Part shown: in pieces, positions 1 through 35,601 of the stretch | How the letters are laid out: every line of letters starts with the position of its first letter | Numbering within the stretch: position 1 is the stretch's first letter | Assembly: GCA_014381725.1 (NCBI GenBank) | Contig: JACNLC010000024.1 | Span: 1-35,601 of the forward strand | Length of the DNA stretch: 35,601 nucleotides | Reading direction: 5' to 3' | From: Fidelibacterota bacterium | GTDB taxonomy: Bacteria; Fidelibacterota; Marinisomatia; SCGC-AAA003-L08; JACNLC01 | Program-made: the position numbers and the translations under genes | Notes under the pieces: generated by a model | The model's database searches: none | Seen by the model: the letters and a program-made list of their open reading frames with translations, nothing else | Told to the model about the DNA's origin: nothing

Positions 1-2
1 AC

Positions 3-245
3 AGCGGACATCTGCCTTCAAATGAAAAACTTACGGAAGAAAAATGCATCCAATTGCTCACGGAGAAAATCAATAGCTTGAATTTTGCCAATGCAAAAAA
101 AGACGTGGAAATATTTGTAAAAAATGGTGATTTAGGATTGTGGTCTTCTGAATTTTTCATGGATATCATTCAACGGATAAAATGGATGGATTGAAATTGC
201 GAATTTTTCATAATCCTTTAAAAAGCGGGTTATGGTTTCCGTAAT
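3..245 (+). CDS. 3' end of a probable AbiEii-type nucleotidyltransferase (partial)
   Basis: An open frame enters from the left edge and stops with TAA at 243-245, giving 80 residues with no start in view. The segment with LNFANAKKDVEIFV followed by LWSSEFFMDII resembles, from memory, the C-terminal part of AbiEii/AbiGii toxin nucleotidyltransferases, where an alpha-helical region with an AK-x-DV core precedes a W-S-x-EFF helix. Those proteins are usually the toxin of a two-gene system, with the antitoxin gene immediately upstream, outside this window. The last 20 or so residues, after QRIK, do not look family-like and may be an altered tail. It is the only plus-strand gene and converges on the kinase gene. 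The family call is tentative. Confidence 0.5.
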
Positions 246-376
246 GCAAGCGTCCGCCACTTACTAGTTTTTGACTCACATCTAACTGATTCTGATTTAT
301 GGATGGAGGTTGGCTTTGTTTTCAAAGTAATCTGAAAATCACATAAATCTTGGTTATGAAGTATTACTAAAGGAAT
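246..376. other. Convergent intergenic gap with a dispersed-repeat-like segment
   Basis: This gap separates the plus-strand partial gene from the minus-strand kinase gene. No gene and no clear terminator hairpin is visible. Bases from about 329 to 360, reading AATCTGAAAATCACATAAAT and then CTTGGTTATGAA, look like a decayed copy of a family of intergenic repeats (aatctg...aaatc...cttggttatga) that I recall from several environmental bacterial genomes. That resemblance is from memory only. Confidence 0.25.
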
Positions 377-1531
377 CTATCTTCTAAGTTCAATTCTAAT
401 TACTGTTTCACCAAGTTTGGATTTTATAACTCGAATTTTTCCGCCGTGAATTTCTTCAATAATCCTACGAGATAAGCTTAATCCCAATCCCCAACCTCGT
501 TTTTTTGTGCTATAACCTGGTCTAAAAATATTGTTACGATTTTTTAGTTCAATTCCTTTTCCATTGTCAACAACATCGATTACAGTTATCACATCTAACG
601 AACTTATGAAAACTTCAATTTTCCCACTTGCTGAATCACAAGCATCTATCGAATTTTTTACCATATTCTCTAAAGCCCACGATAATAACACTTTTTCTCC
701 GCTGATTATTGCTTCATCTCCCGAGACGGTAATTTGTGTATTTGAACTCGATGGTAATCGAGTTTTCATATAATCAACTACATCTTTAGACATGTCAGTT
801 AAATTAAATTCCATTAACTTTGGTGATGAGCCAATTTTATGAAATCTATCTGATATTCTGCTCAAACGATTAACATCTTGATTCATCGATTTCAATATCA
901 TTTCTTTGTCCATTTCATCGTCTTCGAGTAATTTTATCCAACCCATTAAAGATGATACCGGAGTTCCAAGTTGGTGAGCTGTTTCTCTAGCCATACCAGC
1001 CCAAATAAAATTCTTTTCGCTCCTACGAAGAACTTGAAAACCCAAGAATGTTAAAAACAAAAATACAATTGCAAATCCTATCTCTAAATAAGGTAACCAA
1101 GCCAACTTTCCAACCATTGCTGGATCACCATAATGGATTTCTCCAATCTTAATGTCATTCCAAATAATCGGAAGTGGAGTAAATTCACTATCCAATTTTT
1201 CAATAATCTTTTTTATAGTAAATTTAAAATTAGGTGATTTTTCATCAACTTTGATATCAAGATTTTTCCATGCAGAAATTTCATCTGCCGTAGTTACAAT
1301 AATTGGGAAATTCATTGATGGGAGCAAAATATCCATCACATATTTTATATCTTCTGCATCAGGTTTGTTAATAGCTTCAGCATAAATTTTAGCAAAATAT
1401 TCAGCTTGTTGATTGGAACCTTGTCGAAGTTCCACAATCATACTTTGGTTTAACCAAAATACACCCAGAATTATCAACACACCTGTTAAAAATATACCGA
1501 GTTTAATTTTAAAAGACTTGCTCGAAATCAT
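377..1531 (-). CDS. Sensor histidine kinase, PorY-like
   Basis: A 384-residue membrane sensor kinase. Transmembrane helices near residues 10-27 and 146-168 bracket a roughly 115-residue extracytoplasmic sensor region. There is no HAMP domain: the second helix runs almost directly into the H-box, ETAHQLGTP, with His186 as phosphoacceptor. The ATPase part shows the N-box (ENMVKNSIDA, Asn293), G1 (DNGKGI, 322-327), an F-box (IFRPGYST) and G2 (GWGLGLSL, 346-353), so it should be active. The AHQLGTP-x-SSL H-box is typical of Bacteroidetes two-TM kinases including PorY, the proposed partner of PorX. Its ATG overlaps the TGA of the YfhO-like gene (ATGA), implying translational coupling. No response regulator is adjacent; the nearest candidate is the PorX-like protein at 25304-26875. 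The kinase call is sure, the PorY assignment moderate. Confidence 0.9.
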   Translation of the reverse strand: MISSKSFKIKLGIFLTGVLIILGVFWLNQSMIVELRQGSNQQAEYFAKIYAEAINKPDAEDIKYVMDILLPSMNFPIIVTTADEISAWKNLDIKVDEKSPNFKFTIKKIIEKLDSEFTPLPIIWNDIKIGEIHYGDPAMVGKLAWLPYLEIGFAIVFLFLTFLGFQVLRRSEKNFIWAGMARETAHQLGTPVSSLMGWIKLLEDDEMDKEMILKSMNQDVNRLSRISDRFHKIGSSPKLMEFNLTDMSKDVVDYMKTRLPSSSNTQITVSGDEAIISGEKVLLSWALENMVKNSIDACDSASGKIEVFISSLDVITVIDVVDNGKGIELKNRNNIFRPGYSTKKRGWGLGLSLSRRIIEEIHGGKIRVIKSKLGETVIRIELRR

Positions 1532-3864
1532 CTTTTGTTACTCCTAATGAAAGGTAACCCTACAAATAATACTGATAAAATTAACGATATACTTGCTATC
1601 CATTTACCTATTTTTATATCAATCGGATTAAAATCCATTTTAATTTTGTGATTACCAGCTGGAACAAATACCCCTCGCAAAACTGAGTTTACTTCATAAA
1701 TTTCTGTAGATTTTTCATCAACGGTACATTCCCAACCTTTTGGATAATAAATTTCACTGAAAATTAAAAACTGCTCTGTTGAAGATTTAGTTTCTACAGT
1801 AATTTGATTTGGAGTTCTCTCTAAAATCGTTACCGTTGCTTCAGATGTATTAAATTCAGCTTCTTCAATTGGTACAGTTACAAAAGAATGAAGAGTGGGC
1901 TGAAACTGTAATTGTCTCAGTATTTCGTACTGTTCACTACTAGAAACACTAAGTAAATTCTCCGAAAAATATACTCTAGGAAGAGTCGCATTCATCTGGT
2001 AAATAAAACCATTTCTATAATTTCCGTTATGATATAATCTACCTTCAAATGTTTTTGTAAATGCAGGATGGTTTATTGGTTCTGTTGAAATCAGATATTT
2101 AACATTTAGCATTTGGAGAATACTAACTGAATTAAATCCAACCTCCGTCATAAGTTGTTTATAATTGTTTAGTTTTGCTGGGTGATACCCCATAATGCTC
2201 TCAATATTAAATGCAGACCATCGATTTTCATTCGCTAATTCCCCAACAGGAAAAATTCTGAAGTCAGTTGTATCCTGTTTCAAAAATCTAATAATGTCAT
2301 CTTCTCGCAAATATCCTTTTACCAAACCAATTTTGTTTAGTGTCTTGGATCTATACGATTCTTTAGATGGTTCAATAATCTTTGTATCAACAATTCCCAA
2401 ATCAATAATTGACAACGCAATAATTCCACCCAAAAATATTTTCATTGTAATGAATTTCTTTCCGATAATCCATAGCAAAACAGCTCCTGTTATCAGCAAT
2501 AGCATCATTATCAATGTATCTTGAGAAATCATATCCATTCTTAGTTGGTTTATTATGGAATATTTACGTTGTGGAATATTGAAGGATTTTAGAATAGTGG
2601 AACCTGCAAACAATAACAAAAATGATACACCAACAACTCCACCAATAATGTGAATTGAATATTTTTTAATTTTTTCTATATTCTCTCTAAGATAGTTTAA
2701 TCCAATACCAGCCAAAATAGCGACAGAAAACTGCACTAAAATCAGAAACATTGCCGGCACTCTAAATTTCTTGAAATATGGTAAATACTCATAGAACAAT
2801 GAGTACATAAAGAAATTTTTCCCGAATGATAACAATAATGCAAAAACTGTAGTTAAAAATAATAGCAAACGAACTGTACTTTTATATTTAACTGCACCAA
2901 TGATCGCTAGAATTAAAATTAAAATTCCCATATAATTCGGATAATCGGTGAATGGCATATTCCCCCAATAAGTTGGTCCACCAAAACCATAAAAAGACGG
3001 AATTAGAAAAGTCATCATTTCACCAAAACTAAACGACCATTGAGTAGCATATTCTATTCCTGTTCCACCACCAGAAGAAACAGCTCCACGAATAGAATGC
3101 GGAGTGTAAGACATCGCCGGCAAATAAATTGAAAGTGCAATTCCAACTCCAATAATCAATCCTACTACTATGAAACCAACTGATTTAATTCGTTGAATTT
3201 GTTTAGTCCGCAACCATTGGATAAGTTCAATAACAATGTACAGACCAACAATAAGCCAAGTGTAGTATGCAATTTGAACATGAGCGCGTTGAAGTTGTAA
3301 ACCAGATAAAATGGCTAATAATCCGATATTTTGAAAATTCTGTTGTTCTTTTAGTCTAACAACAGACCAAATTACCCACGGAATATAAGCTGAAGTCATC
3401 ATTTGGCTTCCGTGCCCGTGGACTACCATTGTAGTTAAATATGGTGTCATCAAAAAAGCGACACCTCCCAATGTTGCACTGAATATATCTGTTTTTAATT
3501 GTCGTAGCAGGACAAAACAGCCCAACCCAGCAAATACAAAGTGAAAGATGTAATTCCAAAATGCCGGCATTCCAAACATTCTGAAAAACTCTATCAGATA
3601 ATTTGGTAGATAAAAATGTGAAATATTCTGAAAAGAATGAACAGATGGTAAACCACTAAATACCCAAGGCAACCATAATGGATATTCTCCAGTTTCTTCT
3701 GTTGCTAATTCAATGCCTGTCTTGATTGCAGTCGGCGACATTGAATCTGGACCAGTAAAAGTATAATCTCCTAATAATAATTTTTGAAACAGAAAGCACG
3801 AAATTATCGTAAATAGAGTTATTACGAAAAAATAAGTTTTAGTATTTGAAGAAATATTTTTCAT
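1528..3864 (-). CDS. YfhO-family polytopic membrane protein (putative GT-C-like glycosyltransferase)
   Basis: A 778-residue protein with an N-terminal membrane anchor (about 10-30), many further hydrophobic helices through the first 480 residues, a largely soluble region around 500-745 and a final C-terminal helix. The early luminal loop with GPDSMSPTA, followed by PLWLPWVFSGLPS, matches YfhO-family membrane proteins as I know them. YfhO proteins resemble GT-C glycosyltransferases that take sugars from polyprenyl-phosphate donors outside the membrane; in Gram-positives YfhO is tied to lipoteichoic acid glycosylation. Here it directly follows a flippase gene with no gap (the flippase TAA abuts its ATG) and follows a DPM1-like glycosyltransferase in the same cluster, which would make the lipid-linked donor. 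Exact substrate unknown. Confidence 0.8.
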   Translation of the reverse strand: MKNISSNTKTYFFVITLFTIISCFLFQKLLLGDYTFTGPDSMSPTAIKTGIELATEETGEYPLWLPWVFSGLPSVHSFQNISHFYLPNYLIEFFRMFGMPAFWNYIFHFVFAGLGCFVLLRQLKTDIFSATLGGVAFLMTPYLTTMVVHGHGSQMMTSAYIPWVIWSVVRLKEQQNFQNIGLLAILSGLQLQRAHVQIAYYTWLIVGLYIVIELIQWLRTKQIQRIKSVGFIVVGLIIGVGIALSIYLPAMSYTPHSIRGAVSSGGGTGIEYATQWSFSFGEMMTFLIPSFYGFGGPTYWGNMPFTDYPNYMGILILILAIIGAVKYKSTVRLLLFLTTVFALLLSFGKNFFMYSLFYEYLPYFKKFRVPAMFLILVQFSVAILAGIGLNYLRENIEKIKKYSIHIIGGVVGVSFLLLFAGSTILKSFNIPQRKYSIINQLRMDMISQDTLIMMLLLITGAVLLWIIGKKFITMKIFLGGIIALSIIDLGIVDTKIIEPSKESYRSKTLNKIGLVKGYLREDDIIRFLKQDTTDFRIFPVGELANENRWSAFNIESIMGYHPAKLNNYKQLMTEVGFNSVSILQMLNVKYLISTEPINHPAFTKTFEGRLYHNGNYRNGFIYQMNATLPRVYFSENLLSVSSSEQYEILRQLQFQPTLHSFVTVPIEEAEFNTSEATVTILERTPNQITVETKSSTEQFLIFSEIYYPKGWECTVDEKSTEIYEVNSVLRGVFVPAGNHKIKMDFNPIDIKIGKWIASISLILSVLFVGLPFIRSNKR

Positions 3865-5373
3865 TTAACTCCTTTTAACTAATGATTTACCAATGATTTT
3901 CAAAGCACCTAAAACATCTTTGTCATCTTGGTCAAACTTGAATAACCACAACAAACAAAAATATACTCCAAAAGTTGTTATTCCAGCAAAAAACAATGTT
4001 AAAATTGTATGATATTCCATGATATGTTGTTTTGTATAAAAAAGGATTCCAAAAGTAACTAATCCAGCAATAATGGATTTAAGCACTTTAAAATTAAATG
4101 GTTGCAGTTTATTCAACCACCAATTTTCGATGTATCTGATTACTCCTATTAAGGATAATGAAATTAAAGTAGCAATTGCCGCACCAATTATACAGAACTT
4201 GGGGATTAAAATGATGTTCAGAATTATGTTCAATACTGCTGCAATAAGTGCATTGATTAAGTTTACTTTTGAGTAGCCCGTCATCGTTAATGTAGAGCCA
4301 GCAGTCCCGAACACAGCCTGAATTAATGCAGCAACAGATAAAACCATTAGGACTGATGCAGATGATAAATATTCTCCACCAAACAACAACATCACTTTCT
4401 GTGGGAATAGTAGAAACAGCAACACTACAGGTAATGCTAATGTAATAATCCATCGAGTTGCTAATTGATAGATATTGTTCATTTCACAGTAATTTTTCTG
4501 CGAATGAAATTGAGACATCATCGGTGAAAATATACCCAACATCGCAAGGAGTATTGTTCGTAGCAATCCAGCCGTTCGTGCTGCAGGATGATACAACCCA
4601 ACGGTTTCAGTATCTGTAAAATATCCTAACATCATTATGTCTGTCCAGTGCATTATAGACCCGATCATTGCAACAAACATCAAAGGGACAGAAAACGAAA
4701 CCAAATCTTTTGAAAATGGAGTTGATACAATTTGATGAATACTAATACCAGTTAGTTTATTTAAGAAAATAAGTAACACAATGAAACCAACTAACGCTGA
4801 TATTAATGAAGGCAGGATTATTGTCATTTCTTTTGATAAAAATATAAATGAAATAATCATTACTACTAGTAAAATAAACGGATTCAAAATCTCAGCAACA
4901 AAGATTTTGTACTTTAGAAGTTTATAACCTTGGGTTGCAGATCCCACAATCAATGTTAGAACACCAAAAGGTAATGAGATTGCATTAGTAATCAATACAA
5001 TTTTGAGTAGAGATGAACCCTGAAAAATACTTGCTACTAACCAACTCGAAAGTGTGATTTGAATACCCATAAAGACAACAGAAAAAATTAATCCCACTTT
5101 CATTCCGGTTATAATATAATTTTTCTGTTTTTCTATATCTCCATCGTGTTTGCTAACAAACCTTAGAACACCTGTATCAAGTCCCATTTTACCGATAACT
5201 TCTGAAATTCTAGTTACAGCATTCGCGATGGAATAAATTCCAAGATATTCAGCTCCTACCCATCTTGCTAACAACGCAGTAAAAATATAACGGATAAACT
5301 GCCCAAATCCCATTCCTGAAAATGATATTGATGCTTCTTTGGCTAACTTTTTGGCAGGAGTATAATTAGACAC
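3865..5373 (-). CDS. MOP-superfamily polysaccharide flippase (Wzx/MATE-like)
   Basis: A 502-residue, strongly hydrophobic protein of about 14 predicted helices, the usual size and layout for Wzx-like flippases that move lipid-linked glycans across the inner membrane. The start region with KEASISFSGMGFGQFIRY and then LLARWVGAEYLGIYSIA is the characteristic first helix pair of this family (small residues, then an A-R-x-hydrophobic-G-x-x-x-hG pattern). The start is GTG, 4 bases after the TAG of the CDP-alcohol phosphatidyltransferase gene, without a convincing ribosome site, so coupling is likely. Its place between glycosyltransferase and YfhO genes supports a role exporting the glycan or lipid-sugar built by this locus. 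Confidence 0.88.
   Translation of the reverse strand: MSNYTPAKKLAKEASISFSGMGFGQFIRYIFTALLARWVGAEYLGIYSIANAVTRISEVIGKMGLDTGVLRFVSKHDGDIEKQKNYIITGMKVGLIFSVVFMGIQITLSSWLVASIFQGSSLLKIVLITNAISLPFGVLTLIVGSATQGYKLLKYKIFVAEILNPFILLVVMIISFIFLSKEMTIILPSLISALVGFIVLLIFLNKLTGISIHQIVSTPFSKDLVSFSVPLMFVAMIGSIMHWTDIMMLGYFTDTETVGLYHPAARTAGLLRTILLAMLGIFSPMMSQFHSQKNYCEMNNIYQLATRWIITLALPVVLLFLLFPQKVMLLFGGEYLSSASVLMVLSVAALIQAVFGTAGSTLTMTGYSKVNLINALIAAVLNIILNIILIPKFCIIGAAIATLISLSLIGVIRYIENWWLNKLQPFNFKVLKSIIAGLVTFGILFYTKQHIMEYHTILTLFFAGITTFGVYFCLLWLFKFDQDDKDVLGALKIIGKSLVKRS
3869..3875 (-). promoter_or_regulatory. Shine-Dalgarno site of the YfhO-like gene
   Basis: AAAGGAG lies 4 bases before the ATG at 3864, inside the last codons of the flippase gene. 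Translation of the YfhO-like gene therefore probably reinitiates as ribosomes finish the flippase. Confidence 0.65.
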
Positions 5374-5377
5374 GATA

Positions 5378-6223
5378 CTATCCAGTTTTATTATTGTTTA
5401 TTTTTTGTGCCGTTTTAAGAATTTGCAAGAATCTTTTCTTTGTTAAATCCTTAGAAAATACATTTCTAATGTTCCAAAGTCGTCCCACTAATAACACAGC
5501 TCCGAAGAACATTAGAACAAAATATGACAATGAATGTTCAAATTTGATAAGATTTCTTGCAAGAAAATATTCTATTATTATTATAATAGAAATTAGATTC
5601 ATTGATGCAGGATATCTAAAAAACGATTGTAACAACGATCTCCTACCAACTGCACCGGCGCTTCCCATTTCGATATCGTCATTTGATTCATCTAATTCTT
5701 TTATTAAATTTGTAAAATCATATTGTGGATTATCTGTTTCTGTAATCATAGTATCTACAACTGATAACATAGTGTCTCTTTCTAATCTCAAGATTAATAA
5801 TGCAGTTATAAATCCAACAACTAATGTTTCGATTTGGCCACTCCTCATCCAAATACCAAATGCAAATGCATACAAATATGCAGGAATTACAATTACATGA
5901 CCAACCAAATCCAAATACACACCTTTTACAGATTGTTGGTTTTTCCATCTTGCCACTTCCCCGTCGCTACAATCCAAGATATAACCGAGTTGAAGTAACA
6001 CAATTCCTATAAGAGAGAGTTCTAATTTACCAAAACCAATCAAGACCGCACCTATGATTCCAACAATTTCTTGTAACACTGTAACTTGATTTGCTGATAG
6101 TGGTGTTCGCACAAAAATCCAAGTAAACAAAATTGAAATAGGTCTAATGAAATATCGAGCATAAGGTTCAGGCTCGTATGATTTTCTAGTTACTTTTTTA
6201 AGATTTGACAGAGTAGGCTTCAT
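5378..6223 (-). CDS. CDP-alcohol phosphatidyltransferase family protein (variant motif, D4 to His)
   Basis: A polytopic membrane enzyme of 281 residues if started at the ATG at 6223, which overlaps the TAA of the upstream gene as TAATG. An in-frame TTG two codons earlier (6229) is possible but less likely. The family signature D-x2-D-G-x2-A-R-x8-G-x3-D-x3-D is present as DCSDGEVAR, eight residues, then GVYLDLVGH: all conserved positions fit except the last Asp, which is His. That Asp is regarded as the catalytic base that activates the acceptor alcohol. These enzymes move a phospho-alcohol from a CDP-linked donor to an acceptor (phosphatidylinositol-, glycerol- or inositol-phosphate type products). 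A paralogue with a different deviation lies directly upstream. A charged stretch near residues 165-185 (KELDESNDDIEMG) is an extra cytoplasmic loop. Substrate not assignable. Confidence 0.85.
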   Translation of the reverse strand: MKPTLSNLKKVTRKSYEPEPYARYFIRPISILFTWIFVRTPLSANQVTVLQEIVGIIGAVLIGFGKLELSLIGIVLLQLGYILDCSDGEVARWKNQQSVKGVYLDLVGHVIVIPAYLYAFAFGIWMRSGQIETLVVGFITALLILRLERDTMLSVVDTMITETDNPQYDFTNLIKELDESNDDIEMGSAGAVGRRSLLQSFFRYPASMNLISIIIIIEYFLARNLIKFEHSLSYFVLMFFGAVLLVGRLWNIRNVFSKDLTKKRFLQILKTAQKINNNKTG

Positions 6224-6906
6224 TAACAATCACTCTTTTTAATTTCTGATAATATTTTATATCCCTTTTGGAATGTTAAATATCCACCAATTACTGTACT
6301 GTAAATACAAACCCAAGCAGGATTTCTAAGAAATAGCAACATTACAATAATAAAATTCCTAATAGGACCACTCCAAAATACAATTCCGTATTTGTTTTTT
6401 CCAGAAATAACTACTTCTTCTTTATTATGTTTAATGTTTTGTTTGACTGTTTTATTCACCCAATCAAAAATATTTGAAATGGATACAATAATTAAAGAAA
6501 ATAACCCAAATACTAAGTAATTAGTTCCAATTAAGATATACAAAAACAAACCAAATGTAATTATGTCTTTCATAGCATCCAAAATTAAATCCAAGTACTT
6601 CCCATAAGTTGTTACAGATGTTCTCTGTATAGCCAATTGTCCATCTGCACAATCCAAAATGAAAGATAACCAATATAAACTAGCTGAGATGATATATGAA
6701 TTTTGTAAAAGAAAATAACCCGCAATAAGATTTACAAAAAATGACAACCAAGATACAACATTTGGGGTTAGAGGAGTTTTAATTAATAAGGCAACTAAAA
6801 CCGATGCTATTCTCCTGCAAATTTGGACTGTCCAAAAATCAATAACATTACTTTTTGCAATAGAGTTTTTGTAGTTCGACCTTATTAGATTAACAAATTC
6901 AATCAT
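6223..6906 (-). CDS. CDP-alcohol phosphatidyltransferase family protein (variant motif, AR to AI)
   Basis: A 227-residue multi-helix membrane protein with the family signature as DCADGQLAI, eight residues, then GKYLDLILD. All four aspartates are present, but the Arg of the A-R pair is Ile, with a Gln-Arg just after it. The neighbour downstream keeps the Arg but lacks the fourth Asp. The first helices (about 30-90) resemble the neighbour (LIKTPLTPNVVSW here, FVRTPLSANQVTV there), so the two look like diverged paralogues. The ATG is one base after the methyltransferase stop, so they are co-transcribed. The family makes phospholipid head groups or phosphodiester-linked polyols; which one is unknown. 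Confidence 0.85.
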   Translation of the reverse strand: MIEFVNLIRSNYKNSIAKSNVIDFWTVQICRRIASVLVALLIKTPLTPNVVSWLSFFVNLIAGYFLLQNSYIISASLYWLSFILDCADGQLAIQRTSVTTYGKYLDLILDAMKDIITFGLFLYILIGTNYLVFGLFSLIIVSISNIFDWVNKTVKQNIKHNKEEVVISGKNKYGIVFWSGPIRNFIIVMLLFLRNPAWVCIYSTVIGGYLTFQKGYKILSEIKKSDC

Positions 6907-6907
6907 A

Positions 6908-7633
6908 TTAGATTTTCTTTGCTAAAAGCAATAAGTGTTTAATATCTATCAATATATCTCCATCTTCTTCATAGTAGTTTACCATTTTTTTATAATCTGG
7001 AGAAGTTTTTTTATGTCTCAATACAATTTCATTTTTTATATCTTTATCTGAACAAGTATTATTCAGCCAATTATTCACACTTTGTGATTTTAATATAAAC
7101 TCTGATTGTTCTATAATACTAAAATTTCTGAATAAATCAACGATTTCTCTTGAAGTTGGATAATGTATATTTCTGTTTATCAGCCAATCATATTCTTTAG
7201 ATATTTTGTCTGAAAAAGGTATTACCTGTGAAAATAGAAAATATCCATTATTTTCTAAGCATCTGTTAATTTCTGAAATCACTTTAATCGGAGATTCTAA
7301 ATAATGTAAAACATTACGCATATAAATTAAATCGTGTGATGTTGTTCCAAATGGAAGTGAATGAGCATCGGCAACTTTTGTATTTATTTGAGGATTTTGT
7401 ATTCCTGACATCATTTCTTCCGATATGTCAATTCCTGTAATTTTATCCACTCTTTTGATTAACTCTTTTGCGACTGCACCAGTACCAATTCCTATTTCTA
7501 GTACATTTTTAAAGTAAATATCAGTTGGGAGTAATGATAAGAATGCGTCCATAAATGAGTCATTTTTCACCCAATTTGTACCATTATAGTTTTTTGATCT
7601 AGAAGCCCAATATTCCTCTTCGTAATTTTTCAT
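6908..7633 (-). CDS. SAM-dependent class I methyltransferase
   Basis: A 241-residue soluble protein. The SAM-binding motif I is clear (VLEIGIGTGAVAKEL, about residues 44-58), followed by an acidic end of strand beta-2 (ITGIDISEEM) and a motif-II-like ADAHSLPF then DLIYMRNVLHYL, which is the Methyltransf_11/25 pattern. Such enzymes in glycan loci usually O-methylate sugars or a lipid head group. It sits three bases after the glycosyltransferase gene and one base before a CDP-alcohol phosphatidyltransferase gene, so it is part of this operon. The methyl acceptor cannot be told from sequence. Confidence 0.85.
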   Translation of the reverse strand: MKNYEEEYWASRSKNYNGTNWVKNDSFMDAFLSLLPTDIYFKNVLEIGIGTGAVAKELIKRVDKITGIDISEEMMSGIQNPQINTKVADAHSLPFGTTSHDLIYMRNVLHYLESPIKVISEINRCLENNGYFLFSQVIPFSDKISKEYDWLINRNIHYPTSREIVDLFRNFSIIEQSEFILKSQSVNNWLNNTCSDKDIKNEIVLRHKKTSPDYKKMVNYYEEDGDILIDIKHLLLLAKKI

Positions 7634-7636
7634 AAT

Positions 7637-8389
7637 CTAATTTGTGTATCCATATTTTTTAATCAATCTCAAGTTACTTTTTAATCGTCTTAGAATTTTC
7701 TTAAATGTAAAAGCTCCACCTAAGGAAGCAGATACTTTGTGCCAAACTCTAGCTGAAGGAATAAAATATGACTTAAGTCCTAATTTTTTTGCTCTCAAAC
7801 ATAAATCAACATCTTCAGAATACATCCCAAAAGATTCGTCAAAACCTTTGAGATTATTTATAGTTTCCCAAGAAGTAAACAAACAACATCCAGTAACATA
7901 ATCAGTTTGAATAACTTTAGAAAACTCTTCTGAATCTGCTTTTCGAATTCCTCTATGATAAATTCTTAAAGGTAATTTTACAATCCCACCTGCATACCAA
8001 ATTACACCGGGATTACCAGCATAATAAATTTTAGGTCCAAATAAATTATTGTTTCCGAGTTTTTTTGAAGCATCCACTAATTTGTCGATAAAATTAGGTG
8101 CCACTTCAGTATCGTTATTCAGAAAGCAAACAAAATCTGTAGAGTTTTCTGATATAGATTGATACCCTCTATTATTACCGCCTGCATAACCATAATTTTT
8201 ATCCAATCCCAAAATATCTACTTGCGGGAATTTTTCTTTTATAGCTTCAATGGAGCCGTCAGAAGACCCATTATCAACCAACAATACAGATGCGTTTTGA
8301 TAAGTTACTTTTGACAATGACTCTAAACACGATAGAGTAAGATCTTTCCCATTCCAGTTTAATACAATTATTGTTACAGTTGGATTCAC
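7637..8389 (-). CDS. Glycosyltransferase family 2 (rhamnosyltransferase/WbbL-like)
   Basis: A 250-residue GT-A fold enzyme without membrane helices. Visible motifs are the opening VTIIVLNWNGKD, nucleotide-binding LLVDNGSSDGS, the metal-binding DxD-like LNNDTEV, and the acceptor-side YSEDVDLCLRAKKLG. The W-N-G start and E-D-x-D-L motif are typical of GT2 enzymes that add rhamnose or other deoxysugars to surface polysaccharides. The start is GTG and shares its G with the upstream TAG stop (TAGTG), so translation is coupled. Sugar donor unknown. Confidence 0.88.
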   Translation of the reverse strand: MNPTVTIIVLNWNGKDLTLSCLESLSKVTYQNASVLLVDNGSSDGSIEAIKEKFPQVDILGLDKNYGYAGGNNRGYQSISENSTDFVCFLNNDTEVAPNFIDKLVDASKKLGNNNLFGPKIYYAGNPGVIWYAGGIVKLPLRIYHRGIRKADSEEFSKVIQTDYVTGCCLFTSWETINNLKGFDESFGMYSEDVDLCLRAKKLGLKSYFIPSARVWHKVSASLGGAFTFKKILRRLKSNLRLIKKYGYTN

Positions 8390-9516
8390 TACTCAGTTAC
8401 TAAACTTTCAAAGCCCTGTACAAAATTCTCCCAAGAAAATCGTTTCTTATATTCAGAAACTTCTTTTTCCATTTCACTAAATTTATCTGATTTTAGATTC
8501 TCAAAAAGATAGTTTGCTAATTCATTTGGATTATCTGGAGTAATCAAAAATCCTGATTTCCCTTCTGAGACCATTTCTGGGAGTCCTCCAACATTTGTGA
8601 CTACAACCGGTTTATTAAAGTGATATGCAATTTGCACAATTCCGCTTTGAGTTGCAGAACGATATGGTAAAGCAACTACATCTGAAGCAGAGAAAAACTT
8701 AGCAACTTCATTATCGGGAATATATTCACTTATCCAAGTAAACTCATCTTCAACACCATTCTCAGAAATTAATTTTCTGTATTTTTCTTCTCCTTCATAA
8801 GATTCCCCAACGGCAACAATCTGAAAGTTATCTAATTTCTCTTTTAGTATTTTAGTAGCTTTAATCAGGATATCCATTCCTTTATATTCTCTGACATAAC
8901 CAAAATATAAGATGATGTATTTCTTTTCTACGCCCAACAAATATTTTGCTTCGTCACGCTTTATCTGGTCTCCGAACACATTATAAACTGGATGATATAA
9001 TTTTGCATATTTCGGATTTTCTACAAACTTTTTCAAATCACTTTCAACTTCATTAGACATTACAATATAGCTTTCCATACTTTTGATGAAAAATTTTGTT
9101 AGTATGTTATCAACCAAATGTTTTTCGTGTGGAATAATATTGTCACACAAAGCAATACACTGAACATTCTTTATTTTTCGTCTGATTTTACGAGCAATCA
9201 TACCCATTAGAATTGCAAAATATGGATTCCAATATCGAAAAATTACAACATCAGGATTTGAACGGATAATCTTGTTTGCAGTTGCTAACCAAGTTAGGGG
9301 ATTAATAGAATCAATACATCTATCAGAGGGAATGCAAACAGCTGGTTTCCCCTTTTCTAATTGAGTTTTTCCTGGGAACAAAAAATTAGGATATTGCCGT
9401 GAAAAATTGTAACAATTTACCTTGTGATTTACTGATAAATGTTGATACAATATTGCTGAGTGTAAAGAGATTCCACCACGATATGGCGGGGCAACAGAAA
9501 CAATAGCTATCTTCAT
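8389..9516 (-). CDS. Glycosyltransferase family 4 (GT-B fold)
   Basis: A 375-residue two-domain GT-B enzyme. The N-terminal domain starts APPYRGGISLHSAIL, the acceptor-side glycine loop of GT4; the C-terminal domain has ILYFGYVREYKGMDILIKA and SASDVVALPYRSATQSG followed by KPVVVTNVGGLPEMV. The usual E-x7-E nucleotide-sugar motif is replaced by S-A-T-Q-S-G with no first Glu, a variant I know from a subgroup of surface-polysaccharide GT4 enzymes, so it may still be active. Its TAG overlaps the start of the next gene and its start abuts the preceding stop. Likely extends a lipid-linked glycan on the cytoplasmic face. Confidence 0.88.
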   Translation of the reverse strand: MKIAIVSVAPPYRGGISLHSAILYQHLSVNHKVNCYNFSRQYPNFLFPGKTQLEKGKPAVCIPSDRCIDSINPLTWLATANKIIRSNPDVVIFRYWNPYFAILMGMIARKIRRKIKNVQCIALCDNIIPHEKHLVDNILTKFFIKSMESYIVMSNEVESDLKKFVENPKYAKLYHPVYNVFGDQIKRDEAKYLLGVEKKYIILYFGYVREYKGMDILIKATKILKEKLDNFQIVAVGESYEGEEKYRKLISENGVEDEFTWISEYIPDNEVAKFFSASDVVALPYRSATQSGIVQIAYHFNKPVVVTNVGGLPEMVSEGKSGFLITPDNPNELANYLFENLKSDKFSEMEKEVSEYKKRFSWENFVQGFESLVTE

Positions 9517-10461
9517 TTACTTCTTGGAATTGGTAATCACAGACTCAATTCGTTTTTCTGATTGCCGTGAGGATTTTACCATCAATTCTCCAAGTAATCC
9601 AATTGAAATAAATTGAACTCCAACAATCAGCAATAGAATTCCCAAATAGAATATTGGGCGATTTCCAATCCAAACTCCTTTGAACCAACCAATTGTTAAA
9701 TATACATTGATACCTAAACCAATTAGGATTAAAATCATACCTATAAGTCCAAAAAAATGTAATGGACGGCTTGTATATTTTCCAACAAACAATACTGTTA
9801 TTAAATCAAAAAAACCTTCGGCATATCTAGCGCCTCCATATTTTGTTTCTCCGTGAATTCGTGGACGATGATTCACTTCAATCTCAGAAACAGAAAAACC
9901 CTTTTGCTTTGCTAACGCTGGAATATAACGATGTAAACTCCCATAAATTTCTATAGATTTCACTACTTCAGAACGATATGCTTTTAATCCACAGTTGAAA
10001 TCGTGGATATTAACTCGAGTCATTAATCGAGTAAAATAGTTGAATATTTTAGATGGAAAAGTTTTTGACATTGGGTCGTTTCGTTTCTTTTTCCACCCAG
10101 AAACCATATCCCAGTCATCATTTATTTTGTTGATAAGGTTTTGTATTTCGAATGGATCATCTTGTAAATCAGCATCCATTGTGATTATAATTTCACCTTT
10201 AGCATACTTAAATCCTTCAGATAAAGCAGCTGCTTTGCCAAAATTACGGTAGAATTTAATTAATTGTACATTGGGATCTTCTGTTATAAGTTCATTTATA
10301 ATTTTAACAGAATTGTCTTTACTTCCGTCATCTACAAAAATAATTTCCCATTTTGAAAAATTCTGTAGAGCATTACAAATCTCATTATAAAGCTCCTTGA
10401 TTGAACCTTCTTCATCCAAAACAGGAATTACAATACTAATGAATTGATTAGTTCTATTCAT
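9517..10461 (-). CDS. DPM1/GtrB-like GT2 with two C-terminal membrane helices
   Basis: A 314-residue protein with an N-terminal GT-A domain (VIPVLDEEGSIKELY; IFVDDGSKDNS; metal-binding ITMDADLQDDP) and two hydrophobic helices near residues 236-258 and 270-292, the layout of GtrB/ArnC/DPM1 enzymes that make polyprenyl-phosphate sugars from nucleotide sugars. The central RIHGETKYGGARYAEG is the typical interface-helix region before the membrane segments. Together with the YfhO-like GT-C protein downstream it suggests a donor-making enzyme plus an extracytoplasmic transferase. It overlaps the end of the TPR gene by 8 bases. Confidence 0.9.
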   Translation of the reverse strand: MNRTNQFISIVIPVLDEEGSIKELYNEICNALQNFSKWEIIFVDDGSKDNSVKIINELITEDPNVQLIKFYRNFGKAAALSEGFKYAKGEIIITMDADLQDDPFEIQNLINKINDDWDMVSGWKKKRNDPMSKTFPSKIFNYFTRLMTRVNIHDFNCGLKAYRSEVVKSIEIYGSLHRYIPALAKQKGFSVSEIEVNHRPRIHGETKYGGARYAEGFFDLITVLFVGKYTSRPLHFFGLIGMILILIGLGINVYLTIGWFKGVWIGNRPIFYLGILLLIVGVQFISIGLLGELMVKSSRQSEKRIESVITNSKK

Positions 10462-12016
10462 AATTTATTCTCTGAATCTTGTCCTTCAATATAGAATTAT
10501 CTGGAGCAAGCTTCAAAGCTTTTTGATAATATTCTGTAGCTTTTTCCAATTTGTCTAATTTTATATAAATATCTCCAGCGTGTTCTAGGATAATCAACGA
10601 TTCTGAGTCAATTTCAATACTTTTCTCAATAAATTCAATTGCACTTGAATAATTCCCCAATTTGTAATATATCCATCCAATTGTATCCAAATATGCTGAA
10701 TTATCATTTTCCATTTCGTCTGCTTTAGTAACTATCTCAAGAGCATAATTCAATTCTTCAATACTAACATTTTCTCTAATACACAAATTATAAGCGTAAT
10801 TATTGAGTATAGAAGCATCATTTTCATCTTCAGATATTAATTGTTGATATAAACTGTCAGATTTACCAAAATCTAAAAGATTTTCATAGACGGTTGCTAA
10901 TGATTGTCTAATTTGCTTATTCTCAGGTGAAATGAATAGAGCTTTATGCAGAAAGTTTTGAGCGGTTGAGTAATTTTTATTTAAGCTATAGATATCTGCT
11001 ATCAAATATGGAAAATTGGCATTTTCTGGAAATTTCAAAAACCCACTAGATAATATATCAATTGCTAACGAATCTTCTCGTAGATTCATATACACCATCC
11101 CTAAATTTTCATATCCGTCTGGGATATCTGAATGTGATTTGATCATTTCTTTACTAATTTCTACAAGTTTCTCATAATTTTCAATTATAGAATACACAAT
11201 TAGTTCCATTCGAAGAACTGATAATGAATTTTTATCATCTTTATCAATTTGTGCAATTATTGTTTCAGCTAATTTAATTTTATTTTGCCTTAAATAAACC
11301 TCAACTAATAGGAGTTTGAAATCTGTATTCTCTGGTTCGTTGATTAGTATTTTATTGAGACTTTCAGTAGCTTTTTCATATTCACCAATTGAATATAACA
11401 AATTAGAGTATTCTTTGAGAATATCAATATCATCTTCTGTATTGTTCAAGATTTTCTCAAAAGCCAATATCAAAGATTCATACTGCTGAGTTCTGACACC
11501 AATCTCATATATAAATTCAAAGTACTTTTGCTTTTCGTCATCAGAACATAAAAGATAAATTTCGGAATAAGTTTCTATAAGCTCTTTCCAATTTTGATTA
11601 TGGAATTGCAGTTCAGCAAGTTTAAGTCTTAAATCAATATCATCCAACATCACATCAATCATTTTCTTAATATGTATATCAGCCAAGTCAAGTTTATTGT
11701 TAACAATATATAATTCATAAAGTTGTAATCCTATCTCGTAGGAACTTGGATTAAGTTCGTATTCTTTTTCAACAAAATTAATTGCTTTTGAATAATCTCC
11801 CCGCAATAAACTGAGTTCAGAGAGTGATGAATAGATTGAAGATGATGTGCTATCTAACGAAATAGCTTTTAAAAAATAATGTTCGGCTTTATCATAATTT
11901 TCGTTTAGTAATTCATATTCTCCTAAAAAATAATATTCAAGTGCACCTTCTTCCGAATCAGCAAATAATCCTGAAACCATAGATATAAATAAAAATGCAT
12001 AGAATACTATTTTCAC
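10454..12016 (-). CDS. Secreted TPR-repeat protein
   Basis: A 520-residue protein starting GTG, with a short signal peptide (about 1-19, ending in GLFA before DSEEG). The rest is a run of about a dozen 34-residue tetratricopeptide-like units, the clearest being DKAEHYFLKAISLD near the start, SSAIEFIEKSIEID and EKATEYYQKALKLAP at the end. TPR arrays are protein-binding scaffolds; here it would sit in the periplasm or at the outer membrane and could organise glycan assembly or export. It is first in the transcription unit that runs down to the kinase gene, starting after the terminator at 12039-12064. Specific partner unknown. Confidence 0.85.
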   Translation of the reverse strand: MKIVFYAFLFISMVSGLFADSEEGALEYYFLGEYELLNENYDKAEHYFLKAISLDSTSSSIYSSLSELSLLRGDYSKAINFVEKEYELNPSSYEIGLQLYELYIVNNKLDLADIHIKKMIDVMLDDIDLRLKLAELQFHNQNWKELIETYSEIYLLCSDDEKQKYFEFIYEIGVRTQQYESLILAFEKILNNTEDDIDILKEYSNLLYSIGEYEKATESLNKILINEPENTDFKLLLVEVYLRQNKIKLAETIIAQIDKDDKNSLSVLRMELIVYSIIENYEKLVEISKEMIKSHSDIPDGYENLGMVYMNLREDSLAIDILSSGFLKFPENANFPYLIADIYSLNKNYSTAQNFLHKALFISPENKQIRQSLATVYENLLDFGKSDSLYQQLISEDENDASILNNYAYNLCIRENVSIEELNYALEIVTKADEMENDNSAYLDTIGWIYYKLGNYSSAIEFIEKSIEIDSESLIILEHAGDIYIKLDKLEKATEYYQKALKLAPDNSILKDKIQRINYE

Positions 12017-12038
12017 TTTTGTAAACCTAATTATACAA

Positions 12039-12064
12039 AAATAGGAGGGATACCCCTCCTATTT
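12039..12064 (-). terminator. Rho-independent terminator after the 64-residue protein gene
   Basis: An 11-base-pair perfect stem (AATAGGAGGG paired with CCCTCCTATT plus one outer A-T pair) with a 4-base loop, followed on the minus strand by a T-rich run (TTTTTG). It begins about 20 bases past the stop of the 12087-12281 gene and about 22 bases before the TPR gene start. It therefore separates the diguanylate-cyclase/small-protein unit from the envelope-glycan unit, which needs its own promoter or read-through. Confidence 0.85.
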
Positions 12065-12086
12065 CTCTTGATATTCAATTCTTTTT

Positions 12087-12281
12087 TTACTTTGACTCTG
12101 TTAAATATTTCTTTACGAAATTATCAACATTCTCATCAGGGGAAACACCAATAATTTCTTCGGAAAAACGAATTCCTGAAGCTGAATCAGGAGTTACAGC
12201 TTTTACGATTTTAATGTAAGTATTTTGTTTTTTACTATCTTGACCTTTAACTTTATCGCCAAATGTTTGTTTCTTTGCCAT
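12087..12281 (-). CDS. Small basic protein, possibly DUF4295/bL38-like
   Basis: A 64-residue protein, Lys-rich at the start (MAKKQTFGDKVKG), then KIVKAV, a hydrophilic turn, IRFSEEIIGV and the terminal NVDNFVKKYL. It has a good ribosome site (GGAAG 5 bases before ATG) and its own strong terminator, so I think it is expressed, probably well. The MAKK start, a beta-strand pair with K-(I/V)-V-K-x-V and F-x-EEI remind me of the small Bacteroidetes DUF4295 family, one member of which was found as ribosomal protein bL38. The likeness is weak and from memory; otherwise the function is unknown. Confidence 0.7.
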   Translation of the reverse strand: MAKKQTFGDKVKGQDSKKQNTYIKIVKAVTPDSASGIRFSEEIIGVSPDENVDNFVKKYLTESK

Positions 12282-12301
12282 TTTTACTTCCTATTTTAAT
12301 T

Positions 12302-12979
12302 TCAGGGTTTAACTAAATTGCCACCATCTTTTTTTGCAGAATACATTGCACCATCTGCATCTCTAATTAAATCTCTAACTTCTTCACCATCATCTGGATA
12401 CTCGGAAATCCCGATGCTAATTGTAATATTAGCTTCAAATCCATTATAAGAAAAAACATGAGATTCTATTGTTTTTCTAATTCTCTCAGCTGTGTTCCGT
12501 GTATCTCGTTTCCTAGAATTTATTAAAACTGCGCTAAATTCCTCTCCTCCGTATCTAGACACAACGTCAAAGTTACGCAAGTTTCCCTTTATAATCCGAG
12601 CAGTTTCTTTAATTACAAAATCACCAAAAACATGCCCATAATTATCATTTATTAGTTTGAATTTATCAATATCCATGAAAAAAACTGAAAGTTGCTTTTT
12701 GTATCTTTTTGCTCTACGAATTTCTTCTCCAAGTCTATCTTTAAAAACTTTATGATTATAAATTCCAGTCAAACCATCCAACATAGCACTTTCTTTTAAA
12801 TAGCTGAATTCATGTATCCAACTTCTTAGAAATACTAATGAAAGCAATATTCCTAAAATGCTAAAAATCAAACCAGCACCAAACAACCAGTTACTATCTT
12901 CGAATAGATATAAACCTATAAATATCACGATGATTATGATGAAAAGAATAGAAGTTATATAATTCCTAAGGAATTTCAT
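12302..12979 (-). CDS. Membrane-anchored diguanylate cyclase (GGDEF)
   Basis: A 225-residue protein with two transmembrane helices (about 7-26 and 31-52) and a short linker before a complete GGDEF domain starting at DGLTGIYNHKVF. The active-site motif is GGEEF at 144-148, a catalytically competent variant, and an inhibitory I-site RxxD (RNFD, 135-138) sits the usual five residues before it, so both c-di-GMP synthesis and product inhibition are expected. There is essentially no periplasmic sensor domain (about four residues between helices), so any input must act through the membrane helices or by dimerisation. It lies between the anti-sigma gene (54-base gap) and the small basic protein. Confidence 0.93.
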   Translation of the reverse strand: MKFLRNYITSILFIIIIVIFIGLYLFEDSNWLFGAGLIFSILGILLSLVFLRSWIHEFSYLKESAMLDGLTGIYNHKVFKDRLGEEIRRAKRYKKQLSVFFMDIDKFKLINDNYGHVFGDFVIKETARIIKGNLRNFDVVSRYGGEEFSAVLINSRKRDTRNTAERIRKTIESHVFSYNGFEANITISIGISEYPDDGEEVRDLIRDADGAMYSAKKDGGNLVKP

Positions 12980-13033
12980 ATATCGGAATTTAGTCTATTT
13001 TGAAGGACAAAAAAATGTTTTTCTTAAATATTT

Positions 13034-13564
13034 CTATTTTTTATTAACCATTATAATTTTATCATCAAACCGAGATCTGTTATTAATATCTATTGAATCC
13101 TCATCAGTTGTATCATAATCAGCAGCAAAGAGAACAGGTTGTTGAAAATCTTGCTTAATATGATTTTTATTCTCAGTGATAATTTTTGAAATATCTACTT
13201 TAGGCAAAGTATCTGGAGTTAGAAGCAAAAATGATGTAGTTACAATAGCCATTAAAGCTAAAACAAAACCCGTTGCATAAAGAGGTCTAAAACCAAATGG
13301 TGTAAAATTCGTAATCCGCTTAAACAAAGGAAGCTTCGCAAATTTATTCTTTTCAATTTTACTGTGCAACTTTGTTAAAAAGTCTGCGGAAGTTGTTATT
13401 GAGTTTACTTTTGCTAATGATTGTATAAGTGATTTCACATCATCCAATATTTGGTTACACGCAGAACACTTTTCTCGATGCGAGATAAACTCAGTTCGTT
13501 TAGATTTAACTAGGTCACCATCAATAAAAGCTGTTATTTTATTTTCAAATTCGGAGCAATTCAT
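13034..13564 (-). CDS. Anti-sigma factor, zinc-finger (zf-HC2) type
   Basis: A 176-residue protein with an N-terminal anti-sigma zinc-binding domain: Cys3, His29, Cys33 and Cys36 form the C-x25-H-x3-C-x2-C pattern of ZAS proteins. A single transmembrane helix lies near residues 95-117 (ATGFVLALMAIVTTSFLLL), followed by about 60 residues outside the inner membrane, rich in Asp and without a recognisable domain. It starts 7 bases after the stop of the ECF sigma gene, the standard pairing in which it sequesters that factor at the membrane. The signal that releases sigma cannot be read from sequence. Confidence 0.88.
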   Translation of the reverse strand: MNCSEFENKITAFIDGDLVKSKRTEFISHREKCSACNQILDDVKSLIQSLAKVNSITTSADFLTKLHSKIEKNKFAKLPLFKRITNFTPFGFRPLYATGFVLALMAIVTTSFLLLTPDTLPKVDISKIITENKNHIKQDFQQPVLFAADYDTTDEDSIDINNRSRFDDKIIMVNKK

Positions 13565-13571
13565 TCAATAA

Positions 13572-14141
13572 CTAGTACCTCCTCTTCTTTAACAAATGTT
13601 GCAATTTTAATCGTCCTCTATTTATCCTTGATTTCACTGTTCCAAGTGGAACTTCGACGATTTTACTTATGTCTTCGTAAGAAAGTTCCTGGATATCTCT
13701 TAAAATTACCATCGTTCTGAAATCATCAGGTAAAAGGTCTAAAGCTCGTTGAAGGTCACTCTCAAAATTACTGGAATCATAACTTTCACTTGGATCGTCA
13801 ATATGTGGTATTTCATATTCTCTGTTGTCCCTTTTAAGATCTGTTAGTGTGAATGTTTTTCTTCTTTTAATCTTCCGTAATTCTGTTCTAGCAAGATTTC
13901 CAGCAATTGTATATAACCAAGTAGAAAATTTTGCAATTTCTTTGTATGACTGGCAATGAGTATAAACTTTTAACAAAGTATCCTGAACAATATCTTCAGA
14001 TTTATCAATATCATTCATGAAACGATAAACGAAATTTATTAATCTGTCTTTGTAGCGGTAAACAAGTTGGTTGTACGCCTTAACATCTCCGTTCTGGAAT
14101 TTAGCAATTAGTTCTTCATCTGTAAATTGATAATTAGGCAT
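13572..14141 (-). CDS. ECF (sigma-70 family) RNA polymerase sigma factor
   Basis: A 189-residue group IV sigma factor. Region 2 spans about residues 20-85 (YNQLVYRYKDRLINFVYRF; DIVQDTLLKVY for promoter -10 contact). Region 4 spans about 130-180, with a helix-turn-helix reading LSYEDISKIVEVPLGTVKSRINRG. The linker is acidic, as in RpoE-like factors. The gene overlaps the end of holA by 8 bases and is followed by its probable anti-sigma factor, so it shares a transcript with replication and envelope genes; a self-controlled promoter upstream is not obvious. Confidence 0.92.
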   Translation of the reverse strand: MPNYQFTDEELIAKFQNGDVKAYNQLVYRYKDRLINFVYRFMNDIDKSEDIVQDTLLKVYTHCQSYKEIAKFSTWLYTIAGNLARTELRKIKRRKTFTLTDLKRDNREYEIPHIDDPSESYDSSNFESDLQRALDLLPDDFRTMVILRDIQELSYEDISKIVEVPLGTVKSRINRGRLKLQHLLKKRRY

Positions 14142-15129
14142 AAATTCCTTTACAAATTTTGATGATTATAGGTTGTAATATTTTCACTTCTGAAAGTGAA
14201 GTAGTTTTTGTCAATAAATCTGCTTTTCGTAAATTTCTTAACGCGTCCATAATTTCTTTTGGATTATAATTCCTTTGAAAATTTCCTAATTCTCTAGTTA
14301 TAATTGCGTTGAGTCCAGTCCAACCTGATGATTTATCGTTTCCCATTATTTTCCAAATCATCTGTTGATACAAATTTGATAAGCCAATAATTATTTGTGG
14401 TAATTTCACACCATTTTCGTTCAAAGAACTAAAAATTCTAATTGACATATTTAGATCTTTTTTACCCATTGATTCTTGTAGTTGCCATAAATGATATTCT
14501 CTCTGAAGTCCAGATATTTTATTAATTGTCGCAACATCAATAATTGTATTCTCATCAATAACTAACGATATTTTCTCCATTTCATTAAAAACATTTGCAA
14601 TGGAATCTCCATGAAGTTCTAGTAATAGATTAAGTGCGTCTGGAGCAATTTTAATATTTCGTTTGGATGCAAAATAATTCACCCATTGCTTAAATTCATT
14701 TTCAAATGGTGCTCTAACATTTACTAATGTTGATTTATTGCTTAGATTACGCAAGAATGCGTTTTTTAAATCGAATTCCTCTGATATTAACAGCAACAAA
14801 TTACAAGATTTTGGATTGTCAAGATACTCCAATAGTTCATCTCGAAATCTTTGGGATATCTTCTTGGGTTGACGGATTATGAAAACTCGTTTCTCTTCAA
14901 ATAATGAAAATGTTGCTAATTCTCCAAACAAGTGACTTTCGGAATCGTCATCCATAGTAAAATGAAGTTTGACTCCTTTTCCATTCAAAAATTTATTAGA
15001 AACTTCATTAATGAAATAATCTTGTAAAAATGCATCATTCCCAAAAATACAATACACAGATGCAAGTTCATTTGAGTGGACTCGCCTAATAATTTGTCCT
15101 AATGATGGTTGTTTTGTATATTTTTTCAT
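14134..15129 (-). CDS. holA: DNA polymerase III delta subunit
   Basis: A 331-residue protein of normal length for the delta subunit, which opens the sliding clamp during loading. The N-terminal ATPase-like domain begins VYCIFGNDAFLQDYFINEV (the family Y-h-x-G-x-D/E-x-(F/Y)-hh pattern), with VFIIRQPKKIS and NLLLLISEE strands following; the helical C-terminal collar has IIIGLSNLYQQM. There is no functional Walker A, as expected for delta. It abuts the uppP gene and overlaps the sigma factor gene. Confidence 0.88.
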   Translation of the reverse strand: MKKYTKQPSLGQIIRRVHSNELASVYCIFGNDAFLQDYFINEVSNKFLNGKGVKLHFTMDDDSESHLFGELATFSLFEEKRVFIIRQPKKISQRFRDELLEYLDNPKSCNLLLLISEEFDLKNAFLRNLSNKSTLVNVRAPFENEFKQWVNYFASKRNIKIAPDALNLLLELHGDSIANVFNEMEKISLVIDENTIIDVATINKISGLQREYHLWQLQESMGKKDLNMSIRIFSSLNENGVKLPQIIIGLSNLYQQMIWKIMGNDKSSGWTGLNAIITRELGNFQRNYNPKEIMDALRNLRKADLLTKTTSLSEVKILQPIIIKICKGIYA

Positions 15130-15912
15130 TTAAGTAAAAAGTATTCCTGCTAATCCTATTAACAAACAATATATTGAAAACATCCATAATTTATTACGAG
15201 ATACTAGAGAAACCAACCAAGCAATAACAATATATCCAACAACTGCAGAAGCAACAAATCCAACGAATATTGGAACAATGTTTTCTGCAGAAATCAAATT
15301 TAATGCATCATCTAACTTTAAAATCCCTGCACCAAATAAGACTGGAATTGCCATCATAAAGGAAAATTTAGTAGCATCTTTACTTGCAAGTCCCAAAAAT
15401 AAACCTGTGGCAATCGTCATACCAGACCGCGAAATTCCCGGAATAATCGCTACTACTTGTGCTAGACCAATGAAAAATGCAATTGAAAATGTAATTTTAA
15501 TTGAATCTTTGTTTGCTATATTTTTGGTAGAAAATAATACAACACTCGTTGCAATTAGTGCAATTGAAGCCAAGATGTGAGCAAATGGATCTGAAAATAA
15601 ACTATCTATTTGTTCTTCAAATAACAACCCAACTATTACTGCGGGAATTGTAGCTATGACAATTGTGATTGTGTAATTCTTTTCTGATTTTTGGTTTCTT
15701 ATAATTCCTAAAACCAAATCTAGAATTTCTTTTCTGTAGTAAATCAAAATTGCCACAAGAGTGCCTAAATGAAGGATAACCTCTAACACAGCTCCAGGTG
15801 ATTGAATCCCCAAAAAGTATTTGCCTAATACAAGATGCCCAGAACTACTAATCGGTAAAAATTCTGATATCCCTTGGAGAATTCCCAAAATTAACGAATC
15901 TAACCAACTCAT
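15130..15912 (-). CDS. uppP: Undecaprenyl-diphosphate phosphatase
   Basis: A 260-residue polytopic enzyme (BacA/UppP family) that dephosphorylates undecaprenyl diphosphate, recycling the lipid carrier for peptidoglycan and other glycans. Both signature motifs are present: LQGISEFLPISSSGHL near residues 12-27, with the catalytic Glu17, and PGISRSGMT near 157-165. Length and hydrophobic helices match the family. The gene overlaps pgeF by four bases (ATGA), pairing two cell-wall functions. The lipid carrier it regenerates would also serve the flippase and DPM1-like enzymes in this window. Confidence 0.95.
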   Translation of the reverse strand: MSWLDSLILGILQGISEFLPISSSGHLVLGKYFLGIQSPGAVLEVILHLGTLVAILIYYRKEILDLVLGIIRNQKSEKNYTITIVIATIPAVIVGLLFEEQIDSLFSDPFAHILASIALIATSVVLFSTKNIANKDSIKITFSIAFFIGLAQVVAIIPGISRSGMTIATGLFLGLASKDATKFSFMMAIPVLFGAGILKLDDALNLISAENIVPIFVGFVASAVVGYIVIAWLVSLVSRNKLWMFSIYCLLIGLAGILFT

Positions 15913-16604
15913 CCGATCTCTCCAAATAAAGCTATCATTCTAGCGGATTTTTCACCATCTCGTCTGTAACTATGACAGATTTCGCTTTCATAAGTACAGT
16001 ACGATGACTGATAAATGTTTGCATCGAGAATATCCAAATTCAACAATTGTTGTTTTATTTCCATCGTTAAATTTACTCTGAATTTATCACCAAATTGAAC
16101 TACCGATTTGTCACTAAATTGTTTTGCTACATTTTCATTAACTTCATAACAACATTGCTGAATTGATGGCCCACAGAAAACTTTTATATCTTTTGGATTA
16201 CATCCTTTTTCAATCATCAATTCTGTAGTTTTACTTACAATATTGGATACAACCCCTCGCCAACCAGCATGAACTAAAGCTCGAGTTTTCGTTATTTTAT
16301 CAAACAAATAAACAGGAACACAATCAGCAACTTGTAATGTTAGCACAACTTCATGATTGTCGGTTATCAAACTGTCAGTATTTGGATAATTCCCCGCTTT
16401 GTCAATCCATTGAACAATATCAGAATGTACTTGGTGCGGTATTGCCAAATACTGTGGATTAAATCCTGCTTTCCGCGCTAGTTGTTCTCGATTGTCAGTA
16501 ATAATTTTGGGATTATCTAAACTGATTCGTCTACTTAACAATGCAGTTATTTGATCATCGAATAGATGAGAAATATTGAAAAATGTGTGATTTAATTTTA
16601 ACAT
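15909..16604 (-). CDS. pgeF: Peptidoglycan editing factor / multicopper polyphenol oxidase (YfiH family)
   Basis: A 231-residue laccase-domain protein. The conserved metal-site residues are visible: HQVHSD near residue 58, DCVPVYLFD near 96, HAGWRGVV near 115 and CGPSIQQCCYEV near 146. In E. coli YfiH/PgeF removes wrong amino acids from the stem peptide precursor UDP-MurNAc-L-Ser and similar errors; other members were described as purine nucleoside-active enzymes. Either way the family is clear. It starts the unit with uppP and holA. Confidence 0.92.
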   Translation of the reverse strand: MLKLNHTFFNISHLFDDQITALLSRRISLDNPKIITDNREQLARKAGFNPQYLAIPHQVHSDIVQWIDKAGNYPNTDSLITDNHEVVLTLQVADCVPVYLFDKITKTRALVHAGWRGVVSNIVSKTTELMIEKGCNPKDIKVFCGPSIQQCCYEVNENVAKQFSDKSVVQFGDKFRVNLTMEIKQQLLNLDILDANIYQSSYCTYESEICHSYRRDGEKSARMIALFGEIG

Positions 16605-16640
16605 TTATCGAGGATCTTGGAGTAAAAATAATTATTTGTT

Positions 16641-16754
16641 TTAATCTTTAAATTCATCCTGTAATAAATCCAGTTTAATCAATATTTCATTTATATGATA
16701 CAGCTTTCCATTCTTAACTTCTAAAGTCAAAAATCGATTTTCCTTGCAAGGTAT
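16641..16754 (-). pseudogene. Short open frame without a normal start, possible gene remnant
   Basis: In the 163-base gap between the LOG gene and pgeF, a minus-strand frame of 37 codons runs from just after a TGA (16755-16757) to TAA at 16641-16643. It reads PCKENRFLTLEVKNGKLYHI and continues NEILIKLDLLQDEFKD, which looks protein-like rather than random, but it has no ATG or GTG and only an internal TTG. It may be the tail of a decayed gene or chance in AT-rich DNA. I recognise no family. Confidence 0.2.
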
Positions 16755-16767
16755 TCACTTGATGTTA

Positions 16768-17580
16768 CTAAAAATTTGGTCCTGGTTCTGTATTCTTTTT
16801 GATTGAAGTTGTTATTGTTTCGAGTGCACAATCCACATTATCACAAATTGTAAATAAGTCCATATCTGATTCGGATATTGTTCCAATTTCAACCAAATAA
16901 TCCCAATTTACTACTTTTTCCCAAAACTCTTTTCCATATAGAATAATTGGAATAGTTTTCTTCATTTTTCTTGTTTGAATTAAGGTCAGAATCTCCATTA
17001 ATTCATCGAGAGTTCCGAATCCTCCAGGGAATACAACCAAAGCTTTTGCAAGATACGCCATCCAGAATTTTCTCATAAAAAAGTAATGGAATTGCAAATT
17101 GAGATCTTCTGAAATCCATTTGTTTCCAGATTGCTCAAAAGGTAGCGTAATATTCAGACCTACGGATAATCCTTTAGCTTCTGACGCCCCTCTGTTTGAT
17201 GCTTCCATAATACCTGGCCCACCTCCTGATGCTATAATGTATCGATGAGTATGATCGCTTAGTTCTTTACTCCATTTTGTTAGTTTATAGGCAAGTTCTC
17301 TTGCATCTTCATAAAACCTACTCATTTCATAAATTTGATCTAACATTTTCTGTTTTTGTACAGAGATATTTTTCGGTGCATTTTGTACTACTTTTTTAGC
17401 TTCTTCACGAGATAAAAACCTAGCTGAACCGAAAAATACAATTGTATCTTCTATATTGTTCTTAGCAAATTTTTGTTGCGGACCAAAATACTCTGATTGA
17501 ACTCTAATAGCTCTTGATTCAGGACTACTTAAAAACTCGCGGTCGTAATAAAATCTTTGTTTTTTATTGTCTTTTGTCAT
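16768..17580 (-). CDS. LOG-family protein (TIGR00730/YgdH-like nucleotide phosphoribohydrolase)
   Basis: The Rossmann-fold LOG domain has both family signatures, ASGGGPGIMEASNRGA and VVFPGGFGTLDELMEI (the PGGxGTxxE motif). LOG proteins hydrolyse nucleoside 5'-monophosphates, releasing the base; plant and some bacterial members activate cytokinins. The open frame extends to an ATG at 17775 (335 residues), but I prefer the ATG at 17580, giving 270 residues starting MTKDNKKQRF: family members commonly start a short way before a Y-x-D-x-EFL-x-SP segment and the VFFGSAR strand, as here. The extra 65 residues do not look like LOG and include a piece of sequence shared with the glmS 3' end. Confidence 0.88.
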   Translation of the reverse strand: MTKDNKKQRFYYDREFLSSPESRAIRVQSEYFGPQQKFAKNNIEDTIVFFGSARFLSREEAKKVVQNAPKNISVQKQKMLDQIYEMSRFYEDARELAYKLTKWSKELSDHTHRYIIASGGGPGIMEASNRGASEAKGLSVGLNITLPFEQSGNKWISEDLNLQFHYFFMRKFWMAYLAKALVVFPGGFGTLDELMEILTLIQTRKMKKTIPIILYGKEFWEKVVNWDYLVEIGTISESDMDLFTICDNVDCALETITTSIKKNTEPGPNF

Positions 17581-18003
17581 TTTTTTTATTCTTTCGTAAT
17601 TTTCTTTATTATAAAACAAGGTCGTAGTTGAACATTCTTCATCCTGTATATTGAGGTAATAAAATTCCTCTAATTTCCCTACTCCACCGTAACGGTTTGG
17701 GTTTTGTGTGTAGGTTCTTGGTATTTCATCTCTAACTAATCTTTTTACACTCAAAAACCTGTGTTTCTCAATCATATTCTTGATATTTTCTGTGATGATG
17801 TAATCATTCCACGAATTTATGTTTTGTTTGTTTTTGTAGATTATTACACCATTTTCCTCAACTTATTATTTTCAGATTTTATCTTTTTGAGTGATGGGAT
17901 TATTTTTCTTATCAATTTTTTTTATTATAGAAATTAGGGTGTCCATCAGTCCTTCCCAAATATGTGAAATCTGAAATTGTGGTTTCACTTTTGTTTTATT
18001 GTG
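17581..18003. other. Region between the MORN gene and the LOG gene with gene-remnant character
   Basis: If the LOG gene starts at 17580, 423 bases lack an assigned gene. On the minus strand one frame is open from 17862 to 17580 and runs straight into LOG, but has no start before the ATG at 17775. Its product (for example SWNDYIITENIKN and FLSVKRLVRDEIPRTY) looks protein-like. In the same frame, three stop codons upstream (17863-17874), lies a 24-codon ORF (17872-17946) starting MDTLISIIKK with AAGGA three bases before its ATG. This may be a decayed gene broken by stops, or a real N-terminal extension plus a small peptide. A piece of the glmS 3' end lies at 17674-17693. Confidence 0.35.
17674..17693 (-). 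repeat. Second copy of a 20-base glmS 3'-end sequence
   Basis: On the minus strand GTTACGGTGGAGTAGGGAAA is identical to 19409-19428, where it covers the last codons of glmS (VTVE and the TAG stop) plus the next bases. Here it lies in the leader of the LOG gene, in another reading frame. The two direct copies are 1735 bases apart and enclose the MORN-repeat lipoprotein gene. Confidence 0.6.
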
Positions 18004-19098
18004 TTATTTCTTATTCCCATCTTTATCCCAATGTTTTTCAGTAATTATTTTTCCATCCTTGTAAGTTGTTTCATACTCCTTCTGTCCATTTTCATGCCAG
18101 GAAGTCGATAATCCATCGAATTCACCATTCTTGTAAGTTTCTTCTATCAGCTTCTGGCCATTTTCATCCCAATAAGTCGATAATCCATCTAATTCACCAT
18201 CCTTGTAAGTTTCTTCTATCAGCTTCTGTCCATCTTCATCCCAATAAGTCCATAATCCATCTAATTCACCATCCTTGTAAGTTGTTTCATACTCCTTCTG
18301 TCCATTTTCATGCCAGGAAGTCGATAATCCATCTAATTCACCATTCTTGTAAGTTTCTTCTGTCCACTTCTGTCCATTTTCATACCATTCAGTACATAAT
18401 CCATCTTGTTTTCCATCCTTGTAAGTTTCTTCTGTCCACTTCTGTCCATTTTCATACCACCAAGTCGATAATCCATCGAATTCACCATTCTTGTAAGTTT
18501 GTTCCCAGTCCTTCTGTCCATTTTCATCCCAATGTTTTTCAGAAATCAGTTCCCCATCTTTGTAAGTTTCTTCCATCCACTTCTGTCCATCTTCATACCA
18601 CCAAGTCGATAATCCATCGAATTCACCATTCTTGTAAGTTTCTTCTATCAGCTTCTGGCCATTTTCATCCCAATAAGTCGATAATCCATCTAATTCACCA
18701 TCCTTGTAAGTTTCTTCCGTACACTTCTGTCCATTTTTATACCAATAAGTCGATAATCCATCTAATTCACCATCCTTGTAAGTTTCTTCCGTACACTTCT
18801 GTCCATTTTTATACCACCAGGTAGATAATCTATCCTTCCAAGTTTCTTCACCATCCTTCTGACCAGTTCCATACCAAGAAGTCCATTTACCATCTTTTTT
18901 TCCATCATTGAGAGTTCCTTCTACTCTCGTTTTCCCATCGTCAAAAGAACAGAATACTGGTCCTGAATATGGTTCATCAGAATTAGGTAAATACTTTACC
19001 CCATGTCTTTCAACAAGTTTAGTTTCATAGTTGATAGGTTCTTTGGAACACCCAAAAATTAGTAAAAGTGATAGTATTGTAAATAATGTTTTTTTCAT
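18004..19098 (-). CDS. MORN_2/YwqK-type repeat lipoprotein
   Basis: A 364-residue predicted lipoprotein: signal peptide MKKTLFTILSLLLIFG with lipobox Cys17 (LIFGC). A linker of about 45 residues precedes about 12 tandem units of 24 residues (one of 23), each built as W-(Y/D/H)-E-N-G-Q-K-x2-E-E-T-Y-K-D-G-E-x-D-G-L-S. This is the MORN_2 repeat; databases often label such proteins YwqK-family antitoxin, but nothing here supports a toxin partner. The array would form an elongated beta structure on the outer or inner membrane surface. Units are nearly identical in DNA as well as protein, so the array expanded recently. The gene lies directly downstream of glmS between two copies of a glmS-end sequence, suggesting acquisition. 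Role unknown. Confidence 0.88.
   Translation of the reverse strand: MKKTLFTILSLLLIFGCSKEPINYETKLVERHGVKYLPNSDEPYSGPVFCSFDDGKTRVEGTLNDGKKDGKWTSWYGTGQKDGEETWKDRLSTWWYKNGQKCTEETYKDGELDGLSTYWYKNGQKCTEETYKDGELDGLSTYWDENGQKLIEETYKNGEFDGLSTWWYEDGQKWMEETYKDGELISEKHWDENGQKDWEQTYKNGEFDGLSTWWYENGQKWTEETYKDGKQDGLCTEWYENGQKWTEETYKNGELDGLSTSWHENGQKEYETTYKDGELDGLWTYWDEDGQKLIEETYKDGELDGLSTYWDENGQKLIEETYKNGEFDGLSTSWHENGQKEYETTYKDGKIITEKHWDKDGNKK
18050..18850 (-). repeat. Tandem ~72-bp coding repeats in the MORN gene
   Basis: About 11 head-to-tail units of 72 bases (one of 69) encode the 24-residue repeats. Larger blocks are also duplicated: 18102-18216 and 18603-18717 are identical over 115 bases, exactly 501 bases (seven units) apart, and a block starting about 18053 (CCATCCTTGTAAGTTGTTTC and on) recurs from about 18269 for roughly 60 bases. 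This pattern indicates recent unequal crossover or gene conversion and possible copy-number variation between strains. Confidence 0.92.
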
Positions 19099-19413
19099 TT
19101 TTAAATATACCTCAAATATACAAACACGAATTTAACACGATATTTGTATTCATAAAAAGTGATGATTATGAATGATAAAATATTCCAAGATGAAAAATCA
19201 TCATCAAAATTTTCATCAGTAAGACTTCTCTAAAAGAGTTAACAATTGAAATCGAAAAACCGAATCAAGTCTAGAACTTCAATCTTAACAAATATCAACC
19301 TCATCACTTATGAATGTTTGAACATCCATTTCTCGTGTTACTTCAATCTCTGAATTGAGGATTTTTGTAATTTTTCTGTACCGAATCCCCGAAACGGAGT
19401 TTTCTCTTTTTCC
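19099..19413. other. 315-base gap downstream of glmS with an in-frame tail after the glmS stop
   Basis: No complete gene is visible. Immediately after the glmS TAG the same frame stays open for 42 codons to TAA at 19285-19287, reading GKRENSVSGIRYRKITKILN and then SEIEVTREMDVQTFIS. This looks more like a former coding segment than random AT-rich DNA, but GlmS normally ends at VTVE, so read-through is not expected. The remainder (19099-19284) is AT-rich and should hold the MORN gene promoter; a GAGGT ribosome site lies 10 bases before its ATG. No convincing glmS terminator is seen. Confidence 0.4.
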
Positions 19414-19428
19414 CTACTCCACCGTAAC
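19409..19428 (-). repeat. glmS 3'-end copy of the 20-base direct repeat
   Basis: Partner of 17674-17693, identical over 20 bases and in the same orientation. It contains the codons for the C-terminal VTVE and the TAG stop of glmS, the segment known in other bacteria as the recognition region for Tn7-type insertion. Confidence 0.6.
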
Positions 19429-21249
19429 CGATTTTGCAAGGTTTCGTGGTTGGTCAACATCACATCCTTTTAGTACGGCAATATGATACGCCAGGAGTTG
19501 AAGTGGAATTGTCATCAAAATAGGTGCTAATAAATTGTGAGTTGATGGAATATGAATAATATGGTCAGAATATTCCATTAACTCATCATTTTCTTGAGAT
19601 GATACGATAATAATTCGACCTCCTCGAGATTTAACTTCACGAATATTTGAGAGTACTTTATCATATTGATTTTTTGTTACTAAAAATACAACTGGCATTT
19701 CTTCATCGATTAAAGCAATAGGTCCGTGTTTCATTTCTGCTGCAGGATATCCTTCTGCGTGGATATAAGAAATCTCTTTGAGTTTCAATGCTCCTTCTAG
19801 TGCAACAGGAAATTGATACCCTCTGCCTAAATATAAAAAGTTCTTCGCATCTTGATAATCTCTAGCAATTGTTTTGATACTATCTGAAAGTTTTAAAACA
19901 GAGTCAATTTTATTGGATATAGATTTACATTCATCTAGCAAAGTTTGCACCTTGGTTCTATCTTTCCCTGCTTTTTGAGCCAAGTATGATGCAATCAGAC
20001 TCAATATAGTAACTTGAGATGTAAATGCTTTTGTGGATGCAACTCCAATTTCCGGACCAGCGTGAATGTAAACACCAGCATCTGCTTCTCGCGCAATTGA
20101 GCTTCCAACTACATTCACTATTCCTAATGTTAAAGCTCCCAAACTTTTAGCTTTTTTCATTGCGGCTAGAGTATCTGCAGTTTCACCAGATTGACTAATT
20201 GCCAACACTACAGACTCAGAATCTACCGTAGTTCTACGATATCTAAATTCAGATGCATATTCAACCTTCACCGATTTATGTAGCAGTTCCTCAATTAAAA
20301 ATCCACCAATTAAGGCAGCGTGCCACGATGTACCACAAGCAGTAATGAAAATTTGTTTGGCATCTAAAATGTTTTGGACATAATCTTGGATTCCACCTAG
20401 TTTAACTAAACCATCATTGTAATTGATTCGTCCTCTTATTGCATCAGAAACTGAATTTGGTTGCTCAAAGATTTCTTTAAGCATAAAATGTTCATAACCA
20501 CCTTTTTCAATTTGTTCAAGTGAATATTCAATTTTTTCAATATCTTTATCAACTATATGATTTTTGCGAATATTGCGAATTTCATAATCACTTTTCTTAA
20601 TTACAGCAAGTTCTCCTTCGTCAAGGTATATGATATTTCTTGTATATTCTATAATTGGTGATGTGTCCGATGCAACAAACATTTCATCTTTGCCAATTCC
20701 AAGAACTAGCGGACTTCCAAATCTTGCAGCAATAATTTTATCCGGTTCATCTTCGCACAATACTACAATTCCATAAGCACCTACAACTTTGGTGAGTGCT
20801 AATCTAACAGCTTCTGCAAAATCAAGATGATCCTTTTTATAAATGTATCCTATAAATTGAACCAATACTTCTGTATCAGTATCAGTAACACATTCAATGC
20901 CTGCATCAGAAAGTAGTTGTCTAAGTGAAGAATAATTCTCAATAATTCCATTATGTACTAATGTAAATTTACTAGATTTATCTTGATGAGGATGTGCGTT
21001 TATATCATTTGGGATACCGTGAGTTGCCCAACGAGTATGCCCTAAACCAAAAGTCCCGACAGTATTAGATTCGTCAAGCATTGTCTCAAGGTTTTTAACT
21101 TTACCTTTGCATTTTGTCAGAGATGTTTTGTTGTTATGATTAACTGCAATCCCAGCTGAATCGTAACCTCGATATTCTAACCTACGCAAACCTTTAATGA
21201 TAACATCAGCTGCTTTTCTACTTCCAATATATCCTACTATTCCACACAT
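19414..21249 (-). CDS. glmS: Glutamine-fructose-6-phosphate aminotransferase (isomerizing)
   Basis: A 611-residue enzyme, standard length, making glucosamine-6-phosphate from fructose-6-phosphate and glutamine, the entry step to UDP-GlcNAc for peptidoglycan and surface glycans. The N-terminal glutaminase domain starts MCGIVGYIGSR, with the nucleophile Cys2, and has LEYRGYDSAGIAV and GLGHTRWATHG. Two SIS sugar-isomerase domains follow (ITACGTSWHAALIG, SQSGETADTLAA; later LGRGYQFPVALEGALKLKE), and it ends DQPRNLAKSVTVE as the family does. No glmS ribozyme is expected or seen in the 124-base upstream gap. The 3' end is partly duplicated at 17674-17693. Confidence 0.97.
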   Translation of the reverse strand: MCGIVGYIGSRKAADVIIKGLRRLEYRGYDSAGIAVNHNNKTSLTKCKGKVKNLETMLDESNTVGTFGLGHTRWATHGIPNDINAHPHQDKSSKFTLVHNGIIENYSSLRQLLSDAGIECVTDTDTEVLVQFIGYIYKKDHLDFAEAVRLALTKVVGAYGIVVLCEDEPDKIIAARFGSPLVLGIGKDEMFVASDTSPIIEYTRNIIYLDEGELAVIKKSDYEIRNIRKNHIVDKDIEKIEYSLEQIEKGGYEHFMLKEIFEQPNSVSDAIRGRINYNDGLVKLGGIQDYVQNILDAKQIFITACGTSWHAALIGGFLIEELLHKSVKVEYASEFRYRRTTVDSESVVLAISQSGETADTLAAMKKAKSLGALTLGIVNVVGSSIAREADAGVYIHAGPEIGVASTKAFTSQVTILSLIASYLAQKAGKDRTKVQTLLDECKSISNKIDSVLKLSDSIKTIARDYQDAKNFLYLGRGYQFPVALEGALKLKEISYIHAEGYPAAEMKHGPIALIDEEMPVVFLVTKNQYDKVLSNIREVKSRGGRIIIVSSQENDELMEYSDHIIHIPSTHNLLAPILMTIPLQLLAYHIAVLKGCDVDQPRNLAKSVTVE

Positions 21250-21373
21250 ATCTTTAATTGTTAATTATAAAATGACAAACTATTAATTAACTTTCCTTTC
21301 TTTTTTTACAGCTAAGTTTACTATGAACTAGCTATGAGCGTCGTAATAATTTTGATTAACCATTTAATTATAG

Positions 21374-22921
21374 TTATTCCCACTCAATCGTCCCGGGTGG
21401 TTTGGATGTTACATCGTAAACCACACGATTTACACCTTTAACATCGTTAACAATTTTACTGGATGCTTTTGCAAGCACATTATATGGCAAATTATACCAA
21501 TCTGCTGTCATCCCATCTAAACTGGTTACTGCACGAAGTCCTATTAGATTTTCGTAAGTTCTAGTATCACCCATAACTCCGACTGTTTTGACAGGGATTA
21601 AAACTGCAAACGCTTGCCAAATATTCTGATATTCTCCTGTTTCTTTCAGTATTTCTATGAAAATATTATCAGCTTCTTGAAGTATTTGAATCCTTTCTTC
21701 AGTTATCTCACCTAAAATTCTAACTGCTAATCCAGGTCCTGGGAATGGATGACGATCGAGAACAAAATCAGGTAGTCCAAGCTCTCTCCCAGCTTTTCTC
21801 ACTTCATCTTTGAATAAATCACGAATCGGTTCGATTAGATCAAACTGCATATCATCTGGCAAACCGCCAACATTATGATGAGATTTTATAGTAACTGCTG
21901 AACCACCAACATCTCCTCCTGATTCAATAACATCTGGATATAGAGTGCCTTGTGCTAGAAAATCAACATCCCCAATTGTCTTAGAAACTTCTTCGAAAGC
22001 TCGAATAAATTCCTCACCGATTATTTTCCTTTTTTGCTCCGGCTCGGTTACGCCACTTAGTTTTGATAAAAATTTATGTGAATAATCGTGGCATTGGATA
22101 TTCAAACCCAGCCCTTCTTTCAAAGTACTCATTACTTGGTCAGCTTCATTTTTCCGCAATAATCCATGATCAATAAAGACACAAGTTGATTGTTCCCCAA
22201 TAGCTTTATGTAGGAGAGTTCCAACTACAGATGAATCAACACCTCCGCTTAAACCTGTGATTACTTTTTTATTTCCAACTTTATCTCTGATTTTGTCTAT
22301 AGCTTCGTTAATAAAATTAGCTGGAGTCCAATTAGGTTTACAATGTGCAATTTTGAAAATGAAATTAGACAACATTGTCTGGCCTTCTACAGTATGTACA
22401 ACTTCCGGGTGAAACTGTACTCCAAAATGTGGTTTTTGATGATGATGCACAGCAGCAATAACCTCGTTCGATGAACGAGCGATGACTTCCCATGGATTTT
22501 CTATATTTATAACTTCATCACCGTGACTCATCCAAACTTGAGTATTTCCTGAGATATTATGAAAGAGAGAATTTTCAATAACTTTATGTACTTTAGCATA
22601 TCCATATTCTCCTTTACCCTTTGAATGAACTTCTCCTTCAGAATTTTGAATCAATAATTGAAGTCCATAACATATACCGAGAATTGGAATTTCACTTTTT
22701 AAGATATCTGAATCTAATTGAGGTGATTGTTCGTCATAAACACTTGCTGGTCCTCCAGATAGTATAATAGCTTTAACATTCTTGTCAACCAATTCCTTTA
22801 ATGTAGTATTATATGGAAGGATTTCAGAATATACATGTTGCTCCCTTACTCTTCTTGCAATAAGTTGAGTATATTGCGAACCAAAATCCAGTACTGCTAT
22901 AGTCTGTGTGTGGTGTTTCAT
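21374..22921 (-). CDS. guaA: GMP synthase (glutamine-hydrolysing)
   Basis: A 515-residue enzyme converting XMP to GMP. The class I glutamine amidotransferase domain occupies about residues 1-195 (LDFGSQYTQLIARRVRE; GICYGLQLL with the nucleophile Cys; VQFHPEV with the catalytic His). The ATP-pyrophosphatase domain carries the P-loop-like TGLSGGVDSSV near 222, and the dimerisation domain ends with SKPPGTIEWE, the canonical C-terminus. Its ATG is one base after the accD stop, so it is co-transcribed. Confidence 0.97.
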   Translation of the reverse strand: MKHHTQTIAVLDFGSQYTQLIARRVREQHVYSEILPYNTTLKELVDKNVKAIILSGGPASVYDEQSPQLDSDILKSEIPILGICYGLQLLIQNSEGEVHSKGKGEYGYAKVHKVIENSLFHNISGNTQVWMSHGDEVINIENPWEVIARSSNEVIAAVHHHQKPHFGVQFHPEVVHTVEGQTMLSNFIFKIAHCKPNWTPANFINEAIDKIRDKVGNKKVITGLSGGVDSSVVGTLLHKAIGEQSTCVFIDHGLLRKNEADQVMSTLKEGLGLNIQCHDYSHKFLSKLSGVTEPEQKRKIIGEEFIRAFEEVSKTIGDVDFLAQGTLYPDVIESGGDVGGSAVTIKSHHNVGGLPDDMQFDLIEPIRDLFKDEVRKAGRELGLPDFVLDRHPFPGPGLAVRILGEITEERIQILQEADNIFIEILKETGEYQNIWQAFAVLIPVKTVGVMGDTRTYENLIGLRAVTSLDGMTADWYNLPYNVLAKASSKIVNDVKGVNRVVYDVTSKPPGTIEWE

Positions 22922-22922
22922 T

Positions 22923-23801
22923 CTATTCTATTTCCGTTACTTTTGAATTTTGAAATTTTTCAATTCCAAAAAAGTTGAATATTTGAGTAATTGTTCTTTT
23001 CAAGTCTCTTCTATGAACGATATTATCAACGAAACCTTTTTCTACTAAAAATTCAGCTCGCTGAAATCCTTCCGGTAAATCTTCACCAATAGTTTGTTTA
23101 ATCACTCTTGCTCCCGCAAAACCGATTAGTGCATTTGGCTCGGCAAGAATAATATCACCTAGCATTGCAAAACTTGCCGAAGTGCCACCTGTTGTTGGAT
23201 CAGTTAGAATAGTAATATACAGACCGTTGTCTTTTGAGTATTGTGCTAATTTTGCGCTTGTTTTTGCCATTTGCATTAAACTGTAAGCACCTTCTTGCAT
23301 CCTAGCACCACCAGAAGAAGTGATGATAATCAGTGGAAGTTTCCGTTTTCTAGCATGGTCAATAGCTCTGCTGATTTTCTCTCCAACTACCGATCCCATG
23401 CTTCCACCAATATATGAAAAATCCATTATTGCTACAACTGTATCTTGTCCATTAATTTTTCCTACAACTACTCGTACCGCTTCGTTTAAACCAGTTTTAG
23501 TTTGAGCTGCTTTGAGTTGATCTGAATACTTTTTTTCACCTTTGAATGATAGCGGATCTACTGATCTCACATTCTCAGCTATTCCATGATATTCATCATT
23601 GTCTATCAATAATTTCAAATAAGCAGAACTATTAATTCTAAAATGATGAGAACAAGAAATACAAACATGATAATTTTTTTCAAGTTCTCTTTTGTAAACA
23701 ACTTGGGCACAACGAGGACATTTAATCCATAAACCTTCAGCCGTATCTCGTTTATCAAGTGTTTTTATTTTATCTGCTGATCGTCTAAACCATTCAGCCA
23801 T
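22923..23801 (-). CDS. accD: Acetyl-CoA carboxylase carboxyltransferase subunit beta
   Basis: A 292-residue subunit of the complex that transfers carboxyl from biotin carboxyl carrier protein to acetyl-CoA, making malonyl-CoA for fatty acids. The N-terminal zinc ribbon is intact (Cys28, Cys31, Cys47, Cys50), followed by the crotonase-like carboxyltransferase fold with SGGARMQEG and TDPTTGGTSASFAMLGD. The partner accA gene is not in the window. Its ATG overlaps the rimI stop (TAATG). Confidence 0.96.
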   Translation of the reverse strand: MAEWFRRSADKIKTLDKRDTAEGLWIKCPRCAQVVYKRELEKNYHVCISCSHHFRINSSAYLKLLIDNDEYHGIAENVRSVDPLSFKGEKKYSDQLKAAQTKTGLNEAVRVVVGKINGQDTVVAIMDFSYIGGSMGSVVGEKISRAIDHARKRKLPLIIITSSGGARMQEGAYSLMQMAKTSAKLAQYSKDNGLYITILTDPTTGGTSASFAMLGDIILAEPNALIGFAGARVIKQTIGEDLPEGFQRAEFLVEKGFVDNIVHRRDLKRTITQIFNFFGIEKFQNSKVTEIE

Positions 23802-24253
23802 TATTTATTTACTCCGATGTTTTTTAACTCCAAAATGTATAAAACTGCATCATCACCTTTTGTGTAATAATCTTTGCGTGCTCCAACGGGGATAAATCCT
23901 TTTGACTCATATAATTTCCGAGCTGGCAAATTATTTGCACTTACTTCTAACATTACTGTTTCTGCATTTAAATTAATCAAATCTGCAATAACAAAATCAA
24001 ATAATTTAGAGGCAATATTTTTCCCTCGAAAATCCTTCCTTACAGCAATATTATTTAGGTGATATTCGTTTTCTATCAACCAACCAAATACATAAGCTAT
24101 GATTTGATTATCTTCTAAATACACCCAATTTCTTGAAATTTTATCCTTGTCTAAATCACTTTTGAAATGAATCAAAGACCAAGGCTTGTCAAATGAAGAA
24201 TTTTCAATTTTGATAATCTCATCAAGGTGTTCAATTGTAGCTTTAGCAATCAT
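23801..24253 (-). CDS. rimI: Ribosomal-protein-alanine N-acetyltransferase (GNAT)
   Basis: A 150-residue GNAT acetyltransferase. The acetyl-CoA-binding motif A is AVRKDFRGKNIASKLFDFV near residues 71-89, and the tail LYESKGFIPVGARKDYYT is highly typical of RimI, which acetylates the N-terminal alanine of ribosomal protein S18. Its position directly after tsaB (4-base overlap) and tsaE repeats a widespread bacterial gene order. The specific substrate is inferred from family and context. Confidence 0.88.
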   Translation of the reverse strand: MIAKATIEHLDEIIKIENSSFDKPWSLIHFKSDLDKDKISRNWVYLEDNQIIAYVFGWLIENEYHLNNIAVRKDFRGKNIASKLFDFVIADLINLNAETVMLEVSANNLPARKLYESKGFIPVGARKDYYTKGDDAVLYILELKNIGVNK

Positions 24254-24867
24254 TTCTTATCTAGGGAAATGTTAAATTCAGTTAAATAAAGAGGATTAAC
24301 TGAATTTATATTCTCTTCTTTCAATTCGTAATATTTATTAATAGCTATTTCTCCAATCCATCTTGCAGATGGACAAATTTCGGTAAAATTCTCAGTCGTA
24401 ATATATTTTGAAATTCCGTAACCAAAAACAGGAATATTATTTAATTCACTTATTGAAATACACTTTGGGTCTGAATTTTCAGTATTTTTGAGAAATTTCT
24501 GAGTAAATACTAAATCCCTATGAGAATGAATAGCCACCCAATGTTCAGATTGCATTGTGATTTGTTTTTCCAAACTTTGTAATGTCGGGATAGGAATAAT
24601 TGGTAAGCTTGAAGCATACGCTAGTCCTTTTGCAAGACTCATTCCAATCCGTAATCCTGTATATGAACCAGGACCAGCAGATACTGCAATTCCATCTAAA
24701 TCATTAATTGACGATAATGAAGATTTAATAATATCATCAACAAATACAGGGAGTTTCTGAGAGTGAATTCTCGGTTCATTCGTTTCATTAATTTCTGCTA
24801 GTTTATCATCAATAAAAATTGCAACACTGCAAATATTTGTAGAAGTTTCCAACGCCAGAATATTCAT
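24250..24867 (-). CDS. tsaB: tRNA threonylcarbamoyladenosine biosynthesis protein TsaB
   Basis: A 205-residue ASKHA-fold protein, inactive partner of TsaD in the complex that installs t6A at position 37 of ANN-decoding tRNAs. Family signatures are the opening MNILALETSTNICSVAI and GIAVSAGPGSYTGLRIGMSL near residues 60-79. Length is slightly short compared with about 230 in E. coli, as is common in this group. It overlaps rimI by 4 bases and tsaE by 4 bases; tsaD and tsaC are not in the window. Confidence 0.94.
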   Translation of the reverse strand: MNILALETSTNICSVAIFIDDKLAEINETNEPRIHSQKLPVFVDDIIKSSLSSINDLDGIAVSAGPGSYTGLRIGMSLAKGLAYASSLPIIPIPTLQSLEKQITMQSEHWVAIHSHRDLVFTQKFLKNTENSDPKCISISELNNIPVFGYGISKYITTENFTEICPSARWIGEIAINKYYELKEENINSVNPLYLTEFNISLDKK

Positions 24868-25307
24868 ACTAATTCCTTTGTAGCTTTAGCAAGTTTGATG
24901 TTGTGATGATTTTTCCCAACATTCACAAACTCTATCACAATAATATTCGTAGGTAAAAGTTGAGAAATAAGTTCAGACCATTCGATAAAAACAACATTAT
25001 CAGAATTAAAGTACTCGCTAATTCCTAGTTGTAACCAACGGTGGATATTACTCTCTCGGTAGCAGTCGATATGAACTATCTTTGGTGTACATTCATATTC
25101 ATTAACCATAGTAAAAGTTGGAGAAGTTACTTCTCCAATATACCCAAGTCCTTTTGCTACACCCTTCATAAATGTAGTTTTCCCTGAAGCTAAATCTCCT
25201 TTGAGTGCAAATACATCCCCAGATTGAACAAACTTTGCTAGATTCTGCCCTAACACAATTGTTTCTTCTGGAGAATAAGTATCGTTACCAACCCAACCTG
25301 TAATCAT
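24864..25307 (-). CDS. tsaE: tRNA threonylcarbamoyladenosine biosynthesis ATPase TsaE
   Basis: A 147-residue P-loop ATPase that regulates the TsaB-TsaD complex in t6A synthesis. The Walker A motif is GDLASGKTT at 37-45 (Ala-Ser instead of the more frequent Gly-Ala), then the hallmark TSPTFTMVNEY and IHIDCYR-like HIDCYRES, and VVFIEWSE for Walker B. It overlaps the PorX-like gene by 4 bases and tsaB by 4 bases, indicating tight coupling of the regulator with the t6A genes. Confidence 0.94.
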   Translation of the reverse strand: MITGWVGNDTYSPEETIVLGQNLAKFVQSGDVFALKGDLASGKTTFMKGVAKGLGYIGEVTSPTFTMVNEYECTPKIVHIDCYRESNIHRWLQLGISEYFNSDNVVFIEWSELISQLLPTNIIVIEFVNVGKNHHNIKLAKATKELV

Positions 25308-26875
25308 TTTCTCTTTCCCTTTAGAATAGCAACTGGAACAATCATTTCTTCCATAGATATTCCTCCATGTTGAAAACTGTTTTGAAATCGCTTTACAAAA
25401 CGATGATAATCATTTGGATAAACGAAAAAATTATCATCTTTTGCTATAACAAAATTAGTAGTTAAATCATCTTTAGGAAGTCTAAATTCAGTTGGATTTT
25501 TTATAAACAAAGAGGTTTTTCCAGATACAGTTAAATTCCGTCCATGTTTGTATCGAACTCCAGTTGATGCTTGACGGTCTGCTTTCACATTAATTGGTTT
25601 ATTTACTCGAGTAGTTCCGTGATCGCTAGTAATAATTACGGTATGTCCCCAACTGCTGATTTCTTTCATAACATTTAATAACCAAGCATTTTCAAACCAA
25701 GAACAAACTGCTTTTCTGTATCCTGATTCATCTGGAACCATTTCTTTTAATACATCAGATTCAGAGCGAGTATGTCCTAGCATATCTACAAAATTTATGA
25801 CAATCGCCATTAAATCAGTATTTTTATAATCACTAATTCGGTTTTCTAATTTTTTCCCATCATTATAAGTAATTACTTTGAAATAGTTAACAGATTTATC
25901 AGATAGTTTTAACCGTTTCATCTGATCTTTCAAAAATGTTTCTTCAAAACGATTCATGCTTGTTTCATCTCGAGACATTTCATTCCAAAACTGTCCATAT
26001 TTTTTCTTGATTTCATAAGGATACAAGCCACTAAATATTGCATTTCTTGAGTATGGAGTTGCAGTAGGAAGAATTGATAAATATTGATCAGTTTCAACGG
26101 TATAGTATGGAAATAATAACTCAGTCATTGCTTTCCATTGATCCATTCTTAAACAATCAATTACAAAGAGAACTACTTTATTGTTATCTTCAAGAATTGG
26201 TTTTACAGTATTTTTAACAATATCTGGTGAAAATATGGGTTTATCATCTGAATTCATCCAATTCTTATAGTTAGATGATATGAATTGTGTAAAACTCCGA
26301 TTAGATTCAAGATACTGATCTTCGAGTATTTGCTTTAATCCTTGTTCTCCAAATTTATCAAAAGTAATTGACCAGTCTATAAGTTTATTATTGATTTTAT
26401 ACCAGTCTTCAATATCGTCAGCAATCATTACATCTGATCCGATTTTCTGAAATTCTTGTAGATAATCCTTGTATGCTCGTTCACTATGAATTTGTTCAGT
26501 TTCTAGTACATTTTTGCACGCGAGCAAAATTTGGCTCGGATTAACTGGTTTAGTTAAATAATTGGATATATGAGCACCAATTGCCTCATCCATCAACCAC
26601 TCTTCTTCATTTTTTGTAATCATTATAACAGGAAGACTTGAATGTTCTTCTTTAATCATTTTTAGAGTTGTCAAGCCATCAAGTCCATCCATCATTTCGT
26701 CTAATAATATTAGATCAAATTGATGTTGTTTGATTTGATGAAGGGCATCCTCTCCTGAATTGACTGGAGTAACATTGTATCCCTTCTTCTCAAGAAAAAG
26801 TATATGTGGTTTGAGTAGATCAATTTCATCATCGACCCACAGAATTTTTCCTCTTTTGTCCATATTATTATCCAT
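25304..26875 (-). CDS. porX: PorX-like response regulator with PglZ phosphatase domain
   Basis: A 523-residue two-part protein. Residues 8-125 are a receiver domain with acidic pair Asp15/Asp16, phosphoacceptor Asp59, Thr87 and Lys109, so it should be phosphorylatable. Residues about 230-523 are a PglZ domain of the alkaline phosphatase superfamily with every expected metal and nucleophile position visible: Asp240 (VIDCLR), Thr273 (ATPYSR), Asp364 and His368 (DMLGH), Asp418-His419 (TSDHG) and His503 (QHGGIS). In Bacteroidetes PorX works with the kinase PorY and controls the type IX secretion system; the PglZ domain cleaves nucleotide phosphodiesters. From memory, porX beside tsaE is also the Bacteroidetes order. 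No T9SS structural gene is in this window. A second start, Met5 at 26863, is possible. Confidence 0.92.
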   Translation of the reverse strand: MDNNMDKRGKILWVDDEIDLLKPHILFLEKKGYNVTPVNSGEDALHQIKQHQFDLILLDEMMDGLDGLTTLKMIKEEHSSLPVIMITKNEEEWLMDEAIGAHISNYLTKPVNPSQILLACKNVLETEQIHSERAYKDYLQEFQKIGSDVMIADDIEDWYKINNKLIDWSITFDKFGEQGLKQILEDQYLESNRSFTQFISSNYKNWMNSDDKPIFSPDIVKNTVKPILEDNNKVVLFVIDCLRMDQWKAMTELLFPYYTVETDQYLSILPTATPYSRNAIFSGLYPYEIKKKYGQFWNEMSRDETSMNRFEETFLKDQMKRLKLSDKSVNYFKVITYNDGKKLENRISDYKNTDLMAIVINFVDMLGHTRSESDVLKEMVPDESGYRKAVCSWFENAWLLNVMKEISSWGHTVIITSDHGTTRVNKPINVKADRQASTGVRYKHGRNLTVSGKTSLFIKNPTEFRLPKDDLTTNFVIAKDDNFFVYPNDYHRFVKRFQNSFQHGGISMEEMIVPVAILKGKRK

Positions 26876-26939
26876 ATTAGCATATAAATTTATGAAGATT
26901 TACAAGCGAATATCGTTAAAATATTCTATTAAACTTGAT

Positions 26940-29570
26940 TTACTTTGTAAATAGGATGAAAGTTCCGTCCCAATCTCTGTCTGGAGGGTTATTTTTAAGT
27001 TGGTTACATCTCTCAATGTACATTAAACTCGGATTAGTTGGACGATGTGGAAATTGCTCCTCCAATAAGGAACTTTTTTGGAATTTTGAGATGGCTTTAT
27101 CCCATTCTTGTTTTCTGTATAATTTAATACCTTCGTGGAATATGTCAACCATTTCTATTTTGTGCTTGGTTACTTGTCCTTTATATCCTAAAATTTCAAT
27201 TGTTTCCGTAGGTATTGCCTTACCAAGCAATTGAACTTTATCTGTTCGACGCCACTCGTACTTATCTTTACCGGCCATTTCAAGCGAATCTTCGGAACAA
27301 TGTATATAAACCCCATAGAATTTCGCAGCCATTTCAATTCTTGATGCTGTATTTACAACATCTCCCATCATCGTATAATTCATTCGTACCGCAGAACCCA
27401 TATTCCCGGTAACAATATTCCCTGAATTTACTCCAATTCGCATTCTCATTTGACTAACTAATTCAGGCCATTTCCCACTATTGGAAGCCCATTTTGCTCT
27501 AAGGCAATCTAGTGTATCCTGCATTTCTATTGCTGTATCAATTGCTTGCTTTGCATGGTCTTCCATTGGAATTGGCGCACCAAAAAACGCAACAATACCA
27601 TCTCCTTCATATTTATCCAAAGTACCTTTATGTTTTAGAAGTAAATTTGTCATTGGAGTAAAATATTCGTTTAACAACTCTACAAGCTCACTAGGATTTA
27701 ATGATTCTGAAAAAGTCGAGAATGACTGGATATCAGAGAAGAATGCAGTTCTAACACCTTCATCTCCTCCGAGCTTTGGCTCTCGTTTATCTTCATACAT
27801 TTGTTCAATTAGTTCAGGTGAAATGTAAGTCTCAAAAGTACCTTTAAGAAACTTCCTGTCTTTTTGAGACGAAACAAGAGAATACGCCAAGTTTAGTCCA
27901 TAAGTAACAAAAATAGACATTATTGGGAATACAACAGGTAGCATAATCGATTCACCCATTTCTGGTACATTAAATGCTAACTTCGAGAGCATCATTTCAA
28001 TCCAACTGTCAGGAAATATTTTAAAAGCAATCATTTTAAAAAACCATAAAAAGTCCTGCATAAAAGCACCTATTGCATACATAAACCAACCAACAATTTC
28101 AACTCCAACAATAATACTACTTATTGCTGTGTTCAAAAATGTTAAAACAAGAAAAGTAACAATTGAAAATAGAATAATAATTGAGATTTGACTAAATCTA
28201 CCCTCATGAGAATATGACAACGAATGCGTTGGTACAGAAATATAATTATGATCTAGTATTTGCTGAATAGCATTTGCGTGAATTTCAACTCCTGGCATTA
28301 AGCTCTCGTGACCTAAATAACTAAAATATGGTGTCGCTTTTACATCATGAATAACTTCTGTTGATAATCCAATTACAACTATTTTATCTTTAAAAGGACT
28401 GTTCTCTAATCCTCCAAAATCAGGTATATGATACAGAGGATAAGATGGATCAATAAAAATACTCATCCAATCAGTATCTTCCTCTTCTAATTGATATTCT
28501 GTATCATCCAAAACATTTGATAAAGGATATCTATCAAATGTCTTATACGAACTTCCAAATGGAGAGGCAATTGAAGTTGGACCGTAGTAATTTATTAAAA
28601 AAGTCGCTAATCGTCCATGAGTTTTAATAACCAAAGGTCCATAAGTAATTTTTTCATTTTCTAAATCGGGTATTGTTACACAACTATCTGGAATATCTAA
28701 GTATTCTTTTACAGCTTTTAATCCAAGTGACAGATATACTTTTGAAGGATCGTTATTTATTGTAGAATAAATTATGTATTCACGAGTTACAGCATCTTCA
28801 GATGCTTTAAATTCTCCAACCATTCCTGTTTCAGGACTGCTTTCCATTATTTTTTCTACAGGATACATAATATATTCTGGAGGAAGTCGTGTAGGTTCTT
28901 TAACTCTTTTGGCTCCAAAAACTACATCAGTTCCTTGATTTTGGGCATATTGGATGGCTTGCAAAAATAAATCATCACCATGCTCAAATGACTTAGGTAT
29001 TTCCTCATCTGCAAAACTTTTAATAACATGTTGTGACGAATGATCAGGTTTATCGAATTCGATATCAAACACAATTGTTTTAGTGCCAGCATCTGTTAAA
29101 TTACGAATTACTTTTGACCACAAAGTTCCTCTTGGATAAGGCCAAGCATCAGGGATTAATCGCCACGCTTCGTCGTCTAAATCAACAATAACAACATCCA
29201 TCCCTTTGTCCCAACGCCCATTCCCAGTATCTATAAACGGTTCATTGTCATCCCGAGAGGAATTCTTATTTATATCTTCATAGATTTCACCCATATCCCA
29301 TACTTTATTACCAACATCAACAAATTGTTCACCTTTATCGCAAATCCCATTTCCGTTATCATCTGTAAATCTTTCTGTTTTTTTTGGAATTCCATTATGT
29401 GCTAATGATCCAGATAGTGGACCTCGAAGCTTAAATTTGAAGTCATATATTTTGTGCTCAAGAAGGTTAAAAGCACCTACAATATATAGAAAGGAAACAA
29501 GAATCACTGACACTAAAGTCAGAATTAATCTTACAAGATAAGTCTTATGTTTTGATTGAACTGTAACCAT
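26940..29570 (-). CDS. CHASE2-domain class III adenylate cyclase with calcium-loop-like insert
   Basis: An 876-residue membrane sensor. Helix 1 (13-34) leads to an extracytoplasmic CHASE2 domain (about 40-445), then three helices (about 461-480, 484-503, 541-563) and a cytoplasmic class III cyclase domain (605-790). Catalytic residues are complete: metal-binding Asp613 (FSDIQSF) and Asp657 (GDGIVAFFG), ATP-selecting Lys653 and Asp737 (MGDVVNTASR), Asn740 and Arg744, so cAMP production is expected. A TPR-like helix pair (about 805-835) and the terminal DWDGT motif are known from this cyclase group. Residues 67-124 insert Asp/Asn/Gly-rich repeats (DDNGNGICDKGE; DINKNSSRDDNE; DTGNGRWDKG) that resemble calcium-binding loops. 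It overlaps the barrel gene by one base. Confidence 0.93.
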   Translation of the reverse strand: MVTVQSKHKTYLVRLILTLVSVILVSFLYIVGAFNLLEHKIYDFKFKLRGPLSGSLAHNGIPKKTERFTDDNGNGICDKGEQFVDVGNKVWDMGEIYEDINKNSSRDDNEPFIDTGNGRWDKGMDVVIVDLDDEAWRLIPDAWPYPRGTLWSKVIRNLTDAGTKTIVFDIEFDKPDHSSQHVIKSFADEEIPKSFEHGDDLFLQAIQYAQNQGTDVVFGAKRVKEPTRLPPEYIMYPVEKIMESSPETGMVGEFKASEDAVTREYIIYSTINNDPSKVYLSLGLKAVKEYLDIPDSCVTIPDLENEKITYGPLVIKTHGRLATFLINYYGPTSIASPFGSSYKTFDRYPLSNVLDDTEYQLEEEDTDWMSIFIDPSYPLYHIPDFGGLENSPFKDKIVVIGLSTEVIHDVKATPYFSYLGHESLMPGVEIHANAIQQILDHNYISVPTHSLSYSHEGRFSQISIIILFSIVTFLVLTFLNTAISSIIVGVEIVGWFMYAIGAFMQDFLWFFKMIAFKIFPDSWIEMMLSKLAFNVPEMGESIMLPVVFPIMSIFVTYGLNLAYSLVSSQKDRKFLKGTFETYISPELIEQMYEDKREPKLGGDEGVRTAFFSDIQSFSTFSESLNPSELVELLNEYFTPMTNLLLKHKGTLDKYEGDGIVAFFGAPIPMEDHAKQAIDTAIEMQDTLDCLRAKWASNSGKWPELVSQMRMRIGVNSGNIVTGNMGSAVRMNYTMMGDVVNTASRIEMAAKFYGVYIHCSEDSLEMAGKDKYEWRRTDKVQLLGKAIPTETIEILGYKGQVTKHKIEMVDIFHEGIKLYRKQEWDKAISKFQKSSLLEEQFPHRPTNPSLMYIERCNQLKNNPPDRDWDGTFILFTK

Positions 29571-32401
29571 TAGAATCTATAAGATAATTTTGCAGTAAAA
29601 TGGATGTTTTTGTAAATATCTTCTCCATCAACAATTTTGTAACGAAAATCTGAATCTGCTCTCACAATAAAATCTTCAAACAAATCTAATACAGCACCAG
29701 CTTTTATACTGTATTGAACGAAATCTGCAACTCCAGATCCAAATGAAACATTGACTCCACCCTTTATCTTTCCAGAAATCTTTGGCAATAAATAATAAAT
29801 CATCTCATCAATTACGAATAAATACTGTTCATCATAATAGTGAGGTCCTTTACTGAATGAGTTGAAGCTTGTACTAATAAACAAATTTGATTCCCAACTT
29901 TGATCGAATACTGAATGAAGATTAGCACTGAAAAACCTATTTGTTGATGCAGGTGAATAATAAGTAGAGTCAGACAAATCTCGTTCATCCTCATAAATAT
30001 CAACTTTATCTGATTTATAAATATTACAAGATATATTATGTGATATATCAAATAAGTTGAATTCGTTTGAAAACGACAAATTCATTCGTGAAGTCTTTGT
30101 GTTTTCCCTCAGATCACTAGTCATCAATGTATCTAAAGTATCTGCTATTGCTGATGTAATGTAAATAGTATCTATCTCAGATAATCCATTATTTCGAGTA
30201 TCCCAACCAACTGCAAAATTAAATGCTGGTAAGCCCCTTCCTGGATACATGTTAAAGCCAATATCAGTTCTGTTGGTTCTACCAACAATTCCATCATTCA
30301 GACTAACACCGTTGTCTGTTCCTTTCCACTTTACAAACAACAATCCTCTATTATGAAACAACCTTACCCTGTCAGAAAATGTCTGTTCGCGAATATCCTT
30401 TTCTAAATATGGATTTCCTAGAGTATTAAACTCAGGACCAATCTGACGATATCCCAGTTTAATAGAATGACCGAAGTAATTCAAGTTTAATTTTAGATGA
30501 TAAGCTAGTGATGGCATGTGCATTATTTCTGTAATTCCAATTTTCCCTGAGGAAATATCAATTGGTAGTAAAGGAACTTGATTAATATTCATGTGGAAAT
30601 ATTCTTCGTAATCTACAGGATCAAATGGTATATCATCTAAAGCAATTCCTTCTGAATCTACATTGGGTGAATAATAAGTAGTATCTCCATTTTCTACTGT
30701 GAAAGATGAATCGTTTATCCAAAATACATTCTCGTCTATATCAGAATAAGTTTGTCCAAGATATCCATCGTCAAATTCATCAAGCAAAGTGTCTAATCCT
30801 GGTTTGGATACAACAGGATCCCATATATTTTGGTTCAACAGACTAAAAGCAAACCCAGTATAAAATTTTGCTCTGTTATTGTCAAAATTAAACGATAAGT
30901 CTGAACCTACCACAATATTATCCTGTGGAGACATTCCATCCCAGTCTTTTGTTAATTGTTGATAGTCAAAACTTATAGAATCATCAAATATCTCATTGAA
31001 ATTTTTGATTAAGTTTGAATACTGTATATTATATGAAATGAAAATATTAGTAGAATCATCTGTTTCAAATTCTGTTGAATGAAAATAATTACTATATTCA
31101 ACGCTATCAACATATTCTGTCAACTCCCACGGTAGTTTGATTATAGCATCATTCAATGAGCTATAAACTGAAGGGATGTTATCCTTCGCTTTAAAAATGT
31201 TAACATTCCATTGAAAACGGTTTTTATACTTTAATCCAAGACTGGCAACTTTCGCATCTCTAGTGAATGTATAATCATCTCTTGAAATTGTTAACAAGTT
31301 AGATAAAGTATCAAAATCAGCTACCATTGCATCATCTTCCAAATCGCCCTGAATTACTCTTGCAATTTGTCCTTGTGCATAATTAACAAACAAGTAGTTA
31401 GAATCAAAATTAATTTGTGCTCCGCGCAAACGATATCCATTTACCATATATTCATTGATAACTGGATAAACATCTCCAAGTTTCAGATTGACAAAAGGGG
31501 TTCTGAATTCAAATGAATATCTATTTTTAGGTTGTAGTAATTCATTCTCAATGGAAGTTTGTTTAACTTTTAGTTTTATTTTTGCCCAATCCAAGTTCAT
31601 TCTATAGTTCAAATAAGCATTTTGTATTGATACAACTTCATCGTCTATCAATGCCTGTATTACATCTGTTGATACTTTTCCTGATTGGTTAAATGTATAT
31701 TCCTTCCGAGTTGTAAGTGCATCAGAAATAACTGTAAACTCCCAAAATATAGGTTGATATTCCATCCCAAAGATATTATTGTATGTTATCTTTATACGAT
31801 GATTACCTGATAGAATATCCTTAGGAATATATGTTAGCAGTTTTTTATCTAATGTTACTAGATCTGTAATATATTTATGATCTAATTTGACTTTAATACT
31901 ACTAAAGTCAATATTCTTCTCATTGAAAAATGAAACTGCAAGTAATAAATCTGTTTCGTTTATTTTTGAGTCAGGCTTTGGTGAGAGAATAATAGCTTTG
32001 GGTACTATCCTATCGTTCACAAAATTATACGCATCAACGGATTTTCCCTTAACTGACAATTGAACAGGATTGCTAAATGGATTATCAGAGGGATATGCAA
32101 CAGCACTTCCATCGGATAATTCGAAAATTATGCAATACTCAATGCCAGGTGCTGTTACAAAATTCTCTGGAATTTCACCTGAGTAAATATTTGACGATAC
32201 TGATGACATTCCAACTTGAAGGTATTCTGTATTGCCCTTTTTTCTGAAATATATTTTAGCACCAATAATATCTTTTGTAATTCTGCTTAACTCAGATTGT
32301 ATAAGATATGGAAATCCTGACAGAGCACTCTCACTTGGATTGTGATGAACTTCAAATCCAACACCCATTGAAACCAATAATAATAAGATTATATATCGCA
32401 A
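29570..32401 (-). CDS. Large predicted outer-membrane beta-barrel protein
   Basis: A 943-residue secreted protein with a signal peptide (about 1-16, MRYIILLLLVSMGVGF). Residues about 20-240 look like beta-sandwich domains (KIYFRKKGNTEYLQVGM; IKVKLDHKYIT), and from about 250 to the end come alternating amphipathic strands with many Tyr/Phe/Asn and long acidic loops; the protein ends LSYRF, with the terminal Phe typical of BAM-assembled barrels. I do not recognise a named family. It lies between the FecR gene and the CHASE2 cyclase gene, sharing a TAATG overlap with the latter, so it probably works with them. Possible roles are a ligand-sensing or adhesin barrel; these are guesses. Confidence 0.8.
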   Translation of the reverse strand: MRYIILLLLVSMGVGFEVHHNPSESALSGFPYLIQSELSRITKDIIGAKIYFRKKGNTEYLQVGMSSVSSNIYSGEIPENFVTAPGIEYCIIFELSDGSAVAYPSDNPFSNPVQLSVKGKSVDAYNFVNDRIVPKAIILSPKPDSKINETDLLLAVSFFNEKNIDFSSIKVKLDHKYITDLVTLDKKLLTYIPKDILSGNHRIKITYNNIFGMEYQPIFWEFTVISDALTTRKEYTFNQSGKVSTDVIQALIDDEVVSIQNAYLNYRMNLDWAKIKLKVKQTSIENELLQPKNRYSFEFRTPFVNLKLGDVYPVINEYMVNGYRLRGAQINFDSNYLFVNYAQGQIARVIQGDLEDDAMVADFDTLSNLLTISRDDYTFTRDAKVASLGLKYKNRFQWNVNIFKAKDNIPSVYSSLNDAIIKLPWELTEYVDSVEYSNYFHSTEFETDDSTNIFISYNIQYSNLIKNFNEIFDDSISFDYQQLTKDWDGMSPQDNIVVGSDLSFNFDNNRAKFYTGFAFSLLNQNIWDPVVSKPGLDTLLDEFDDGYLGQTYSDIDENVFWINDSSFTVENGDTTYYSPNVDSEGIALDDIPFDPVDYEEYFHMNINQVPLLPIDISSGKIGITEIMHMPSLAYHLKLNLNYFGHSIKLGYRQIGPEFNTLGNPYLEKDIREQTFSDRVRLFHNRGLLFVKWKGTDNGVSLNDGIVGRTNRTDIGFNMYPGRGLPAFNFAVGWDTRNNGLSEIDTIYITSAIADTLDTLMTSDLRENTKTSRMNLSFSNEFNLFDISHNISCNIYKSDKVDIYEDERDLSDSTYYSPASTNRFFSANLHSVFDQSWESNLFISTSFNSFSKGPHYYDEQYLFVIDEMIYYLLPKISGKIKGGVNVSFGSGVADFVQYSIKAGAVLDLFEDFIVRADSDFRYKIVDGEDIYKNIHFTAKLSYRF

Positions 32402-32428
32402 TGTGAATAGACCAAATTTAATTGAAAA

Positions 32429-33172
32429 TTATTTATATCGTATAATAATTTTTTTCTCTTCACCTGATTGATTTTGAAGTTTGATTTCTAATTCTCCCTC
32501 TGTATCAGTTGAATCATCAGTTTCTTGATTAGTTTCGCTATCCTGTTCAAAATCTTCTTCAAATTCTTCATCTGAATCACCTTCATTCATATCTAGAGGA
32601 ACTTCATTAGGTACTGTTGGTGCAATATCGATGGTTCCACTAGGAAGAGAAGTAGTTGTTATGTTTGCTTCCATCAATACAATATCACCTGAGATTAGAT
32701 TTCTAATTTCTACAATCCCTTCAAGTCCGAAAAATTGATCTCCGTCAATTTCATCTATATCAACCCAAAATTTAGTTCCTTTTACAGATGCAACAGAAGT
32801 AGGAGATACAATTGTAAATTGCCCTTTTTTCTGTTTTGGAATATTCAGTTTCATTTGACCATTTTTTATATTGATTTGTTTGATAATGCTGTTGCTGTCT
32901 GAATTTCCTTTTACAACTAGTTTTGTATCATTTTGTACTTTGACCATCGATTTATCATCGAGATAGACAAAAATTAAGTATCCATCGCTACCTGTTTGGA
33001 TTTCGTCATCAATAAATAGAGACGATCCTATTTGTAATCCTTGAGTCAATTTCTGTTCAGAATATTTCTTGTACTCAACCTTTCCGCTTGACTTAGTAAC
33101 AATTGCAACTTGATCGTTTGCAAATGTTAACATAAAGCAGAAAATCCAACCTAATATGTATAAATTTTTCAT
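32429..33172 (-). CDS. Secreted FecR-domain protein with acidic tail
   Basis: A 247-residue protein with a signal peptide (about 1-18, ending TFA before NDQVA). Residues about 22-160 form a FecR domain: GKVEYKK, QIGSSLFIDDEIQTGSDG, LDDKSMVKVQNDTKLVV and PTSVASVKGTKFWVDI are the typical strands. In iron-uptake systems FecR links an outer-membrane receptor to a sigma regulator, but stand-alone periplasmic FecR domains are common beside CHASE2 cyclases, as here. The rest is strongly acidic (GDSDEEFEEDFEQDSE and more), perhaps cation-binding, before a final basic KKIIIRYK. No transmembrane anchor follows the signal peptide. Confidence 0.85.
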   Translation of the reverse strand: MKNLYILGWIFCFMLTFANDQVAIVTKSSGKVEYKKYSEQKLTQGLQIGSSLFIDDEIQTGSDGYLIFVYLDDKSMVKVQNDTKLVVKGNSDSNSIIKQINIKNGQMKLNIPKQKKGQFTIVSPTSVASVKGTKFWVDIDEIDGDQFFGLEGIVEIRNLISGDIVLMEANITTTSLPSGTIDIAPTVPNEVPLDMNEGDSDEEFEEDFEQDSETNQETDDSTDTEGELEIKLQNQSGEEKKIIIRYK

Positions 33173-34320
33173 TATTCTACCTCCACATCAATTATTGTTA
33201 TATCACCAGTCTGGATCTGTGATAAAAATTCATACAATTGAGTAATCGGGATTTCCTCTCCATTCACTGTTATAGTATTCGTTGAAGAATAACCTGAGAG
33301 TTCTCCTCCTGAACCAAACAACTGATCATATTGTTGCTCACCTATAAGATCCCGTATTAATTCCTGGTTTGGGTCAAATGCCCCAGTAGGTTCGTCTAAA
33401 GAAATTATTTTGAATACATAAATATCACTTAAAATATCTTCAGTTCCTAAAGTTGTACCGTAAGAACGCTTAACCTGCCAAGCATATAATTTACCTTGTT
33501 CAAGTGAACTAGCATCAGAAACTGGATATTGAAAAGTTGTTGCATCCCCTGCGAGCGTGTAATATTCCTCATATTGTGATAATGGAAGAACAGACATATC
33601 ATTGATTGCTTCAGAAAGTGTTGAATGATTTTCTGGATTAAACTCACTAACTCTAATTCCGTACGAACAAGCTGAGCAATAATCAGCAGACCACTGAAAT
33701 ACTGGATATGTGGTGTAAATTGCAGTTACAGAAGTATCGGTTATTGTTCCTCCAGGTGTAACCAAATCTAAAAGAACTGGAGAGTAGATTTGTATATTTT
33801 CAATAATTTGGTCGTAAGTACCATTTTCACCAGATAGTATTATAGAAAATGAATAATTACCATCAGGCATTTTCCCAGATTCCATAATTGTATCTGAAAT
33901 TCCATCTATTACTTCTTGCGATGGGGTATTTATTTCGCTTGAGATAACTTCTATGCTAGGATAATTTGACAACGGATCATTTACATTTATATCCGTGCTT
34001 GAGAATTGTAAAACACTATTAAGACCTTTTATAACAACTTCTCCGGATAATAGTTCTTCTAAACTGTCAAACCCAAGCACTTGGGATTGAACTTTCAGAG
34101 AGAAATCTAAGGTTAATTCTTCATCAGAATTATAATCATCTGCTACTATGCTGTAGTAAAATAACTCAACATTAGATTGTCCAGTTGCTATATCAAAACT
34201 CCCAACATAAAATGTAACCAGGTTTGATTCGTTAAAATATCCTTCTAATTTGTAGTTATTGGGATTGTTGTCTGCGAAGATGCATCCAATTAAAGTTATT
34301 GTAGATAAAAGCCATTTCAT
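33172..34320 (-). CDS. Secreted beta-rich protein of unknown function
   Basis: A 382-residue protein with a short signal peptide (MKWLLSTITLIGCIFA, cleavage before DNNPN). A Cys lies at residue 13 but the context is not a convincing lipobox. The middle has a beta-sandwich-like domain containing YPVFQWSADYCSACSYGIRV and, later, LEQGKLYAWQVKRSYG, an arrangement of P-x-F-x-W then Y-x-W-x-V that recalls fibronectin-like modules found in secreted FCB proteins. The C-terminus is Gln/Glu-rich. It is the first gene of the four-gene module, has the best ribosome site there, and its TAA overlaps the ATG of the FecR gene. No named family recognised. Confidence 0.8.
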   Translation of the reverse strand: MKWLLSTITLIGCIFADNNPNNYKLEGYFNESNLVTFYVGSFDIATGQSNVELFYYSIVADDYNSDEELTLDFSLKVQSQVLGFDSLEELLSGEVVIKGLNSVLQFSSTDINVNDPLSNYPSIEVISSEINTPSQEVIDGISDTIMESGKMPDGNYSFSIILSGENGTYDQIIENIQIYSPVLLDLVTPGGTITDTSVTAIYTTYPVFQWSADYCSACSYGIRVSEFNPENHSTLSEAINDMSVLPLSQYEEYYTLAGDATTFQYPVSDASSLEQGKLYAWQVKRSYGTTLGTEDILSDIYVFKIISLDEPTGAFDPNQELIRDLIGEQQYDQLFGSGGELSGYSSTNTITVNGEEIPITQLYEFLSQIQTGDITIIDVEVE

Positions 34321-34326
34321 AATAAA

Positions 34327-34333
34327 CTCCTTT
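34327..34333 (-). promoter_or_regulatory. Ribosome binding site of the first module gene
   Basis: AAAGGAG six bases before the ATG at 34320 fixes that start. The leader between it and the rRNA terminator is about 80 bases and AT-rich; TTATATT-like hexamers near 34350-34360 could be a -10 element but I cannot support one choice. Confidence 0.75.
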
Positions 34334-34411
34334 CATATCTAACTAAAATATAACACTCTTTCGCATAGAAATCTATATAAGAATATCAAATAAAACAATG
34401 ATTTTCGTCAC

Positions 34412-34440
34412 AAAAAAAGGGCTTCATTACTGAAGCCCTT
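34412..34440 (-). terminator. rRNA operon terminator
   Basis: A 10-base-pair perfect stem (AAGGGCTTCA with TGAAGCCCTT, loop of 4) followed on the minus strand by a run of seven T. It begins 6 bases past the 5S 3' end, closing the rRNA operon before the four-gene module. Confidence 0.92.
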
Positions 34441-34446
34441 CAAAAG

Positions 34447-34564
34447 TTACCGGCAACTACCTACTCTCCCACACTAGTCTCCCGTGCAGTACCATCGGCG
34501 TAATAGAGCTTAACTTCCGAGTTCGGAATGGGATCGGGTGTACCCTCTATGCTATAGCCACCGG
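34447..34564 (-). rRNA. rrf: 5S ribosomal RNA
   Basis: About 118 bases. The minus strand holds the conserved core CCGATCCCATTCCGAACTCG, then GAAGTTAAGC and GCCGATGGTACTGC, and the ends TCCGGTGGC and GTTGCCGGTAA pair as the terminal helix. It lies about 57 bases downstream of the 23S 3' end. Ends are estimated to within a few bases. Confidence 0.95.
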
Positions 34565-34621
34565 ATAAATTTATGTGAGAATTGCTATAAGATTGATGAA
34601 TTGTAGTTCTGAAAATTAATA

Positions 34622-35601
<980 letters not shown>

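Follow-up and report, generated by a model that had tools for sequence, protein, structure and literature searches.

The window, comprising 35,601 nucleotides of contig JACNLC010000024.1, is derived from the genome of a member of the Neomarinimicrobiota (Fidelibacterota, formerly Marinimicrobia). Four minus-strand ORFs, designated SEC, FECR, BAR and CYC, were identified from the ORF listing as spanning positions 34320-26940 (Table 1). SEC and FECR have base 33172 in common and BAR and CYC base 29570, with FECR and BAR separated by a gap of 27 bases, a spacing that looks suggestive of translational coupling. Terminator-like sites within the set were found to show no excess over shuffle expectation. 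The set is flanked by the terminator of the 5S rRNA on one side and by porX on the other. An earlier note on this DNA had described overlapping or near-touching genes at this position, and both the arrangement and its placement were confirmed by the ORFs, by the hairpin following the 5S rRNA and by the PorX equivalog match of the downstream gene. Signal peptides had also been assigned to three of the proteins, with which the hydrophobic N-termini of nearly all SEC, FECR and BAR homologues agree, as judged by a crude test that made no use of a signal-peptide program.

Table 1. Features of the SEC-FECR-BAR-CYC locus and its neighbours (positions in the window).
Feature	Position	Strand	Basis or remarks
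5S rRNA, conserved upstream neighbour	34448..34565	-	Rfam (5S and 23S both by Rfam)
Hairpin and T run after 5S rRNA, between the rRNA transcript and SEC	34416..34441	-	Intrinsic-terminator-like
SEC, 382-aa secreted protein	33172..34320	-	ORF; FN3/Ig-like beta domains and C-terminal helical part
FECR, 247-aa periplasmic protein	32429..33172	-	Signal peptide, FecR domain, acidic linker and conserved C-terminal beta motif
FecR domain of FECR (PF04773)	32753..33007	-	Pfam
C-terminal motif of FECR, LEIKLQNQSGEEKKIIIRYK	32432..32491	-	Conserved in homologues
BAR, 943-aa outer-membrane beta-barrel	29570..32401	-	ORF; C-terminal Phe; AlphaFold
Two N-terminal Ig-like domains of BAR, predicted periplasmic	31697..32359	-	AlphaFold model
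Transmembrane barrel of BAR	29573..31690	-	About 26 strands, counted from DSSP elements
CYC, 876-aa CHASE2 receptor with class III adenylate/guanylate cyclase	26940..29570	-	PF05226 and PF00211
DxNxNGxxDxGE-type repeat insert of CYC, first membrane helix to CHASE2	29202..29372	-	
CHASE2 domain of CYC	28218..29207	-	Pfam
Class III cyclase catalytic domain of CYC	27219..27749	-	Pfam
PorX, response regulator and PglZ-type phosphodiesterase	25304..26875	-	NF052313 (NCBIfam equivalog), 680 bits; 64 bp after CYC
TsaE, next in conserved block (TsaB, RimI and AccD beyond)	24864..25307	-	

Pfam matches were obtained for two of the four proteins. FECR was identified as a FecR-domain protein (PF04773, E=2.8e-10, 40.9 bits against a cut-off of 24), the C-terminal motif of which has the phylum-wide form ELRIxLEDxxGexKEliIxY. 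CYC was found to possess the extracytoplasmic CHASE2 domain that had been proposed for the fourth gene (PF05226, E=3.5e-33, 115.7 bits against a cut-off of 26.3) along with a Guanylate_cyc domain (PF00211, E=6e-24). Residues D613, K653, D657, T733, N740 and R744, which provide the two Asp, Lys, Thr/Asp, Asn and Arg of class III cyclases, were invariant in all 79 of the 79 CYC homologues. The DxNxNGxxDxGE-type insert was present in some families only, with a variable number of repeats. As judged from its sequence, CYC should make cAMP, and a CRP-like protein with cNMP_binding and HTH_Crp_2 domains is encoded in the same genome (L195:3558-4247). Further class III cyclase genes exist in this genome and could be an alternative source of cAMP. 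Among the papers searched, none treated adenylate cyclase in Marinimicrobia as such.

Neither SEC nor BAR was matched to a Pfam or NCBIfam family. SEC, which belongs to no known family and is present as a single copy in the source genome, was modelled by AlphaFold as a protein of beta domains (pLDDT 82.6, pTM 0.58), and comparison with the PDB gave generic FN3/Ig folds only, at low TM. The model of BAR (pLDDT 83.2, pTM 0.65) consists of two Ig-like domains followed by a large barrel, in which a TonB plug is missing. BAR is predicted to be an outer-membrane beta-barrel on the basis of its signal peptide, amphipathic strands that close the barrel and a C-terminal aromatic residue, this being a Phe that was nearly invariant among 36 homologues. 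The closest PDB structures to the barrel, namely MtrB of the Mtr complex, ushers and SlpA, are likewise large barrels, with TM low throughout. A sequence search of the PDB with BAR turned up nothing beyond a marginal Ig-like hit in the C-terminal region of the Porphyromonas peptidylarginine deiminase (E=0.0013). A role for BAR as a FecA-like TonB receptor was rejected, as it lacks both a plug and a Pfam match and no TonB-receptor family was found among the 36 homologues.

Co-occurrence of the four families in relatives had been set beforehand as a test of the earlier note, and they were found adjacent and in fixed order in 20 families of marine and subsurface Neomarinimicrobiota. The complete SEC-FECR-BAR-CYC set was present in 63 of 79 distinct cyclase loci (median gaps of -1, 34 and 9 bp), with the incomplete remainder mostly cut by contig ends; recurrence of this order over the phylum is far beyond chance. 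Nearly all CYC homologues first lacking a listed adjacent BAR lay at a contig end or had a BAR after all, the real exceptions being three loci (L164, L165 and L176). The 5S rRNA was located just upstream of the set in at least 48 loci, and a terminator-like hairpin lay between the two in 39 of the 49 relatives with 5S upstream.

The proposal of the earlier note that these four genes constitute the module held with respect to their conserved order, but not with respect to its limits. The conserved neighbourhood is larger, extending from 23S-5S upstream to porX-tsaE-tsaB-rimI-accD downstream, and two old paralogous clades carry SEC-FECR-BAR with no cyclase beside it, indicating that the trio has a function for which CYC is not required. 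In one case the trio stays beside the rRNA and CYC has moved away (L089 with L165). SEC-FECR-BAR thus appears to be a unit of its own, to which the cyclase is coupled at the rRNA locus. The first Ig-like domain of BAR is missing from one of the cyclase-less clades; overall, the N-terminal domain was present in 67 of 68 BAR proteins with a neighbouring CYC versus six of 12 without, an association that carries no independent weight, as the label can be accounted for by about three changes on the tree. For L062, one of the six domain-bearing loci scored as lacking CYC, a CYC was located 882 bp away.

Scanning of genome contigs for BAR yielded Neomarinimicrobiota-type loci only, using class-level patterns that miss divergent members of the same phylum, and no plasmid-borne relatives were found. 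A few of the scan loci are named otherwise in NCBI, yet were placed within the Neomarinimicrobiota tree.

In ferric citrate signalling by FecA-FecR-FecI, an outer-membrane barrel and a FecR domain pass a signal inward, with FecR acting as an inner-membrane anti-sigma factor. The set described here is similar in combining an outer-membrane barrel with a FecR domain, which would report inward, but BAR has neither the plug nor the N-terminal signalling domain of a FecIRA-type TonB-dependent receptor, and FECR is secreted rather than being an inner-membrane anti-sigma factor. Furthermore, the operon contains no ECF sigma factor, the neighbours in relatives being CYC, PorX, TsaE, TsaB, RimI and AccD.

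Closer parallels are found among CHASE2 receptors. In Campylobacterota, cAMP clusters pair FecR proteins with CHASE2 receptors, and the CHASE2 adenylate cyclase cluster likewise has four genes, a class III cyclase adjoining a FecR-domain envelope protein and a proposed single pathway (PMC9239204). It differs in its other two genes, which encode a TPR protein and a phosphodiesterase for cAMP; Pfam found neither among SEC, FECR, BAR and CYC, in which the large barrel BAR and the secreted beta protein SEC are the partners instead. Horizontal transfer was inferred for the Campylobacterota cluster (PMC9239204), whereas inheritance looks vertical beside the rRNA and porX here. The Burkholderia BiofilmReg operon has a secreted FecR-domain protein immediately ahead of a CHASE2 receptor, but it signals through a histidine kinase and response regulator, its FecR protein carries LysM and it lacks a barrel (PMC5192318). 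Eight plasmid loci of proteobacteria or Leptospira were sampled; an annotated FecR gene adjoins a CHASE2 cyclase in four of them (Shinella, Ruegeria, Rhizobium BG4 and S. meliloti), and a fifth case (Rhizobium tropici) was identified by profile. In the alphaproteobacterial pairs of Shinella (L183), Ruegeria (L184) and Rhizobium (L189) the FecR gene is directly ahead of the cyclase on the same strand, as here, but profiles revealed no SEC or BAR homologues; Shinella has in their place, upstream, a TPR protein that matches an OMP barrel below threshold. In Sinorhizobium meliloti, the outer-membrane barrel NsrA acts upstream of the CHASE2 cyclases CyaD1, CyaD2 and CyaK and thereby on Clr, a CRP-family regulator (PMC13001267). 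BAR may be likened to NsrA in its proposed role, and the CRP-like protein noted above would be the counterpart of this effector; that work describes no operon with SEC, FECR and BAR in fixed order (PMC13001267). Since both FecR-CHASE2 pairing and a barrel upstream of CHASE2 cyclases have been published, the principle is not new, and of the earlier claim of one signalling system of undescribed composition, what is supported is the co-occurrence of the four families in fixed order. SEC-FECR-BAR-CYC is a new and deeply conserved version of an already known type of system.

SEC, FECR, BAR and CYC probably form one pathway that conveys surface state to the cell interior. We consider it reasonably likely that this operon encodes a cAMP relay from envelope to cytoplasm and that it already existed in the ancestor of most Neomarinimicrobiota. 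An outer-membrane/periplasmic unit would be formed by BAR, a large barrel that lacks a plug and bears two Ig-like domains in the periplasm, together with FECR as a soluble periplasmic protein and SEC as an exported beta protein. FECR would present the state of this unit, which may be ligand binding, passage of a substrate or the assembly or integrity of the barrel complex, to the CHASE2 domain of CYC. Another FecR domain of the same genome, 35% identical to FECR, is joined in one chain to a barrel-like C-terminus, which argues for contact between FecR and barrel. CHASE2 would in turn control the cytoplasmic class III cyclase, and cAMP would act via the CRP-type regulator encoded elsewhere in the genome, so that surface events may drive cAMP, as the earlier note had proposed.

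It is possible, but rather unlikely, that SEC-FECR-BAR is mainly a machine for export or envelope assembly (e.g. of a polymer or surface protein), to which the cyclase was secondarily recruited as a monitor at the rRNA locus, cAMP then reporting machine activity, not an outside ligand. The paralogous clades, where the trio stands alone beside unrelated genes, the plug-less barrel with its weak matches to conduits (MtrB, pilus ushers) and a CsgG/LpoB-like protein gene after BAR at one rRNA-linked locus (L126) are consistent with this. However, the trio is not consistently accompanied by a gene for a polymerase, an ABC exporter or a dedicated substrate, SEC being the sole constant partner.

The gene downstream of CYC, outside the four-gene set, encodes a bona fide PorX, the response regulator of type IX secretion (T9SS), with REC, three-helix and PglZ regions and with all phospho-acceptor and metal-site residues kept (D59, D240, T273, D364, H368, D418, H419 and H503). 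The phosphodiesterase domain of PorX is of the PglZ type, but cAMP is not known to be a substrate of it, and a role as cAMP phosphodiesterase was rejected as finding no support in the published substrates. An improbable reading is that the module is a regulatory arm of T9SS, passing envelope or secretion status via BAR, FECR and CHASE2 to PorX-controlled secretion. In its favour, PorX is the next gene after CYC at 49 loci, from 15 families, and matches to the T9SS C-terminal domain number 61 in the source genome. BAR and CYC are both missing from the streamlined family f4, where matches to the PorX model are weak or absent. The PorX of P. gingivalis can hydrolyse oligoadenylates, both cyclic and linear (PMC11320123). 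Against this, PorX is also found where the module is missing (family f10 and part of f23) and lies at a distance from it in several genomes, its linkage to TsaE (median gap -4) is tighter than that of CYC to PorX (64), and its pocket is thought to suit large substrates over cAMP (PMC11320123). A speculative and unlikely combination is that SEC-FECR-BAR is an undescribed Neomarinimicrobiota outer-membrane sensory or transport complex, the ancestral rRNA-linked form of which sets cAMP via CHASE2 and, with the adjoining PorX, ties surface state to type IX secretion, the paralogous trios being freed for other outputs.

That the four genes are neighbours with no or only a loose functional relation, held together by vertical inheritance because the region next to the rRNA rearranges slowly, is very unlikely: the BAR tree follows family labels, so that inheritance looks vertical, and the housekeeping genes tsaE-tsaB-rimI-accD are retained within the same block, but CYC-PORX is broken or lost in many genomes with SEC-FECR-BAR-CYC intact, gaps within the set are near zero, SEC-FECR-BAR moves as a unit and FecR-CHASE2 pairing occurs in other phyla too.

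With regard to the favoured reading of an envelope-to-cytoplasm cAMP relay, the stimuli of CHASE2 receptors are, to our knowledge, largely unknown, and FecR domains repeatedly turn up beside these receptors. A set in fixed order, with two unnamed protein families and numerous natural variants (cyclase present or absent, first BAR domain present or absent, variable repeat inserts in CYC), makes a route from an outer-membrane event to a CHASE2 cyclase testable. It would also give this large phylum of marine and subsurface bacteria, most of them uncultured, a first signalling pathway of defined composition.

Four adjacent ORFs of the window were found to be exactly as an earlier note had described them in position, overlap and domain content, while its interpretation, a single signalling system in which surface or periplasmic events drive cAMP, was only partly supported. 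FECR and CYC carry the domains listed in the table below, and no Pfam or NCBIfam family was matched by SEC or BAR, either as window proteins or in a scan of 31 SEC and 36 BAR homologues. The 23S and 5S rRNA genes and a terminator-like hairpin lie upstream of this module, and downstream follow genes for PorX, TsaE, TsaB, RimI, AccD and GuaA. The window makes up contig C6, one of the 88 contigs of a 2.18-Mb genome. Named genomes matched by the BAR alignment belong to Candidatus Neomarinimicrobiota, now Fidelibacterota, of the FCB group. Records L125 and L154 are named Gracilimonas and Flammeovirgaceae, yet the module places them inside Neomarinimicrobiota, and they are probably misnamed metagenome bins.

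Locations of the module genes and related features (L numbers denote fetched loci)
Feature	Location	Strand	Description
SEC	window 33172-34320	-	382-aa secreted beta protein
FECR	window 32429-33172	-	247-aa FecR-domain protein
BAR	window 29570-32401	-	943-aa predicted outer-membrane barrel
CYC	window 26940-29570	-	876-aa CHASE2 and class III cyclase
PORX	window 25304-26875	-	PorX
Hairpin	window 34441-34416		terminator-like
CYC repeats	window 29202-29372		DxNxNGxxDxGE, periplasmic part
Repeat-bearing CYC	L074:4148-7534		DxNxNGxxDxGE, periplasmic part
Repeat-bearing CYC	L137:4922-7906		DxNxNGxxDxGE, periplasmic part
FecR-barrel fusion	L194:4784-7117		777 aa, window's genome (contig C13)
CRP-like protein	L195:3558-4247		cNMP_binding and HTH_Crp_2, window's genome (contig C17)
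Pycsar effector	L189:682-1221		as annotated, Rhizobium sp. BG4
Cyclase-profile match	L188:1901-7035		Sphingobium plasmid, with CHAT-domain gene
CsgG/LpoB-like gene	L126:6002-7396		after SEC-FECR-BAR

Of 199 sampled genomes of the phylum, 137 have BAR and 168 encode CYC-like proteins, the latter count including paralogues that match the catalytic part only. Forty loci from diverse families, fetched and re-annotated with iterated profiles, showed the recurrent order 23S-5S-SEC-FECR-BAR-CYC-PORX-TSAE-TSAB-(RIMI)-ACCD. A listed BAR lies directly upstream of 79 of 104 near-full-length CYC matches, and all four genes are complete in 63 of 79 CYC loci of distinct sequence (20 families), bearing out a shared neighbourhood in relatives. 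Most of the remaining 25 matches, once fetched, proved either to have BAR or to be truncated at a contig end; three loci are genuine exceptions, one each in G145 and G152 and a further copy within G094. PorX comes next in 49 of the 63 complete loci (15 families). Median gaps were -1 bp (SEC-FECR), 34 bp (FECR-BAR), 9 bp (BAR-CYC), 64 bp (CYC-PORX) and -4 bp (PORX-TSAE). In 48 CYC-linked loci the 5S gene precedes SEC by a median of 156 bp, and a hairpin with a T run follows 5S in 39 of 49 loci having it upstream, so that rRNA and module are probably transcribed separately. As loci were picked partly for containing BAR or CYC, all of these proportions measure how closely the genes are linked rather than how common they are. 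In the streamlined family f4 (genomes of 0.7-1.0 Mb), BAR and CYC were absent and PorX-model matches weak or none.

SEC-FECR-BAR was also identified without an adjacent cyclase (L066, L097, L099, L111, L115, L116, L120, L122, L124 and L157); in some of these loci an overlapping antisense ORF had masked FECR in mechanical ORF choice. In a maximum-likelihood tree (quick mode), CYC-linked BARs track family labels, and cyclase-less BARs fall into two old clades, both well supported, with L089 as a single secondary separation. FECR proteins are long in one clade (522-698 aa in L066, L097 and L099, against the usual ~230), and BARs of the other lack the first Ig-like domain. The genes after these trios are mutually unrelated (fatty-acid hydroxylase, receiver domain and others). 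Taken together, this makes the trio a unit in its own right. At L126, a CsgG/LpoB-like gene follows an rRNA-linked trio whose cyclase has moved away.

The AlphaFold model of BAR (36 sequences, mean pLDDT 83) comprises two beta-sandwich domains (approximately residues 15-235) and long strands (residues 238-943), counted as a barrel of ~26 strands ending in Phe. Its PDB matches were large barrels, all with low TM scores; by target-normalised TM the best of these was MtrB of the Mtr complex (0.46). The matches support a predicted barrel fold rather than a homologue. SEC was modelled (pLDDT 83) with FN3/Ig-like domains. At its C-terminus FECR has an acidic linker followed by a conserved motif (phylum form ELRIxLEDxxGexKEliIxY) that is retained in cyclase-less trios and is a good candidate for a docking element. 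All six catalytic residues are present in 79 of 79 CYC homologues, Thr occupying the base-contact position; among solved structures, those closest to CYC are bacterial class III cyclases. Between its first membrane helix and CHASE2, the CYC of some families has one or two to approximately ten DxNxNGxxDxGE units, which may bind calcium.

In the simplest reading, BAR and SEC would signal through FECR to CHASE2 and the cyclase, with cAMP acting on the CRP-like protein encoded in the same genome. FecR domains are known to meet an outer-membrane receptor at its periplasmic part, as in E. coli FecR-FecA (PMC5498481). In the FecR-barrel fusion of the window's genome, the FecR domain shares 35% identity with FECR and is joined to a long C-terminal part that resembles a barrel, ends in Phe and is not detectably BAR; an MscS-like gene adjoins. 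FecR-CHASE2 pairing has been published (PMC9239204, PMC5192318). Among the loci sampled here, a FecR gene directly precedes a CHASE2 cyclase in Shinella, Ruegeria and Rhizobium BG4, and lies beside one in S. meliloti and, by profile, Rhizobium tropici. Leptospira, Niveispirillum and Sphingobium loci of the same sample showed no clear pairing. Activation of CHASE2 cyclases in S. meliloti requires the outer-membrane barrel NsrA (PMC13001267). The S. meliloti FecR protein SMc02177 was dispensable for signal perception (PMC5498481), a caution for the relay reading. In Rhizobium sp. BG4, the annotated Pycsar effector adjoins the pair on the opposite strand. On the Sphingobium plasmid, the CHAT-domain gene directly precedes the cyclase-profile match, and a gene annotated as heme:hemopexin-binding protein lies further downstream.

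A link between cAMP and type IX secretion is an attractive hypothesis. The window's genome has 61 T9SS C-terminal-domain matches, and the PorX beside the module retains phospho-acceptor and metal-site residues; however, PorX is frequently apart from CYC, also occurs without it, and has oligoadenylates as its known substrates (PMC11320123).

The module takes up the FecR-CHASE2 cyclase theme, adds two unnamed families to it and keeps to an unusually stable location; the ligand, the product and the contacts are inferred. Because it is conserved across the phylum and has natural variants, the module merits testing.
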